In this document: positions 1-58,304 of the stretch, one piece after another
Layout: each line of letters opens with the position of its first letter
Position numbering within the stretch: the stretch's first letter is position 1
Assembly: GCA_001789205.1 (NCBI GenBank)
Contig: MFYT01000043.1
Coordinates: forward strand, 1 to 58,304
Length of the DNA stretch: 58,304 nt
Source of the DNA: Candidatus Raymondbacteria bacterium RIFOXYA2_FULL_49_16
GTDB taxonomy: Bacteria; Fibrobacterota; OXYB2-FULL-49-7; XYB2-FULL-49-35
Reading direction: 5' to 3'
The notes under the pieces: model-generated
What the model saw: the letters and a program-made list of their open reading frames with translations, nothing else
Database searches by the model: none
Told to the model about the DNA's origin: nothing
Made by a program: the position numbers and the translations under genes

Positions 1-255
1 AAAATAAGCGGCATTCTTTTCCGCCCAATATTTATAATACGATGATCCACTGTCGATCGTCGCCACTCTATTCGTGGACGTAAGGTCCGAATTCGTTATA
101 GAGAAATCCGTTCGATATATTCTATAAGATATGGCCCCGGGTATGTCATGCCAGGTCAAAAAAGTCTGCCCATCTCTATGCAGAGAATTTAAACCTTCGG
201 GTGTGGCTGCAAATAATTGCGATACTGCAAAGATCAAAATCAAGTAAAAATACAT
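1..255 (-). CDS. Secreted protein, N-terminal part (cut by window edge)
   Basis: I translated this reading frame by hand from the ATG at 255; it stays open to the left edge (about 84 residues seen). The start is supported by a GGAGG ribosome site 5 bases upstream. The first 17 residues (MYFYLILIFAVSQLFAA) form a signal peptide. The following segment (GLNSLHRDGQTFLTWHDIPG, then a YRIYRT stretch) looks like the start of a fibronectin type III domain, as in extracellular enzymes and binding proteins of this phylum. The catalytic or binding part lies outside the window, so no function can be assigned. The 148 bases between this gene and the regulator gene on its right (256-403) hold only AT-rich sequence, presumably its promoter. 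Confidence 0.75.
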   Translation of the reverse strand, partial: MYFYLILIFAVSQLFAATPEGLNSLHRDGQTFLTWHDIPGAISYRIYRTDFSITNSDLTSTNRVATIDSGSSYYKYWAEKNAAYF

Positions 256-403
256 GTTATACCTCCGTAAAAATTGTATGTGGTTTTCAACTCGTTATAG
301 CTTTAAGATACTGAAAAAACAGAAATTAACAAATGATAAATAAAAAACAGGGGCTTACTTTTTTCTGGTAAACCATGTTTTTTTTGCAGGGTTGATGCTT
401 TTT

Positions 404-2356
404 TTAGGAATTCCGGAAATCCGTGGGATTTATACCCTTCAATTTCTGGAAATTTCTTTGAAAAACAATGGGGTCGTTGAAACCGACCTCAAAAGCGACT
501 TCGGAAACGGACTTACGGCTGTTTTTCAACAGTTCGCAGCCCTTTTCGACCCTGATCTCACGAAGATGGTACAGCGGTGATTTTCCATAAACGATCTGAA
601 ATGCGTCAGTGATGCTCGATACGCTCAGTTTTACGTGTTTCGCAATGGAATCGTTGCAAAGGTCCGGATTCTGGAAGTTTTCCATCAGGTATTTTCTGAT
701 GTCCTCTGCCGTTCTTTTCAGCATGGGATTGATGACCATCACCCTCTTTTTTTTACGGCGAATAACAAAGAATATGCTAAGAATAACCGCGACAACTGCA
801 ATACCGGCAATGGCGGTCATTGGCACAGGTGGTAAGGACCGCTGTTTTTTTATCACAAAAAACAGGGAGGGCGTATGGAAACGATCTCCGCTTTTTTCGT
901 GGACCGTATATGCGTTTAAAGTCCAGAATCCGGGTTCCATTGTATTGTCCAAGCGCAGCGCAATGCGAGTCTTGCCCGATCTGCCGGTCATGCTAAATTT
1001 GTCGATAAGAAAAAAGGAATACGGATAGCCCATGAGCGTGCTGTCTTTAATCATTGGTTCCCACCGGTTATAGCCTTCCCGGGACTTGTAAAAGATCCCT
1101 GTGGAAGAGGAAAAGCTAAACGTGAGATTCCGCGCTTTATTGAAAACGCCGTATCGTTCACTTCGCGGCCCGCTGAACATTTCAGAACTGAGGTTAAGGT
1201 CCATAAAAAAGACGTCTTTACGCGGGGTGAAATGAATTTCCGCTTCAAGAGTGTCGCCGGGAAAGACCCCGTTGTTTTTAGAAACAAGGATTATTCGCCC
1301 TTCAGGGTCCTGTTGACCAAGACATAGCGATGAGTCTGCCGCGACAAACCAGGGCCCTGAACGCGTCCAGGGCCCCACCCGGTTAAATTGGTCGTGATAC
1401 CGCATCGCACAAGTATAGATAGCTTTTTGTTTAAGAGCGCGGTGAAACATAAGCGCTGTGTTTGCTGGAAAAAGGCTGTCCGCCACTGTTTTACCTGACG
1501 AATCAACGGCCACCTGGATGGCTAGCGCCCCTAACTCGCCAGTGTCCGGCATCACTTTAAAAACAGGGTGGGCTGTGTAAAGGTATTCGTTTTTTTCCGG
1601 GCTGAGTATCTGAGGAGCGGATGGACGCGGCGGCAGCCGCGCATCGGAAATTGATATATCGTCGAAGTCAACCCAAAGAATGGGAACAGGCCGTTTTTCA
1701 GAAAAGCCGATGGACCATTTTCCCAGATATTCCGGCGCGTGCGACAGGCGGACTTTGCCAGCGCCAATATACCTGTTATTTAAAAATAGCGAGTCTTCAA
1801 GCATATGGTCTTGTATTTTAAGAAAGACCACAGCCTTGTACCAGATATTTTCATGAAGGGCGACACTGTCGCGTTCTTCGGGGATTGTCAAACCCCAGGT
1901 GTTCCAGTCCTTCCTCATGTGAAGGTTCGCGTGCCATGACTGGAGCGGACCACGGCTTATCATGAACGAGGAATTGCTGTACCAGCCCGAAGAATCAGGC
2001 AGTTCAAACCCGAAAATACCGCAATACTGCTGTTCGCCAGCGCTCGAAACAGTGTCCGCGAAATGCACTCTGAAATAACATTCGAAATAAAATCCATTCC
2101 GCAGTTCCTTGGACGCGGCTTGCCACATTACTTCCTTGGAAATGAAATTGCGTCTGTTGTACAACCTGAGGCCCCGGTTGCCATTGCATGCCGCGAGTGG
2201 CGCATCTTTCTCAAGAGTGGACAGGGACACGCTCGTGTCAATGGTGAAGTCAAGGTCGTGTTTCTCGAAATCCTGCATGTAATACACCGCTGACGGTACC
2301 GACGTAATGCAGAAAAACAGAAGGCAGGGCCAATAAGTAAGTTTATTATTGAGCAT
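404..2356 (-). CDS. Membrane-anchored AraC-family regulator with large extracytoplasmic sensor
   Basis: The 650-residue protein has three parts: a signal/anchor segment (residues 5-23), a long extracytoplasmic region (about 25-515) with a jelly-roll-like first half and Ig-like second half, and a single membrane helix near 518-538 followed by a basic stop (IRRKKKR). It ends in an AraC/XylS helix-turn-helix domain (about 552-649, with the conserved 'VSEVAFEVGFNDPIVFQRNFQK' type second motif). No kinase or receiver domain is present. The layout is that of a one-component transmembrane regulator which would sense an extracellular ligand and bind DNA from the membrane. It diverges from the MFS transporter at 2433 across a 76-bp gap, so that transporter is the likeliest target. 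The ligand cannot be read from the sequence. Confidence 0.8.
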   Translation of the reverse strand: MLNNKLTYWPCLLFFCITSVPSAVYYMQDFEKHDLDFTIDTSVSLSTLEKDAPLAACNGNRGLRLYNRRNFISKEVMWQAASKELRNGFYFECYFRVHFADTVSSAGEQQYCGIFGFELPDSSGWYSNSSFMISRGPLQSWHANLHMRKDWNTWGLTIPEERDSVALHENIWYKAVVFLKIQDHMLEDSLFLNNRYIGAGKVRLSHAPEYLGKWSIGFSEKRPVPILWVDFDDISISDARLPPRPSAPQILSPEKNEYLYTAHPVFKVMPDTGELGALAIQVAVDSSGKTVADSLFPANTALMFHRALKQKAIYTCAMRYHDQFNRVGPWTRSGPWFVAADSSLCLGQQDPEGRIILVSKNNGVFPGDTLEAEIHFTPRKDVFFMDLNLSSEMFSGPRSERYGVFNKARNLTFSFSSSTGIFYKSREGYNRWEPMIKDSTLMGYPYSFFLIDKFSMTGRSGKTRIALRLDNTMEPGFWTLNAYTVHEKSGDRFHTPSLFFVIKKQRSLPPVPMTAIAGIAVVAVILSIFFVIRRKKKRVMVINPMLKRTAEDIRKYLMENFQNPDLCNDSIAKHVKLSVSSITDAFQIVYGKSPLYHLREIRVEKGCELLKNSRKSVSEVAFEVGFNDPIVFQRNFQKLKGINPTDFRNS

Positions 2357-2367
2357 ATTTCAATAAT

Positions 2368-2399
2368 AATATACTCAAATGGTTACTGTAAAATATACT
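2368..2399. promoter_or_regulatory. Divergent intergenic region with direct repeat AATATACT
   Basis: Two identical octamers, AATATACT, lie at 2368-2375 and 2392-2399, 24 bp apart, in the 76-bp gap between the AraC-type regulator and the MFS gene. AraC-family proteins usually bind direct repeats spaced about two helical turns, so this is a plausible operator. AT-richness makes a chance repeat possible. Confidence 0.3.
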
Positions 2400-2432
2400 G
2401 ATGAATAGCTATATTTCACCGGGAATAACCCC

Positions 2433-3599
2433 ATGGTAAAACGCATACTCACCTTTAATGTCATTGTCCTGTCTCTGGTTAGCATGTTCACGGACATTGC
2501 CAGTGAAATGCTCTATCCCATTATGCCTATTTTTTTGAAAAGCATCGGCTTTTCCGTTGTGCTTATCGGCGTGCTCGAAGGGTTTGCCGAGGCAGTGGCA
2601 GGCTTAAGCAAAGGTTATTTTGGCAGACTCTCGGACCTTTCAGGCAAGCGCGTACGGTTTGTGCGTATGGGCTATCTCTTAAGCGCACTATCAAAACCCC
2701 TGCTCGCGGCGTTTACCTGGCCACTCTGGATTTTTGGCGCGCGCACACTCGACAGACTGGGCAAGGGCGTGCGCACTGCTTCGCGCGACGCATTGCTTTC
2801 GGACGAAGCGACTCCAGAGACCAAGGGCAGGGTCTTTGGCTTTCATCGCAGTCTGGACACGCTTGGCGCTGCCATTGGCCCTTTTTTAGCGCTTGGTTTT
2901 CTTTTTTATTATCCCGGACAGTATTCAAAACTTTTTCTTCTGGCATTTGTCCCGGGCTGTCTTGCCGTTGCGCTTACCCTGTTGCTGCGTGAAAAACCGC
3001 ACGAGGCTGCTGAGTCAAGTTCCCGTCCCAAAATCGGGGATTTTATCACGTTTTGGGTAAAAAGTTCTCCAACCTATAAACGACTCGTTTCCGGTTTGCT
3101 CTTTTTTGCCTTGTTCAACAGCTCTGACGCCTTCCTGCTTCTCAGGATGAAACAGGCAGGGCTCAACGATACCAGCGTTATTGGCATTTATATTTTCTAT
3201 AATCTCATTTTTGCGCTTGGCGCCTATCCCTTGGGTTCACTTGCCGATAAAATTGGATTGAAAAAGGTGCTTGTTGGCGGCATGGGTGTGTTCGCGGTTG
3301 TGTACGCGGGCATGGCGGTAAACACCACTGTCTTTGGATTTATCGGATTGCTTCTATTCTATGGCATTTACGCGGCGGCCACTGAGGGTGTTTCAAAGGC
3401 GTGGATTTCGAACATCACGGACAAGAAAGAGACCGCTACCGCCATAGGGACCTATACCGCGTTCCAGAGCGTTTGCACGCTTATTGCCAGTTCGCTCGCG
3501 GGCGCCATTTGGTATTTTTTCGGGCCTGCCGCTACCTTCATGGTTTCGGCGATTGCGGCGGCTTTGGCAATGGCGTATATCAGCAGGGCGCAAGTATAG
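2433..3599 (+). CDS. MFS transporter
   Basis: A 388-residue integral membrane protein of the major facilitator superfamily. About twelve hydrophobic segments are visible in two halves of six, with the family signature after helix 2 (GRLSDLSGKRVRF, residues about 64-76) and a shorter echo in the second half (GSLADKIGLKK). The loop between helices 4 and 5 has the RTLDRLGKGVRTASRDALL motif, common in a subgroup annotated as putative permeases or drug transporters. The substrate is not recognisable. The gene stands alone on the + strand, is followed after 33 bases by a YtfJ-like gene, and diverges from the membrane-bound AraC regulator, which may control it. Confidence 0.85.
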   Translation: MVKRILTFNVIVLSLVSMFTDIASEMLYPIMPIFLKSIGFSVVLIGVLEGFAEAVAGLSKGYFGRLSDLSGKRVRFVRMGYLLSALSKPLLAAFTWPLWIFGARTLDRLGKGVRTASRDALLSDEATPETKGRVFGFHRSLDTLGAAIGPFLALGFLFYYPGQYSKLFLLAFVPGCLAVALTLLLREKPHEAAESSSRPKIGDFITFWVKSSPTYKRLVSGLLFFALFNSSDAFLLLRMKQAGLNDTSVIGIYIFYNLIFALGAYPLGSLADKIGLKKVLVGGMGVFAVVYAGMAVNTTVFGFIGLLLFYGIYAAATEGVSKAWISNITDKKETATAIGTYTAFQSVCTLIASSLAGAIWYFFGPAATFMVSAIAAALAMAYISRAQV

Positions 3600-3632
3600 A
3601 AGACAGCCAGTTTTTACGAAAGAAGCGGTATC

Positions 3633-4169
3633 ATGCGTTGGGCCATGAAGTTTCCCGTGTTTTTCAGTATTTTCCTGGGTATTTCATCTTTGCATGCGGC
3701 AGATCCTCTTGTCAATGGCTGTGCCGCTTCTTTGGTCACCATACGCGGCGAATCTGGCGGCAGAACAGACGGCACCCCGTGGACCAGCGCTGATATCAAA
3801 GGCAAGGTCTTCACTCTGTATTACGTTGATCCTGACGAGCGGGACCTTAATGAACCCGCGTATCAAGCTCTTAAAGCGGCTAAGTTTCCGGACAGTTGTG
3901 CGGGTTCAATCGCGGTAATCAACACTGGCGCAACGTGGATGCCTGATTATGTGCTCTGGAAATTGATTACACAGAAGCAGAAGGAATACCCAAAGACCAT
4001 CTATGTGCTTGATCGAAAAAAGGTCCTGGTACGGAAATGGGGGCTTGCTGACCATTCTTCCGTTATTTTAGCGTTTGACCGGCAAGGAAAGGTCCTGTTT
4101 TTAAAGAACGGAAAGGCTTCGGACAGCGAGATCCAGGAACTCTTAAAGGTGATCAGGGAAAACATATAA
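3633..4169 (+). CDS. ytfJ: YtfJ-family periplasmic thioredoxin-fold protein
   Basis: A 178-residue exported protein with a signal peptide ending near HAAD (residue 23; an alternative ATG at 3648 gives a tighter signal peptide). The rest follows the E. coli YtfJ family closely: a WTSADIKGKVFTLYYVDP segment, an AVINTGATWMPDYVLWKLI segment, KEYPKTIYVLDRKKVLVRKWGL, and VILAFDRQGKVLFLKNGKAS at the end. The fold is thioredoxin-like but there is no CxxC, as is usual for YtfJ, so it is not expected to act as a disulfide reductase. Function in the family is poorly defined. It sits 33 bases behind the MFS gene and could share its transcript. Confidence 0.75.
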   Translation: MRWAMKFPVFFSIFLGISSLHAADPLVNGCAASLVTIRGESGGRTDGTPWTSADIKGKVFTLYYVDPDERDLNEPAYQALKAAKFPDSCAGSIAVINTGATWMPDYVLWKLITQKQKEYPKTIYVLDRKKVLVRKWGLADHSSVILAFDRQGKVLFLKNGKASDSEIQELLKVIRENI

Positions 4170-4244
4170 TGCGTTATCTTTTGAAAGAAAAAACTCGCTG
4201 GATACGTAAAAAAATGTTATATTTTTGTCGGGGAGATACAACTT

Positions 4245-4577
4245 TTGGGGGCTGTTATGCAGGTCGATTCTACATCTTGTGTAGCGCAGAACAATGTACG
4301 TCAATGTGAAAGAACACATACCAGGTTTCGTGTGCGTACAAGCGACGGTGATGGTGCTGATGAATTTATCATAAACTACAGTTCAGGCGGGTGCTGCCTG
4401 ACCACGCCTGTCGTGTACCGCAAAGGTGAAGCTGTTCTCATTATTGCTCCCCAGGCGCCAACCCTTGTGAATCGTTCGAGGGGGTATCGGATTGGCAGAG
4501 TGGTCTGGGATCAGCTTGGTTCTGATGGAACCTGCATTTTCGGCATCTCTTTTACTGACCACAGCGCAAACGCCTGA
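4245..4577 (+). CDS. PilZ-like domain protein (small)
   Basis: A 110-residue soluble protein if started at the TTG at 4245, which has a GGGAG ribosome site 9 bases upstream; an ATG at 4257 gives 106 residues but a poorer ribosome site. The sequence carries both hallmarks of c-di-GMP-binding PilZ domains: an RxxxR motif (RQCER, about residues 19-23) and an NxSxxG motif (NYSSGG, about 45-50). The ending GRVVWDQ...CIFGISFTD is the usual final beta strand pair. It would act as a cytoplasmic c-di-GMP receptor. It is a single-domain protein with no adjacent cyclase. The 160 bases downstream hold a weak CCGGTT/AACCGG hairpin and the leader of the next gene. Confidence 0.6.
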   Translation: MGAVMQVDSTSCVAQNNVRQCERTHTRFRVRTSDGDGADEFIINYSSGGCCLTTPVVYRKGEAVLIIAPQAPTLVNRSRGYRIGRVVWDQLGSDGTCIFGISFTDHSANA

Positions 4578-4737
4578 AAAAATCAGGGAAATACCGGTTT
4601 TCCCAAGAAATAACCGGAAAAATCAATACTTTTCTCTGTGGAATCATTGAAAACAATGGCTTTTTGCAATATATTATTATCAGAAAAAGTTTAAAAAGGG
4701 TTATGTAGCGCACGTTTTATTTGTAAGGAGGGGAATC

Positions 4738-6966
4738 ATGAGAACAAAGTTTGCTACCCTGGTCCTGGTTTTTGCGGTATCTGTCTGTTTTGGAAGGGTT
4801 TATTCACCCTGGGTTAATTCGCAACTAATACCTGATTGGAGTGGAAATTGGCAGAGCTTCCTGCAATATCCTTCACTCCAGGGAAAAACCGGCAATGATC
4901 TTGCAATCGGCATTTTTGATATCCTTCAATCAAAGACCCTGGGCGCCTACCATGTGTCGGGCCAGATTGTTCCGCGTGCAAGCGGCACAACCGATGGCGG
5001 CCAGATTTGGGCTTATTATACCATCCGCGACCCAGTCCGTATTATGAATATGTGCGGTTGGGGATATTGCGGCGCCTTGTCGGGTTATACTTCAGGCACC
5101 ATGCAACAGTGCGGAGTGGGTAATACACGCGTTCTCGAGATCAGCGGCGGTGCAATAGGCGCCCATTCAGTTGCGGAAGCCTACTATGGCGGCGACTGGC
5201 ATTACTTTGACCTTGACCTTCGCGGATACAACCGTCAGAACACTGACGGCATTGTGGCAAGCTGGCAGGAAAGCGATGACAACCCATCGTACTGGGATTC
5301 CCTTTTCTGCAGCGATCTGACCGGGCTCAGGAACGCGGCAACGGCAAATACTCTGGGCAACACGGCCAAGGTCCATCGCGGTTGGGAATCTGGCCATACC
5401 ATGGATTTTGTCCTGCGCATGGGTGAAACTTTTACCCGGTACTGGAAGGCCGATAGCACGCGCTATTACAATACCATCTATTATTGGACCAATTTTCCCC
5501 ATATTGGCGCAGCCATCCTGAGCACTTCTATCGGTAGTGTGCCAAAAGACTATGGCATGGTCCATTCGGGCAGGCCTGAATCCTGGTGCAATGGCCACAA
5601 ATACTGCCAGAACGGTATGGGCATTTACAAATACACGCCCAATCTTGGGAGCGGTTATGGCGACTATCAGGACGGCGTGTATCAGGACAGCAATGTAGTA
5701 CAGGATGAAGATGGTATTGGTCCGGCAAGCGGAAGCGGCTGGATGGAATTTGACTTTTTCTCTCCCTATATCATTATTGGAAAAAACGGGATCGTGCTTG
5801 CCGATCTGCAGAACGTGAGGAACCAGACCGAAGGGGCAACGGCCTCGATTACGATCCAGGGGACTGCCACGCTCAAGGCGTCCCAGAACAATGGTTACCA
5901 ATGGACCACACTGCAGAACAATGTATCGAGCGGCACGTATGCCAGCGACTTTACCACCATGGTCTACGGCCGCCATTCATACCGGCTGCGGATTGAACTC
6001 CAGCCAGGCGCAAAACTCACCGGCTTTTCCAATAGCACAGCCGTTGAATGCGGACAGGTAACGCTTCCTCTGGTCAATGGCACAACGCAGATGAGCTATC
6101 GTATGGCTGACAAATTAGGCTATAATACCACGCCCATGTTCATTGATATTGACCTGGGCGATCCCGTCACTGCCAATCTGCCGGCCACTATCACCAACCA
6201 TCAGCCAACGAATATTACCCAACGCGCCACTCAGGCTGTCGTGCCGGTCAAGGTCCCTGACGGCTGCGCCATACGCTGGCTCTCGGTGGGCGGGGCGTTC
6301 CAACGATCAGCAGGCACGCAGATCCAGATTAGCACCACGGGTCCAACCAGCGGGTTTTCGACCGTGTGGAGTTCCTCAGCCTATGCAAGCTGCGACTATG
6401 CTGACTGCCATTGGCGCCTGCAGTTCGACACAACCTATGTGTTTGCCAGCAATCCTCCCAACCAGTGCTGGGTGCGCTATACGAACAACGTGAACATGGT
6501 CCGCATCTATGTTCACTATGAAGAGCCTAACAGACCTATCCAAAACAGCCAGGTCCGCATTACCCATTGCACTGGCACAAACACGAATACCGTGGAGCAG
6601 GTTGTTTCGGCAAACGCAAACTACAACGTAAACCTCACGGGCGAAAACCTCTGGTATAAAATGGAGGTCGAAAGCCAGCTTTCCTCTGCCATCCAGGAAG
6701 GCATTGAAAAACAGGCGGTCGAATCCGTTGAAATCACCCCAAATCCGTTTAACCCGGCCGTTACGATATCTGTAGGGGTTCAAAATTTTGAACCTCTACA
6801 GATATTGATATATACCATTTCCGGCCGGATGATCACGGATTTATCAAAACAAATGGTCAATGGCAAGTGCGTATGGAACGCGGGGAACATGCCAAGCGGC
6901 CTGTATATTCTGAAGGTCTGCTCGGGAAATACTGCGAAGTATAAGACCATGACCCTGCTGAAATAA
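4738..6966 (+). CDS. Secreted transglutaminase-like protein with T9SS sorting domain
   Basis: 742 residues. A strong ribosome site (AAGGAGGGG) precedes the ATG. Residues 1-19 are a signal peptide. Residues about 90-165 contain what looks like a transglutaminase/cysteine-protease triad: Cys111 in GWGYCGALSGYT, His143 in GAHSVAEAYYGGDWHYFD, and Asp158. The spacing and the H..AE.YY..W..FD pattern match the transglutaminase-like superfamily. The middle (about 330-660) is beta-rich and unrecognised. Residues about 665-742 form a type IX secretion sorting domain (ITPNPFNP, SGRMI, GLYILK). It would be exported to the cell surface or medium. The substrate is unknown. The gene ends at an intrinsic terminator and is monocistronic. 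Confidence 0.7.
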   Translation: MRTKFATLVLVFAVSVCFGRVYSPWVNSQLIPDWSGNWQSFLQYPSLQGKTGNDLAIGIFDILQSKTLGAYHVSGQIVPRASGTTDGGQIWAYYTIRDPVRIMNMCGWGYCGALSGYTSGTMQQCGVGNTRVLEISGGAIGAHSVAEAYYGGDWHYFDLDLRGYNRQNTDGIVASWQESDDNPSYWDSLFCSDLTGLRNAATANTLGNTAKVHRGWESGHTMDFVLRMGETFTRYWKADSTRYYNTIYYWTNFPHIGAAILSTSIGSVPKDYGMVHSGRPESWCNGHKYCQNGMGIYKYTPNLGSGYGDYQDGVYQDSNVVQDEDGIGPASGSGWMEFDFFSPYIIIGKNGIVLADLQNVRNQTEGATASITIQGTATLKASQNNGYQWTTLQNNVSSGTYASDFTTMVYGRHSYRLRIELQPGAKLTGFSNSTAVECGQVTLPLVNGTTQMSYRMADKLGYNTTPMFIDIDLGDPVTANLPATITNHQPTNITQRATQAVVPVKVPDGCAIRWLSVGGAFQRSAGTQIQISTTGPTSGFSTVWSSSAYASCDYADCHWRLQFDTTYVFASNPPNQCWVRYTNNVNMVRIYVHYEEPNRPIQNSQVRITHCTGTNTNTVEQVVSANANYNVNLTGENLWYKMEVESQLSSAIQEGIEKQAVESVEITPNPFNPAVTISVGVQNFEPLQILIYTISGRMITDLSKQMVNGKCVWNAGNMPSGLYILKVCSGNTAKYKTMTLLK
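6766..6805. repeat. 40-bp palindrome inside the sorting-domain coding sequence
   Basis: Two 20-bp arms with no spacer (6766-6785 and 6786-6805) are reverse complements with one mismatch; the core reads GGTTCAAAATTTTGAACC. The palindrome stays in frame and encodes the segment around VGVQNFEPLQILI in the sorting domain. It has the look of a short repetitive palindromic element that has settled in a tolerant surface loop. I saw no other copy in this window. Confidence 0.75.
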
Positions 6967-6993
6967 CAGCAGGCTGTTCGAAGTGCTTGTGTT

Positions 6994-7025
6994 AAAGCCT
7001 TGTTCTTTAGGACAAGGCTTTTTTA
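6994..7025 (+). terminator. Intrinsic terminator of the transglutaminase-like gene
   Basis: A 10-bp perfect stem (AAAGCCTTGT / ACAAGGCTTT, loop TCTTTAGG) is followed by a T tract, 28 bases after the stop codon. The stem also faces the end of the - strand toxin remnant and could serve both directions. Confidence 0.85.
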
Positions 7026-7044
7026 TTAAGGTCAAGATAATAAA

Positions 7045-7167
7045 TTATAATGGTTGCGATACGACGCTTCCGAGAACCGGACCGAGAAGGAGAATAGTAT
7101 CCGGATAAATCGCCAAAGCGAGTGCATAGAAAGCACCCGAATCGACAAATACTTTATGCTTGTTCAT
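7045..7167 (-). pseudogene. PIN-domain toxin remnant
   Basis: The hand-translated frame begins MNKHKVFVDSGAFYALA, a textbook N-terminus of a VapC-type PIN ribonuclease including the first acidic metal ligand (D9). It then runs for only 23 more residues of unrelated sequence to a stop, 40 residues in all against about 130-140 for a full toxin. The remaining acidic ligands are absent. It starts inside the end of the antitoxin gene (14-base overlap), as in normal VapBC operons. The toxin has therefore been lost by deletion and cannot be active. Confidence 0.6.
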
Positions 7168-7354
7168 AAAGGTATTTGTCATGATTCACGGAAATATCAG
7201 ACTTATTACTTCTGCCAAGGCCAATGATGTTGAGTAACGAAGTTTTTTTGTTTCGTGCTGCCTTTATCCGGGACTTTGTTTTAAGAAAAGTCACGAAATC
7301 ATAGACTTCGGCCTGCTTCTCAAAAGGCAGCATTTCCATGGTATCGGCCGTCAT
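7154..7354 (-). CDS. VapB-like antitoxin
   Basis: 66 residues from the ATG at 7354; an upstream ATG at 7429 would add 25 residues of unconvincing sequence, and neither start has a clear ribosome site. The pattern LPFEKQAEVYDFVTFLK followed by SLLNIIGLGRS and the C-terminal VNHDKYLY is typical of small antitoxins that precede PIN-domain toxins. The N-terminal half would dimerise and bind the operator, and the C-terminal tail would occupy the toxin active site. Its partner is the truncated PIN gene overlapping its 3' end, so this is now an antitoxin without a working toxin. Confidence 0.6.
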   Translation of the reverse strand: MTADTMEMLPFEKQAEVYDFVTFLKTKSRIKAARNKKTSLLNIIGLGRSNKSDISVNHDKYLYEQA

Positions 7355-7460
7355 TTTTGGATAGTTGAAAGACTGCAATGCATTGGTCCTTCCGAGACAG
7401 TGCTTGGATTTGGGATTCTCTTTTCTCATGAGTCAAAAGTTTCGGTCCAGGGCAATTATG

Positions 7461-7489
7461 TGATTGTTTACAAGTACTCGAATTATAAT
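7461..7489 (+). promoter_or_regulatory. Possible promoter stranded upstream of the IS element
   Basis: A TGATTG hexamer at 7461-7466 and a perfect TATAAT at 7484-7489, 17 bp apart, point toward the pilin gene, from which they are now separated by the inserted element. The -35 match is weak. Confidence 0.3.
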
Positions 7490-7539
7490 TACGAAGTATC
7501 CTTGTTCCGATGGGAAGGATCTGATCCGAACACTAATCA

Positions 7540-8542
7540 CCTAAATTCAACCTCGATTTTGGTACCTACAACTTGAGAAGCTTCTTGTCGACGGCCTTCA
7601 GAATCAGCTCTTGCTTTTTGGTGAGAGTGGCGACACGAGACATTTTAAAAATACCTTTAGAATCCCTAAGGTAAACCTTATACATTGTTTCCAGTTCCCG
7701 CAACGCATCTTGTGGCGTAATACTAATCTTTTTCAGTCGATATTTTAAGAGCGAGAGTAACAGATAGGATAGATAACAGATAAAGACGTGTGCCCTAACC
7801 CGATTTGACAACCAATGTCTTATGGGTTGGAGGTTCGTGATTCCTTTGATACTGTGGAAAGCTTTCTCAACAATATCCTTGTCAAAATAAAGACGAATCA
7901 ACTCGTCTTTTTGCATATGGCGTGAACAAAAGATTGATGAGCAGCCATCAAACTCCTCTGCCTGAACTATTTGAGATTTCAGTATTTCACCATTCTTGTC
8001 AAAGTATTTTTCCAATCCCGCCTTGAACACTTTCTTATTCTTTATAAGTGCCTGTGCCTCGACGATCTCATCGTAACGAGACTCTTTTAATTTCCGTTGT
8101 TGCCGCTCATTAAAACAAAGCGCCAATTCACCCTGAACACCGCCAATCCTGAAAGGTTTTGTGATGACATAAAATATTGTCTCGTTTAAACGGACACGGT
8201 TATCAAACTGAGTCAATTTCCCTTTGGACAGAACCTGACGCCATATTTTTTCCAATTTTGGGTTAAAGGCAACGCCACAGAGGATGTCCCATTTTAAAGC
8301 TTTTACGTCGAATATATTGCGGCCCGATGTAATTCCACGGTCGTATATGCATAACCCTCCTGGCTTCAAATCATATTGATCAAATGATGTAATCACATCC
8401 TGAAAGGTCTTAGAATCATGAATGTTCCCGTCAAAGGTCTTGTGAAAGACGGGGATACCTTGATCCTTCGTGACGGCCAGATAAAATTGTTTTATAGGTT
8501 TAAAATCGAATTGTAGGTACCAAAATCGAGGTGGAATTCAGG
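7540..8542. mobile_element. Defective IS1634-type insertion sequence
   Basis: The element is bounded by inverted repeats 7540-7571 and 8511-8542 that agree at 30 of 32 positions. The inner 21 bp (7551-7571 against 8511-8531) are identical. Between them lies the C-terminal part of an IS4/IS1634-type DDE transposase on the - strand. The element is only about 1.0 kb against roughly 1.5-2 kb for a complete member, and the transposase has lost its N-terminus and first catalytic Asp, so this is an internal-deletion derivative that could move only with help in trans. I saw no short target duplication; the IS1634 family is known for long, variable duplications. It sits 9 bp upstream of the pilin start codon. 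Confidence 0.75.
7566..8537 (-). pseudogene. IS1634-family transposase, N-terminally truncated
   Basis: The frame is open from the right inverted repeat (stop codon at 8540) to 7566, about 323 codons, with no proper start; GTG at 8396 is only an internal codon. Recognisable parts, N to C: a VTKDQGIPVFHKTFDGNIHDSKTF segment, the second catalytic Asp in CIYDRGITSGRNI, and the catalytic Glu in a DKDIVEKAFHSIKG segment followed by RHWLSNRVRAHVFICYLSYLL. These are typical of IS4/IS1634-type transposases. The N-terminal DNA-binding part and the first Asp are missing. Confidence 0.75.
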
Positions 8543-8551
8543 ACCTTATTT

Positions 8552-8965
8552 ATGAAAAAATTGTTGAACAACAAGGGGTTTACGCTTACTGAAATGATGA
8601 TAGTCATTGTCATCATCGGCATCCTGGCAATGATCGCCATACCAAAATTCATGGGCACCACAACCAAGGCTAAACTGGCAGAGTTCGCGCCAGTGCTCAT
8701 GCATATCTATTCGTTGCAGGATTCGTATTACCAAGAGATGGACCGGTATGCAGCAGACCTGAAGGCGCTGGACTTTTCTGACCCGGAATCAAAATACTTC
8801 GATTATTCAATGACCGGCGATTCAGCGGGATTTGTGGCCAAGGCAATGGTCAAGACTTCCATGAAAGATGGCCAGGGAAATGACCTGAAAGCGGAATATG
8901 TCACTATGAATCAGAAAAAAGAGCATGGGGGCACAGAGAATTTGAGAAGGGTCGCGAGATGGTAG
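8552..8965 (+). CDS. Type IV pilin-like / pseudopilin prepilin
   Basis: 137 residues from the ATG at 8552. The N-terminus MKKLLNNKGFTLTEMMIVIV is a class III prepilin signal: basic leader, G9^F10 cleavage and methylation site, Glu at mature position 5, then a hydrophobic helix to about residue 32. The globular part is short (about 105 residues) and contains YQEMDRYAADLKAL, common in minor pilins and T2SS-type pseudopilins. The protein would be inserted in the inner membrane, processed by prepilin peptidase and assembled into a pilus or pseudopilus. No other pilus gene is adjacent. The only ribosome site is an AGGA at 8540-8543, at the very edge of the IS element, so expression may have been altered by the insertion. 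Confidence 0.8.
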   Translation: MKKLLNNKGFTLTEMMIVIVIIGILAMIAIPKFMGTTTKAKLAEFAPVLMHIYSLQDSYYQEMDRYAADLKALDFSDPESKYFDYSMTGDSAGFVAKAMVKTSMKDGQGNDLKAEYVTMNQKKEHGGTENLRRVARW

Positions 8966-9064
8966 CCTCTCTGCAGGGCTGCTCCAAAGAAACCTGCCAA
9001 GTCTTAATTATTATATTTTTTATCCTGATAACCCCCTGATTTTATTATATTTTTATAAATAACC

Positions 9065-9991
9065 ATGGAAGAAACTGAAAAACAGGAAAACCCAGCCCCT
9101 ATAATCTTGCTTCCCGAACTTGAGCCGCAGGAGCAAAAACCAGCGCCCAAGCCTTTTGTGTGCGTTGAAATTACCTTCAGGGGCAACAAGAAGCTCTATT
9201 ACAAGGTGGCACGCGGGGCCAATATCCGCGAACGCGACTGGGTTGTTGCTAATGTCGAAAAAGGGTATGATATTGGCATGGCCACGCTTACTGGCGACCG
9301 CGCTGAGATAAAGCACAAGGATACGGGCGGTCATACCATCATGCGCAAGGCAAACGCCGAAGACCTTGACCGCAAGAGCAAACTGCACGAGGAGGAAAAC
9401 GAGGCTTACCGGGTGGGTCTCGAAAAGATCGCCAGCCACAAGCTCGAGATGCATTTAGTCGAGGTCGAGAAACAGTTTGACAACAGCAAGATAACCTTTT
9501 ATTTTCTTGCCGAGCAGCGCGTTGATTTCAGGGAATTGGTCAAAGACCTTGCCGAAACATTCAAAATGCGCATTGAGCTCAGGCAGATCGGCGTGCGCGA
9601 CGAAGCCAAACGTACCGACGGCATAAGCGTGTGCGGCCTGCGGCTCTGCTGCGCGTCGTTTCTCACCACGTTCGAACAGATATCAACGCAGATGGCGCGC
9701 ATCCAGCACCTTACCATAAACCAGACCAAGCTCTCGGGCCTGTGCGGCCGCCTCAAATGCTGCCTCAAATACGAGCTTGATTTTTATGAAGAGGCCAACA
9801 AGGCCATGCCCGAACCAGGTACGCTCATCCAGACCGCAAAGGGCGAGGCCGTGGTCGCTGACGTGAATGTCATGCGGAACACCCTGAAAATCCGGTACAA
9901 AGAGACGGGGGCCGAGGATTTCATTGGCTTGGACCAAGTGAAATCACCTGTGCGGCCGCCTGCTGCTTCGGCCCCGGCACACGGGAACTGA
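9065..9991 (+). CDS. ricT: PSP1 domain / RicT (YaaT) family protein
   Basis: 308 residues with the PSP1 core. The diagnostic region (about 175-250) contains the cysteine-rich motifs CGLRLCCASFL and GLCGRLKCCLKYE, which in B. subtilis RicT take part in Fe-S cluster binding within the RicA-RicF-RicT complex that influences RNase Y-dependent mRNA processing. Residues 1-30 are a low-complexity Pro/Glu-rich leader. In many bacteria ricT precedes metG, as here (7-base gap). It is the first gene of a seven-gene + strand run. The AT-rich 100 bases upstream probably contain the promoter. RicA and RicF are not in the window, so the partner set here is unknown. Confidence 0.85.
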   Translation: MEETEKQENPAPIILLPELEPQEQKPAPKPFVCVEITFRGNKKLYYKVARGANIRERDWVVANVEKGYDIGMATLTGDRAEIKHKDTGGHTIMRKANAEDLDRKSKLHEEENEAYRVGLEKIASHKLEMHLVEVEKQFDNSKITFYFLAEQRVDFRELVKDLAETFKMRIELRQIGVRDEAKRTDGISVCGLRLCCASFLTTFEQISTQMARIQHLTINQTKLSGLCGRLKCCLKYELDFYEEANKAMPEPGTLIQTAKGEAVVADVNVMRNTLKIRYKETGAEDFIGLDQVKSPVRPPAASAPAHGN

Positions 9992-9998
9992 CCCGGCC

Positions 9999-11684
9999 AT
10001 GGAACGGTATCTGGTAACAGCGGCGCTGCCCTATGCGAACGGTCCCTTGCACCTGGGGCATATCGCGGGCGCCTATCTCCCCGCCGACATCTTTGTCCGC
10101 TTTCTCCGCCTTACGAAACACGACGCGGTATTTATCTGCGGTACCGATGAACACGGGGTCCCCATCACCTTGGCGGCTGAAAAACGTGCGATCGCGCCCA
10201 AGGTATTTGTCGATGAGGTGCATGCGCATATGGAAGCCACGTTCGCGGCCCTGGGGATTTCCTTTGACAATTTTTCGGGTACGGCCCGGCCCGCACACTA
10301 CGAGACCACCATCGAATTTTTTCTTGACCTGGATAAAAAGGGATTTCTCGAAAAAAAATCGATTGTCCAACTCTACTGCGGCAGTTGCAACCGTTTCCTT
10401 CCCGACCGGTATGTCGAGGGTGTTTGTCCGCGTTGTTCGGCCGCCGGGGCGCGGGGCGACCAGTGCGAGGCGTGCGGCAGCGATCTCGACCAGACCGAAT
10501 TGGTGAATCCTTACTGCAAAATCTGCGGCGCCATTCCGGTGATGCGGGAGACTTCCCACTGGTTCCTGAAATTGAGCGACTTTGAAGGCAGGTTGCGCGA
10601 GTGGCTCGAATCGAAGCGCGTTGCGTGGAAGGAAAATGTGGTCAATTTTTGCAATGGCCTGCTTGCCAAGGGGCTTCCCGACCGCGCCATCACTCGCGAC
10701 CTTGACTGGGGCGTTCCAGTGCCGCTTCCCGGCGCGGAGGGCAAAGTCATCTACGTCTGGTTCGACGCACCCATAGGCTATATTTCTTCGACCAAGGAAT
10801 GGGCGCTTAAAAAGGGTGATGCTGAGGCGTGGAAAAAATACTGGCAGGATCCCGATACTCGCGTGGTCCATTTTATCGGCAAAGACAACATTGTCTTCCA
10901 TTCGCTTATGTGGCCAGCGGTGCTTATGGGCAAGGGCGGCTACAACCTGCCGTGGCACATTCCCGCCAACGAATTCCTGAACATTGAGGGAAAGAAAATC
11001 TCGACCTCCCGCGGATTCGCCATCTGGGCGCATGAGTTCATCGAGTCCTTTCCGGCGGACGCGCTCCGCTACTATCTTGCAATCATTGCGCCCGAGGCAA
11101 AGGACGCTGATTTCACTTTTAAGGAATTTCAAGCCTCGTATAACAACGAATTGGCCGACATCCTGGGGAATTTCATCAACCGCACGATCACTTTTATCGA
11201 AAAATACTACAATGCCGTGGTGCCGCCGCTTGCGGGAAACGACGCTGAAACCGCTGCCATGCTTGCGCGCATCGATGAAACTGGCAGGACCATGGAGCAG
11301 GCGTACGCGCATTTCCAGGTACGCCGCGCCGCGGGCTTGTTCATGGACCTGTGCCGCGACGCAAACAAGTATTTCAACGACAAGGCGCCCTGGAAAAGCC
11401 GGAAAGAGGACAGCGCCGCATGCGGGTCTGCGCTCCATTGCTGCCTGCGGATCATCCGCGCACTCGCGGTCTATGGCTCCCCCCTTATCCCGTTCACCTG
11501 CGCAAAGGTGCAGGCCATGTTCTCCGATGCCGCGCCATTGGACTGGAAAACGGCTGATGCGCCGCTTATCGTTGGCGCACCGGTCAAAAGTCCTGGCATC
11601 CTTTTTCCAAAGATCGAGGACGCGGCCATTGCCGCAGAAGCGGAACGGTTTCAGAAGCATGATACGAATGTCCCTCATACATGA
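9999..11684 (+). CDS. metG: Methionyl-tRNA synthetase
   Basis: 561 residues. Class I synthetase signatures are clear: PYANGPLHLGH with the HIGH-type motif at residues 18-21, and KISTS at 333-337 in place of KMSKS. A zinc-binding insert of four Cys pairs or knuckles lies at about residues 128-170 (CGSC, CPRC, CEAC, CKIC), as in the E. coli-type enzyme. Trp/Tyr residues of the methionine pocket occur in HFIGKDNIVFHSLMWPA. The C-terminal anticodon-binding helical domain is present, but the EMAP-like tRNA-binding extension of longer MetG proteins is absent. It charges tRNA-Met and is essential. Its last 26 bases overlap the start of the next gene. Confidence 0.95.
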   Translation: MERYLVTAALPYANGPLHLGHIAGAYLPADIFVRFLRLTKHDAVFICGTDEHGVPITLAAEKRAIAPKVFVDEVHAHMEATFAALGISFDNFSGTARPAHYETTIEFFLDLDKKGFLEKKSIVQLYCGSCNRFLPDRYVEGVCPRCSAAGARGDQCEACGSDLDQTELVNPYCKICGAIPVMRETSHWFLKLSDFEGRLREWLESKRVAWKENVVNFCNGLLAKGLPDRAITRDLDWGVPVPLPGAEGKVIYVWFDAPIGYISSTKEWALKKGDAEAWKKYWQDPDTRVVHFIGKDNIVFHSLMWPAVLMGKGGYNLPWHIPANEFLNIEGKKISTSRGFAIWAHEFIESFPADALRYYLAIIAPEAKDADFTFKEFQASYNNELADILGNFINRTITFIEKYYNAVVPPLAGNDAETAAMLARIDETGRTMEQAYAHFQVRRAAGLFMDLCRDANKYFNDKAPWKSRKEDSAACGSALHCCLRIIRALAVYGSPLIPFTCAKVQAMFSDAAPLDWKTADAPLIVGAPVKSPGILFPKIEDAAIAAEAERFQKHDTNVPHT

Positions 11685-12309
11685 GTTCAGAAGGAAAGCG
11701 CTGCATCTTTTCGCCTGTATCATCCCGTGCGGACTCTACTTTTTTCCCGAGGAAATCGCGTTTCCGCTATTGCTCTCGGTGACCGCGGCCGCGGTAGCCG
11801 TGGAATCGCTTCGGCGATATTCGCCATCCCTGCAGGCGCTGTTCATGCGCCTTTTCGGCCCCCTTTTACGCGCACACGAGGCAACGTCCTTCACCGGTTC
11901 CACCAGCCTGCTGCTCTCATCGTCGCTTTGCGCTATGATCCTTCTCGACACCCGAGGGGGCGCATGGATCCTGACGCACGCTGCCCGGGTTTCGTTGTTT
12001 TACGCCTTTTCGTTTATTATTCTGGGAGACGCTGCCGCGGCTATTTTCGGAAAACTTTTCGGCAAGCGCACCATTATGGGCAAAAAGACTTGGGTGGGGA
12101 CGTTCGCCTGTTTCGCCGCCGGATGCGCCATATATATGCTTTCGCTCCTTTTTATCAGCGACCCGCCGTTTTTTGGCTTGGTGTTCTTCATTGCCGCGCT
12201 TACGGCCCTGCTCGAGGCGGTCCCGGTGAATCTCGACGACAATCTTTTTGTTCCACCCTTCACCTGTTTTTCGTTATATTTGCTTTTGGAGAAGGGCCTT
12301 TGCCCGTAA
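11659..12309 (+). CDS. Diacylglycerol/polyprenol kinase family membrane protein
   Basis: 216 residues from the ATG at 11659 (ATG at 11668 is an alternative), overlapping the end of metG in another frame. About six membrane helices are visible. Family motifs: EFRRKALHLF near the start, GDAAAAIFGKLFGK followed by KKTWVGTFACFAAG, and ALLEAVPVNLDDNLFVP near the end. These are the hallmarks of the dolichol kinase / CTP-dependent diacylglycerol kinase / phosphatidate cytidylyltransferase-like family. It probably phosphorylates a polyprenol or diacylglycerol using CTP at the inner membrane. The exact substrate is not predictable. The reading frame is open well upstream (from 10984), but that part only shadows metG. 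Confidence 0.7.
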   Translation: MIRMSLIHEFRRKALHLFACIIPCGLYFFPEEIAFPLLLSVTAAAVAVESLRRYSPSLQALFMRLFGPLLRAHEATSFTGSTSLLLSSSLCAMILLDTRGGAWILTHAARVSLFYAFSFIILGDAAAAIFGKLFGKRTIMGKKTWVGTFACFAAGCAIYMLSLLFISDPPFFGLVFFIAALTALLEAVPVNLDDNLFVPPFTCFSLYLLLEKGLCP

Positions 12310-12316
12310 AATAACC

Positions 12317-14407
12317 ATGAAGCCGTTGTTGCTGTTGTTATGTATCGTACTGGCATCCATATGCTGGTCGCGCGAGGCTGCCGTAGCTTTGCTCCCATTC
12401 CAGTACAAGGGTGATGACGCGGGCAAACGGTGGTACGGCCCAGCCCTTTCCGAGGCTGTGCGCACCATTCTTTCAGCCCAGAAAGAAATTTCGCTCATGG
12501 GCGGACGGCAGACTTTTTTTCACCGGAAAAACCATAAAAAGGGCAACAAACCCGCTGAAATCTACCTTTTCGGCCAGACCCTTGACCTCGATTTCTTCAT
12601 CTCCGCCGAATACGCCTGTGCTGACAGCGTCCTCTCGGTCGAGTTTTCGCTCTGGGACCTGCGCGGCCAGAAAAAAGAGGTCCTCATGAAAAAAGGACCT
12701 GAGGACCAGTTTTTTGAAATCGCCTCGGATATGTGCGCAGGCTTTGTGAAGGGCGCGTCAAATAAGGCCGCATACAAGCAGGTGTACCGTCCTGAGATGG
12801 CTCCCAATGTTTTCGGTATCTATGCCATTGCCTGCGACGAATATTGCATTGGCCAGGTCCCTGAGGCCATCTATTCGTCCCATCGGGTGCTTTCGTTTTC
12901 CCCGAAATTCGCGCCAGCGCACGGACTGCTCGCGCGTCTCTATCTTGAGGCGGGCCAGACCGAGAGGGCCCTTTTAGCGATCAAAACCGCCTGCGATCTC
13001 GATCCAGGGAACGGCGAATACGCGGGGATACATGCCGAGGCGCTGCGGCAGATGGGCAAGCGCGACAAGGCGCTCAAACTGCTAAAGGACGTCCGGCCCG
13101 CGTGCACAAGGCCCGAGCTGCTCAATGCGGTCTTTGGCCGCATATATCTCGACGAAGGGTTTTTCGTCATTGCGCAATCATATTTTGTAAAGTCCCTTTC
13201 AGCCGAACCCGGGGTCACGGACCTTTTCTACCAGCTGGGCAAGGCCTATCTTGGGTCAGAGGAATACGGCAAGGCTGTGGTCGAACTGGAAAAAGCGGTG
13301 CGTCTCGAACCTGCCAGCCCGCTCTATCGTTGCATGCTGGGCGTGGCCAACCGCGATGGAGGGAAAATCATCAAGGCGATAGCCATTCTCGAACAGCTCA
13401 TAGAAGACCAGCCCGATTTCCTGCCCGCGACCTTCCATCTTGCCTATGCGTACAATATGCTCGACTGGCAGAAAAAAGCCCTTCAGATACTTGAACAGGC
13501 GGCTGAAAAGCACCCGGAATCGCCTGAGCTCCAAGCTGGGCTGGGCATCACCTACACGCGGATGGACAGTATCCGGTATGCGGAGGAGCATTTCAAGAAG
13601 GCCCTCCGTATCAACGCCAAGTCTCCCATTGTGCTCAATAACTATGGCGTGGCCCTTGCCGAGGCCGGCCGTCATTCTGATGCTACCGGCTATTTTAAGA
13701 AGGCGCTGGTGTACGACCCGCGTAATCCGGGCATTCTTTTCAATTTAGGAAAATCGTGCATTGCCGTGAACAAATACCGGGACGCGGAAAAGTACCTTCT
13801 CATCGCGGTCGAATCGTCGCCCGGCAACAGCGAGGCGCGCAAATTGCTGGCTGATATTTACCAGAAACTGGGAGAGGTTGACAACGCTATCAGCGCGCTC
13901 ACGGAACTGCTTGCCGCGGACCCGGGCGACTATAAATCTCAGATTCTCTACGCAACCCTCCTGGTGCGCAGGGGAGAGGCTGAACACGGCGTCTCGGTAC
14001 TCGAGAACGTGGTGAAACAGAATCCGGGCAATCTCGATTATCTGTATCTGCTTTCCAATGCGTACAAACTGATGGAGTGGTACGACATCGCCATTCTCAA
14101 GCTCGAAAAGATGCTCAGGGAAAACCCAAAGAACGCCCTCCTATTATCTCAACTGGGCGAGATTTATTACCTGAAGGCGCTGAAGAACAAGGACCAGTAC
14201 GACAAGCTTGCCATGCAAGCCATGTATTACCTGAAAAGCGCCTTTACCCTCGAACCGGAAAACACCAATACCCTGTACTGGTACGGGAGGGTATTATGGG
14301 AATACAAAAATGACACTGCCACGGCCCAGGAATTTTTCAGGAAATGTCTGCGGACCGGGGTCGACGAAACGAGGAAGAAGGAGATAGCGCGCTACCTTAA
14401 GAGTTGA
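12317..14407 (+). CDS. Exported TPR-repeat protein
   Basis: 696 residues from the ATG at 12317, 7 bases after the previous stop. Residues 1-18 (MKPLLLLLCIVLASICWS) are a signal peptide. Residues about 20-160 form a globular domain with an AVALLPFQYKGDDAGKRWYGPALSEAVRTIL start, like the GNA1162/FlgO-type domains in which a bacterial exported protein is queried for additive function. From about residue 165 to the end there are at least twelve tetratricopeptide repeats (for example YFKKALVYDPRNPGILFNLG). It is likely a periplasmic or outer-membrane-associated scaffold for protein assembly. It sits in the ricT-metG run upstream of a two-component system, but no functional link is evident. Confidence 0.75.
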   Translation: MKPLLLLLCIVLASICWSREAAVALLPFQYKGDDAGKRWYGPALSEAVRTILSAQKEISLMGGRQTFFHRKNHKKGNKPAEIYLFGQTLDLDFFISAEYACADSVLSVEFSLWDLRGQKKEVLMKKGPEDQFFEIASDMCAGFVKGASNKAAYKQVYRPEMAPNVFGIYAIACDEYCIGQVPEAIYSSHRVLSFSPKFAPAHGLLARLYLEAGQTERALLAIKTACDLDPGNGEYAGIHAEALRQMGKRDKALKLLKDVRPACTRPELLNAVFGRIYLDEGFFVIAQSYFVKSLSAEPGVTDLFYQLGKAYLGSEEYGKAVVELEKAVRLEPASPLYRCMLGVANRDGGKIIKAIAILEQLIEDQPDFLPATFHLAYAYNMLDWQKKALQILEQAAEKHPESPELQAGLGITYTRMDSIRYAEEHFKKALRINAKSPIVLNNYGVALAEAGRHSDATGYFKKALVYDPRNPGILFNLGKSCIAVNKYRDAEKYLLIAVESSPGNSEARKLLADIYQKLGEVDNAISALTELLAADPGDYKSQILYATLLVRRGEAEHGVSVLENVVKQNPGNLDYLYLLSNAYKLMEWYDIAILKLEKMLRENPKNALLLSQLGEIYYLKALKNKDQYDKLAMQAMYYLKSAFTLEPENTNTLYWYGRVLWEYKNDTATAQEFFRKCLRTGVDETRKKEIARYLKS

Positions 14408-14464
14408 ACTCACGGCAATAGGTATGGTATTTTAACCTCGACAAACGGTACACGGAGCGAAACC

Positions 14465-14689
14465 ATGGGTATTATCGCGTCTCTTATTCTTAAAAAACCG
14501 GGGACCACGGTCAGGCCCATAGTCATCAGCCTCGCGCTGGTCATGGTCATCGGACTGGTGTTTCTTTTTATTCTCGAAATAGCCTCGCTTGTCCTGGGGA
14601 CGTACGGCTTTTCACTTCCTGTCCAGGTCGTGGATTTTGCCGGAGCGGTGTGGGAGCGGGCCGTCGAAACAATACATGGGCTCAGATAA
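14465..14689 (+). CDS. Small membrane protein
   Basis: 74 residues with a GGAG ribosome site 8 bases before the ATG. One long hydrophobic stretch (about residues 20-48: RPIVISLALVMVIGLVFLFI and following) predicts one or two membrane helices. The N-terminus is basic and the C-terminus (VWERAVETIHGLR) amphipathic. I recognise no family. Its last 14 bases overlap the start of the histidine kinase, which suggests translational coupling; it may be a partner or stabiliser of that sensor. Confidence 0.6.
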   Translation: MGIIASLILKKPGTTVRPIVISLALVMVIGLVFLFILEIASLVLGTYGFSLPVQVVDFAGAVWERAVETIHGLR

Positions 14690-16193
14690 AAAACAATACG
14701 TTATCGCGGGCGCCGCTACCGTGGTTTTCACCGCCATGGCACTCCTTCCCAGCGTGCCGCCCGCGGCAAAGGCCGCGGGCGCGGGCCTGTTCCTGGGTGT
14801 GCTTGTCTATTGCTACAAGGCGGTGAAGAAATCGCACGCTGAGTTCGAAAAGACCGTCATCAGCTTTCACGATCTGCTCACCGAGAGTTTCACCACGCTT
14901 CTCCGTGAGATAACAGGCCCGGAAAACGTCCAGAGTGTGCTTGAGGTGCTTGAGGAACAGCCCCTGCTCTCGCGGCGTCCCGCAACCCTCGCGGGGTACC
15001 TGGACCATTATCGCAGCCTCTTCAATAAACAAAAGAACATTTTCAACGAAAAGAACCGGCAAATCCGGTTCCTGAACGAGCGCATCCTTTTTTCCAAACA
15101 GCAGCTTGAAGCGGTCTTCGACGCCCTCACCGACGGCCTCTGCATCGTCGATGAATACATGCGCATCTTCCGCCTCAATCGGGCCTATGCGCGTTATGCA
15201 AACCACGAACTCAAGCACCTTCTTGGAAAAAACAGCCACGAGTTCTTCCCGGGAACAAAACGGATCCATGCCGACCAGCATGTGAATAAAACTTTCCAGA
15301 CCGGCGAACCCGTGTCGGGAATCAAGCTCGATAGCGTGGTGGGCGACAGCAAGCTTTTTTTCGAGTACGGCACCTTTCCTATTTACAAGGATTCACGGGT
15401 TGTCTATGTGCTCGAGCATTTCCGCAACGTGACCAACGAGCGTAAGATCAACGAGCAGCTTATTCGCTCTTCAAACCTGGCCACTATTGGCACCATGATC
15501 ACCGGCATCGCCCACGAGATGAACAATCCGCTATCGGGCATCTCTGGGTGCGCCACCAATATGGTCCAGATGGCGAAAAACTACGGGCTCAACGACAAGG
15601 GAATAGAGCGCATCAAAGATATCCTCGACTGCGCGAACCGGGCCGAAGTTATTCTGAAAGACCTGCTCGATCTCTCCCGAAAGCGCGAGATACAGTTTGT
15701 TATCACCAGTGTGGTGCCCATCATCGAAAAATCCATGCAGTCCATCCATGTCCAAGGCTACAAATCAGTGAAGAAAACGATCGAGCCCCAGCCCGGCGTA
15801 TCGAACCTTATTAACTGCGATCCGCCGAGGATAATGCAGGTCTTCATCAATGTCATCGCCAACGCGACCCTTTCGGTGCTCGAAAAGGCGGCCGTGAGCG
15901 AGGCCGCGGGCGCGTCCGGCTATGCACCCGAGATAAGGATTGAAGTAAAGCGCGAAGGCAATTATATTGTTGCCATGGTCATCGACAACGGGATGGGGAT
16001 ACCCGCCGATAAAATGCCCTATGTGTTCGATCCTTTTTTCACCACCCGGTCGCCGGGCGAGGGAACGGGCCTTGGACTATCCATCTGCAGCAAGATTATG
16101 ATGGAGCACAACGGCCGCATCTCCGCTGAAAGTGACGCGGATCACACGGTGTTTTTTCTTGAGTTTCCGGTGCCAGCAAGGGGGCAGGGATGA
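14676..16193 (+). CDS. PAS-domain sensor histidine kinase
   Basis: 505 residues from the ATG at 14676 inside the end of the small membrane protein gene. Two short membrane helices (about 9-26 and 33-48), a coiled-coil-like linker, a PAS domain (about 142-256, QLEAVFDALTDGLCIVDE...), then the dimerisation/phosphoacceptor helix with His280 (GIAHEMNNPLSG) and a HATPase_c domain with N, G1 (DNGMGIP), F (FDPFFTTRSPGEG) and G2 (GTGLGLSI) boxes. The periplasmic loop is almost absent, so the signal is probably sensed in the membrane or by the PAS domain. It overlaps the next gene by 4 bases (ATGA), which makes the REC-GHKL protein its clear partner. Confidence 0.9.
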   Translation: MGSDKKQYVIAGAATVVFTAMALLPSVPPAAKAAGAGLFLGVLVYCYKAVKKSHAEFEKTVISFHDLLTESFTTLLREITGPENVQSVLEVLEEQPLLSRRPATLAGYLDHYRSLFNKQKNIFNEKNRQIRFLNERILFSKQQLEAVFDALTDGLCIVDEYMRIFRLNRAYARYANHELKHLLGKNSHEFFPGTKRIHADQHVNKTFQTGEPVSGIKLDSVVGDSKLFFEYGTFPIYKDSRVVYVLEHFRNVTNERKINEQLIRSSNLATIGTMITGIAHEMNNPLSGISGCATNMVQMAKNYGLNDKGIERIKDILDCANRAEVILKDLLDLSRKREIQFVITSVVPIIEKSMQSIHVQGYKSVKKTIEPQPGVSNLINCDPPRIMQVFINVIANATLSVLEKAAVSEAAGASGYAPEIRIEVKREGNYIVAMVIDNGMGIPADKMPYVFDPFFTTRSPGEGTGLGLSICSKIMMEHNGRISAESDADHTVFFLEFPVPARGQG

Positions 16194-17092
16194 ATAAACC
16201 GAAGATACTCATTGTCGACGACGAGAAAATCATCCGCGAAATGCTGGCCGATCATCTCGACGAACACTACGAAACTGAAAAAGCCGCCAATGCAAAAGAA
16301 GCGCTGGCGCTGCCCCATCTGGCTCATTTCAACCTGGTCATTTCCGATATTAATATGCCCGGGCTTTCCGGTCCCGAGCTGCTCAGGGAGATTAAAAGCC
16401 GCCACCCCGGCATCAAAGTGGTCCTTATTACCGCCTACAATGTCGACGACTATGTCCGCTGCGCAAAGGAATACGGGGTGTGCAACATCATTTCCAAGAC
16501 CGTGCCCTTTAACTACACCGAACTCGATGCTGTGGTGCACGGGCTTATTACCGAGGAGATCTTTGATATCGAGCGATACATGGAGAAGGACGTCCGCGTG
16601 CTCAGGGAATATGTCATCCGAAGCTCGTCCGACGCCAAGGAAGTGCGTGAAAACGTGCTGAAGACCCTGCTCGACTATGTCAAGAACACAGGCGAGCTCA
16701 AGCTGGTGCTCGATGAGATTGTCACCAACGCGCTCTATCATTCGCCCAAGGACGAATACGGGAACGAGAAATACGAGGAATTTTCCGAAATTACACTTGC
16801 GGAAAACGAGTATATATATGTTAAAATCGTCCTCGACAACGAGAAATACGGGGTCTCCATTGTTGATAATCAGGGCAATTTGTCCAAGGACATTGTCCTC
16901 TACAAAATCGACCGTCACATCAAGGGCGAGGGCATTCTGGACGATTCGGGCCGCGGCATCTTCATGTCGCGCATCTTCGCCGACCGGCTCATCATCAACA
17001 TCGCACCCAAGCGCAAAACCGAGTTTCTCATCCTCAACTACCGAAACGAGAAATACAAGGGCTTCAAGCCCCTGTATATAAACGAGCTGTAA
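16190..17092 (+). CDS. Response regulator with GHKL (anti-sigma-like) ATPase output
   Basis: 300 residues. The receiver domain (1-120) has the acidic pair D10-D11, the phosphoacceptor Asp53 (VISDINMP) and Lys103. The C-terminal part (about 135-290) is a GHKL ATPase: N box LKLVLDEIVTNALYHS (Asn180), G1-like VSIVDNQG (Asp226), and G2-like DSGRGIFMSRIFADR. This resembles HATPase_c_2 domains of the RsbW/SpoIIAB anti-sigma kinase class rather than a DNA-binding output. Phosphorylation by the preceding kinase would control an ATPase that phosphorylates or sequesters a partner, for example a STAS protein. A STAS protein is encoded at 49293-49679, but a link is speculative. The gene ends 17 bases from the convergent trkH stop. 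Confidence 0.8.
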   Translation: MNKPKILIVDDEKIIREMLADHLDEHYETEKAANAKEALALPHLAHFNLVISDINMPGLSGPELLREIKSRHPGIKVVLITAYNVDDYVRCAKEYGVCNIISKTVPFNYTELDAVVHGLITEEIFDIERYMEKDVRVLREYVIRSSSDAKEVRENVLKTLLDYVKNTGELKLVLDEIVTNALYHSPKDEYGNEKYEEFSEITLAENEYIYVKIVLDNEKYGVSIVDNQGNLSKDIVLYKIDRHIKGEGILDDSGRGIFMSRIFADRLIINIAPKRKTEFLILNYRNEKYKGFKPLYINEL

Positions 17093-17108
17093 TGCGTCCC
17101 TGAGGCGG

Positions 17109-18620
17109 TTACAACGATGAGTAAGGACGCCAGGGATCTTCTGATGCGATCGGGAAAATAGCCGCGTCAACCGTCTCCCTACCCATTTTTGGGAGCAGCA
17201 AAAAAAACGATACCAGGGTGAATATTTCAAGCCTGCCAAGGATCATATCGACTGACAACAGCCATTTTCCAAGATTTGGAATGGCGGAGTAATTACCCAA
17301 CGAACTCACTAGGCCAAATCCCGGGCCCACGTTGCCCATACAAGCCGCTGCACCTGAAAAGGCTGTTATAATATCCATCCCCATGCAGCACAGCGCTAGA
17401 GCGGAAGCCGACACGATGCAGATATAGAAAGCGATGAATATAACGCTCGCTTCGATTGTAGAAGGGGCGACTGCTTTTCCTTCGATGCGCACTGAAATAA
17501 CGGCATTCGGATGTATCGTCAGACGTATATGCCGCCAAAAAGATTTGAACATCAATAAAATTCTATCTGTTTTTATTCCACCGCTCGTGGAGCCTGCGCA
17601 TGCCGCTTGGAGCGTGAGAAGTATAAGCAACAGTTTTGCCGGCGCTCCCCAGACGTTAGAATCAGCGTTCGCAAATCCCGTGGACGTAGCGATTGAAACG
17701 ACCTGAAAGGCCGCGAACCTGAAAGCGGCAGTCCACTGCGCATATATATGGCCATGAACAAAGAAGGCAACGAATATAACGCTCATAGCAATGAGTCCTG
17801 TGTAGTAGGTTACGATTTCCGATTTCAATAGGAACGACAATCGTTTAAAAAGGGCGGAATAAAGAAGCGCGAAGTTGATGCCAGACAAGAACATAAAGAG
17901 CAATATTGTCGCCTCAATTGGAATACTGTCGTAGTAAGCGATACTGAGATTCTTCGTTGAAAACCCTCCTGTGGCAACGGTGGAAAAAGCATGGTTGACG
18001 GCGTCGAAAAGACTCATGCCGCAGGCGCGTAGCACAAGGGTTTGGGTCACGACGAGTCCGAGATAGACGATCACCACCACGCGTGCGGCCAGTTTTGCGC
18101 GTAAATGGAAGTTTTCCCGTGCCAGTGACGAGGTTTCGTTTTTAAAAAGGACCTTTTCCGCGCAATTTGAAGGGGGCAAAAACGAAAGGACAAAAATAAT
18201 AATACCGATTCCGCCGAGAAAATGGGTCGAGGAGCGCCAGAAAAGCAACCCCATCGGAAGGGCCTCAATGTTGTTCAATATGCTTGCGCCAGTGGTCGTA
18301 TATCCTGAAACGCTTTCAAACCAAGCGTTGACCACATTAAATTCTCCGCCCCAAAGAAGGTATGGCAGCGCCCCTAAAAGACACGAGGAAAGCCAACTCG
18401 CAATGACAATGACAATGCCTTCGGCATTGGAGATAAATTGTGTTGGCGGCACGAAAATAAAGGGGAACAGCCCGAATAACAAGCTGATCGTAGAAGCGTA
18501 GAGCAGCGGATAGAACGACGATTCGTGATTGTACGCCGAAATGAGGAACGAGATGAAAAGGAAGGCGGCGTTTAAAAGAAAAACAAACCCGAGATACCGG
18601 ACAATAATGTGGAATTTCAC
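17109..18620 (-). CDS. trkH: TrkH-type potassium uptake protein
   Basis: 503 residues with the four-fold MPM architecture of K+ channels of the Trk/Ktr class. Four pore loops with filter glycines are visible: VSGYTTTGAS, STVATGGFST, SIATSTGFAN and MGNVGPGFG. The conserved third-repeat segment AGSTSGGIKTDR contributes the intramembrane gate. The start is a GTG that shares its first base with the TAG stop of the upstream HAMP protein, so the two are translationally coupled. The RCK regulatory subunit TrkA is not adjacent. It imports K+ across the inner membrane driven by membrane potential or ion coupling. Confidence 0.9.
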   Translation of the reverse strand: MKFHIIVRYLGFVFLLNAAFLFISFLISAYNHESSFYPLLYASTISLLFGLFPFIFVPPTQFISNAEGIVIVIASWLSSCLLGALPYLLWGGEFNVVNAWFESVSGYTTTGASILNNIEALPMGLLFWRSSTHFLGGIGIIIFVLSFLPPSNCAEKVLFKNETSSLARENFHLRAKLAARVVVIVYLGLVVTQTLVLRACGMSLFDAVNHAFSTVATGGFSTKNLSIAYYDSIPIEATILLFMFLSGINFALLYSALFKRLSFLLKSEIVTYYTGLIAMSVIFVAFFVHGHIYAQWTAAFRFAAFQVVSIATSTGFANADSNVWGAPAKLLLILLTLQAACAGSTSGGIKTDRILLMFKSFWRHIRLTIHPNAVISVRIEGKAVAPSTIEASVIFIAFYICIVSASALALCCMGMDIITAFSGAAACMGNVGPGFGLVSSLGNYSAIPNLGKWLLSVDMILGRLEIFTLVSFFLLLPKMGRETVDAAIFPIASEDPWRPYSSL

Positions 18621-19381
18621 TATGACCGCTCTTGGTACGTGCGTTTGGTTGTGAGGGAACGGATGGCGCTGGCAAGGTCGCCGATTTCATCGCGTGTTTC
18701 TACACGGATGTCGGGCAGGATCCCTTTTGTCCGGTATGCATCAATTTGTCGCGTCATTTTAATGATTGGGTTTGCAATGTAATAGTGTATGAAATAATTG
18801 AACGTAAAGATGAATATAAGAGCCGCGGCAATGGCGATTACACCGGGCATGACCGCCCGATGGGCCTTGTTTCTTAGTTCCGAAGCCGTTCGATACATGG
18901 CGCCGGAGTTCATCTCCAAGAGACGTATAACATGGGTTTTTGTCCGGACAAAGGTAGGATGGATTTTTTCAAAATACTGACTGACGCGGTTTTCATCCCC
19001 GGCGTTCATGGACAGATCAGACCACTCCCGCTTGAAATCGGCATAGGACGTCCATAAAGAATCAACCAGTTTCTGTTCTCCAGGCTCAGTGATGTTGTTC
19101 TTTGCCAAATCGAAGTTGTGCCTGAATGTTGTATCCGCAGCCGCGATGGTGGCGCGTCCTTTGTCCCATGTGCCAAGCAGCAGGAATAATATCCCGCTGT
19201 CTTCACGCTCCAGTGACTCAAGCATGAATCGCGAGGCATTGATGCTGGCGTAATTGTCGTCCAGCAGCCGTACTATCGACGAACCTATTGAAGAGAGCTC
19301 TAGCAGGGAAAAGACGCCGGCAATGGATAAAACAAGGAACAGGATGAAGAAACCTGATACCACCTTCGTACGAATGCTCAT
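18620..19381 (-). CDS. Four-helix-bundle/HAMP membrane sensor without output domain
   Basis: 253 residues with a GGAGG ribosome site 7 bases before the ATG. Membrane helix 1 (about 8-28) is followed by a periplasmic helical domain (about 30-170) like the 4HB sensor of chemoreceptors and kinases. Then come helix 2 (about 175-200) and a HAMP domain (about 200-250, ANPIIKMTRQIDAY...DEIGDLASAIRSL). The protein stops after HAMP: there is no kinase, methyl-accepting or cyclase domain. Its stop overlaps the GTG start of trkH. The natural inference is that the sensor modulates the K+ transporter directly, or that a former kinase lost its output domain. Confidence 0.75.
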   Translation of the reverse strand: MSIRTKVVSGFFILFLVLSIAGVFSLLELSSIGSSIVRLLDDNYASINASRFMLESLEREDSGILFLLLGTWDKGRATIAAADTTFRHNFDLAKNNITEPGEQKLVDSLWTSYADFKREWSDLSMNAGDENRVSQYFEKIHPTFVRTKTHVIRLLEMNSGAMYRTASELRNKAHRAVMPGVIAIAAALIFIFTFNYFIHYYIANPIIKMTRQIDAYRTKGILPDIRVETRDEIGDLASAIRSLTTKRTYQERS

Positions 19382-19461
19382 TATAAGCCTCCGTTTATTG
19401 TGGCTCTAACATACGATTTTCCATCGGATCAGGTCAACTTGATTCATTCGCGCAATTGGAT

Positions 19462-20580
19462 TCAATACTTGCCAAATTGTTCAACCGCTTCAATCATGGC
19501 AAAAATGTTTTCGTCCGGTGTGTCCCGGCCGCACTGGTCACCGGTTGAAAGGATGAATCCGCCTCCGGCAGCGGCATCGTCCATGGCCTTTCGCGATGCG
19601 GTAAACACTTCGTCCCGGCTCCCGTGCAGCATGACATCTGTTGTGTGCAAATTTCCCATAAGACTCACCTTTGCGCCCCAGTTTTTTTTGACATCAGCGA
19701 GTGTGCAATTTCCCATGGGAGGAATTTCAAGCGGATTTATACTGGATAAGTCGCTCTCTTCTGCCGCAATGGTCACCAGCTCTTTCTCAGGTCCGCAGCA
19801 GTGGATTTGGCTGGGTATGTCCGCGTCTTTACACGCCCGGGTGATTGCCTTGAGCGTTGGCAGGGAGAGTTCGCGGAATATTTCCGGAGGATTGCTGATC
19901 ATATGGCCCGAGATGCCGATAAGGATAAAATCAGGCTTGAGCGACAGGGCGTATGCCAGTCGCCGCATAATGCGTTTGTGGTCAGCTGCGCATTTTTTCA
20001 GGAAGGTGTCGCGGTCATCGTAATACTCAAAAACCTGTTCCGGATGTTTTATGTCCAGTCCCGGCAGCCACACATCCAGGCCCACAATGCCGCTTTCTCC
20101 CATAGAGGAGCGGACTTCGGGCAATAGATCCGCGACCGAACGCGCGCTGCGCTCAACTTCGATCCACGATTGCGGGTCATCGTTGGAAAGTCCTACTTTG
20201 TCGAGCGCTATCTGGTCCGACGGCGGATTGTCCCGATAATACACAGTGCATTCATGCGTCCATTCCCGTTTTCCATTTTCCCTGAATCGGCGGGTATAGA
20301 TGCGTTCCGGGGTTTGTTTTACAATGGCTTCGCGCCATTCTGAACCAGCATCCTCGGGCCAGATGCCCGATCCAAGGCCGGCAAGCCATCCGTCAAATCC
20401 AAAGTGGCGCACTGCGTCGATATATGCCTTCCAGAGCGGCACTTTCTCAAAAAGGTAGATGTCCCAGAACGGCAGACCTGTGCGTTTGCAGGGGATCATG
20501 TTCGACATGTCGGGCGCCACGGGCACTCTGTCGGGAATCGCGTTGCACATTGCGGTTAACATACGCTTTTTTGATGTCAT
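19462..20580 (-). CDS. Uroporphyrinogen decarboxylase-fold (corrinoid methyltransferase-like) protein
   Basis: 372 residues from the ATG at 20580, preceded by GGAGG at good spacing; the longer open frame upstream is not used. The sequence has the UroD/MtaA TIM-barrel pattern: KKRMLTAMCNAIPDRVPVAP at the N-terminus, a QIHCCGPEKELV segment with the Zn-type His-x-Cys motif, MGNLHTTDVMLHGS, and the C-terminal GGFILSTGDQCGRDTP. This subgroup (not true HemE) generally transfers methyl groups between corrinoid proteins and small thiols or handles methylated or sugar-derived substrates. It diverges from an AraC regulator, a frequent arrangement for this family, which suggests substrate-induced expression. 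Confidence 0.75.
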   Translation of the reverse strand: MTSKKRMLTAMCNAIPDRVPVAPDMSNMIPCKRTGLPFWDIYLFEKVPLWKAYIDAVRHFGFDGWLAGLGSGIWPEDAGSEWREAIVKQTPERIYTRRFRENGKREWTHECTVYYRDNPPSDQIALDKVGLSNDDPQSWIEVERSARSVADLLPEVRSSMGESGIVGLDVWLPGLDIKHPEQVFEYYDDRDTFLKKCAADHKRIMRRLAYALSLKPDFILIGISGHMISNPPEIFRELSLPTLKAITRACKDADIPSQIHCCGPEKELVTIAAEESDLSSINPLEIPPMGNCTLADVKKNWGAKVSLMGNLHTTDVMLHGSRDEVFTASRKAMDDAAAGGGFILSTGDQCGRDTPDENIFAMIEAVEQFGKY

Positions 20581-20616
20581 ATATCCTCCAGTATTTTGTG
20601 TCTTTCTTACAGATAA

Positions 20617-20673
20617 TATAATGAAAATAACGGCCGTGATCTTCTTGCGTGTTGATATAATATATGGTATATT
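20617..20673 (+). promoter_or_regulatory. Promoter/operator region of the AraC regulator
   Basis: A perfect TATAAT lies at 20617-20622, so transcription would start near 20630. Downstream, AATATA-TGG-TATATT (20659-20673) is an inverted repeat ending 8 bp before the chosen start codon, a plausible operator between the divergent methyltransferase and regulator genes. Confidence 0.35.
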
Positions 20674-20680
20674 GATATTT

Positions 20681-21568
20681 ATGGTACCAGAAAGATCCTC
20701 TGTCCACGCAGTCGCGCCTGAACGTTTGCGCTGGAGCTCTTTTACTTCAGCAACTTCGCCGGTATATATTGCCGATACGTTTTTTACCGGTCCTGGCCGC
20801 ACGGCATCGCACTGCCACGATTTTTTCGAGTTTTTTCTGGTTGTACGGGGACGTATCAGGCATTTCAGGAACACCATGGTCGAAACGCTTCCCGAAAGAT
20901 CGGTCTGCTTTGTGGCGCCCAACGACACGCATTCGTTCCAAAACGATACGGGGCAACAGGAATCAGGGATTATCAATGTAGCCTTTCCCCGTATCTATAT
21001 GGACCAGTGTCTGAGGATTCTTGGTGTGGAACGCGAAGCCTTTCTCAGAGGCCGTATGACGCTTTTACCCGCGCCTTCCGGGGTCTGGCAGAACCTGAGC
21101 AGCCGGGTTGTCTGGCTGCAGCAGGAACAGGGAAACCGGGTTGCTGCCTTGGAAGTGGCTTTCAAGGGCCTGCTCGCCGGGCTTGTTTCCGAACTGTGGC
21201 TGCCAACCGAAGATCAGGGCACCGTACAGGGACCTGAATGGCTGGTGCGCGCGTGCAATGAAATGCAACAGCCGGAGAATTTCAGCGCAGGGCTGCGGCG
21301 TTTCATCCGTCTGTCGGGAAAAAGCCAGGAGCATCTTACGCGCACTCTGCGTGCAATGCAGGGTGTTTCACCAACGGAATACATCAACAAGTTGCGTCTG
21401 CAAAAGGCAGGAGAGGAGCTGCTCTCCACAAACAAACAGGTCATTGCCATTGCGTACGACGCGGGGTTTGAGAATATCCCACATTTCAACCAGCTTTTTA
21501 AAAGAATGTTCGGGGTTTCTCCGCGCGCATACCGGGCGTTACACGCGAAAGTTTTTGGCCGTGGCTGA
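20681..21568 (+). CDS. AraC-family transcriptional regulator (cupin sensor)
   Basis: 295 residues from the ATG at 20681. An in-frame ATG at 20621 would overlap the TATAAT and add a hydrophobic leader, so I reject it; neither start has a good ribosome site. Residues about 30-110 are a cupin-type sensor (HCHDFFEFFLVVRGRIRHF, then VCFVAPNDTHSF). Residues about 190-290 are the double HTH DNA-binding domain (YINKLRLQKAGEELLSTNKQ...AYDAGFENIPHFNQLFKRMFGVSPRAYR). It probably activates the divergent UroD-like gene in response to a small ligand, likely a carbohydrate or methylated compound. The 155 bases after the gene show no clear terminator. Confidence 0.85.
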   Translation: MVPERSSVHAVAPERLRWSSFTSATSPVYIADTFFTGPGRTASHCHDFFEFFLVVRGRIRHFRNTMVETLPERSVCFVAPNDTHSFQNDTGQQESGIINVAFPRIYMDQCLRILGVEREAFLRGRMTLLPAPSGVWQNLSSRVVWLQQEQGNRVAALEVAFKGLLAGLVSELWLPTEDQGTVQGPEWLVRACNEMQQPENFSAGLRRFIRLSGKSQEHLTRTLRAMQGVSPTEYINKLRLQKAGEELLSTNKQVIAIAYDAGFENIPHFNQLFKRMFGVSPRAYRALHAKVFGRG

Positions 21569-21723
21569 AAAAAGTGTGGTTATTAAACCCTGGACTACGA
21601 TCACCTGCTGAAAAAGCATATCCTGGATAATTTTAATTGTGACAGCAACAGACTATTCCTCTGGAGCAAGCAGTGACAAGGTGAGTTTTTTATCCTTTCC
21701 CTGCTCAGCCTCTTCTCAGACTC

Positions 21724-23916
21724 TCATTTGACCAGCATCAGCTTCAGTATACGTGTCCCGCCTTTTACGTTAAACCGGGCAAAATAGAGCCCTGCTGGCT
21801 CTCCTGCAGCGTCCCAGAAGGTCCGTTCTTTGGTCACCGCAAGATCAGCTACTTTTCTACCGGAAATATTATAGATTCGTATCGCTGTCCGCGTTCCAGG
21901 AGAAAAGGTGAAGCAGACCGATGGATTGAAGGGATTGGGACTTGCACCCAGGAAAAGCCCCGGCGGCAGCGCCGGACGCGCGGTTTTTGTGCCAGTTGTG
22001 GGCGTGACCGTGACCGCCAGCGAACACTCCTCACTCGCCATGCATATGGTCGCAGTCTTTACGGTGACATACCCTGACGAGTCGCTGAACGTAACATATA
22101 TTATCCGGGTGCTGTCGCCCGAGGTGATGGAAGCCCCTGGCGGAACTGACCAGAAATACAGGTAATTTCCGATCCACGGCGTCTGGTACTCGACTCCTGT
22201 GTCGCCCGCAATGACCGTTTCCGGACCAAGAAGGAACGACGGGGCGGTCGGCGCGTCACGCACCATGGACACATAGACCGATTGCGATGACGAATAGCCG
22301 CAGGCGCTGGATGCTTCGACCGAGACATCGCCGCCCATGCTCGATGTGTCCCAAGTGACATAGACGGTGTCTGTGCCCTGACCCGAATCAATGACTGCCT
22401 CTCCCGGAACGTTCCAGGTGTAGGAGGTGGCCCCGGCAACCGGTTCCACGCAATAGACCACCGATACGCCGGGACACACGCTTGCCGGCCCGAGAATTGC
22501 GGCCGGGCTCTCTGGGGTGCTTATGATGCTGACTGTTACGGTCTCCGACTGGACCATATAGGAAGTGAGTGTATGCATCCAATAAGAACCGGAGTCGTAT
22601 ACGACAAGCGATGCTGTTGTATCGCCCGTGTTCCAGACTCCGGAATAGGAACAATTGAGGGTCACGGAATAGCCCTCGCAGATTGTCGTGGGACCGCTTG
22701 GGGTAATGACTGGCGCGGGAACCGCGATATCTTCGCTTGTTGTACAGATTATCGCGGCAACAGTCACCGTGGGTTCTGTGGCAGTGCCGTCCGTGGTAAT
22801 GGCAGGCGCCGTATCAAGAGACGCCGCGGTCGTGATATCATCGGCATACAAAGGCTGGTCGGGCTGTTCGCATACCGCATTGCCGAGTGAATCGGTTTTG
22901 CGCAGGTAGATTTCCCTGGTCAGAAGAAAACCATTGTCCGGCGTGACGGCAAGGTTGCCTTTGTAGTTGCCGGTATTCGAATGATATTTTGTCCAGACCA
23001 CGTTGCCGGCCGCGTCGAGTCTGGTGACAGCGGTCTGGTAATCAAAATTATTCCCGTGTGTTCCGGCAATAGCATATCCCCCGCCCGGGACAACCTGGAT
23101 GTCATACCCGATGTCATTACAGCCGACCTCCTCCGGGGCCTTCTGGTGCCGCATATATTTTTTGGCAAACTCGATGTTTCCCGCAGAATCCGTTGCAACA
23201 ACGACCATGTCGGTAATTGTGATGGCAACGCCGGTGACATAGGCGGTCCTCTGGCCCGTATACACATACCCGCCGTCAGGCCGCAGGCGGCCGGAGCCCA
23301 CATTCACGGCATCGAAACTGCGGTGCCAGATGAAATTACCCACAGAGTCGATTTTCATATTGCCGAACAGGTATCCGCCGTCCGGAAATACCTGCAGGGA
23401 TCCGCCGTACCGCTCATAATTTTTGCGCCAGAGCTGGGCGCCCGTTGAATCGAGCCGGACAATATAGGTGGAACCCGATACAAGATATCCGTGGTCAGCG
23501 GTCTGAAGCACGTCATTGCCCACACCACTGCCAAAATCGCGGGCAAACTCGAGGCCACCCAGGCTGTCGGTCTTGATCATGCAAAAATGAATCGCAACGC
23601 CGTTGTTGGTGTAGCCGACAATGGCAAAACCATGATCAGCGGTCTGACAAATATTCTGGGGCACGTCAATATTGCCGCTGTTGAAGTCGTACGATTTCGC
23701 CCAGACCACTTTCCCGGTATCATCGGTCCGGACCAGCCTCCAGTTGTCGTCTCCAGTGAGTGATCCGATCGTGGCATATCCGCCCCGGGCAGCCACACAG
23801 CTTTTGGTCTCGTCGGTTCCAACACCGGAAAGCTGTTTTGCGAACGTTTCACCCTGGACAGCAGCGGCAAGGGCGGCAAAAAGAAACCACGCAGTGATCA
23901 ACCGGCCCAGTTCCAT
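21724..23916 (-). CDS. Large secreted protein with beta-propeller-like repeats, Ig-like domains and T9SS sorting signal
   Basis: 730 residues with GGGAGG before the ATG. Signal peptide 1-22. Residues about 25-370 consist of about seven repeats of the kind 'T.DHGF.I.G.T......IKTDS.G', similar to delta-60/beta-propeller repeats of cell-surface proteins. Residues about 385-640 hold two or three Ig/PKD-like domains (ITPSGPTTICEGYSVTL, ILGPASVCPGVSVVY, FLLGPETVIAGDTGV). The last 75 residues are a type IX secretion sorting domain (ASPNPFNPSVCFTF, YNISGRKVADL, GLYFARF). It is probably surface-attached or secreted and adhesive or structural. A perfect CRP-type site lies 125 bp upstream of its start. 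Confidence 0.8.
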   Translation of the reverse strand: MELGRLITAWFLFAALAAAVQGETFAKQLSGVGTDETKSCVAARGGYATIGSLTGDDNWRLVRTDDTGKVVWAKSYDFNSGNIDVPQNICQTADHGFAIVGYTNNGVAIHFCMIKTDSLGGLEFARDFGSGVGNDVLQTADHGYLVSGSTYIVRLDSTGAQLWRKNYERYGGSLQVFPDGGYLFGNMKIDSVGNFIWHRSFDAVNVGSGRLRPDGGYVYTGQRTAYVTGVAITITDMVVVATDSAGNIEFAKKYMRHQKAPEEVGCNDIGYDIQVVPGGGYAIAGTHGNNFDYQTAVTRLDAAGNVVWTKYHSNTGNYKGNLAVTPDNGFLLTREIYLRKTDSLGNAVCEQPDQPLYADDITTAASLDTAPAITTDGTATEPTVTVAAIICTTSEDIAVPAPVITPSGPTTICEGYSVTLNCSYSGVWNTGDTTASLVVYDSGSYWMHTLTSYMVQSETVTVSIISTPESPAAILGPASVCPGVSVVYCVEPVAGATSYTWNVPGEAVIDSGQGTDTVYVTWDTSSMGGDVSVEASSACGYSSSQSVYVSMVRDAPTAPSFLLGPETVIAGDTGVEYQTPWIGNYLYFWSVPPGASITSGDSTRIIYVTFSDSSGYVTVKTATICMASEECSLAVTVTPTTGTKTARPALPPGLFLGASPNPFNPSVCFTFSPGTRTAIRIYNISGRKVADLAVTKERTFWDAAGEPAGLYFARFNVKGGTRILKLMLVK

Positions 23917-24040
23917 ACGAACCTCCCTTTTGAGTCGCGGACAGTTGTCTTGAATGACATAGTGTCTTTCTATATGGGTATAATGATTTTTTGCTTATCC
24001 CTACATCAGGAGAAATCTATCTTTTTTACTATCCCAAATC

Positions 24041-24056
24041 TGTGATATAAATCACA
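24041..24056. promoter_or_regulatory. CRP-type binding site
   Basis: TGTGATATAAATCACA matches the E. coli CRP consensus TGTGA-N6-TCACA perfectly, with AAATC and TTTG flanks extending the symmetry. It lies after the stop of the class I adenylate cyclase gene and about 125-140 bp upstream of the start of the secreted T9SS gene (both - strand). That is a plausible class I activator position for a promoter near the CATTATAC at 23978-23985. Confidence 0.6.
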
Positions 24057-24078
24057 TTTGGATATACGCAGTTTTTAG

Positions 24079-26028
24079 TTACCCGCGTTCGCCTATGCGG
24101 GAAACAACCGCCTTCAAATCGCCTTCCAGTTTTTCGTGGATTTTGCGGCGGGTCGAGATTTTTTCGCGCGGCATATGCATGCCCAAACGAAGCGTTTTTA
24201 CCTGGTCGCGTCCAATGCGTTGTATCAGGATCTCGCTCACCAGCCACTGGAGGCAGTCTTCGCCATGGTGGTATGCCCAGAGCAATTCGCTGGCTGTATT
24301 CTGAAAGAAAACGTATGTCGAAATAAGACCATGCTGCCAGTCGGGTTGGTTAAAATTGGGCACGCAATAGAGGTGGGTGACGCGCGGGGCAGCCTGCACC
24401 CCCTGGTCCGAGATATCGACCACCTGATTTACGGGAAAGAACGCGGCCATGCATCGCACCAGGTGGAGCGCGTCCTCGGAAGAGACTTTCATTCTTCCTT
24501 TTACCGTAAAATTGAGATGGGCATGGTAGAATTGGTTGAGGCTGCACCAGGCAAGACCTTCTGCTGCGGTTGAAAACGTCTTTAGCGCCTGCATTCCCGG
24601 GCTGCGAGAGCCGCGTATTTTCACCTTGACCGTCCATTCGCTTTTGTTTCCGGAAAGCAGCTTTTCTTCCAGGGCAAGCGCTGAAAGGTTTTTCGCCTCG
24701 AGCAGGGAGAACTCGTACGGGATCTTATCAAGTTTTGTTTCAAAGAAACAGAAGAGTTTTTTCCCCAGCACCGTAAGGTCGCGGTCTGAGATTGACTGCG
24801 TTGTACGGGCCGGAAGCGCGCTTACCCGTTTGTAGGCTGCCATGAAAAAGGCCAGAATTCGTTTGCGCAAACTGTCTATACGCGTAAAATCCCATTCGCG
24901 GAAGAGCGAGATTTCGTTCAGGGAGGGTTCGTCCCATCCCCATTTTTTTCCCAGGGCAATGAAAGCAGCGCGCATACTCTTCTCGCCGGGGTCTGTTTCG
25001 CCTCCGGTAAGCAGGTTTTTGATAAGAAAGCACTCTTCCATGAGACGCTTGTCGCTATCCTGGTCAATGCGCAGAAAATACCCGCGCACGGATTCAACCA
25101 TGAACAGGTAGGGGTCGGGCGCTGCGGCGGGATTGGCCAGTACCTGTTTTTTATGTTCCTCGCACAGGGGCAGGTCTGTGCCCCTGTTGTCCGTGTATTG
25201 CAGCAGCAGTCCTATTTTGAGCGCTGATTTGAAAGGCGAATGCAGGCCTTTGAGTATCTGCCAGAGAGCAGCGCCGTAATATTCTCCGTGTTCAATAGCA
25301 CCCACATTTCCCAGGTCAACATAGTAGGCGGACCTGAACTCCAGGTGGCTGGCAAGCCCTTCAATGCGTGTCTGATAGGCGCTGTCGTCCAGGCCCACGG
25401 GAACCAGCCAGTAGTAGGGCAGTTTCCCCTCCAGAAATATAGCGGTCCGGTAGAATTCATCCTTGAGCAGCTTGCCCAGGGCCGAGCCGCACGATTCGCC
25501 GCCAAGGTCTCCGTAGTCGTTGTCTCGTATCTTTGCCAGGTCCGCAATGAAGAAGTGGACTTCGAGTTCCGAAGAATCAAGCGCCCATTGCTCCACAATG
25601 CGCAGTTTCGCTTCGAGCGCCCGCATGGCATCGATGTCCAATTTCGCCGTGTCAATGCCAACCCAAAAGTCAATGTCGCTTTGGCCGGAGAAGGCAAGCG
25701 TGCCCGCTGATCCCATGATGGCGAGGAAGACAATGGGCAGCGACGGCTTTGCCCGTTGTCTGAGGGTAAAAGCGGGAAAATACCGGGGAACGAGGTCCTT
25801 TATGGCGTTTGAGTACTCAAGACACGAAATGCCCGAGGGCGGGGTGCCCAGCACATCGTTGCCCGGAAGCTCGGTGCTCTCCTCGTGCAGCAGGAAGGGA
25901 AGCAGGTCGAAGACCTCCTGCTTGCGCACTGGAAGCTGTTCGCGCAGGTATTCAAGCCGCCCGCGGTTATATTGGACAAACAAGGACCTGATGTTCTGCG
26001 ATTCTTCGAACCAGGATTTGCTGTTCAT
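24079..26028 (-). CDS. cyaA: Class I adenylate cyclase-like protein
   Basis: 649 residues. The N-terminal half resembles the catalytic domain of enterobacterial CyaA: the nucleotidyltransferase signature GSAGTLAFSGQSDIDFWV (about 106-123) with the two metal-binding Asp residues D118 and D120, followed by VEQWALDSSELEVHFFIADL. LGNVGAIEHGEYYGAALWQILKGLHSPFKSALKIGLL fits the downstream part of that family. It would make cAMP from ATP in the cytoplasm. It is shorter than E. coli CyaA (848 residues), and the C-terminal regulatory part differs. Class I cyclases are mostly known from Gammaproteobacteria, so its presence here is notable. The adjacent CRP-type box supports a cAMP-CRP circuit; no crp gene is in the window. 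Confidence 0.75.
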   Translation of the reverse strand: MNSKSWFEESQNIRSLFVQYNRGRLEYLREQLPVRKQEVFDLLPFLLHEESTELPGNDVLGTPPSGISCLEYSNAIKDLVPRYFPAFTLRQRAKPSLPIVFLAIMGSAGTLAFSGQSDIDFWVGIDTAKLDIDAMRALEAKLRIVEQWALDSSELEVHFFIADLAKIRDNDYGDLGGESCGSALGKLLKDEFYRTAIFLEGKLPYYWLVPVGLDDSAYQTRIEGLASHLEFRSAYYVDLGNVGAIEHGEYYGAALWQILKGLHSPFKSALKIGLLLQYTDNRGTDLPLCEEHKKQVLANPAAAPDPYLFMVESVRGYFLRIDQDSDKRLMEECFLIKNLLTGGETDPGEKSMRAAFIALGKKWGWDEPSLNEISLFREWDFTRIDSLRKRILAFFMAAYKRVSALPARTTQSISDRDLTVLGKKLFCFFETKLDKIPYEFSLLEAKNLSALALEEKLLSGNKSEWTVKVKIRGSRSPGMQALKTFSTAAEGLAWCSLNQFYHAHLNFTVKGRMKVSSEDALHLVRCMAAFFPVNQVVDISDQGVQAAPRVTHLYCVPNFNQPDWQHGLISTYVFFQNTASELLWAYHHGEDCLQWLVSEILIQRIGRDQVKTLRLGMHMPREKISTRRKIHEKLEGDLKAVVSRIGERG

Positions 26029-26091
26029 GGTATTGGCGCTGTATGCCTGTAAATTAGCTTACCGCGCCAGGCAAAGCAATGAAAATATCGC

Positions 26092-27528
26092 CTATACTTC
26101 CACGGAAAAGACCTCCGGCACCTTGTGCGGGACCGGATGGACGATGTTTTCCTCGATGACCCGCATGGACTTCCATTTGCCGCCCAGAAACCTGAGCACA
26201 AAGGCTGCTGCCAGGGCCACGCAATAGACCGTGAGCACCACCCATGCGGCATAGACACCTTTTTTGAGCACCACCAGCACCACATATGCGGGAACAATGA
26301 GCAATGCCGATGACATGATCGCGAGCATGAACATGACAAAACGGGTGTCTCCCGCGCCTTTGACCGCTGACGCGAAAATAATGTTGCAGGTGTCGAAAAG
26401 CGAATACACTGCGACAAATCGCAGCAGAACCGCGGTAAGCGCGCAAATGGCCGGAAAGGCCGGGTCCGATGATCCTGACTGGTAAGGCATCAGGAATAGT
26501 CCTGGCGCAAAGGCGTAGAACGAGGCGACCACCAGAGTATACAGAAAGGTAACGTGGAAGCCTGTCCATACGGCTTTCTCGGCGGAAGCCGGCCTGTTTG
26601 CCCCAAGGTACTGGCCCACGAGAATGGAGACCGCCATGCCAAAACCGAACATGGGCATCCAGGCAATGGAATTAATGTTAAAGGCGATGGTTGATGCCGC
26701 GAGCGCCGTGGTGCCAAGCCGTCCCATGATAAGAATGAAGACAGTAAACCCCGCGACATCGATGAACATGTGCAGTCCATTGGGCAGACCAAAGCGCAGC
26801 AAGCGGAAAAAGAGGTCGCGGTTGAAGCGCCATCCTTTGCGCACTGCGTATCGGTCGTTATTTTTCTTTGTAAAAATGAGGGCCGCCCACATGAACGTGG
26901 CACTTATGGCAGCGATGTCTGTGGCAATGGCCGCGCCATTCATACCCATCTCCGGAATGCCGAATTTGCCGAAAATGAAAAGATAGTCGAGGACAAGGTT
27001 GATTCCGGTTGCCGCGAGATTTATCCACATGACCGGCATGGTGCGTCCCAGTCCAGAGAAAAAACCGGCCATGGTGGCATTGATGATCGCCGGGATTGCC
27101 GCGATAGTAAGAATGGCAAAGTAGCCTGCTTCGAGTGAACGCACTGGCTCCTGGTGGCCTATGGCGGTAAAGATCCGGTTGCTGAAGGGAATGCAGAGCA
27201 TGATGAGAGCGCCTGCGGCAATGCCGATATAGAGTCCCTGCCAGAGCACAGGGCCTATTCTCCGGTGCATGTTTGCGCCAAAATATTGGGCAATGAAGGT
27301 GCCCGCATAGCTGGCAGTGCCGATGAAAACGCTGATCAGTGTGAAATTGAGGATGCCCGCGGGCATTGCCGCCGCTACGGCGTCAGACGAATACCAGGCA
27401 AGAAACATGCGGTCAATAAAATGGAGCAGAGACCACGAAGCAGAACTCATGATAAGGGGAAAGGCGGTTGTCATGAGGACGCGGTATCCGCCCTCGATGT
27501 TCCAGCGGTTTTTGATATAGGTAATCAT
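26092..27528 (-). CDS. MATE-family efflux transporter
   Basis: 478 residues with twelve predicted membrane helices in two homologous halves (ITTAFPLIMSSASWSLLHFIDRMFLAW... and the second half from about residue 245, RFGLPNGLHMFIDVAGF). This is the MATE/MOP pattern of Na+- or H+-coupled multidrug exporters. Internal GAGDTRF/GLGRTMP motifs after the sixth helix of each half fit. A GGAG ribosome site lies 10-11 bases before the ATG. Substrates cannot be predicted. It is followed by the adenylate cyclase gene after 63 bp on the same strand. Confidence 0.85.
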   Translation of the reverse strand: MITYIKNRWNIEGGYRVLMTTAFPLIMSSASWSLLHFIDRMFLAWYSSDAVAAAMPAGILNFTLISVFIGTASYAGTFIAQYFGANMHRRIGPVLWQGLYIGIAAGALIMLCIPFSNRIFTAIGHQEPVRSLEAGYFAILTIAAIPAIINATMAGFFSGLGRTMPVMWINLAATGINLVLDYLFIFGKFGIPEMGMNGAAIATDIAAISATFMWAALIFTKKNNDRYAVRKGWRFNRDLFFRLLRFGLPNGLHMFIDVAGFTVFILIMGRLGTTALAASTIAFNINSIAWMPMFGFGMAVSILVGQYLGANRPASAEKAVWTGFHVTFLYTLVVASFYAFAPGLFLMPYQSGSSDPAFPAICALTAVLLRFVAVYSLFDTCNIIFASAVKGAGDTRFVMFMLAIMSSALLIVPAYVVLVVLKKGVYAAWVVLTVYCVALAAAFVLRFLGGKWKSMRVIEENIVHPVPHKVPEVFSVEV

Positions 27529-27680
27529 GACACATTACTCCAAAAAAAATGACTGAGGTAAAAGCGTGGCGCGGGAAAAGCTAGTGGCCTCTGGGAGCAG
27601 TCACATAGTGGCGCGGCTTCTTGGGTGGTCGGCGAAATATTTGGGGAGAAATAGTCTTTTCATGATACACCTATGTATAT

Positions 27681-27694
27681 AAAATAATTATTTT
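27681..27694. promoter_or_regulatory. Palindrome in the divergent MATE / GHKL-ATPase intergenic region
   Basis: AAAATAATTATTTT (27681-27694) is a perfect 14-bp palindrome 58 bp before the GHKL ATPase start, next to TATATAAAAT. It is a possible promoter/operator. The 223-bp gap marks the switch from chromosomal genes to the accessory island; apart from this I see nothing recognisable in it. Confidence 0.25.
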
Positions 27695-27751
27695 GTTTCA
27701 CTAAGAGAAGAAAATAAAAACAGCAGTGTCCGCGCGCGTGAGGCCAGTACA

Positions 27752-29536
27752 ATGTCCAAACCCATTAAAACGGGCAAATTGCGTATCGGCGACCAATGGA
27801 ACGCCATCACCATCATTGCGCGTTCGCAGACGCACATACTCAAGGCCGTGTGTGAACTGGTTGAGAACAGCATTGATGCTGGCGCGAGGCGGATCGAGAT
27901 CATCCGGCGGAAAAGCGGAAAAGAGCCCTTTCTTGAGGTGACTGACGATGGGAAGGGGCTGAAAGTCACGGACGAAGGAATCCCCGATTTTCAGTATGTC
28001 GCTACCCATATTTGCGACTCCCTGAAACGCTATCTCAAATCACATGAACGCGATGGAATCCACGGAGAATTCGGCATTGGCCTTCTGGGTTTCTGGGGGC
28101 TTGGAAAAACGCTGACAATGACCGCGCATGGGAGCGAAGGCAGGGCATTCCAGATGACCATGAAGAGCGGGGCTCAGTCTTATTCTATTACCGCGGTGCC
28201 AGGCAGCATGGTCCACAAAGGCGGGGTCAAGGTTACCATAGGCCCGCTGCATCCCACAACCCGCAATATTCTTACCGGCGACCGGCTGGATAAATATCTG
28301 GCCTCTGAACTGCGCGATCGCATTAAACAGACCGGCGTCATCATAGAAATATTCGACAGGATTGCACACAAGAACAGGCGTGTTGTCCCCAGGGAATTCG
28401 AAGGGGACAAGCTTGCCGACATCAAAGATATGGAGACGGAACACGGCATAATAAAGGTTGAGTTATATCTTACATCGCCGAATCCGGATGCCATGCCCGT
28501 TGTGTCTCTTTCGAAGGACGGGACTCGGGTCAAGAAAGACATGGCAGAACTGGAAAGCTTTGATCATCGGGTCTGGAGATCGGGTTCTTTCACCGGTAAT
28601 ATCGATTGCCCGTTTCTCAATCTCACCCCCGGCACGCGGGATTCAGTCATCCATGATGCCTGTTTTGATTCATTCATAACGGTCATGCAGCAGCTTGAGG
28701 ACACACTTGAAACAATATTAAAATCCCTGGAACAGACTGAGGCTGAAAAAGCGAGCGAGCAAATATCACGGGATGTGAAAAAGGCGTTTACCGCCGCCTT
28801 GTCCGAATTGCCCACGGCCGAATATCTCTGGTTCGACATAGAATCGCCCGATGAAAAGAAGGCTGGTGAGATTCCCGGTACGGGCGAAGACGGGGGAATG
28901 GATGCGCCGAAGAAAGATAAACCGTCTGCCATGCCTTCATTTCTCGACATGCTGCCAGGTGACCCGGCGATGGTCAAGATTACGCCGAGAATGTTTTCGG
29001 TCTTGCCAAGCGAGCACAAGACCATTAATGCGCGGGTCTATGACGAGAAAAATATCGAAGTTAAAGACGACGTTGCCGTTCAGTGGTCAATCAAAGAAGG
29101 CAGCGGGACAGTGGCGCAGCACCTTGTTGAGTCTCAGGCTATCTATTATGCTCCTCAGGAGCCTGGAACAGCGGTTGTCGAGGCTACGATCATAAAGGGA
29201 CAATGGCAGGGATCAGCTGAATGCAAGATCAGGATATTGTCGCCTGAAGAGTCTGAGAACGGAGTATCCGTAGGCAAAGGGTTGCCTAATTACCGGCTTT
29301 TGGCCGATGTGTCCGGCGCGTGGCGGTCCAGATATCTGCCGCAGAAAAACATAATTGAGATAAATTCAGCGCACCGTGATTTCTCAGCATCAAAAGGGTC
29401 GTTTGCCATGCACCGCAGGTATATCGGCAAGCTGTATGCCAAGGAGATTGTGCTTTTAAATTTTCCCGGTACTTCGCAAAATGAGACATTGGAGCGGCTT
29501 GTGGAGGTGCTGGTGAGAATCGAGAAGCTGCTATGA
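27752..29536 (+). CDS. GHKL ATPase (MutL/Hsp90/MORC-like) with Ig-like domain
   Basis: 594 residues. Residues about 20-170 are a GHKL nucleotide-binding domain: ELVENSIDAGA (Glu36, Asn40 type N box), VTDDGKG (63-69), and a lid GEFGIGLLGFWGLG (about 105-118). A transducer-like region follows to about 330. Residues about 405-500 look like a bacterial Ig-like domain (ITPRMFSVLPSEHKTINARVYDEKN...AVEATIIKG). The last 80 residues (INSAHRDF...RRYIGKLYAKEIVLLNF) are a conserved tail seen in bacterial ATP-binding proteins annotated only as histidine-kinase-like ATPases. The N-terminus is of the DNA-repair/chaperone kind, not a sensor kinase. An intracellular protein with an Ig-like insert is odd. It opens the accessory island; a defence role is an inference. 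Confidence 0.7.
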   Translation: MSKPIKTGKLRIGDQWNAITIIARSQTHILKAVCELVENSIDAGARRIEIIRRKSGKEPFLEVTDDGKGLKVTDEGIPDFQYVATHICDSLKRYLKSHERDGIHGEFGIGLLGFWGLGKTLTMTAHGSEGRAFQMTMKSGAQSYSITAVPGSMVHKGGVKVTIGPLHPTTRNILTGDRLDKYLASELRDRIKQTGVIIEIFDRIAHKNRRVVPREFEGDKLADIKDMETEHGIIKVELYLTSPNPDAMPVVSLSKDGTRVKKDMAELESFDHRVWRSGSFTGNIDCPFLNLTPGTRDSVIHDACFDSFITVMQQLEDTLETILKSLEQTEAEKASEQISRDVKKAFTAALSELPTAEYLWFDIESPDEKKAGEIPGTGEDGGMDAPKKDKPSAMPSFLDMLPGDPAMVKITPRMFSVLPSEHKTINARVYDEKNIEVKDDVAVQWSIKEGSGTVAQHLVESQAIYYAPQEPGTAVVEATIIKGQWQGSAECKIRILSPEESENGVSVGKGLPNYRLLADVSGAWRSRYLPQKNIIEINSAHRDFSASKGSFAMHRRYIGKLYAKEIVLLNFPGTSQNETLERLVEVLVRIEKLL

Positions 29537-29572
29537 ACCGGAAGGCAAAAGATGTCGGCACCCGCTTGTTAA

Positions 29573-29597
29573 TTTTATCTCTTTGCAAGAGATAAAA
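29573..29597. repeat. Hairpin / operator TTTTATCTCTT-TGC-AAGAGATAAAA
   Basis: Perfect 11-bp inverted repeat with a 3-base spacer, 36 bp after the GHKL ATPase stop and 40 bp before the DUF4143 gene. The half-site TATCTCTT recurs in the spacer of the next promoter (29610-29617, facing AAAGATA), which favours an operator over, or in addition to, a terminator. Confidence 0.5.
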
Positions 29598-29602
29598 ACT
29601 GC

Positions 29603-29631
29603 TTGAATTATCTCTTATTTAAAGATATATT
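29603..29631 (+). promoter_or_regulatory. Promoter of the DUF4143 ATPase gene
   Basis: TTGAAT (29603-29608) and TATATT (29626-29631) are separated by exactly 17 bp. The predicted transcription start falls on or next to the ATG at 29638, so the mRNA would be leaderless, consistent with the lack of a ribosome site. Confidence 0.55.
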
Positions 29632-29637
29632 ATTTAT

Positions 29638-30936
29638 ATGCGAACGATACTCCATCGCCTTATTGCCGATTTCCAGGAGCGGGTGCTGCCTTCGGGCATA
29701 GACCGGGACCGGGCAGTACCCATGCTGGCGGGTAAAACAGACGCCATCATCGGAATGCGAAGATCGGGGAAGACTTTTCTTTGTTACCAGGCAATTGCCG
29801 CATGCATGAAACGCGGCATTGAAAAATCCCGGATTTTGTATTTTAATTTTGAAGATGAACGGCTCCTGCCGTTGCAATCTAGTCAGCTGACCTATATTCC
29901 TGAACTTTTTTACGAAAATAATCCCGCTCATAAGAACCGGAAATGTTATTTCTTTTTTGATGAAATCCAGCGGATACCTGGATGGGAGCTTTTTGTCCGG
30001 CGTTTAATGGATGCCGAAAACATGCACTGCGTAATAACCGGATCGTCAGCCCGCCTGCTTGGACGGGAGATAGCCACCGCATTGCGGGGACGATCGCTGC
30101 CTGTCGAGGTATTCCCCTTTTCTTTCAAGGAATATCTGCGGTTTCACAAATCCCTGCCCGAGAACTACCGGAACCCGGGCGCAGCGTCCCGGGCTGTTCT
30201 GCAAAAGGCTTTGTCCGGTTACCTTTGGCGCGGGGGATTCCCGGAAGCGCAGAATCTTACCGAAGAATTCAGGATTAAGCTGCTTCAGGGATATGTCGAT
30301 GTCGTGCTATTCAGGGATGTGGTTGAGCGTCATCCCTCGGTCAACATTGAAGCCATTCGATCTTTAATCCGTCAGGCGTCCGCTTCTGTGACCGGATACT
30401 TCAGTATAAACAAGTTCTACCACGCCCTGCGCAGCGCAGGTATTTCATGCACTAAAAATAGTCTGTACGAATATGTATCACTGCTCGAAGATGCGTTCTT
30501 CTTTTTTACTGTTCCAATCTGTTCAAAATCTGAGCGGATCCAACGAGTCAACCCGCGAAAATTGTACCTGTCGGATACCGGATTAATAACGGCGATGACC
30601 AGCAGAATCGATGCGGATTCGGGGATGCTTCTTGAAAACCTGGTTTTCTGCCATTTGCGGCGTGACGGACAAACAATTGAATACTATCAGACTAAAAACG
30701 GCGGGGCGGTCGATTTTATCGCCAGGTCGTCCGATGGGCGCCTTTCCCTTATACAGGTTTGCGCAGACATGATGGCAGTGCAAGCGCGCGCCAGGGAAAT
30801 TGCTGCTTTGGAAGAGGCCATGAAGGAGACGGGCATTCGGAACAGCGCCATCGTAACCCTTCGAGACCGAGAGACAATCAAAACCGGAAAAGGCACGATC
30901 CATGTGTATCCAGCATGGGAATATATTCTTCAATAA
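29638..30936 (+). CDS. AAA+ ATPase with DUF4143 domain
   Basis: 432 residues. The N-terminal AAA_14 ATPase has Walker A GMRRSGKT (39-46), Walker B CYFFFDEIQ (103-111) and a sensor-1 segment CVITGSSARLLG. The C-terminal DUF4143 region (about 190-380) includes RFRDVVERH-type, KLYLSDTGL and ENLVFCHLRR motifs, ending in a nuclease-like fold (YYQTKNGGAVDFIARSSDGRLSLIQV). These proteins are very common in bacteria and archaea, often in mobile or toxin-antitoxin settings; their function is not settled. The gene has its own promoter with an internal inverted repeat and is followed after 16 bases by a structured repeat/RNA element, so it looks like a self-contained cassette. Confidence 0.8.
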   Translation: MRTILHRLIADFQERVLPSGIDRDRAVPMLAGKTDAIIGMRRSGKTFLCYQAIAACMKRGIEKSRILYFNFEDERLLPLQSSQLTYIPELFYENNPAHKNRKCYFFFDEIQRIPGWELFVRRLMDAENMHCVITGSSARLLGREIATALRGRSLPVEVFPFSFKEYLRFHKSLPENYRNPGAASRAVLQKALSGYLWRGGFPEAQNLTEEFRIKLLQGYVDVVLFRDVVERHPSVNIEAIRSLIRQASASVTGYFSINKFYHALRSAGISCTKNSLYEYVSLLEDAFFFFTVPICSKSERIQRVNPRKLYLSDTGLITAMTSRIDADSGMLLENLVFCHLRRDGQTIEYYQTKNGGAVDFIARSSDGRLSLIQVCADMMAVQARAREIAALEEAMKETGIRNSAIVTLRDRETIKTGKGTIHVYPAWEYILQ

Positions 30937-30952
30937 CCGCGTGCGAGTGTGG

Positions 30953-31089
30953 GCCTGTTTTGCATGAAAGTCGACTCTATATATCGTTGAAGGGCCTTCT
31001 CAGTGCAACGATCGGCATCTTTCATGACCCCGCTGGAGATAGCATCTCCAGCCCAATGTCTTCAGGTTCGGCTGCAAGGCGTTTTCTTT
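30953..31089 (+). ncRNA. Structured RNA element, copy A (promoterless)
   Basis: This 137-base stretch is a second copy of the RNA at 35146-35293, colinear from GCCTGTTTTGCATGAAAGTC to the terminal T tract, with a 9-base deletion after GTTGAAGG. Helices: CATGAAAG/CTTTCATG closing a domain that holds ATCGTTG/CAACGAT; GCTGGAGAT-AGC-ATCTCCAGC (31032-31052); and a terminator stem ATGTCTT/AAGGCGT before TTTTCTTT. Its differences from copy B in the stems keep pairing through G-U pairs. No promoter precedes it; it would be reached by read-through from the DUF4143 gene and probably acts as that gene's terminator. Confidence 0.6.
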
Positions 31090-31560
31090 AATTGCTTTTC
31101 AATCGATTTTACGGCTTTCTGAATTTTACTTACATCCTCAAGAACTGGCAATTCTTCGGGTGGTGTGCCGCCGATATCTTGAATGGTTTGGCGAACTTTT
31201 TTTCCAACGTCATAATGGGTTTTATTTGCCTCTGCCTTGCCTATGATTTTATCCCTTTGAATTTTCTTTTCGGTCTGTGTTGCCCGGAATAAATTGGCCG
31301 CGAGTTCCGTGCTACCCATATGGTCAAGAATCGATTGCTTTTCTTTTAAACCTTTGCGCCGGTGGATGTCGTCTTTGGTAAGCCCCCCATATAATCCTTA
31401 TACGTCTGTCCGGCGGCTACGATTTCTTTGCTGGGGTTCGCGTTCTGAATTATTAAATAGCAGGCATACCGGGAAAGTTGAAGGCCTGCTAGCACTCTCT
31501 TTGCATTGCTTCCCAGACCAACCATTTCGTTATATTGCACGAAATGGTTTTTTACATAGC
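31062..31560 (-). pseudogene. dinD: dinD (DNA-damage-inducible protein D) remnant
   Basis: Two pieces in different frames match DinD. The upstream piece (31397-31560) reads VGLGSNAKR...LSRYACYLIIQNANPSKEIVAAGQTY. The downstream piece (31062-31396) reads GLYGGLTKDDIHRRKGLKEK, then QSILDHMGSTELAANLFRAT, and on to VGKKVRQTIQDIGGTPPEELP. The start of the gene and about 70 codons between GQTY and GLYGG are missing, and the join is out of frame by one base near 31397. The C-terminus runs into RNA copy A (ending KKTPCSRT), so the natural end is lost as well. DinD is LexA-regulated in E. coli and its role is unclear. This copy is dead. Confidence 0.75.
31520..31555 (+). terminator. Possible intrinsic terminator within the dinD remnant (+ strand)
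   Basis: AACCATTTCGT (31520-31530) and ACGAAATGGTT (31539-31549) form an 11-bp perfect stem with an 8-base loop followed by a run of T. It would stop + strand transcription before the toxin-antitoxin promoter at 31624. Confidence 0.4.
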
Positions 31561-31623
31561 AAAGGGTAAGATGCAACACAATGCAATGATAGAGTATGGT
31601 CATGAAATACGACATAATATCGC

Positions 31624-31652
31624 TTGTCTTGTAATGTTTTGTATATTATATT
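31624..31652 (+). promoter_or_regulatory. Promoter of the MqsRA-like operon
   Basis: TTGTCT (31624-31629), 17-bp spacer, TATATT (31647-31652). Transcription would start near 31659, 44 bases before the GTG of the first gene. Confidence 0.55.
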
Positions 31653-31702
31653 AATGTTCACCCCATTATTTACCGATAATCTATTATGGTGGATGTGCTC
31701 TT

Positions 31703-32118
31703 GTGAGTCCGAAAGATCGAACCTACGACTTCAATGCCTTTCTTATGGCATGTGGAAACCCGGAGAGTGTTTTAATAAAAGGTTCGACAGTTGAAGATGC
31801 GAAACGAGATTTCAACTTGAATTCAAGGAGGGCCATTCTTGATTTCATTGTCGCTGGGGGTTTGAAGGAATTATCATTCAATAACTCTGCGCCGTTACAA
31901 AAAGACTGGATGGCTCAAAAGGAAGGTTGTTCGATGCGTATAACTTCCGGGATTGCGGGAAGCTTGGTTATATCGCATTCTTTTATAATGAAAAACAAAA
32001 GCTATGGACCATCAAATCATTCCATGTTTGCGACACCTCGAATACCGCGATAAAAGATGCTCTTGAAAGAGCCGGATTATTGGAAGACAAACAACATGAA
32101 ACAAAAAGGGGCCTGTAA
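31703..32118 (+). pseudogene. MqsR-like toxin gene, frameshifted
   Basis: The GTG at 31703 opens a frame (MSPKDRTYDFNAFLMACGNP...) that makes sense up to about 31925. The continuation LFDAYNFRDCGKLGYIAFFYN, then EKQKLWTIKSFHV, lies one base out of register (31927-32118), so one base appears to be lost near 31926. Joined, the product would be about 138 residues. The order of elements (DA...FNL..RAILDFI, L.F...., DAYNF, then YIAFFYN...LWTIKSFH) resembles MqsR, the RelE-fold mRNA interferase, and the next gene is MqsA-like. The similarity is by eye and weak. The stop TAA abuts the ATG of the antitoxin-like gene. Either the toxin is inactivated or programmed frameshifting is used; no slippery site is apparent. 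Confidence 0.45.
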
Positions 32119-32718
32119 ATGAGCAAAATCACTGCGTGCCCAGCCTGCGACGGAACTTCCCTCCGCAGGGAAGAAAGAATGGAAAAGCTTCCTGTGCCTT
32201 ATGGTCCTGACGCCGAGACAAAACAGTATGTTTATGTTTGCGAGACCTGTGGCTTTGACATCGACGACTCGGATGTTAATGATGTTACGACTGAGAAGGC
32301 GCTGGAAATATCGAGGAAAGAATCAATTATCCGTATGTTGAACGAATTGGAGAGTTTGGGTAATAGCCTTGCAGGAATGGAACGTGCTTTAGACTTACCG
32401 CAGCGGACAATTTCTCGATGGAAGGCATCAAACGAAGTTTCTTCCGGCGGGCTGGCGCTGCTACGGATTATCCGGACATATCCATGGATTATCGATGTTG
32501 CGGATCACCGGTACGAACCGATGTTTGCGGCTCAAATGCTGGTACATCAAGCGGCAAACGTGTTTGGCAAATACGCCCTCTCGGCCAATATGTTAGTGTC
32601 GGCCGGGATTAAATATGATGCAACTTCAAGCCTGAGCGGTTTTTTCTTCAATGCGGATCGTCCAGAAAGCAGGCCCGGAACGGTTGTACAGACGGAGGTA
32701 GTCAATGAAATTGCTTGA
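32119..32718 (+). CDS. MqsA-like zinc-finger/HTH antitoxin
   Basis: 199 residues. The N-terminus has a zinc-ribbon pattern CPAC...CETC (residues 8-11 and 44-47), as in MqsA/YgiT antitoxins. A helix-turn-helix follows (LAGMERALDLPQRTISRWKASNEVSSGGLALLRIIRTYPWII, about 85-125), equivalent to the C-terminal DNA-binding domain of MqsA. The protein is longer than E. coli MqsA (131 residues), with about 70 extra C-terminal residues of unknown role. It would neutralise the upstream toxin and repress the operon promoter. It begins directly at the toxin stop and overlaps the next gene by 14 bases. Confidence 0.6.
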   Translation: MSKITACPACDGTSLRREERMEKLPVPYGPDAETKQYVYVCETCGFDIDDSDVNDVTTEKALEISRKESIIRMLNELESLGNSLAGMERALDLPQRTISRWKASNEVSSGGLALLRIIRTYPWIIDVADHRYEPMFAAQMLVHQAANVFGKYALSANMLVSAGIKYDATSSLSGFFFNADRPESRPGTVVQTEVVNEIA

Positions 32719-33124
32719 TTTTATTATTTGCGACGACGTCCGGCAAGAAGTCGGTGACAAATTCACACTCGTCGGTATGTACAGCGATGTAATACAGATG
32801 CATCTTAAAGGAGTAAAAGAAATTAAATGGCCAGTGGCAATGCACCTTGCGATGTTTACCCGTTTTTTATATGAGAAGACTGATGAGAAACCGGATTCTT
32901 TTCGGATAGAATTTATTCTTGAAGGCAAACCGTTGAGCTACGTTGAAGGCAATATCAACTTGCCGGCTGACACGGGTATATTAAATATCAATTCTGTAAT
33001 GAACCCGTTTTTCTTTACCAACCAGGGTGTGTTATCCTTTATTGCGCAATTTAAGAAAGACGGCAAGACGAAAATTGAAATAAAGCCGGAATATAAGTTG
33101 GAAATAAAGGTCAGGATTGACTAG
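32705..33124 (+). CDS. DUF6941-like protein
   Basis: 139 residues, beta-rich, no membrane segment or signal. The opening MKLLDFIICDDVRQEVGDKFTLVGMYSD is typical of the small family annotated DUF6941, of unknown function. It overlaps the antitoxin gene by 14 bases and so belongs to the same operon: toxin-like, antitoxin-like, DUF6941. A third gene in a toxin-antitoxin operon can be a chaperone or an adaptor, but nothing in the sequence proves this. Confidence 0.6.
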   Translation: MKLLDFIICDDVRQEVGDKFTLVGMYSDVIQMHLKGVKEIKWPVAMHLAMFTRFLYEKTDEKPDSFRIEFILEGKPLSYVEGNINLPADTGILNINSVMNPFFFTNQGVLSFIAQFKKDGKTKIEIKPEYKLEIKVRID

Positions 33125-33239
33125 TCAAATGCGCTATGCATCAGTGTGCCGAACAGGTTTATCAGTTCTGGAATGTTTACTGTAATATATTGCTGATAAA
33201 TAAGATAAGAATCTTCTCGCAATGATAGTTTCATAACTA

Positions 33240-33316
33240 TTGACTATGACAATATTTTTTATTATGTTAAATATGGAGGCTTTGGGTTGCGAAAGTGGCT
33301 CATTGCCTTTTTTATT
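33240..33316 (+). ncRNA. Candidate small RNA with promoter, next to DUF3800 gene
   Basis: A promoter TTGACT (33240-33245), 17 bp, TATGTT (33263-33268) predicts a transcript from about 33275. It carries GGAGG, then a stem of the type AAAG(U)GGC-TCATT-GCC-UUUU (33292-33311), then T6. It stops just before the stop codon of the convergent DUF3800 gene (33321). The arrangement, the GGAGG near the 5' end and the AAAG-bulged-U terminator stem mirror the better-supported RNA at 40119-40190. The stem is short, so this is tentative. Confidence 0.35.
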
Positions 33317-33320
33317 GGTG

Positions 33321-34211
33321 TTAGAGACCTCTTTCCTCCTCATTTTCCATATCAGCCCTGCATCTCAAGTCCGTGATATGAGCAACAGACCAAATTACGA
33401 AATCAGGCTTGCCGCCAATTTCTCTTATTGCTCGATACCGGAGACTGGCAATTTGATCAGCATATCCGCTTAATTCAGGCCTAGCTGGCTCTGCCATTGA
33501 TGGCGTCCTGAAACCCCAAGAAAGCACATACGCAGCCAAGTCGGCCAATTGGACGCCGGTTGTAAGATCACTATGAACGAAGAAGGGTTCGGGAATGATC
33601 CGGTCCGCCCTCATTTTACCCTTGGCTGTGTCCCGAAAATATCTATACATCTGGTTTATCAGAATATGGCTTTTTGCCTTCTCAAGTTCGTCAAAAACAA
33701 CAAGACCTTGGTTCTCATGCCCCATGTCCTCAAGGAAATAGTGGAAGCGTTCGAAGAGATAGGCGTAGTCTTTACGGATGTATTCACCTGCTTCGGGTCT
33801 AATAGCGTTCTTTTCGACAACACTCGCAAAAACCCGGCAGTGAAATCTTGCCATATCGCTGAAGACATCCTGGACAAAAGCGAGTTTGGCCTGCGCTAAT
33901 GCGGCAATCTGCTGTGAATCTGCGCCAGGACCATTATCAAGACAGGCATGCGCCAGGCGAACACGCTCTTCATAAGGTAGAATGGACAGTTGCGCTGCAT
34001 GCCGAAACACTTTTTTCTTTAATACTTTTCTCGCTTTTAGCTCAGAAGGGCCCGAGGAATACCGCCGTCCAAAATGTTTATACTCCAGTTGGTGGAGGGA
34101 TTTGATCAGGTTCCACAAATCACGATCGGCGACAGAAACGCCAGCGAGAACTTCATAGGGGCTCTCTTTAAGATCGCAGCCACTCTCATCGATGAATAGA
34201 AGATGTGCCAT
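33321..34211 (-). CDS. DUF3800 domain protein
   Basis: 296 residues. The N-terminus MAHLLFIDESGCD and the C-terminal EPFFVHSDLTTGVQLADLAAYVLSWGF are the two signatures of DUF3800. The family has a predicted RNase H-like fold in which the acidic residues (Asp in FIDESG, Asp in QLADLAAY) line a putative active site. It is widespread in mobile and defence contexts, with unknown function. Families of structured RNAs (DUF3800 motifs) are known to lie next to such genes; a candidate lies immediately downstream on the opposite strand. It is the last gene of the - strand run that begins with the type I R-M genes, 46 bp after the methyltransferase-like gene. Confidence 0.8.
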   Translation of the reverse strand: MAHLLFIDESGCDLKESPYEVLAGVSVADRDLWNLIKSLHQLEYKHFGRRYSSGPSELKARKVLKKKVFRHAAQLSILPYEERVRLAHACLDNGPGADSQQIAALAQAKLAFVQDVFSDMARFHCRVFASVVEKNAIRPEAGEYIRKDYAYLFERFHYFLEDMGHENQGLVVFDELEKAKSHILINQMYRYFRDTAKGKMRADRIIPEPFFVHSDLTTGVQLADLAAYVLSWGFRTPSMAEPARPELSGYADQIASLRYRAIREIGGKPDFVIWSVAHITDLRCRADMENEEERGL

Positions 34212-34257
34212 TAGGGGTCTAAAAAATACTTTCTATATAAACAATGTGAATAGTTTT

Positions 34258-35064
34258 TCAGGTTACGTGGTGTTTTAACCAATTATTGAAACAAGTCTTC
34301 AAGTCTTTGATTTTGCACTCAAATCCTCTATAAATTATAAACGAAGCCATATTCCCGTCTGCTGTCACGGTGGAAAGCAGCTTGAATCCGGCCGGAGTCA
34401 TCTTCTGCAGGATCGTGTCCTCAATCCTTTCGACTGAGTTGTTATTGTTGGCGCTGTACGATGAAAGCTGGATAACACAGGGCGTAGCATACCTGTTCAG
34501 CCATCCGGTAATCCGGTCCAGGTCAGCCGGATACATAGTAAATCCGTCATTGCCTGTTTGCTGGTTGCATTCGAACCTGTTAGGATCGAATTGTATCAGA
34601 CAGATATCCGCTGGTTTGAGAACAAGTCCTTGGCGCCAATCACGCTGAGAAACTTCGGATTCTTGAATTGTTTCCTTTTTTCCCAGTAATGCGAGAAAAG
34701 CGTGAATATCCGTGGCTTTTGCGGGGTCGATTTCGCAAAGGTGCATGGAAAGCGCACCTTGCCATAGGGTAGCGACAAATACGGTTGAAGATGGGTAGGG
34801 CAGGCCTGATCTGCCTGAGAGTTTCTGCCAGGTGAATTCATAGAGCGATTGCCGGCCGGGTAAAACCTTTCTGACTTTTTCGAAATCGGCGTGAGAGCTG
34901 CTTTTATATCCTCCTGCTTCCGGCAGGGAGAAGGGGGCCATTGCATAGGCGTCGATGTAATGGAGATGAGCCTTTTCGCCGAATTCGGATTTGAGCATGG
35001 TCAGGAGCTCGCAGAGAACCCAGTGTTGCAGGAGGTTGCCACGGTTTGCTTTGAAAATAGCCAT
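34258..35064 (-). CDS. Methyltransferase-like protein (TcmP/RlmJ-type resemblance)
   Basis: 268 residues, soluble. The N-terminus NRGNLLQHWVLCELLTMLK followed by HLHYIDAYAMAPF resembles the SAM-binding start of three-Cys-motif partner (TcmP) and RlmJ-like methyltransferases (HW.L...L......YIDAFAGPG). ICLIQFDPNRFE could correspond to the catalytic DPP[YF]-type motif but is altered (DPN). I did not recognise a close family. If it is a methyltransferase, the changed motif may mean altered or lost activity. It has a - strand promoter TTGATA-17-TATCAT (35145-35117) that overlaps the + strand promoter of the RNA at 35146. Confidence 0.4.
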   Translation of the reverse strand: MAIFKANRGNLLQHWVLCELLTMLKSEFGEKAHLHYIDAYAMAPFSLPEAGGYKSSSHADFEKVRKVLPGRQSLYEFTWQKLSGRSGLPYPSSTVFVATLWQGALSMHLCEIDPAKATDIHAFLALLGKKETIQESEVSQRDWRQGLVLKPADICLIQFDPNRFECNQQTGNDGFTMYPADLDRITGWLNRYATPCVIQLSSYSANNNNSVERIEDTILQKMTPAGFKLLSTVTADGNMASFIIYRGFECKIKDLKTCFNNWLKHHVT

Positions 35065-35110
35065 CGTCTGGAGGAAGCCTTAAATATTTCAAAAAATAAT
35101 TTAAAACCTA

Positions 35111-35145
35111 TTGACAATGATAACACTATTCTTTAATATTATCAA
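35111..35145. promoter_or_regulatory. Overlapping divergent promoters (RNA B and methyltransferase-like gene)
   Basis: On the + strand TTGACA (35111-35116), 17 bp, TAATAT (35134-35139) drives RNA B. On the - strand TTGATA (35145-35140), 17 bp, TATCAT (35122-35117) drives the gene starting at 35064. The two promoters occupy the same 35 bp, so RNA polymerase can use only one at a time. Confidence 0.65.
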
Positions 35146-35293
35146 CAAGCCTGTTTTGCATGAAAGTCGACCCCATGCCGTTGAAGGGTGATTAGCGGCC
35201 TTCTCAGTGCAACGATAGGCACTTTTTATGACCCCGCTGGAGATAGCATCTCCAGCCCGACGCCTTCAGGTTCGCCTGCGAGGCGTTTCTTTT
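35146..35293 (+). ncRNA. Structured small RNA, copy B (own promoter and terminator)
   Basis: A near-consensus promoter (TTGACA-17-TAATAT) predicts a start at about 35146, where similarity to copy A begins (35149). The transcript of about 148 bases can fold into: an outer helix CATGAAAG/CTTTTTATG; an inner helix CCGTTG/CAACG capped by AAGG/CCTT; a perfect hairpin GCTGGAGAT-AGC-ATCTCCAGC (35236-35256); and a terminator stem ACGCCT/AGGCGT (35260-35286) before TTTCTTTTT. Stem differences from copy A are compatible with pairing. No convincing coding frame is present. It ends against the stop codon of the convergent small gene at 35294. Function unknown; a regulatory or protein-bound RNA is likely. 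Confidence 0.7.
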
Positions 35294-35698
35294 TCAGGTC
35301 GAATAGTGTATGATTGAATCGAAAAGACATAGGTCAGCGGTATCGGCAATTTGCAATGCAATCAGTATTTGTTTTTCTTTTTCATCAGGAGGCGGCCAGT
35401 TCACGATATTTGCATGCCGGGGCGGAGGTTCTGCTTTCTCGATCATCAAACCCGCAGAAAGAACGCTATCTGTATGAAATTTACCAAATCCGTACAACTT
35501 GGGGACAGCCGGGCCTAAAACGTGGCTTCGCCCGCATTCTTCGACTTCGGCTGATGTTTGATTTTCGATATCGAATATTGATGCTTTGTTGTCTTTTGCG
35601 GCCGGCATGAAAGCAGGACGTTTTACTTTGTTGTTCGTCCTGCTGAAATGTCCTGTTTGAGTCAGAAATCGGGCAGCCGTGAAACGATCGTTATTCAC
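35294..35698 (-). CDS. Uncharacterised protein, last gene of a five-gene operon
   Basis: 134 residues starting at a GTG that overlaps the previous stop (GTGA, 4 bases). Soluble. A central NIVNWPPPDEKEKQILIALQIADTADLCL stretch may be helical; the N-terminal 60 residues are basic and look unstructured. I recognise no family. Position and overlap show that it is translated with the gene before it. The stop is met head-on by the terminator of RNA B. Confidence 0.6.
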   Translation of the reverse strand: MNNDRFTAARFLTQTGHFSRTNNKVKRPAFMPAAKDNKASIFDIENQTSAEVEECGRSHVLGPAVPKLYGFGKFHTDSVLSAGLMIEKAEPPPRHANIVNWPPPDEKEKQILIALQIADTADLCLFDSIIHYST

Positions 35699-36078
35699 TT
35701 GGGCAAAATCTTTGAAATGTATAAATGGATGGTACTTGAGAAATTCTCCGTGAGCAGTTCTCGCGCATGGTATGAATCACCATTGATAAGAGCGGCGTAG
35801 CGGAGATAGGGGCCAGGGCCAACGCTGACGCTGACATGCCTTCCTTTGCCGTTCATCCAGTCAAACGATACTTCACCGTCTTCCTCAATGCATATTTCCG
35901 GCATGGGGAGTGTTGAAGGGAATGAATTTATGAAACGCTTAGCGTTTTTAGAGGTTGCATTTTCGGATGAAATACGAACATCGGCATCATTATCATCATC
36001 GAGATAAGAAATGAATGCGTTTCTTAATGATCTTTTAAGTTCCGTATATGGTGCGATAAACTTTTGTGGATTAGTCAT
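35695..36078 (-). CDS. Uncharacterised small protein ('DGEVSFDW' type)
   Basis: 127 residues, soluble. The core LPMPEICIEEDGEVSFDWMNGKGRHVSVSVGPGPYLRYAALINGDS, with a following SYHARE segment, is a beta-sheet pattern I associate with a widespread family of unannotated small proteins that occur in accessory regions together with the type of protein encoded just upstream (36099-36578). No catalytic motif is visible. It follows that gene by 20 bases and overlaps the next by 4. Confidence 0.6.
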   Translation of the reverse strand: MTNPQKFIAPYTELKRSLRNAFISYLDDDNDADVRISSENATSKNAKRFINSFPSTLPMPEICIEEDGEVSFDWMNGKGRHVSVSVGPGPYLRYAALINGDSYHARELLTENFSSTIHLYISKILPK

Positions 36079-36098
36079 GGTGTTGGCAATATTTTTTG

Positions 36099-36578
36099 TT
36101 AGGCAGTAGGGGATATTAATATTTCAGAATTATTCGCGAGATTTATTCTATACGCAAATCGTCGTTTTTTACTTTTTTGATTGTCCTTCTTCCGGCCCTT
36201 AGGCGGTTCAAACAGGACTTCCTCCCCCTCAAACAATTCTCTGACCTCAACATGAGCATAATTTTCGGAACCATTTTCTTGCATGGGATCATGCACTGGC
36301 GTGGCGATGTTGTTATAGCGGGAAGTTTCTACAGAAAACGCGTAACACCCATCAGTAGTGAGCCCGTTTTTTCTGAAGCGGATATCTTCGGGGTTTGAAA
36401 ATCGGGACCAATTGCAGGAAAAATCAGGAAACCGGACATTTTCCGTTTTTATTCCACCGGAATCTGTCATATCATTGACAGTAAAACCATGAAATAGCCT
36501 GTCTTCCTCTTTAAATTCAGAGGTGGGAATTTTCCGTCTACCGTTGAATTCTAAATGTTCAGGATACACTTCAGGCAT
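36099..36578 (-). CDS. Uncharacterised small protein ('NWSRFSNPEDIRFR' type)
   Basis: 159 residues, soluble. The segment RFPDFSCNWSRFSNPEDIRF is followed by GCYAFSVETSRYNNIATPVHDP and ENYAHVEVRELFEGEEV, a distinctive pattern of a family without a name. The tail is strongly basic (PPKGRKKDNQKSKKRRFAYR), which could bind nucleic acid. His residues in PVHDP and NYAHVEV are conserved-looking and might be catalytic or metal-binding; this is a guess. The start lies 8 bases inside the end of the previous gene. Confidence 0.6.
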   Translation of the reverse strand: MPEVYPEHLEFNGRRKIPTSEFKEEDRLFHGFTVNDMTDSGGIKTENVRFPDFSCNWSRFSNPEDIRFRKNGLTTDGCYAFSVETSRYNNIATPVHDPMQENGSENYAHVEVRELFEGEEVLFEPPKGRKKDNQKSKKRRFAYRINLANNSEILISPTA

Positions 36579-37137
36579 TGAAGGAATGCATCACTGGGGT
36601 ATAGTCATCATTTTCAATATCAAACGAAGCGACTATTGTTTTGCCTTCGCTGATAACAGCTGCAACATCAAGATCATTATATACCTCAATCGAGAGTATT
36701 CGGGCACTGTTTACCGGATCCTTATAGCAGAAAAAAATACCATTTTCAACGGATGCGGCAACACGTAACGGCAATATCCGATACTCATCAAATAATTTAT
36801 AAATAATTTCTTTTGACTTCTGTTTGCAGTCTTGGTTTGGTTCTGCAAGGCCTTCAGTTTTCCATGTTTTTGGCAGCGCTACGTCACTTACCAAATTTTC
36901 AAGGTGACGGCGGGTTATTTCATAATGCGGATTATATGTCAGCTTCAGCGTTGACCCGGCATTCTGAATGGTCCCGATTTTCGTTATGACAGCCCTCAAA
37001 TGTTGGGCTAGTAGAAGATCATATGACTCTTCTATGTCCTCCTTAGGATATTCCATTATTGTGGACCGCTGAAACAAGGCATCCGGAGTCTCGATGTCGT
37101 ATGTCTGGATCTCAAATCCGTTTTCTGTTTTTACCAT
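36571..37137 (-). CDS. Uncharacterised protein, second gene of the five-gene operon
   Basis: 188 residues, soluble, acidic. The C-terminal half (YKLFDEYRILPLRVAASVENGIFFCYKD followed by RILSIEVYNDLDVAAVIS) has a repeated short beta pattern reminiscent of the small DGEVSFDW protein two genes later, hinting at a shared fold or a heteromeric pair. A GGCGG ribosome site lies at the end of the preceding gene, whose stop is one base away. No family assigned. Confidence 0.6.
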   Translation of the reverse strand: MVKTENGFEIQTYDIETPDALFQRSTIMEYPKEDIEESYDLLLAQHLRAVITKIGTIQNAGSTLKLTYNPHYEITRRHLENLVSDVALPKTWKTEGLAEPNQDCKQKSKEIIYKLFDEYRILPLRVAASVENGIFFCYKDPVNSARILSIEVYNDLDVAAVISEGKTIVASFDIENDDYTPVMHSFNA

Positions 37138-37138
37138 A

Positions 37139-37789
37139 TTATCCGCCCAGTATTAGTTTTTTGCATTTACCAATTGATGCAAGATAATTATTCTTTAATT
37201 CGTTGATAGCACTGGTGACGGTATCTTTTTTGCTCACAGCATAATGGTAATTCATAGCCAGTGATTTATTACTCGCTTTTAAGTCGTAAATGAGGTTCAA
37301 TTGATTGGTAGGGAATGAGAATGTATGTTTAATCTGCATGAAATCGACCTCTTGATCCACAATGCCTTTGTAAATGTTTCTTTTTTGGCCGCCAAGTTCA
37401 TTTTCAAGCGCAAAATGTTCCTTGTCCTCCAGATGAAAAACAAAATTATGACCTACTGCCAGGATTGGGGTGTGCGGCAGTTTATCATATATCCCTAAGG
37501 CAAGTTGTGATATAAAACTGAAAATCGCATCACCTTCTTTTTTCGGTGTGAAAATAAGGCTTCCTTTGCGAGGTTCACATATAAACTCGTTGAAAATAAA
37601 GCGAAAAAAAGTCGTTGGCCCTGCCACAAACTCAGCTGGAATTTCCTTCTCTTTTATCAGTTCTGGAAAATATTGAGACAGCCAGTTTGGTTGAATAATG
37701 GCATTGTTCCAGGCACCTACGATTATCAAATTGGTTTTTTCCAGAACAAGTTTTGGCATTGGGCTTGTGAAAAATATAGCAATTTCCAT
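37139..37789 (-). CDS. Uncharacterised protein, first gene of the five-gene operon
   Basis: 216 residues from the ATG at 37789; a TTG at 37801 in frame would add four. Soluble, mixed alpha/beta, with an AVGHNFVFHLED segment and a C-terminal MNYHYAVSK...LKNNYLASIGKCKKLI. The pattern 'beta strands, then N.E......YHY' resembles unassigned proteins that accompany toxin-antitoxin or defence genes. It heads a run of five genes with gaps or overlaps of 1 to 20 bases, all transcribed away from the R-M genes. The 83-base gap before it contains the perfect palindrome CTTCCGCGGAAG (37819-37830). Confidence 0.6.
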   Translation of the reverse strand: MEIAIFFTSPMPKLVLEKTNLIIVGAWNNAIIQPNWLSQYFPELIKEKEIPAEFVAGPTTFFRFIFNEFICEPRKGSLIFTPKKEGDAIFSFISQLALGIYDKLPHTPILAVGHNFVFHLEDKEHFALENELGGQKRNIYKGIVDQEVDFMQIKHTFSFPTNQLNLIYDLKASNKSLAMNYHYAVSKKDTVTSAINELKNNYLASIGKCKKLILGG

Positions 37790-37872
37790 GAAGGGGCGCA
37801 AACTTATTCAGAAATCATCTTCCGCGGAAGTGGCAAATCTAATGTGCATCCTCTGTGACACTACCAAGGCGT

Positions 37873-38874
37873 TTATTTTTCCGTTGGTGGGACCTTGTTC
37901 GAAAATAATACTACTTTCGTTGTGATTCCTAAATATTCATAAATGGCCCCAGCTTTCATTCCGAGGCCAGTATCTTTGGTTATAAGGGACTTGGTGAATA
38001 TTGCATTCGCGGCATGAAGCATGTCGTTTCTGAGAGACGAAAACCGCCTTTCTTCTTTTATTTTATTATCGGACCAGTATCCCAACATCTCAAGTAGACC
38101 ATACAGTGCCGCAACGGTCTGGTAGACAGTATTGTTAGGGTTGACGAGTGCCATGGCATCAGTTTTAGCACCGCCAGTAATAGAATCAAAAAGTTCCGTC
38201 ATCCCTTTGATTGGTCTAATAGCTTCCTGAATTCTATTAATGACACCTTTCCCCTGAATATTATTTAAAATATTTGGACTGACGCCAACCTGTTTTCTCA
38301 TTGTTGCTGTGAAGTTTGGTTGGAACTCACTATGAAGCCCTTTAAATTGTTCCTTTAGTCGGGCAAAAAGTGGATCCACGCAACTCCTCATGTCGTTGAT
38401 TAATGAATTCAGAATGACCGAATCCGTTTTTATGTTTTCAAGGTGCGATAACAGTTTTCCTTTGTCTGTATCAAAGATGTCGCCGAAAGAAAGGTCTTCT
38501 TGCCCCCCAAGGAGTTTGTGCAAAAACGGATTTTGCTCAAATTGGTTGAAGCATTCATTATTACGTAATTGTTCTTGATAAACATTTTGGGGTGAGCCAG
38601 CATACCAACGCGCTTTATCGGTTATTCTCCAATTATCGTCAAGGACAATTTCCATGTACCAAGCATTCATTGCAGAAAGAATATCCAAGTATGATTGAGC
38701 ACGTACCGGACTCTGCGCCATTTCCTTCAAATTCTCGGACGAGTATACAACTTGTAATTCATCCCGGAAAATTGGTAGGGAAGTTTTAAGAAAATTATTG
38801 TCTTTTTCGAACCAAGAGTAAATGTTGTGATCAAGATATATGATAGGTTTCTCAATAACCTTATTTTCGCTCAT
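37873..38874 (-). CDS. PIN-like domain protein
   Basis: 333 residues. The N-terminus IIYLDHNIYSWFEK is the first strand of a PIN-like nuclease with an Asp metal ligand. VVYSSENLKEMAQS supplies the second conserved acidic residue, and the C-terminus NDMLHAANAIFTKSLITKDTGLGMKAGAIYEYLGITTKVV carries the third and fourth acidic positions (ND.LHA, TKDTGL). The large helical insert between them (about 80-250) is not typical of VapC toxins and resembles larger PIN-like proteins of defence islands. It probably cleaves RNA. It starts 19 bases after the hsdS stop, so it is co-transcribed with the R-M system. Confidence 0.6.
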   Translation of the reverse strand: MSENKVIEKPIIYLDHNIYSWFEKDNNFLKTSLPIFRDELQVVYSSENLKEMAQSPVRAQSYLDILSAMNAWYMEIVLDDNWRITDKARWYAGSPQNVYQEQLRNNECFNQFEQNPFLHKLLGGQEDLSFGDIFDTDKGKLLSHLENIKTDSVILNSLINDMRSCVDPLFARLKEQFKGLHSEFQPNFTATMRKQVGVSPNILNNIQGKGVINRIQEAIRPIKGMTELFDSITGGAKTDAMALVNPNNTVYQTVAALYGLLEMLGYWSDNKIKEERRFSSLRNDMLHAANAIFTKSLITKDTGLGMKAGAIYEYLGITTKVVLFSNKVPPTEK

Positions 38875-38893
38875 GGGTCGCTTTGGGAAAACC

Positions 38894-40081
38894 TTACTGC
38901 TGAAACGCCCCTTGAATCAGGGCGCCAAACAGGTTTTCCAGTTCCTTCTCTGATTTACGCTGTTTTTCTTTGAGTTTTTCTGATTTTTCAACAGTTACAG
39001 CAAATTGCCTTTGCATTTCAAGTGGGGGCATGGGCAAAATCAATTCGTTACCGTACTGGTTGGCATTAATATTTGGTTGAGCGACGACCTTTTGTTTCGA
39101 TTTTACCCATTTGTTATATGCTTCTGTCTTTGTGAAATAAAATAAATACTCAGGATGTAAGATTTTAGGGTTTGGACGAAATCGGATCAAATATCCCGCA
39201 AAGATTGTAAATCCATCTTGTTTTCTATAGTGGTAAGTCTTGCCAACTGTTGCACCGGAACGGGCAAAAAGAATATCACCATCTTTTAATATGCAATCAG
39301 CCCATTCAGCTTCATCTGTGCTTGGTGAGACGCAATCATTGTTTAGTGTTCCATCTTCATTGATATCGGTAATTCTGATATACCGGGGTTTTGCATTATT
39401 GAAAGGGATTGCTGATGCACCAGAACCGTACTGTCCTTTTCTTTCACAGGAATCCTCAAGAGATTTAACTTCCCAACTCTTCTCATTCCTCACCGGGTCG
39501 CCGAACATTTCCAGGAACACGGACTTGAGTAACTCGTCTGCGAGGCGCATGGCTTCGCGGCGCTTGTGCAGGGCCGCCTCTGCGCGGGAAAGCAGGTCCG
39601 CGATGCGGCGCTGTTCGGGCAGCGGGGGGAGGGGGATTTTAGCTTCCAAGATGATTTTATCGGATACGGCCGGGTAACTTGCCCCCGTGGCTCTATCAGT
39701 CAGATATTGGATAAACGATGGATGTCTTGTGAAATAGAACAGGTAGTCTGGGTCCAGTTTCTTCTGATCTGGTCTCAAAACACAAAACCCAGTTGAACAA
39801 ATCTCATCATTCATAGCCGCTGAAACCTTTGCGACTGCATTTAAATTCGGTCTTACAGTAGAAACAAGGACATCATTCTCGTTAACGACCTTCCGTGCCC
39901 TGCTCGGAGCCTCTGAGCCAATTAATTGCTTTGGATTTTCAATTCGTTTTAAAATCCGATCGACAGATTCTATGTCTACATAGATAAATGGTTTTGCAGA
40001 CCATTCTTGAGGATTTCTTTGATGTGTTTTAAGAGCAACTTCCGCAAGTGTAACGCAATTCATATTATTTTCCATACTCAT
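38894..40081 (-). CDS. hsdS: Type I restriction-modification specificity subunit HsdS
   Basis: 395 residues with two target-recognition domains (about 1-150 and 205-350). They are separated by the helical spacer ILEAKIPLPPLPEQRRIADLLSRAEAALHKRREAMRLADELLKSVF and followed by the second one near the C-terminus (LILPMPPLEMQRQFAVTVEKSEKLKEKQ). This is the classic HsdS arrangement. TRD1 and TRD2 each define half of a bipartite DNA target. It works with HsdM (40977) and HsdR (43668). It has its own candidate promoter (40130-40102) and is separated from hsdM by a DUF3800 gene and an RNA gene. Confidence 0.9.
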   Translation of the reverse strand: MSMENNMNCVTLAEVALKTHQRNPQEWSAKPFIYVDIESVDRILKRIENPKQLIGSEAPSRARKVVNENDVLVSTVRPNLNAVAKVSAAMNDEICSTGFCVLRPDQKKLDPDYLFYFTRHPSFIQYLTDRATGASYPAVSDKIILEAKIPLPPLPEQRRIADLLSRAEAALHKRREAMRLADELLKSVFLEMFGDPVRNEKSWEVKSLEDSCERKGQYGSGASAIPFNNAKPRYIRITDINEDGTLNNDCVSPSTDEAEWADCILKDGDILFARSGATVGKTYHYRKQDGFTIFAGYLIRFRPNPKILHPEYLFYFTKTEAYNKWVKSKQKVVAQPNINANQYGNELILPMPPLEMQRQFAVTVEKSEKLKEKQRKSEKELENLFGALIQGAFQQ

Positions 40082-40084
40082 AAT

Positions 40085-40130
40085 TTGACATTTTGCCCGC
40101 CATTATATATATTATTATTAATCCAATCTA
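40085..40130. promoter_or_regulatory. Overlapping divergent promoters (RNA C and hsdS)
   Basis: On the + strand TTGACA (40085-40090), 17 bp, TATATT (40108-40113) would start an RNA near 40120. On the - strand TAGATT (40130-40125), 17 bp, TATAAT (40107-40102) would start hsdS mRNA near 40095. The two promoters overlap face to face, as they do at 35111-35145. Confidence 0.6.
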
Positions 40131-40190
40131 TTGGAGGTGGATAGCCCGCGATGGGCTAGCGTGAAAGTCCCGGTGCAAGCCGGGCTTTTC
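40119..40190 (+). ncRNA. Small structured RNA C, between hsdS and DUF3800
   Basis: A consensus promoter (TTGACA-17-TATATT) leads into about 70 bases that fold into three hairpins: CCAAT-CT-ATTGG (40123-40134), TAGCCC-GCGAT-GGGCTA (40142-40158), and AAAG(U)CCCGG-TGCAAG-CCGGGCUUU (40164-40188). The last hairpin is followed by TTCATTTTC and acts as an intrinsic terminator. The transcript ends 14 bases before the stop of the convergent DUF3800 gene. Structured RNAs beside DUF3800 genes are an established pattern (DUF3800-I to -XI motifs). The word TGAAAGTC is shared with RNAs A and B. Resemblance of GTGAAAGTCCC to group II intron domain I was considered, but no intron parts follow. Confidence 0.65.
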
Positions 40191-40203
40191 ATTTTCAACC
40201 GTT

Positions 40204-40980
40204 TCACAGCAGCGCCTTCCCTTCTTTTCCATGAAAAAACCTGTCTTCGATCGTTGCGTAGATACGGGCTCCAAAAGAACTTTCCCAAACATCTTTTTCA
40301 CTACCAGACAGAACCGTGGCCTGCTTGCAGGGATGGGCCAACAAGTCTGCAAGCTGGGTACCCGCGATATTCGCGCTTTTTGGCTTTATCTTTATTTCAG
40401 AACTCGATAGCACCTGTTTGAAGTACGAAGGAGTGCGCGCGATTGTCCCATTCTCCAACAAGGCTCTATATGCTCCTTTTAGCTGGATGTCCTCGTGGCC
40501 ACCCCTATTTTCTGCGAGAACATCGCCAATGCCGTTCTTCTCACGCAGAAACTCCGCATATTTTTCAACCAGAGTAACAATGCAATAGTGATAGGGATGC
40601 ATGGCCGCCTCGTGGAATCGTTCCATATGAGACTTCTTATCAAGGACAACGGTAAGAAGCGTTGTCTCCGTGTTTTTCAGGAAATCGAGAAGCGTTTGAT
40701 TGAAGGCAGTCTCAACAGACTTGTCCCTGAGCGGCCAAAATCTGCCTCTGCGATTGATCAGGTCGGTTCGGTGAAGAATGACCGGCTGATCAGGACTGTG
40801 CGGGAAAAACCGCTGTTTGAGTGCTTCAAAACCGGGCTGAAAGGTCAGACGGTAATAACCGCTCTCCAATATGCAACCTGTGATACCAAGAAACCTTCTG
40901 GCCGGATTTACAATATCATTGAAGGTATGGTCGCCGGACTCGTCGATGTATAAACGATACCGTAGTTTTTCAATACTCAT
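40204..40980 (-). CDS. DUF3800 domain protein within the R-M operon
   Basis: 258 residues from the ATG at 40980, which overlaps the hsdM stop by 4 bases (ATGA); an upstream GTG at 40986 is possible. YRLYIDESGDHTF at the N-terminus and IAGTQLADLLAHPCKQ near the C-terminus are the DUF3800 signatures; SSEIKIKPKSANIAGTQLADL matches the longer family pattern. The family has a predicted RNase H-like fold and unknown function. Its coupling to hsdM means it is made whenever the methylase is made. A structured RNA is encoded right behind it on the opposite strand. Confidence 0.85.
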   Translation of the reverse strand: MSIEKLRYRLYIDESGDHTFNDIVNPARRFLGITGCILESGYYRLTFQPGFEALKQRFFPHSPDQPVILHRTDLINRRGRFWPLRDKSVETAFNQTLLDFLKNTETTLLTVVLDKKSHMERFHEAAMHPYHYCIVTLVEKYAEFLREKNGIGDVLAENRGGHEDIQLKGAYRALLENGTIARTPSYFKQVLSSSEIKIKPKSANIAGTQLADLLAHPCKQATVLSGSEKDVWESSFGARIYATIEDRFFHGKEGKALL

Positions 40981-42491
40981 GGACACATTTTCTTTAGGGT
41001 TCGCAGAGCATCAAAAATATCATTTTCAAGAGATAGTAGTTTTTCTATAATTTTTTCCGGCTTTTCATACTTCACTTCTTCATATTCAACCGCTTTATAC
41101 CGCGAAATTGAGAGATCGCAGTTGTTTTTCCGTATTTCCTCCGCATCAACCCACAGCCATCGGTCTCCTTTTTTCGGCTGCTTCTTTTTATTCCGCGCCT
41201 TCCATTTTTCAATGATGTCCGGAAGATCGTTCTGGTCAATCTTTGCACGCTTATCATCCAGCGAATAACCGTCTGCCTGCATGTCGTAGAACCAGACTTT
41301 GTCCGTCTTCTCCCCCTTGGTGAAAATCATCACCGCGGTAGAGACCCCAGCATAGGGCTTGAAAACACCGGATGGCATGGAAATAATGCCTTCAAGCGCG
41401 CAGGTGTCCATGATGAGCTTGCGCGTGTCCACATGCATGTTGGATGAGCCAAAAAGAACGCCATCTGGCACAATGACCCCGCAACGACCGCCGGGAATGA
41501 GCATGTTCACGAACAGGTTGAGGAACAACAACTCGGTCTTTGGTGTCTTGGAACTACCCACCATGCGCAAATCATCAGCAATATCACTCTTGTCCACATT
41601 GCCCTTGAAGGGTGGATTGGCAAGGATTACATCAAAGTGGTTACGCTCTTCAAACCTTTTCGAGAGTGTATCTGAATACCGGATATTCGGGTTTGTGATG
41701 CCATGAAGAACCATGTTCATGAGCGCAATCCGGACCATGGTTGTGTCAAAATCATAGCCGGTAAACGCCTTTTCACGTAAAAACTGCCACTGTCTTTTGT
41801 CCACAATCTTATCAGCAGTCAAATGGTGCGGCGTACCATCCTCGTCGTATTCAATGTTTTCAGGGTCGGAGTACATTTTCAGGATATGCGTGTATGCGCC
41901 GATCAGAAAGCCCGCTGTGCCTGCTGCAGGGTCGCACACCTTTTCACCCAGTTTGGGGTCAATCAACTCGACCATCATGCGGATAATGTGCCGGGGGGTG
42001 CGGAACTGGCCGTTTGTACCGGATTGGGCGATTTCGCTCAACAGATATTCGTAAATATCGCCCTGAATGTCCGCGCCCTGGGAAGAGAGATTCAGTTCAT
42101 CGATAATTTTAACAGCTTCAAGGATAAGCGATGCCTTGGGAATAAGAAAGACCGCGTCCTTCATGGATTCAGCGTAGAAATTGTTTTCGCCCCGCATCTC
42201 TTTTATAAAGGGAAAGACTTCATCACGCACATGCTTGAGCATGGATTCGGCGTCAAAGTGCATCCAGTGCGACCAGCGGCATTTTTCATTGCCCTTGAAA
42301 ATGGATGTGTATTTTTGATCCCTGCGTTCAGCTGCTTTTTTCTCATGAACATCCATATCCTCAATGCGTTTTATGAAGATGAGATAAGAGATCTGTTCTA
42401 TTGTGGCCAAGGGATTCGCCATACCGCCAGACCAGAAGAGGTTCCAGAGTTTGTCTATTTTGGCTTTTATTTCAGGTTTGGATGTGAGCAT
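40977..42491 (-). CDS. hsdM: Type I restriction-modification methyltransferase HsdM
   Basis: 504 residues. An N-terminal HsdM helical domain (about 8-140) precedes the catalytic domain with SAM motif I DPAAGTAGF (187-195) and the N6-adenine motif IV NPPF (292-295). QGDIYEYLLSEIAQSGTNGQFRTPRHIIRMMV is the highly conserved link. It methylates adenine in the target chosen by HsdS and protects the chromosome. An AGAGG ribosome site precedes the ATG. It has its own strong promoter (42570-42542) after a terminator hairpin behind fic, so methylase can be made without HsdR. Confidence 0.95.
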   Translation of the reverse strand: MLTSKPEIKAKIDKLWNLFWSGGMANPLATIEQISYLIFIKRIEDMDVHEKKAAERRDQKYTSIFKGNEKCRWSHWMHFDAESMLKHVRDEVFPFIKEMRGENNFYAESMKDAVFLIPKASLILEAVKIIDELNLSSQGADIQGDIYEYLLSEIAQSGTNGQFRTPRHIIRMMVELIDPKLGEKVCDPAAGTAGFLIGAYTHILKMYSDPENIEYDEDGTPHHLTADKIVDKRQWQFLREKAFTGYDFDTTMVRIALMNMVLHGITNPNIRYSDTLSKRFEERNHFDVILANPPFKGNVDKSDIADDLRMVGSSKTPKTELLFLNLFVNMLIPGGRCGVIVPDGVLFGSSNMHVDTRKLIMDTCALEGIISMPSGVFKPYAGVSTAVMIFTKGEKTDKVWFYDMQADGYSLDDKRAKIDQNDLPDIIEKWKARNKKKQPKKGDRWLWVDAEEIRKNNCDLSISRYKAVEYEEVKYEKPEKIIEKLLSLENDIFDALRTLKKMCP

Positions 42492-42541
42492 AATGATACC
42501 TCTATAAAGGGTAATTTGAGCTTATTTTTACCACCAATAGT

Positions 42542-42570
42542 AATATAAATTATAAAATATGAAAAGTCAA
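42542..42570 (-). promoter_or_regulatory. hsdM promoter
   Basis: On the - strand TTGACT (42570-42565), 17-bp spacer, TATATT (42547-42542). The predicted start is near 42535, giving a leader of about 44 bases. The -35 box touches the terminator hairpin that follows the fic gene. Confidence 0.65.
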
Positions 42571-42603
42571 TGGGGGTAATACTGCTATCATATTACCCCC
42601 ATT
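42569..42603 (-). terminator. Hairpin after fic, before hsdM
   Basis: Two perfect 12-bp arms (AATGGGGGTAAT 42569-42580, ATTACCCCCATT 42592-42603) with an 11-base loop, at the stop codon of fic. On the - strand it is followed by GACTTTTC, a modest T tract, so it may act as a partial terminator separating hsdR-fic from hsdM. Confidence 0.55.
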
Positions 42604-43666
42604 AGGCCAAATTACCCTCTTTATTACCTGTTTTCTGCCAACGGGCAGCTTTACCTCTCCCAACAGCTTTAATAATACCTTGAGAGCGTAAATCCCTGAG
42701 AATTTTGCGGATCATGTCCCTGCTCACATTGGGACAGTTTTTTTCTACTTCGGTTATGCCAAAAGGCAGCACAAAACGGTTTATTGCGGCAACGACCTGT
42801 TCGGTCTTTGACCCCTTGCCGTTGAAAATGCCGACATTGGCCTCAAATTCCTTGTACGCACGGACAAGCATGCCGTAAAAGTAGGAAAGCCATGTTATGG
42901 AATCATGCTTGCTTGCATGCCAGCCTTCTGACGCTGTGCGCAGGGTCTCGTAGTAACCTTCCTTTGAGTCTTCAATAATACGCTCAAGGCTGATATATTT
43001 GCCAACGCTGTAACCGGCCTTGTAGAGCAAAAGCAGGGTCAGGAGCCGGCCAATGCGGCCATTGCCGTCGGTGAAGGGATGTACGCAGAGGAAATCGAGC
43101 ACGAAAAGGGGAATAAGAATAAGTGGTTCATATGCTTCTGTACGGACAAGTTCCGCATATGCCACAACCAAGTCTGTCATGTACCGAGAGGTTTCAAACG
43201 CTGATACGGGTTTGAAACGGACGTATCGAGAGCCATCAGACCGGATTTCAACAATTTCATTGTCCCCATTCTTCCATGTACCTGCTTTGATTGTTGCGTA
43301 CCGGAAAAGCATGGAATGGAATTGGAGGATGACGTTTTCCGTGATCGGCATGTCCTGGTTGGATTGGTGGATGAGACATAGTATGTCCCTGTATCCGGCA
43401 ATCTCCTGTTCAGACCTGTTGCGAGGGGTGGCGTGCGATTTTACGATTGCCGAGACTCGTTTGTCCGAAGCGATGACGCCTTCAATCCTGTTGGACGACT
43501 GTGTGCTTTGAATAATGGCGCTTTCAAGCAGTTTTTCCATTGCTTCCGGCGACTGCCTCTGATATAATGCTTCCCGGCCCTTGAATTCGCCAAGCACCCG
43601 CAGCTGGTTGGCAATATCAGGGGTAAGCCGAAGGTTTTTCAGATATTCTGGGACGAATGATTTCAT
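42602..43666 (-). CDS. Fic-domain protein (AMPylase/adenylyltransferase family)
   Basis: 354 residues. Fic motif HPFTDGNGRIGR at 196-207 with catalytic His196 and the phosphate-binding loop intact. An N-terminal inhibitory helix motif SSNRIEG (57-63, Glu62) of the class II type would hold the enzyme inactive by itself. WKNGDNEIVEIRSDGSRYVRFKP forms the flap region. The C-terminus (about 290-354) is a winged helix (ISRDMIRKILRDLRSQGIIKAVG type). It would transfer AMP or another NMP moiety to a protein hydroxyl. The gene starts one base after the hsdR stop, with AAGGA inside hsdR. Fic genes inside type I R-M operons are common and their role there is not known. Confidence 0.9.
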   Translation of the reverse strand: MKSFVPEYLKNLRLTPDIANQLRVLGEFKGREALYQRQSPEAMEKLLESAIIQSTQSSNRIEGVIASDKRVSAIVKSHATPRNRSEQEIAGYRDILCLIHQSNQDMPITENVILQFHSMLFRYATIKAGTWKNGDNEIVEIRSDGSRYVRFKPVSAFETSRYMTDLVVAYAELVRTEAYEPLILIPLFVLDFLCVHPFTDGNGRIGRLLTLLLLYKAGYSVGKYISLERIIEDSKEGYYETLRTASEGWHASKHDSITWLSYFYGMLVRAYKEFEANVGIFNGKGSKTEQVVAAINRFVLPFGITEVEKNCPNVSRDMIRKILRDLRSQGIIKAVGRGKAARWQKTGNKEGNLA

Positions 43667-43667
43667 G

Positions 43668-46451
43668 TCAAATCCTTATGCTATTGAAAATGCCGATGAT
43701 TTCTTTCAATTCTTCGTCTGTGAAAAGCTTTGCGGCAGCGTCAGTGCCAAACTGATCAAAAGGCGGTTCGAAAAGGTCGTCATATTCGATGTGTTTCTTT
43801 TTGGCGAAAACGTTTTTCACTGTGCGCAGGAAACGTATCTGGTCAGGTGAAAGCGGGTTGCTGTTGTTGCGTTCCACAATATACGTGTTGAACGAGGCAT
43901 TAACCAGGGTTTCAGGATCAGGGAATTTATACAGGCCCAGGATGCTTTTGATGAACTGAATGAATGTACCATAAGGCTGCTTGTATATTTTCCGCAGGTT
44001 TTCTTCAGAAACATACAATTCCGGCCCATTTACTGTATCTTCTATATCTGCAAGGTCCTTTTCGGAAATGGGCGCGCCAGCTTTGACCTTGCGTAGCGCA
44101 GGATGAGAATTGGCAAGCGCCATGACCTTTTTTTCTACTTTTTCACGATATTCATGCACATACGCGCCCTCGCCATTGGGACCAAACTCGACCCATTCCC
44201 GTTTTGCAATAAGATCGTCCAGGTCAAGTTCAAGTATCTCCCGTTCTTCAATCTGCTTGTGCTTCATGACCGGCGATAGATCATTTTTCAACTGCTCACA
44301 TGAATCATAAGAGATTGTCTGCCAGAATGGACCATCAAGTATGGATCGGATGAGCGGTTCGTGTTTTTTAACAACGCCAAGATTATGCGGAAGTTTCCGG
44401 CAGTCTGAAACAATGTCCTTCTTTGCCCGTTCAAGTTCCTCTTTCTGTTTCAGTAATAGCGAGAACCCGAGTTTTTCCGTGGCATAAATAAATGATTCTT
44501 CAGGGATGGAACAGTCGCTTTTGTACTTGAGCAGCGGAGCGATGGTTTTTTCAAGGTATTCGCGCGACTGCACGTCAAAATCATCCCAGACAGCAGGGGA
44601 GAGGGCCTTGTCTATGTTTCGTTTGTTTTCTTTGATTGTGATCGAGTTCGAGGGAAGCGCCTTTATATCTGCAATAAGCTCATTTTTTACATATTCAAAG
44701 CGTTTTGTATCCTTTGAATCCAGGAAAAATGTGGCTTTCTGGAGCCTGAGTTTGAAGATTTTAGCAGGCAGGGGGTCTGGCGTGGCAGGTTTTTCCCCAT
44801 CGGGCTTTTCGCCAAAGTATTCAAAGTTGCCCCAGTGGTCGATTATCAGGAACCGGTCTTTTGCCATGCACCAGGGTTTGCGTTTCGCAGGGTCAACATG
44901 CAGCACTCGGGTGCCGCGGCCGATCATCTGCCAGAACTTAATTTTACTGAACACGGGTTTTGCAAAAACAAGGTTCACAATCTCGCGCACATCCACGCCC
45001 GTGTCCAGCATGTCCACGGAAATGGTAATGCGCGGGTAGCTCTCATTCTTGAATTTATCGAACAGTTTCAGAGGGCGTTCCATTTTTGAATCAATAACTT
45101 CAGAAAGCCTGCCTTGGTATTCCGGATAAAGCTTGTTGAAAAGCAGATGCAGCCGTATTGCATGCTTATGTGAGACCGCGAAGATAATTGTCTTACCCGG
45201 AACAACGCCGCCGTCGTCCTTTATGGACACATCCATGAATTCACGGATCAATGTTTCATTAGTCCCCTCGTTGGTCACCTTTTTTTCAAGATCACTGCCT
45301 TCAAAATCCAGTTCGTCCGGTAAAAGGCCCTGTTCAAGGAGCTTGTTGCGCACCACTTCGGGCAAATCGCGGCCTTTTATACCCTGCACTTGGAATTGGG
45401 TTTGGGCAGCATAGGGTGGCCGGAAGTCCACAAGGCATTTTTCCTGTATGGCATGTTCGTATGGATAGACAAACGTTGGGAGATTGTCCAGGCACCCGAA
45501 GAACCTGAACGTGTCCCGTTCAACGAATTCAGAAGGCGTTGCCGTTAATCCAATCTGAACTGCTTGAAAATAGCTCAAAACATCGCGCCATTTGTTATAA
45601 ATTGACCGGTGGCACTCGTCAGATATTATCACGTCAAAAAAGCCCGGTGTTACCGTGGTAAAACATTCCATCATGGTCTGGATAGTGGAAACATAGAGGC
45701 GTTTGGCTGAATCAATATGGCCGGACCTGATGTATTCGCGCGGTTCCTCGGGCAGATGGTCCTTGAAGCCGTCGTTGAAGGCCTGGACAGCCAGGGCTTC
45801 CCGGTCAACAAGGAACAGGACGCGCTGCGCCCATTTTGCCCTGAGCATAACATCTACAAGCGCCATGGCTGTCCGTGTTTTACCAGTACCAGTCGCCATT
45901 ACCAGCAGGAATTTCCTGTGGTTTTTCATAAGGCCCGAAGAAATTCGTTTGATTGCTTCTGCTTGGTAGGCCCGGTCGGCTATTTCCTTTTTAATTGGTG
46001 TGGCCAACAGGTTGTTCCGGTTTTGGTTCTGAAAGCGTATGCGTTCAAGATCATCGCGGGAGAAAAAACCATGTACCATTGTTTCCGCCGCAAATTCCCG
46101 GTTCCAGAACCATGTTTCATAGCCATTGGTCAGAAAGATAAAGGGGGAAACACTAAAGGTCTTTTTTATTCCATCGGCATAATCAGCGGCCTGTTGTTTG
46201 CCTGCAATTGGGTCGCGGCTGGTTTTCTTGGCTTCAACAACGGCAAGTGGGTTGCCGTAACGGTCGAGAAGCAGATAATCGACAAATCCGGAAGCTGGGG
46301 CTGGACGCCATACCCGTTCTTTCCCAGCCCCGGAAACCTCTAATTCAATCATGACGTCTTTGCGGTTATGCACGTCCCAGCCCGCATCCCCAAGCATGGA
46401 GTCGATGATCTGCCTGCGAGTGGACTGTTCGTCCAGTTTTTCGGTTCTCAT
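43668..46451 (-). CDS. hsdR: Type I restriction endonuclease HsdR
   Basis: 927 residues. N-terminal PD-(D/E)xK nuclease: Asp58 in FVDYLLLDRYGNP and E73-A-K75 in VVEAKK. Superfamily 2 translocase motor: Walker A MATGTGKT (185-192), DECH box (278-281), GLTATP, and motif VI IGRGTR. A long C-terminal helical region binds HsdM. The protein cleaves unmodified DNA after ATP-driven translocation. It is the first gene of the R-M operon; fic, hsdM, DUF3800, hsdS and the PIN gene follow on the same strand. No strong promoter or ribosome site is visible in the 71 bases upstream; a weak TTGTAC-17-CAATAA is the best candidate. Confidence 0.95.
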   Translation of the reverse strand: MRTEKLDEQSTRRQIIDSMLGDAGWDVHNRKDVMIELEVSGAGKERVWRPAPASGFVDYLLLDRYGNPLAVVEAKKTSRDPIAGKQQAADYADGIKKTFSVSPFIFLTNGYETWFWNREFAAETMVHGFFSRDDLERIRFQNQNRNNLLATPIKKEIADRAYQAEAIKRISSGLMKNHRKFLLVMATGTGKTRTAMALVDVMLRAKWAQRVLFLVDREALAVQAFNDGFKDHLPEEPREYIRSGHIDSAKRLYVSTIQTMMECFTTVTPGFFDVIISDECHRSIYNKWRDVLSYFQAVQIGLTATPSEFVERDTFRFFGCLDNLPTFVYPYEHAIQEKCLVDFRPPYAAQTQFQVQGIKGRDLPEVVRNKLLEQGLLPDELDFEGSDLEKKVTNEGTNETLIREFMDVSIKDDGGVVPGKTIIFAVSHKHAIRLHLLFNKLYPEYQGRLSEVIDSKMERPLKLFDKFKNESYPRITISVDMLDTGVDVREIVNLVFAKPVFSKIKFWQMIGRGTRVLHVDPAKRKPWCMAKDRFLIIDHWGNFEYFGEKPDGEKPATPDPLPAKIFKLRLQKATFFLDSKDTKRFEYVKNELIADIKALPSNSITIKENKRNIDKALSPAVWDDFDVQSREYLEKTIAPLLKYKSDCSIPEESFIYATEKLGFSLLLKQKEELERAKKDIVSDCRKLPHNLGVVKKHEPLIRSILDGPFWQTISYDSCEQLKNDLSPVMKHKQIEEREILELDLDDLIAKREWVEFGPNGEGAYVHEYREKVEKKVMALANSHPALRKVKAGAPISEKDLADIEDTVNGPELYVSEENLRKIYKQPYGTFIQFIKSILGLYKFPDPETLVNASFNTYIVERNNSNPLSPDQIRFLRTVKNVFAKKKHIEYDDLFEPPFDQFGTDAAAKLFTDEELKEIIGIFNSIRI

Positions 46452-46522
46452 TAGAAAGATTATTGTTATTTACAGGCTGGCCGTACAATGTTTTTCTTGA
46501 AAAAACGCGATAACGGATACGC

Positions 46523-47509
46523 TCAGGTCATGAGCCGGTAGCGTTCCCGGTCAATCACGTATTTAAGCGGTTTTCCATGGATAAACGCCCGGATGTTTTC
46601 CAGCGCGGTCTGCTGAATGACCTGCTGACCAATTTTTCCAGTCGAGGCGATGCAGTGGCCCGTGAGAATGGCATTGGAGCACTTTGCAAGGGGCGATTTC
46701 AGCCAGTCGCGTTCGTTCTCAATCACGTCAATGCCCGCGTACAGCCGTTTTTCCCTGAGTATGCGGGCCAGGTCCTTTTCAACAACAATAGGTCCGCGCG
46801 CAGTGTTGATGAAAACGCCTCCCTGCGGCATGAGGGACAGTTTCTCATAGGTGACGCTACCCCTGGTTGCATCGTTAAGTCCCGCGTGCACTGTCACAAT
46901 GTCGTTGTTTTTGAAAAGATCGTGCATGCTGTGGTGTTGTTTCATGCCACGGGGCGCTTTTTTTATTGTGGGGTCGTAGAACGAAAAACAGGGAGAAAAA
47001 GGACGCAGCATCTTTGCCACAAGCTGGCCGATAAATCCCAGTCCATAGATTCCCACGCGCATACCATGGAGGGACATGACCGGTCTGGTCACCTCAAACG
47101 GAACATCCGGGTTCACCACGCTGTGGTACAGGGCCGGAATCTGCTTGAGCACGGAAAAGAGAAGGGCAATCGCTCCTTCAGCAGTGGCAAAGGCAATGCT
47201 GCTGCCCCAGTTGGTCACCGCGATCCGCGAACCGATGTACGATGGGCGGATTGTCTTTTTCATTTCGCCGGTCAGGTGGCAGATGTATTTCAGCCGTTTG
47301 TTTTTTTTCGGGAAATTATCGGGCAGCAGAGGCGAACCCCAGCCCGTGACCAAGATGTCGGTTTCAGCAAGCACCTGGCAGAGATCGAGTGTGTCCCAGG
47401 CACTATAATGGTTCACTGTGCCCAGGCGCATGAGCTGTTCGAGGAAATCGCGCGTGACAAGGTAGGTATTGCTGACCAGGACGGTGATGATGGTATTTTT
47501 ACGTTTCAT
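46523..47509 (-). CDS. D-isomer 2-hydroxyacid dehydrogenase
   Basis: 328 residues from the ATG at 47509 (AAAGGA ribosome site 7 bases upstream); the longer frame to 47608 is not used. The Rossmann motif GIYGLGFIG is present, and the catalytic Arg-Glu-His set appears in NTARGPIV, GIDVIENE and LTGHCIAST. This is the phosphoglycerate/glyoxylate dehydrogenase family. The C-terminus lacks an ACT domain, so it is not a full SerA. It would reduce a 2-keto acid with NAD(P)H. Two oddities: the segment RLKYICHLTGEMKKTIRPSYIG replaces the usual 'SAGVD.ID', and the C-terminal tail is basic. The substrate is unknown. Confidence 0.8.
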   Translation of the reverse strand: MKRKNTIITVLVSNTYLVTRDFLEQLMRLGTVNHYSAWDTLDLCQVLAETDILVTGWGSPLLPDNFPKKNKRLKYICHLTGEMKKTIRPSYIGSRIAVTNWGSSIAFATAEGAIALLFSVLKQIPALYHSVVNPDVPFEVTRPVMSLHGMRVGIYGLGFIGQLVAKMLRPFSPCFSFYDPTIKKAPRGMKQHHSMHDLFKNNDIVTVHAGLNDATRGSVTYEKLSLMPQGGVFINTARGPIVVEKDLARILREKRLYAGIDVIENERDWLKSPLAKCSNAILTGHCIASTGKIGQQVIQQTALENIRAFIHGKPLKYVIDRERYRLMT

Positions 47510-47616
47510 GCTATGTCCTTTTCGAGGCAGGAAATATACTTTCTCTCCGGCAGCGGGCGAAACTGCGGGCGCACGCGCGCCGTGCTTTTCGCGCAGCACT
47601 CCAATCATTTATATTC

Positions 47617-49296
47617 ATGGCATACATGAGCCCCTCACTAGCGCACAAAAACCGCGACAGCATACGCGAGGAACTTTCCGCCGGCGTTGACCTGCTTGTC
47701 GTGGGCGGCGGGATCAACGGCGCGGGCATCCTGCGCGATGCGGCCATGCGCGGTCTGCGTGTGGGCCTGTGCGAAAAAAATGATTTTGGTCATGGCACCA
47801 GTTCGCGTTCCTCAAAACTCATCCACGGCGGCATCAGGTACCTCGAACACCTGGATTTTGGCCTTATCATCGAATCGTGCGCTGAACGTGCGCGGCTCAT
47901 GCGGCTCGAACCCGACCTTGTCAAACCCACCGAGTTCCTCATGCCCGTGTACAAGAGCGACCGGTATCCGCTGTGGTACATGAACATAGGGCTCTGGATG
48001 TATGACGCGCTGGCCTTTTTCCGCAACCACAAGCTCCACCGGCTGCTCAACAAGAAAGAAGCGCTCGCCACTGCGCCGCGTATGAATCCCGAGGGCTTGT
48101 CCGGCGGTCTCACCTACTACGATTGCAGGGTCAATGACGCGCGCCTAGTCATGAACAACATTGTATCCGCGCAGTTGCACGGCGGCCATGCGCTCAACTA
48201 CATGGAGATCACGGGGGTCAAAAAGCACAATGGAAAAATATGCGGCGCCACGGCCGTGGATCGGCTTTCAGGCGCGTCCTTTACCATTCCCTGTTCGCTT
48301 CTGGTATCGGCCGCGGGCCCATGGACAAACGGGTTCTATGAAACCATGGAAGGGGCAACGCGCGACATCCTCCGTCTCACCAAGGGCATACATCTGCTTT
48401 TTACGCAGGAACGTTTCCCGGCAAAAACCGCGGTGGTCATTCTTTCCAACGACGATCGCAGGATCATCTTTGTCATTCCCTGGGAAGAGTACACGCTGGT
48501 GGGCACCACAGACACCGACTACAGCGGATCCATCGACGATGTCACGCCCGACCAATCCGACGTCGGTTATCTTCTGAAACTTGTCAACGACCGTTTTCCC
48601 GGCCTTGGCCTTGTCCCGCGCGACGCGGTGAGCGCTTATGCCGGACTGCGGCCCCTCCTCTTGTCGGGCGGCAGCGCGTCGGCGGTATCGCGCAAGGACA
48701 AGGTGCTCGCCTCACCCTCGGGCGCGCTGATTGTGGGGGGTGGCAAACTCACCACCTATCGCAAGATCGCTGAAAAGGCCGTGAACATGGCCCTGAAGAG
48801 GCTTCCCGCGGGTACGCGGCAGCGGGTGCGAGGCTGCACTACAGCGCGCGTGCCGCTCATCGAACGGATGGGCCACACGGGAAAGACCGGCGCCTATGGA
48901 AGGGGGACCCATCCTTTTGATGCTGAAGTCATTGAATACCTTGAAACGCGCTACGGGAAAAAAAGCTCAGAAATTTTTGACATTGCCGCGTCAGATCCAA
49001 CGCTGAGCCAGCGCATCTGCCGCGAACTTCCCTTTATTTTCGCGGAGATCATCTATGCCGCACGCAGGGAAATGCTGGTGTCGCTCACTGATTTCTTCAG
49101 GCTTAGGACCGAAATTTTCCTCAAGGCGTCCGACAATGGACTGTCGCGCGCTGACCAGTGCGCGCGCATTCTGGGGTCAGAACTCATGCTGGGGGAAGAT
49201 GGAATACGGAAAGAGGCGGACAGCTACCGCAGCTATGTAACGCGCACCTTGTCGTGCATTGGCCGGGGCGCGGTCTGTTCAGACGCGAATCCCTAG
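47617..49296 (+). CDS. glpD: FAD-dependent glycerol-3-phosphate dehydrogenase
   Basis: 559 residues. Dinucleotide-binding motif VVGGGINGAGILRDAAMRG (about 30-48), FGHGTSSRSSKLIHGGIRYLE with the FAD/substrate contacts, and VGTTDTDYSG further on, all typical of GlpD. A C-terminal DAO_C helical domain is present (about 400-550). It oxidises sn-glycerol-3-phosphate to dihydroxyacetone phosphate at the inner membrane, feeding electrons to quinone. No glpF/glpK is adjacent. The gene diverges from the dehydrogenase at 47509. Its TAG stop shares the palindrome CTAG with the stop codon of the convergent STAS gene. Confidence 0.95.
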   Translation: MAYMSPSLAHKNRDSIREELSAGVDLLVVGGGINGAGILRDAAMRGLRVGLCEKNDFGHGTSSRSSKLIHGGIRYLEHLDFGLIIESCAERARLMRLEPDLVKPTEFLMPVYKSDRYPLWYMNIGLWMYDALAFFRNHKLHRLLNKKEALATAPRMNPEGLSGGLTYYDCRVNDARLVMNNIVSAQLHGGHALNYMEITGVKKHNGKICGATAVDRLSGASFTIPCSLLVSAAGPWTNGFYETMEGATRDILRLTKGIHLLFTQERFPAKTAVVILSNDDRRIIFVIPWEEYTLVGTTDTDYSGSIDDVTPDQSDVGYLLKLVNDRFPGLGLVPRDAVSAYAGLRPLLLSGGSASAVSRKDKVLASPSGALIVGGGKLTTYRKIAEKAVNMALKRLPAGTRQRVRGCTTARVPLIERMGHTGKTGAYGRGTHPFDAEVIEYLETRYGKKSSEIFDIAASDPTLSQRICRELPFIFAEIIYAARREMLVSLTDFFRLRTEIFLKASDNGLSRADQCARILGSELMLGEDGIRKEADSYRSYVTRTLSCIGRGAVCSDANP

Positions 49297-49679
49297 AAGC
49301 AATAGAGCAGCAGGTTTTTTGTTACAAAATGGTCCATCTCAATTTCATCGGAAAGCGTGCCAACATTTTCACCACAGAGAGAACCCGCGTCAATCCTGAT
49401 TTTTGTATTGGGGTTTGAGTTCATAATGAAGAGATGCCCGCCCATTTCTTTTACCTTGCCCGCAAACGCGGATATGGAGCGGACAACAGAATGGGCAATG
49501 CGCACCACGCACGAAAGATCGAAAACGAATTCCTTGATGCCTCGTGAGAGCAGGTTTTTACACATGAGGTCAAACTGGGCCTGATAACCGTTGTTCATTA
49601 TGCCGGCGAATTTATACACTGTCAGATAGCCCATTGTCTTTTGCTCGGTTTTAACCAGTTCAAGTTCTGATGTTACCAT
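49293..49679 (-). CDS. STAS-domain protein (anti-sigma-factor-antagonist type)
   Basis: 128 residues forming a single STAS domain: VYKFAGIMNNGYQAQFDLMCKNLLSRGIKEFVFDLS, then VVRIAHSVVRSISAFAGKVKEMGGHLFIMNSN, the usual beta-alpha-beta order. The phosphorylatable Ser of SpoIIAA-type antagonists would be in IAHSVVRS, but the surrounding 'DSSG' is not conserved. It would bind an anti-sigma or GHKL kinase partner. The REC-GHKL protein at 16190 has an ATPase of that class, yet the genes are 32 kb apart. It overlaps the glpD stop by 4 bases. Confidence 0.75.
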   Translation of the reverse strand: MVTSELELVKTEQKTMGYLTVYKFAGIMNNGYQAQFDLMCKNLLSRGIKEFVFDLSCVVRIAHSVVRSISAFAGKVKEMGGHLFIMNSNPNTKIRIDAGSLCGENVGTLSDEIEMDHFVTKNLLLYCF

Positions 49680-49802
49680 TCTATGCCTCCTTTTTGCTTT
49701 TTACTAAGAAAAAAAGCAAAACAGGTGCCGCAGTGTAACGCTTTGTTTAATAATAAAATAAGAAAACAAAAAGGACCAAACTGACCTTTGGAGAGCTTTT
49801 TG

Positions 49803-49820
49803 TTGGACAAAGTTGTCCAA
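49803..49820. repeat. Palindrome TTGGACAA-AG-TTGTCCAA
   Basis: A perfect 8-bp inverted repeat with a 2-bp centre, between the marC stop and the start of the STAS gene. No T tract follows on either strand, so an operator is more likely than a terminator. A second inverted repeat (TTTTGCTTTTT/AAAAAGCAAAA, about 49692-49721) lies directly upstream of the STAS gene start. Confidence 0.45.
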
Positions 49821-49825
49821 ACAAC

Positions 49826-50404
49826 TTAGGAGAAAAAAGAGGTAATACCCTTGCGTACGATCATGACCGCGATTGCGGCAAGTAAAAGGCTGGCTATTTT
49901 TGATATTGTTTTTGATCCTGCCTTGCCAAGCACTTTATTTATATTTGGCGCAAAGATGAAGGCAAGGCCGACAATAAGGATGTTAATGACAAGGGTGATC
50001 GCGGGCATTATTACGCCATACTGGCTGTTGAGAAGCAGGGAGGTAGTGAGGACCGCGGGGCCTGTAATAAGCGGCACACCGATAGGCACTGCACCCAGGG
50101 TATCGGGATCACCCTGTTCCTCTGATTTTTGCGAGGAAAGGATGTCGCCCATTGATATGACAAAAAGAAGGATGCCGCCTGCCACCATGAAATCCGCCAC
50201 AGTGATGCCCAGCATGCGCAGCAACACTGCGCCCCCGGCCAGAAAGGCAAGGCCCACTGCCGCCGCTGTTATCACCGACTGGACCACCAGCCTGCGCAGG
50301 GGTGCGCCTGTGATGCCGTGGGTAAGGCCCAAAAAAATGGGGATATTGCCGATTGCGTCAACCGCCACGAAGAGGGGGACAAAGCAGAGCCAGAATTCGT
50401 TCAT
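49826..50404 (-). CDS. MarC-family integral membrane protein
   Basis: 192 residues with six hydrophobic helices. VPLFVAVDAIGNIPIFLGLT at the N-terminus and GVPLITGPAVLTTSLLL in the middle are the family signatures. MarC proteins are inner-membrane proteins of unclear transport function; the old link to multiple antibiotic resistance in E. coli has not held up. It diverges from the RR-kinase gene at 50434 with only 29 bp between the two start codons. Confidence 0.85.
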   Translation of the reverse strand: MNEFWLCFVPLFVAVDAIGNIPIFLGLTHGITGAPLRRLVVQSVITAAAVGLAFLAGGAVLLRMLGITVADFMVAGGILLFVISMGDILSSQKSEEQGDPDTLGAVPIGVPLITGPAVLTTSLLLNSQYGVIMPAITLVINILIVGLAFIFAPNINKVLGKAGSKTISKIASLLLAAIAVMIVRKGITSFFS

Positions 50405-50433
50405 GGGGGATAATATATTATATTCATCCTATC

Positions 50434-51720
50434 ATGGAGAAGAGCAATACCCGCGTCCTGGTCGTTGATGACGAAGATATGATTCGCAGGCATGTGGCGG
50501 ACATCCTCCGCGATGGCGGCTATGTTGTTGATGAGGCTGAAAACAGCGGCCAATGCATGGAGTTGCTCGCGGCCAACCGGCCCGGCGTGGTGCTCATGGA
50601 CATCCAAATGCCGGGCATCGACGGCATGGAGACTTTCAAGCGGATTGTACACGAAAATCATCAGGTCGAGACCATCATGATGTCGGCCCATGGCACCATT
50701 GAGACCGCGGTTGAGGCGGTCAAATACGGGGCGCACGATTTTTTGCAAAAGCCCTTTTCCTTATCGCGGTTGCGCGAGGCAGTGCGCGCCGCGGACTTCA
50801 AGCACCAGCAGGCGCTCCGCATGGCCGCGGACGGCAAGACCATGGGCAACTATATTGTCCAGGAAGAGGTGGGTTCGGGCGCTTCAGCCACTATCTACCG
50901 CGGTTTGCACAAGAGCCTGGGTACTCCTGTGGCGCTCAAGGTGCTCCATCCTCACCTTACCGCGGACCACGCTTTTATGCGGCGTTTTGAAAACGAGGCC
51001 AAACTGACCGCACATCTCGCGCACCCTAACATTGTCCGAGTCTTTGACTATGGGCGCCAGGACAACCTCTATTACCTGGCCATGGAATTTCTTCAGGGCC
51101 GGTCGCTTAACACCTTTGTGAAAAAGGAGCGGCGCCTTCCCCTTTCCGTCTGCATGTGCGTGGGTGCGCAGGTGTGCAGGGCGCTCGAGGCGGCGCACGA
51201 GCGCAATGTGATACACCGTGACATTAAGCCCTCAAACATCATCATCACCGACACGGGAATTGTCAAATTGGTCGATTTTGGCATTTCACGCTGGCTCGAT
51301 GCGCCTGGTTTGCAGTTGACGCAGCCTCATCAGATCGTGGGTACGCCGCTGTATATGTCACCTGAACAGATAGACGGCAAGCCGGTTTCCGCGCAATCGG
51401 ATATATTCTCGCTGGGTGTGGTGCTCTATCTTATCGCCACCTTATATTACCCCTTTTCCGGCGAAAACCTGGGCGCGGTGGTAAAAGCCATAACCAATGG
51501 TGAATTTCGCGAACCCATGCGGGCCGATCCGGGCATTGACGCCAAGGCCAACGCCGTCATGGTACAGTGCCTGCAGAACAATCCGGTACAACGGTTCGCA
51601 TCAGCCGCTGACCTGCGTAATGCCATCGAAGGGTATCTCCTGAAAAAGGGCGTGCCGCTCCCCGAGAACGCGCTGGCCGATTATTTCAGGAAATTGCCCG
51701 CTGATTTTCCTCGAGAATAA
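50434..51720 (+). CDS. Response regulator receiver fused to Ser/Thr protein kinase
   Basis: 428 residues from the ATG at 50434. The receiver domain (7-120) has D12-D13, phosphoacceptor Asp56 (VLMDIQMP) and Lys106. The eukaryotic-type kinase domain (about 138-410) has the glycine loop GSGASA (147-152), Lys169 (VALKV), catalytic HRDIKPSNI (261-269) and DFG (281-283). All residues needed for activity are present. No membrane segment or PASTA domains, so it is a cytoplasmic kinase whose activity would be set by phosphorylation from a histidine kinase. The frame upstream to 50353 overlaps marC and is not used. It heads a four-gene run on the + strand. Confidence 0.9.
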   Translation: MEKSNTRVLVVDDEDMIRRHVADILRDGGYVVDEAENSGQCMELLAANRPGVVLMDIQMPGIDGMETFKRIVHENHQVETIMMSAHGTIETAVEAVKYGAHDFLQKPFSLSRLREAVRAADFKHQQALRMAADGKTMGNYIVQEEVGSGASATIYRGLHKSLGTPVALKVLHPHLTADHAFMRRFENEAKLTAHLAHPNIVRVFDYGRQDNLYYLAMEFLQGRSLNTFVKKERRLPLSVCMCVGAQVCRALEAAHERNVIHRDIKPSNIIITDTGIVKLVDFGISRWLDAPGLQLTQPHQIVGTPLYMSPEQIDGKPVSAQSDIFSLGVVLYLIATLYYPFSGENLGAVVKAITNGEFREPMRADPGIDAKANAVMVQCLQNNPVQRFASAADLRNAIEGYLLKKGVPLPENALADYFRKLPADFPRE

Positions 51721-51735
51721 AAAGTAAACCAGGCC

Positions 51736-52143
51736 ATGAAAAAAGCCGATATACCAGATATGCGGACCTTTTTCACCCTTTGCCTCTTTCTTTGCCTTGC
51801 CCTGGGATGCAATGACAGGGGCGGCTCTATCTTTTTTGACCCTGAACTTACCATACTCGAGGAGAAGCTGGTGGGTACCTGGGTGCTCGAGAATGAGGTT
51901 GTCAAGGAGACGGTCACCTACAACGAGGACCTCTCGTTCGAAGGTTCCAAGGACGGGCTTACATTCAGCGGCAACTATGCGCTCGATAACGACAGTCTCC
52001 TGGTGCTCAACCGTGCCGTGGTACTCAAGGGCGAACACCATCCGCTGCAGATCAAGTATGGGCTGATCTCCCTGGAAGACGCGGAGCTTAGGATCCGGTC
52101 AATCGGCTGGCGCGACGGCCTGCTCTATCGCCGTTCGCAGTAA
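51736..52143 (+). CDS. Small lipoprotein
   Basis: 135 residues. An N-terminal hydrophobic stretch ends in a lipobox LALGC, with Cys25 the lipidated residue (LCLFLCLALGC). The remainder (about 40-135: LEEKLVGTWVLENEVVKETVTYNEDLSFEG...) resembles a lipocalin-like 'LxGTW' domain that folds into a small beta barrel. It starts 15 bases after the kinase gene and is probably co-transcribed. No specific function can be assigned. Confidence 0.7.
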   Translation: MKKADIPDMRTFFTLCLFLCLALGCNDRGGSIFFDPELTILEEKLVGTWVLENEVVKETVTYNEDLSFEGSKDGLTFSGNYALDNDSLLVLNRAVVLKGEHHPLQIKYGLISLEDAELRIRSIGWRDGLLYRRSQ

Positions 52144-52171
52144 TCCGCCGTGCGTTGGTCATAGCATCCTC

Positions 52172-52762
52172 ATGCCGACATATGGTATTTTTTTGTTCAT
52201 GAACTTTCCCCGTGCAATCACCCTTGTCCTTCCTGCCTGGGCGGTTTCATTTCTCCGGGCAGCCCGATGCTTTCCCACTGACCAGGACAAAATGGGTCTG
52301 GCCATAGAGCTTTCGCGCCTCAATGTGACGTATGGTACCGGCGGCCCTTTTGGTGCAGCGCTTTTTCGCGGCGCAACTGGAACACTTGTCGCGGTAGGCG
52401 TCAACCGCGTGGTGGCCGAGACCTGTTCCGCTGCCCACGCGGAAATGATGGCCTGCATGCTTGCGCAGAAGCGGCTTGGCGCGTTCAGGCTTCCCGCAAA
52501 AGGCAACTATGTGCTTGCCTCATCAGCGCAGCCCTGCGCCATGTGCGCGGGCGCTCTGCCATGGACCGGCGTGCGCAGGCTGCTTTTTGGCGCGTCAAAG
52601 AAGGATGTGGAACTCTGTGCGGGTTTTGACGAGGGGCCGCTCCATCCCCGGTGGAAACATGAGTTCAAAAAGCGGGGCATCAGCGTTACGGGCGGTCTTA
52701 TGCGTATGGAGGCGCGCGCAGTGCTTGCCCGGTACAGGGAGACGCATGGCACGCGATACTGA
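52172..52762 (+). CDS. Nucleoside/base deaminase (CDA fold)
   Basis: 196 residues from the ATG at 52172 (52199 is an equally possible start; neither has a ribosome site). Zinc-binding and catalytic motifs of the cytidine deaminase superfamily are intact: HAEMMA (His-Ala-Glu) and PCAMC (Pro-Cys-x-x-Cys). GGPFGAALFRGATGTLVAVGVN before them, and the overall layout, resemble guanine deaminase GuaD and tRNA adenosine deaminase TadA. The spacing GVRRLLFGASKKDVELCAGFDEGPL favours a GuaD-like purine deaminase. It overlaps the next gene by 17 bases. Confidence 0.75.
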   Translation: MPTYGIFLFMNFPRAITLVLPAWAVSFLRAARCFPTDQDKMGLAIELSRLNVTYGTGGPFGAALFRGATGTLVAVGVNRVVAETCSAAHAEMMACMLAQKRLGAFRLPAKGNYVLASSAQPCAMCAGALPWTGVRRLLFGASKKDVELCAGFDEGPLHPRWKHEFKKRGISVTGGLMRMEARAVLARYRETHGTRY

Positions 52763-54419
52763 CGTGGCCCGCATTGCCAGGGAAAATACAGCGGCCACGG
52801 CCACTCCCTTGACCATTTTAGGCATTGATTATCTGCATTATAAGACCGCTGACAACGGCGACCTCTACCTCACCCGCTGGGGCCAGCCCTTGTACGATCA
52901 CTTGATACCGCAGAACTGGTTTTCCCCTGAATGGTTTGAGCAGAACCGGGAAAAGCTCCAGGGTACCAGCACGGTATATAAAGTGAAGACCGGCGCGGTG
53001 AACAACCGGAGTATTGATATTGTAGTCAAATGGTGCCGGGTGGGCGAGCAGGTGCCGCTCGATACCCTTACACTGAACAAGTTCATCAATGCTGAATTCA
53101 ACAGTCCCTATGAGGAGTTTTCCCTGGTCACGGAAATGCGGACCAACCGCACGGAGAAGATCATCCGCACCCACAAGCCCCTGGGTATCTTTGTCCCTGC
53201 GGAGAAGCTCCAACTCTGGCAGACCGGCAGGACCCATTCGCGCATGAACCAGAAGAAAGCGAAATTCCGCGACGTGGAACTCGATATCTACCGGCAATAC
53301 ATCTTGATTTACGAATGGATCAAGGGTATCACCGTGGTCGAGGCGCTTGAGAAGAGCGTAGCCGACGAAAACGAGCGGAAACGGTCCATCGCGGACTACA
53401 TGTCCGCCGCTATCGAGGACCTGCGCGCCACGGGTTTCAGGGTCCTTGACATGAAGCCTGTCCATATCATTGTCCGCACGGCGCAGGACGGGTCCCTGCT
53501 GCGGCGCAAGGATGGTTCACGCCTCTACGCCGTTGTTGATTTTGAGCTGCTCGAACGCACCGAGGACTATGGCCAAGTGATCACGCGCAGGCGCAGGGCC
53601 GAGTATTTCAAGCGCCAGAAGGACAAGCATTTTTCCGTCAATATCAAGGATATGCCGCCGCATTTGCACCACATGAACATTTTTGGCGTTGATTACGTTT
53701 ATGGCTGTACGGAGAGTACCCAGGGCGTGGTTTGGGTGGTGGGCAAGGACCCCAATCTGTTCGATTTCTTTTTACCCGAACGGTGGCGCCGCACCAACCG
53801 TGTCAAAATTTCCGAGGCCAGTGAAACCTATTATACCAAAACCAAGGACAACATCCACCTGGTGTGGAAAGTGTCAAAGGTCGGCGAAATCCCGGCCCTT
53901 GGCTCCATGGAGCTCAAAGGGTACAACAGCCCCTTTGAAGAGTTCGCCTATGCTATTGAGCTTTCGCACCGGGGCGTGAACACCATCTATCCGCGCGCTA
54001 TTTATATGACGGGTAACCGTTCGCACGAGGCGATCTATATCAACGACACCACCCGGTACGAAAACCATCAGAAGATCCTCATGGCCGATGGAACACCCAT
54101 TCTGAAGGCGGACCATAATTATATCACCATTTGGGGTTATTGGTACGGTCCGGATGATGTCAATTATTTACGCGACGAGGAGTTCGGCAAGGGCATGAAC
54201 GTACGGGACGCTTTTCACCGCGGCCTTATTAATGAATATATGTATAACCGGCTCATGGAACAGAAACGGGAGAAGCTCAAACGCGCGGGTTTCGAGGACC
54301 TCAAGATGAAAGGCGAGCACCTCCTGCTCTCGGTCACCAATGACAACAGCCTTATTATGGACAAAAACGGCCTGCCCGAGGTGCGGATCTCCAATTTCGA
54401 ATGCATGCGGCGCCTCTAA
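52746..54419 (+). CDS. Protein with two tandem kinase-like modules
   Basis: 557 residues from the ATG at 52746, inside the end of the deaminase gene. Two halves repeat the same order. Module 1 (about 22-290): ILGIDYLHYK, then VVKW (Lys95), EEFSLVTEM, LDMKPVHIIV (234-243, in place of HRDxKPxNI) and VVDFELLE (Asp265, in place of DFG). Module 2 (about 310-557): IFGVDYVYG, VWKVSKVGE (Lys375), EEFAYAIEL, DLKMKGEHLLL (518-528), VRISNFECM (Asn550). Module 1 keeps a Lys, a D-x-K-x-x-H loop and an Asp and might be active; in module 2 the DFG Asp is Asn, so it looks like a pseudokinase. I do not know a named family with this layout. It may work with the REC-kinase three genes upstream. Confidence 0.65.
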   Translation: MARDTDVARIARENTAATATPLTILGIDYLHYKTADNGDLYLTRWGQPLYDHLIPQNWFSPEWFEQNREKLQGTSTVYKVKTGAVNNRSIDIVVKWCRVGEQVPLDTLTLNKFINAEFNSPYEEFSLVTEMRTNRTEKIIRTHKPLGIFVPAEKLQLWQTGRTHSRMNQKKAKFRDVELDIYRQYILIYEWIKGITVVEALEKSVADENERKRSIADYMSAAIEDLRATGFRVLDMKPVHIIVRTAQDGSLLRRKDGSRLYAVVDFELLERTEDYGQVITRRRRAEYFKRQKDKHFSVNIKDMPPHLHHMNIFGVDYVYGCTESTQGVVWVVGKDPNLFDFFLPERWRRTNRVKISEASETYYTKTKDNIHLVWKVSKVGEIPALGSMELKGYNSPFEEFAYAIELSHRGVNTIYPRAIYMTGNRSHEAIYINDTTRYENHQKILMADGTPILKADHNYITIWGYWYGPDDVNYLRDEEFGKGMNVRDAFHRGLINEYMYNRLMEQKREKLKRAGFEDLKMKGEHLLLSVTNDNSLIMDKNGLPEVRISNFECMRRL

Positions 54420-54461
54420 AAAAGTTGTGCGCCCCCGGTGTTTTAAATTATTTAATAATAG

Positions 54462-54467
54462 TATTAT
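54462..54467 (+). promoter_or_regulatory. Possible pckG promoter -10 box
   Basis: TATTAT at 54462-54467, with GTTTTA 16 bp upstream (54440-54445), in the 71-bp gap before pckG. The -35 match is weak. Confidence 0.3.
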
Positions 54468-54490
54468 AGCGCATTAGTTCACCTTATGCA

Positions 54491-56299
54491 ATGGAACATG
54501 TCATGACAAAACACAAGACGCTCAAACAATGGGTCGATTCGGTCGCCGCGTTGTGCGCACCCGATTCCGTGTACTGGTGCGACGGATCGCGGGAGGAGTA
54601 CGACCGCCTCGTTGCACTTATGAAAAAAGAGGGGATCGCGACCCAACTCAATCCGCAGAAGCTTCCCAACAGCTTCCTTTTCCGTTCCGATCCTTCGGAT
54701 GTGGCTCGCGTCGAGAACCGCACCTATATTGCCAGCACGTCCAAAGACGAGGCAGGTCCCACCAATAACTGGATAGATCCGGTTGAATTGAAAAAGACCA
54801 TGAGCGGACTCTATGCCGGGTGCATGAAGGGCCGCGTCATGTATGTCATTCCCTTCAGCATGGGTCCCATTGGTTCAGCCATCAGCAAAATCGGTATCGA
54901 GATAACAGACAGTCCCTATGTTGTCGTCAACATGCACATCATGACCCGCGTGGGCAGCAAAGTACTCGACGTTCTTGGCGAAACAGGCGAATTTATTCCC
55001 TGTCTCCATTCTGTGGGAAAGCCCCTTGCCGCAGGCGAATCGGACAATGGCAAATGGCCATGCGCGCCTCTTGACAAAAAATACATTGCTCATTTTCCCG
55101 AAGAGCGGCTTATCTGGTCGTACGGCTCAGGGTATGGCGGCAACGCGCTATTAGGGAAAAAGTGCCTTGCTCTCCGCATTGCCTCGGTCATGGCGCGCGA
55201 CGAAGGATGGCTTGCCGAACACATGCTCATTCTAAGCATTACCAGTCCGGCAGGGATCAAAAAATATATTGCAGCTGCTTTTCCCAGCGCCTGCGGTAAA
55301 ACCAACCTTGCCATGCTCATTCCCACCATTCCCGGGTGGAAAGTTGAGTGCATCGGCGACGATATTGCCTGGATGAAGTTCGGCAGTGACGGCCGGCTTT
55401 ATGCCATCAATCCCGAGGCTGGCTTTTTTGGGGTTGCGCCAGGAACCTCCACTGAATCAAACCCCAATGCCATGAAGAGCATCAGTAAAAACACAATCTT
55501 CACCAACGTGGCGCTTACCCAAGACAACGATGTCTGGTGGGAGGGCATTGGCTACGATGCTCCTGAAGGAAAAATAATTGACTGGAACGGCAAGGAATGG
55601 GACCGCACCAAGCCTGCGGCGCATCCCAATGCGCGTTTTACCGCCCCAGCACGCCAGTGTCCGGCCATCGCGCCTGAATGGGAAGATCCCAAGGGCGTTC
55701 CCATCAGCGCCTTTCTCTTTGGCGGCAGGCGTCCATCCACGGTCCCGCTGGTATACGAGACATTTTCGTGGCAGCATGGCGTGTTCACCGCTGCAACAAT
55801 CGGGTCTGAGGTTACTGCCGCGGCTCTCGACCTCAAGGCCGGAACAGTACGGCGCGATCCCTTTGCCATGCTTCCGTTTTGCGGGTACAATATGGGCGAC
55901 TATCTTGCCCATTGGCTCTCATTTTCATCGCGCACAGACGAGGCAAAGCTTCCTAAAATCTACTGTGTCAACTGGTTCAGGAAATCCGCTGATAACAAGT
56001 GGCTCTGGCCCGGGTTTGGCGACAATTCGCGCGTGCTCAAATGGATTTTCGAGCGGCTTGAAGGAAAAGCCAAGGGCGTGGAAAGCCCTATAGGCGTTCT
56101 TCCCGCGCGCGACGCGCTCGACCTTGCGGGCCTTGCCATTCCGCCGGGAAACATCGACGAATTGCTCAAGGTCAGCGGTCCTGAGTGGCGCGCTGAACTT
56201 CCTTCCATGCGCGATCATTTCAACGCCATTGGTCCGCGCATGCCCAAGGCGCTCTACCACGAGCTCCAGAAACTCGAAGAACGGCTGGCCAGTATCTAA
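54491..56299 (+). CDS. pckG: Phosphoenolpyruvate carboxykinase (GTP)
   Basis: 602 residues (an ATG at 54503 is a possible alternative start). The GTP-type signature is clear: the P-loop FPSACGKTN (264-272), [26 protein letters not shown] for the metal and PEP site, and the long conserved [13 protein letters not shown]. It interconverts oxaloacetate and PEP plus CO2 with GTP/GDP. In anaerobic fermenters of this phylum it often runs in the PEP-carboxylating direction toward succinate. Single gene; no partner genes adjacent. Confidence 0.95.
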
Positions 56300-56494
56300 T
56301 TGAACAGCCCATGGGTTGCAGTACAAACTTCATAGATGCGTTTATTGTGCGCTGCCCAGGTCATAAGCTGCTTTAATTATGAGCAGTTTCTTTGACTTCT
56401 TTTTCTCTGCCTCTACGTTTTGACCTTTCAAGTACCCGCATTTAAGGAATTTATGAACCGACGATTTTATTACGGACCGCCGGAAACCGTACTT

Positions 56495-56653
56495 TTATTG
56501 GAACCGTTCTGAAAATATCCTCTTGAACTCGTCAAAACGGGCAAGGACAGATTTGAAAAAAGGAGTCGCCTCAGGCTCGCACAGACGACCTGTCTCGCCA
56601 GCAAGGCGGTAGATTTTGCAGGAAAAAGACCAGTACGCGAATGCTGAATACAT
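56495..56653 (-). CDS. Possible small protein or gene remnant
   Basis: A 52-codon frame starting MYSAFAYWSFSCKIYRLAGE and ending RFDEFKRIFSERFQ. Its composition is protein-like (amphipathic helices, few rare combinations). There is no ribosome site, and an in-frame stop lies just upstream. It may be the last piece of a decayed gene. No family recognised. Confidence 0.25.
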   Translation of the reverse strand: MYSAFAYWSFSCKIYRLAGETGRLCEPEATPFFKSVLARFDEFKRIFSERFQ

Positions 56654-56722
56654 GGTTTTAAAATAGGCAAAAAAGCATTTCTATTGCATTCACAAATCGT
56701 GAAGACTTTTTTACAAAATCTG

Positions 56723-56751
56723 TTGCTTTATTGCCGATAAAACGCTATAAT
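56723..56751 (+). promoter_or_regulatory. Promoter of the TIGR02147 gene
   Basis: TTGCTT (56723-56728), 17-bp spacer, perfect TATAAT (56746-56751). The predicted start near 56758 lies after the first ATG (56757), which supports translation from the ATG at 56790. Confidence 0.6.
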
Positions 56752-56789
56752 TACTGATGTACATGGTATTCACAAACAAAGGCGGTTCC

Positions 56790-57626
56790 ATGGCCGACAT
56801 ATATCAATATTCCGACTACCGGGCTTTTTTGCGCGACTGGTTCAAGGAGCAAAAAAGTTCCAAGCCAAATTTCTCCCATCAATACTTGGCATCCAAGGCT
56901 GGCATCGGTAGTTCTGGCTTTGTACTGCACGTCATGAAGGGAGAGCGCAATCTGACAAAATCCGTGCTGCTTAAAATCGCCCGCGCAATGGGGCTTTCCG
57001 CAAACCAGACTGATTATTTCGAGGATCTAGTCTCATTCTGCCAGGCAAAAACCCAGAGCGAAAAAGACTTTTATTTCTCTAAAATTGCCGCAGCCCGCAA
57101 GTCATTGTCCGTGAAGAACCTCGATGACCAACAGTATGAATTTTATTCGCGCTGGTACAATTCCGTTCTGCGTGAAATCATAACCATAGTAAAAGACAGC
57201 AGGCCCGAAGCTCTGGCAAAGCTTCTGATACCTAAAATTGCGCCTTCTGAAGCTAAAAAAGGGTTCCGGGTCATGGAAAAGCTGGGTATTATAAAAAAGG
57301 AAAAAGGCGGGTATGCGCAGACCGAGGCCTTTATTGAAGGCGGCGGGCCTGTGCGCAACATAGCCGTCATTAATTATCAAAAGGAAATGCTGAGGGTGGC
57401 GCTCGAGGCATGGGACAGGTTCAAGGAAACAGAGATATCCGCAAGCACTCTTACTCTGTGTATGTCCGAAGAATTGGTTGAGAAGATCAAGGAAGAAACG
57501 CGCGAGTTCAAGAAGCGGCTCTTTCAAATTGTGGCTGACGAGCAAAAAGCCCCAGAGCGGGTGTATCATATAAATATTAATTTCTTTCCGGTTTCAAAAG
57601 CAGTTAAAGAAGGACGGGAAGTATGA
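56790..57626 (+). CDS. TIGR02147-family protein (HTH regulator-like)
   Basis: 278 residues from the ATG at 56790, preceded by AAAGGCGG; the in-frame ATG at 56757 lies at the predicted transcription start. The N-terminus DIYQYSDYRAFLRDWFKEQKS followed by SHQYLASKAGIGSSGFVLHVMKGERNLTKSVLLKIARAMGL is an HTH-like module, then QTDYFEDLVSFCQAKTQSEKDFYF. The long C-terminal part matches the DUF4423/TIGR02147 paralogue family first defined in Fibrobacter succinogenes. It probably regulates the lipoprotein gene that overlaps its stop (ATGA). This family is the strongest taxonomic marker in the window. Confidence 0.85.
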   Translation: MADIYQYSDYRAFLRDWFKEQKSSKPNFSHQYLASKAGIGSSGFVLHVMKGERNLTKSVLLKIARAMGLSANQTDYFEDLVSFCQAKTQSEKDFYFSKIAAARKSLSVKNLDDQQYEFYSRWYNSVLREIITIVKDSRPEALAKLLIPKIAPSEAKKGFRVMEKLGIIKKEKGGYAQTEAFIEGGGPVRNIAVINYQKEMLRVALEAWDRFKETEISASTLTLCMSEELVEKIKEETREFKKRLFQIVADEQKAPERVYHININFFPVSKAVKEGREV

Positions 57627-58304
57627 AAAAGCTCATCTTTGATCTGGCTAACGTTTTAGGGGTCGTTTTTATTTTAGTGCTGGGAGGCTGTTCCAACAGT
57701 CCGAAAGACGTTGCAGGTACTGGATCGGGCACGGAATCAGCGCTGGTTATGGGGCATATTTACTATCCGGACGGCACACCTGCGAGCAATGCCATAGTGC
57801 AGCTTATTGCGGCTGATCAGGATCCCCGCACCAGTTCATTAGTGGCGGCTACGGTTACCACGGACGTGAACGGCAGATATAGTATAAAGTCACTTACGGC
57901 AAAGACGTACAACTTGCTTGCAGAGGGCGACAGCGGCAAGGCGTTTCATGATTCCATTAAAGTTGATGATGACACGCTGGAACTGTCCGATACACTGCAC
58001 GATCCCGGGATATTGCGGGGCATTGTGAAGTTGGAAGGAGATATTGATACGGGGTATATTTTTGTCATTCTGTTGGGCACAAATACATATGCTACCGCCG
58101 ATACAAACGGGAATTTTACGCTTGCGGACATGCCTGCTGGCACATATAACACGCTTGTGCTGACAACAGTGCCGGAATATGCGTCGGTGGATACGGAGCT
58201 GACCGTACATGTGGGCGCAGATGAGTGGATGAATGATACGATTTTTCTTAGGAATACTGGCGTGCCAATCCCAGAGAATTTGAGTATCACTTATGACACT
58301 TTAA
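57623..58304 (+). CDS. Lipoprotein with carboxypeptidase-regulatory-like domains (cut by window edge)
   Basis: Translated by hand from the ATG at 57623, which overlaps the TGA of the regulator gene by 4 bases; it is open to the right edge (227 residues seen). A hydrophobic leader ends in LVLGGC, with Cys23 as lipid anchor. The following GHIYYPDGTPASNAIVQLIA...TDVNGRYSIKSLTAKTYNLLAEG is a carboxypeptidase-regulatory-like (CarboxypepD_reg) domain. A second, shorter copy follows (LRGIVKLEGDIDTGYIFVILLGTN...DTNGNFTLADMPAGTYN). It would be a surface or outer-membrane lipoprotein. Such a lipoprotein directly behind a TIGR02147 gene suggests a regulator-target pair. Confidence 0.8.
   Translation, partial: MKKLIFDLANVLGVVFILVLGGCSNSPKDVAGTGSGTESALVMGHIYYPDGTPASNAIVQLIAADQDPRTSSLVAATVTTDVNGRYSIKSLTAKTYNLLAEGDSGKAFHDSIKVDDDTLELSDTLHDPGILRGIVKLEGDIDTGYIFVILLGTNTYATADTNGNFTLADMPAGTYNTLVLTTVPEYASVDTELTVHVGADEWMNDTIFLRNTGVPIPENLSITYDTL

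Follow-up and report, generated by a model that had tools for sequence, protein, structure and literature searches.

A predicted small-RNA gene in a defence island of Candidatus Raymondbacteria and its assignment to a two-hairpin RNA family linked to NYN nuclease genes

The small RNA predicted in a defence island of Candidatus Raymondbacteria bacterium RIFOXYA2_FULL_49_16 almost certainly belongs, on sequence grounds, to a family of two-hairpin RNAs linked to NYN nuclease genes. This family is absent from Rfam and apparently undescribed. The window analysed here is a stretch of 58,304 nt of contig MFYT01000043.1 and contains two copies of the RNA, named A and B. Judged by its relatives, the RNA is composite: its 3′ 64 nt fall within the family and its 5′ ∼82 nt are private to this genome. 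The features of the window referred to below are as follows.

29638-30936, + strand: AAA_14-DUF4143 ATPase gene (PADLOC PDC-S01), on the 5′ side of copy B and in the same orientation
30953-31026, + strand: 5′ part of copy B, without promoter, starting 16 nt past the ATPase stop codon
31027-31090, + strand: 3′ module of copy B (50.0 bits, held-out model)
33321-34211, − strand: DUF3800 gene (PF12686, 1.6e-18), 47 nt behind the divergent neighbour gene
34258-35064, − strand: divergent neighbour gene, 268 aa, no recognised family
35111-35139, + strand: sigma-70-like promoter of copy A, TTGACA (35111-35116), 17 nt, TAATAT (35134-35139), predicted start at ∼35146
35117-35145, − strand: overlapping divergent promoter-like site, TTGATA-17-TATCAT, with TG before the −10, directed towards the gene 35064-34258
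35149-35230, + strand: 5′ part of copy A, common to copy B only (64/71 aligned bases), with a weak fold
35231-35294, + strand: 3′ module of copy A, assigned to the NYN-linked two-hairpin RNA family (67.4 bits, E 4.7e-19, held-out model)
35236-35256, + strand: hairpin 1 of copy A, 9 bp with loop AGC, GCTGGAGAT-AGC-ATCTCCAGC (GCTGGAGATAGCATCTCCAGC)
35259-35294, + strand: intrinsic terminator of copy A, ACGCCTTCAGG-UUCG-CCUGCGAGGCGU and a T-tract
35294-35698, − strand: convergent gene, its stop codon abutting the RNA terminator

A small-RNA gene of about 145-150 nt within the defence island is the best explanation of copy A, and we consider it very probable that the gene is real. The initial annotation had proposed a complete small-RNA gene of no known class at this place, and its main elements were recovered: TTGACA-17-TAATAT on the + strand, TTGATA-17-TATCAT on the − strand in the same 35 bp, the 9-bp hairpin with an AGC loop, and the terminator stem with the T-tract that ends the RNA. 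Three promoter-like sites were found in 600 bp, compared with 0.9±1.0 in shuffled sequences, and the + site was equalled in score by 2.7% of shuffled 60-mers; the promoters, judged by these chance statistics, are therefore suggestive and not proof. The competition for polymerase between the RNA and the divergent gene, also proposed in the annotation, would follow from the overlap of the hexamers. The "nested inverted repeats" described 5′ of hairpin 1 are weak, and the structure there is not common to both copies. A second terminator-like stem (AGTGC..GCACT followed by a T-tract) is located at 35206-35223, within the 5′ part of copy A and with no counterpart in copy B, and a short truncated RNA could result from it. 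No match to the window RNA or to the loci of 17 relatives was found in Rfam 15 at the gathering score, in agreement with the annotation. The single match at E 5, ctRNA_pGA1 (E 0.79), was regarded as chance. attC sites, REP elements and tRNA-anticodon mimicry were weighed from the letters and dropped, as nothing supported them.

Copy B (30953-31089) is 82% identical to copy A (35149-35292; E 4.6e-36), so the second copy reported in the annotation is real, but the similarity begins at 35149 and not at 35146. No third copy was detected anywhere in the 5.4-Mb genome. Hairpin 1 of copy B is identical to that of copy A, and its terminator stem is weakened and retained via G-U pairs; no promoter of its own was found. 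The 3′ 64 nt of both copies fold far below shuffled sequences (z about −5.1 for A and −3.8 for B), in contrast to the 5′ 82 nt (z −1.7 and −0.2), for which no clear fold common to A and B was obtained. No relatives of the 5′ part were found in the phage, plasmid, viral, phylum or GTDB collections; pattern searches with it against genomes and viral contigs gave no match, nor did BLAST of the whole RNA against phages and plasmids. Weak BLAST matches in one genome of the sister order were inspected singly and taken as chance. The claim of a complete gene thus stands as to the gene, while the RNA is not of one homogeneous family, only its 3′ 64 nt having relatives.

The 3′ part was first found again within the phylum, in a Chitinivibrionales MAG (locus L083, initially G034/L023). 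A pattern scan with no protein in the query then gave 42 genome contigs from many phyla, about two being expected by chance for 19 specified bases in 257 Gb. One of them, L068, had neither promoter nor terminator and was taken as a chance match, leaving 41 loci; this count and that of the viral loci below are lower bounds. An independent covariance-model scan of 369 proteobacterial genomes detected further members that likewise adjoin NYN genes: six strong carriers (>47 bits) and two weaker ones (L160 and L162), in which the loop is changed to UUUCG. Weak matches to the model within the phylum (≤27 bits) were generic terminators, and no copy was found in E. coli genomes. The carriers span about ten phyla, as counted from the titles of MAGs, some of which may be misbinned. 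Caldimonas manganoxidans, Azoarcus taiwanensis and Thermus oshimai JL-2 are among the cultured carriers.

A canonical member of the family is ∼55 nt long and is organized as TTGACA-17-TATAAT, 6-11 nt, ACCCCGC, hairpin 1, GCCCGAC, terminator and T-tract. Most bacterial copies have such a sigma-70-like consensus promoter, with the −10 ending 6-11 nt before ACCCC. The commonest form of hairpin 1 is GGAGAU-AGC-AUCUCC, the loop consensus of the family is A(U)MGC(A)U, and the terminator stem starts GACGCC..GGCGUC; as the loci were found by exact patterns, the hairpin sequence reported here is more uniform than that of the family. The hairpin stem shows compensating changes (GGGG/CCCC, GGCG/CGCC, GAGA/UCUC and further ones), and loop sequences are constrained (AUAGCAU, AUCGCAU, AGAGCAU, UGAGCAG). 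This variation of stem and loop is clearest in second tandem units, which were not selected by the search pattern. Two tandem units with different but covarying hairpins were found in one intergenic region at ten loci (L063, L065, L070, L071, L078, L082, L084, L086, L098 and L101). In 32 NYN-linked rows, 94.4% of cells pair. Both helices covary: 31 cells are double-changed, where shuffles gave 6.7 and slid controls 2-9, and in helix 1 alone four pairs show double changes.

The model R2 was built solely from these 32 rows, with the window and phage copies held out. Both window copies scored significantly, as listed above, and the phage copies reached 44-84 bits; the E-values of the model are rough. 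Both window copies also contain ACCCC, hairpin 1 with the constrained loop, GCCCGAC and the terminator. The homologues and the covariation by which the initial annotation proposed to check the RNA were thus found for the 3′ half, which has relatives beyond the two copies and two covarying stems. Unlike the family, copy A has its promoter 85 nt further upstream, which gives a 5′ extension, and is not a ∼55-nt RNA.

A gene with an NYN domain is divergent from and adjacent to the RNA in 30 of the 41 bacterial loci, a few of these genes being truncated. PF01936 confirmed the domain at several of the 30, and the proteins start like MQRVxAYVDGFNLYFGL. At many loci a Snf2 helicase, the RNA, NYN, a DUF1156 methylase and a HEPN-DUF499 ATPase follow in this order, the genes lying on the opposite strand and the RNA being antisense. 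This is the Type-1 BREX-related locus (DUF499 ATPase, DUF1156 methylase, Snf2 helicase) of PMC12839542, which mentions neither NYN nor any RNA. Three loci reach a contig end beside the helicase. Stand-alone pairs of NYN and RNA were found in Bacteroidota, Chlorobiota, Gemmatimonadota, Hydrogenedentota, Planctomycetota, Chloroflexota, Myxococcota and others. On a quick tree of the NYN proteins, RNA type R2 occupies one side of one branch (support 92), that is, one change (0/500 shuffles). The RNA core is 91% identical, compared with 28.5% for the 34 nt upstream and 54% for the NYN proteins, the first value being inflated since the loci were picked by an exact pattern within the core.

About one quarter of the loci have no NYN gene, and some of them (L159 near a tRNA and ubiE, and L092) resemble ordinary chromosome; at L067 the RNA is retained and NYN is reduced to a remnant. 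Neighbours of four copies without NYN were identified by eye. The copy at L097:811-866 is beside Vsr and a cytosine methylase, that at L095:7766-7826 behind hicBA-like genes, that at L083:3611-3681 next to an AAA ATPase that may have a TOPRIM-type partner, and that at L159:1501-1556 between a tRNA and a ubiE-like gene.

When NYN proteins were searched and the RNA was ignored, homologues were found that likewise carry a hairpin-terminator RNA, of other sequence. At L178 and L189 such an RNA is divergent from NYN. At six further loci (L179-L183 and L192) a promoter, ACTACTACCCC (CTACTACCCC), a covarying hairpin and a terminator precede NYN on the same strand, which is the order of type III systems. 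The RNA of these loci lies about 70-110 bp upstream of NYN, its hairpin loop is often UUUCG, it has no Rfam match and it looks unrelated to the two-hairpin family. Terminators before genes are common, and the sequences number only six; for these reasons the sense-upstream RNAs of other NYN clades lend support to a wider association and do not prove it.

The family element was also found in at least 35-38 viral contigs. Most of these copies lie behind a stop codon (of ribonucleotide reductase, of a baseplate wedge gene or of a gene next to DnaB) and thus sit at transcript ends. No NYN was detectable in 309 kb around them. The viral terminator stem differs (AACCCCC/GGGGGUU), and ACCCCGC, hairpin 1 and GCCCGAC are retained, which is more than a plain terminator would need.

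There is no NYN gene in the window, nor was PF01936 detected in the genome, whose own completeness estimate is 100%; copies A and B are therefore orphans, solitary like the phage copies. Copy A keeps the placement of the family, being divergent from a gene start and having its terminator at the stop of a convergent gene. Since divergent placement beside a gene start is family-wide, the overlapping promoters of the window gain in interest. The divergent gene had been annotated as methyltransferase-like, for which no support was found: its 268-aa product matched nothing in Pfam, NCBIfam, PADLOC or PDB, relatives were absent from the phylum, plasmids and viral contigs, and the structure model of the protein was of low confidence (pLDDT 39.5). 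The gene is probably in the same operon as the DUF3800 gene. Elsewhere in the window, a Type I restriction-modification operon at 38894-46451 has DUF3800 and Fic (SoFic-like) genes embedded between its subunits. Between the two RNA copies, overlapping frames at 31703-32053 and 31927-32118 (together 31703-32118) resemble one gene broken by a frameshift.

Several known systems resemble these loci in part. AbiF/RCd22, which is carried by prophages, has a structured non-repetitive ncRNA (the abiF-motif RNA) with two conserved motifs that neutralises the adjacent nuclease-type defence gene by RNA-protein contact (PMC12373285). The family shares with it a structured non-repetitive RNA beside a nuclease-type defence gene, and differs in that NYN (PIN-like) replaces the Abi_2/HEPN-type protein, the RNA is another one and is divergent, and inhibition is what we infer here. 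No Rfam match to an AbiF-associated RNA and no Abi_2 gene beside the window RNA were found. As in type III toxin-antitoxin systems (ToxIN, CptIN, TenpIN; PMC5086642), a small RNA, a ribonuclease gene and an intrinsic terminator occur together, some loci have two tandem RNA units, and other NYN clades have the order promoter-RNA-terminator-nuclease. Unlike in those systems, the unit is usually single, there is no repeat array upstream, and relatives do not exceed two tandem units; the RNA of the NYN-linked clade has a separate divergent promoter and is not co-transcribed with the nuclease; and the protein is NYN, not ToxN, CptN or TenpN, the window itself having no nuclease and an unrecognised neighbour. 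The phage-borne copies without nuclease are like pseudo-ToxI, a phage-carried copy of a nuclease-bound RNA whose nuclease is missing (PMC3475682), except that nuclease binding is presumed in our case. Many pairs of NYN and RNA lie inside Type-1 BREX-related systems, between helicase and methylase (PMC12839542), but the island of the window has no such locus.

We favour a nuclease-RNA pair like those of type III or AbiF systems, in which the copies of the window and of phages would be solitary antidotes or repurposed RNAs, and give this reading an even chance. The 3′ 64 nt would be a module normally paired with an adjacent, divergently transcribed NYN ribonuclease gene. The RNA would be the cognate ligand of the nuclease, with hairpin 1 (covarying stem, constrained loop) as the predicted binding site; for the family as a whole the role of NYN ligand is slightly more likely than not. 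Transcription from its own strong promoter would make the RNA abundant and keep the nuclease inactive until infection upsets the balance, on the model of the RNA restraint in type III and AbiF-type antitoxin systems. Linkage to NYN does not show inhibition, and an RNA that activates or guides the nuclease is equally possible. The window and phage copies would be solitary antidotes or decoys, or repurposed RNAs, that retain the nuclease-binding module. In the window, copy A would add a promoter of its own and a 5′ extension private to this genome, and copy B would be the 3′ end of the ATPase transcript. That the window copy serves as an antidote or decoy is doubtful, and its function may have changed, given the other divergent gene and the 5′ extension.

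A rival explanation assumes no functional RNA product: the element would serve only as an elaborate intrinsic terminator, or as an insulator separating convergent or tandem genes. A strong terminator ends every copy, and the phage copies and copy B lie directly behind stop codons. However, most bacterial copies have their own promoter 6-11 nt upstream, with nothing before it to terminate; ACCCCGC, hairpin 1 and GCCCGAC stay even when the terminator stem is wholly replaced; genomes have about one locus each, not many; and the RNA is co-inherited with NYN. We regard this explanation as improbable. Action in cis on the neighbours, by occlusion of the divergent promoter or as antisense to read-through mRNA of the opposite-strand operon, is a little less probable. 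It would fit the antisense position of the RNA in NYN loci, where it lies between the end of the helicase gene and the start of NYN, and in the window the overlapping promoters and the terminator abutting the stop of the convergent gene. Complementarity alone would suffice for antisense action, however, and such action leaves unexplained the constrained loop and the covarying stem, as well as the phage copies, the tandem units and copy B, which lies in sense behind a gene.

Least probable is a partnership between the window RNA and the DUF3800 operon beside it. Several RNA motifs associate with DUF3800 genes (Rfam DUF3800-I, DUF3800-IX; PMC11701678), and the window RNA resembles them in lying near such a gene, the second of the divergent operon. 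Against this, the Rfam DUF3800 models gave no match, no such RNA was found within about 3 kb of five close plasmid relatives of this DUF3800 gene, and no other locus is organized around DUF3800, so that DUF3800 as a general partner was rejected for want of recurrent linkage.

With pairing to NYN as the preferred reading, the loci describe a phylum-crossing, apparently undescribed small-RNA family tied to a nuclease family of BREX-related defence loci, and the same RNA occurs in phages without the nuclease. NYN ribonucleases might even form a broad, undescribed class of RNA-controlled phage defence, in which each clade has its own compact two-hairpin RNA, divergent or upstream, solitary copies in phages and other genomes act as anti-nuclease decoys, and the decoy of the window has gained a new 5′ domain; we put this forward tentatively and think it unlikely in full. 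The control of NYN nucleases, and the phage answer to it, would be open to experiment with an RNA of 55 nt and a protein of 205 aa.
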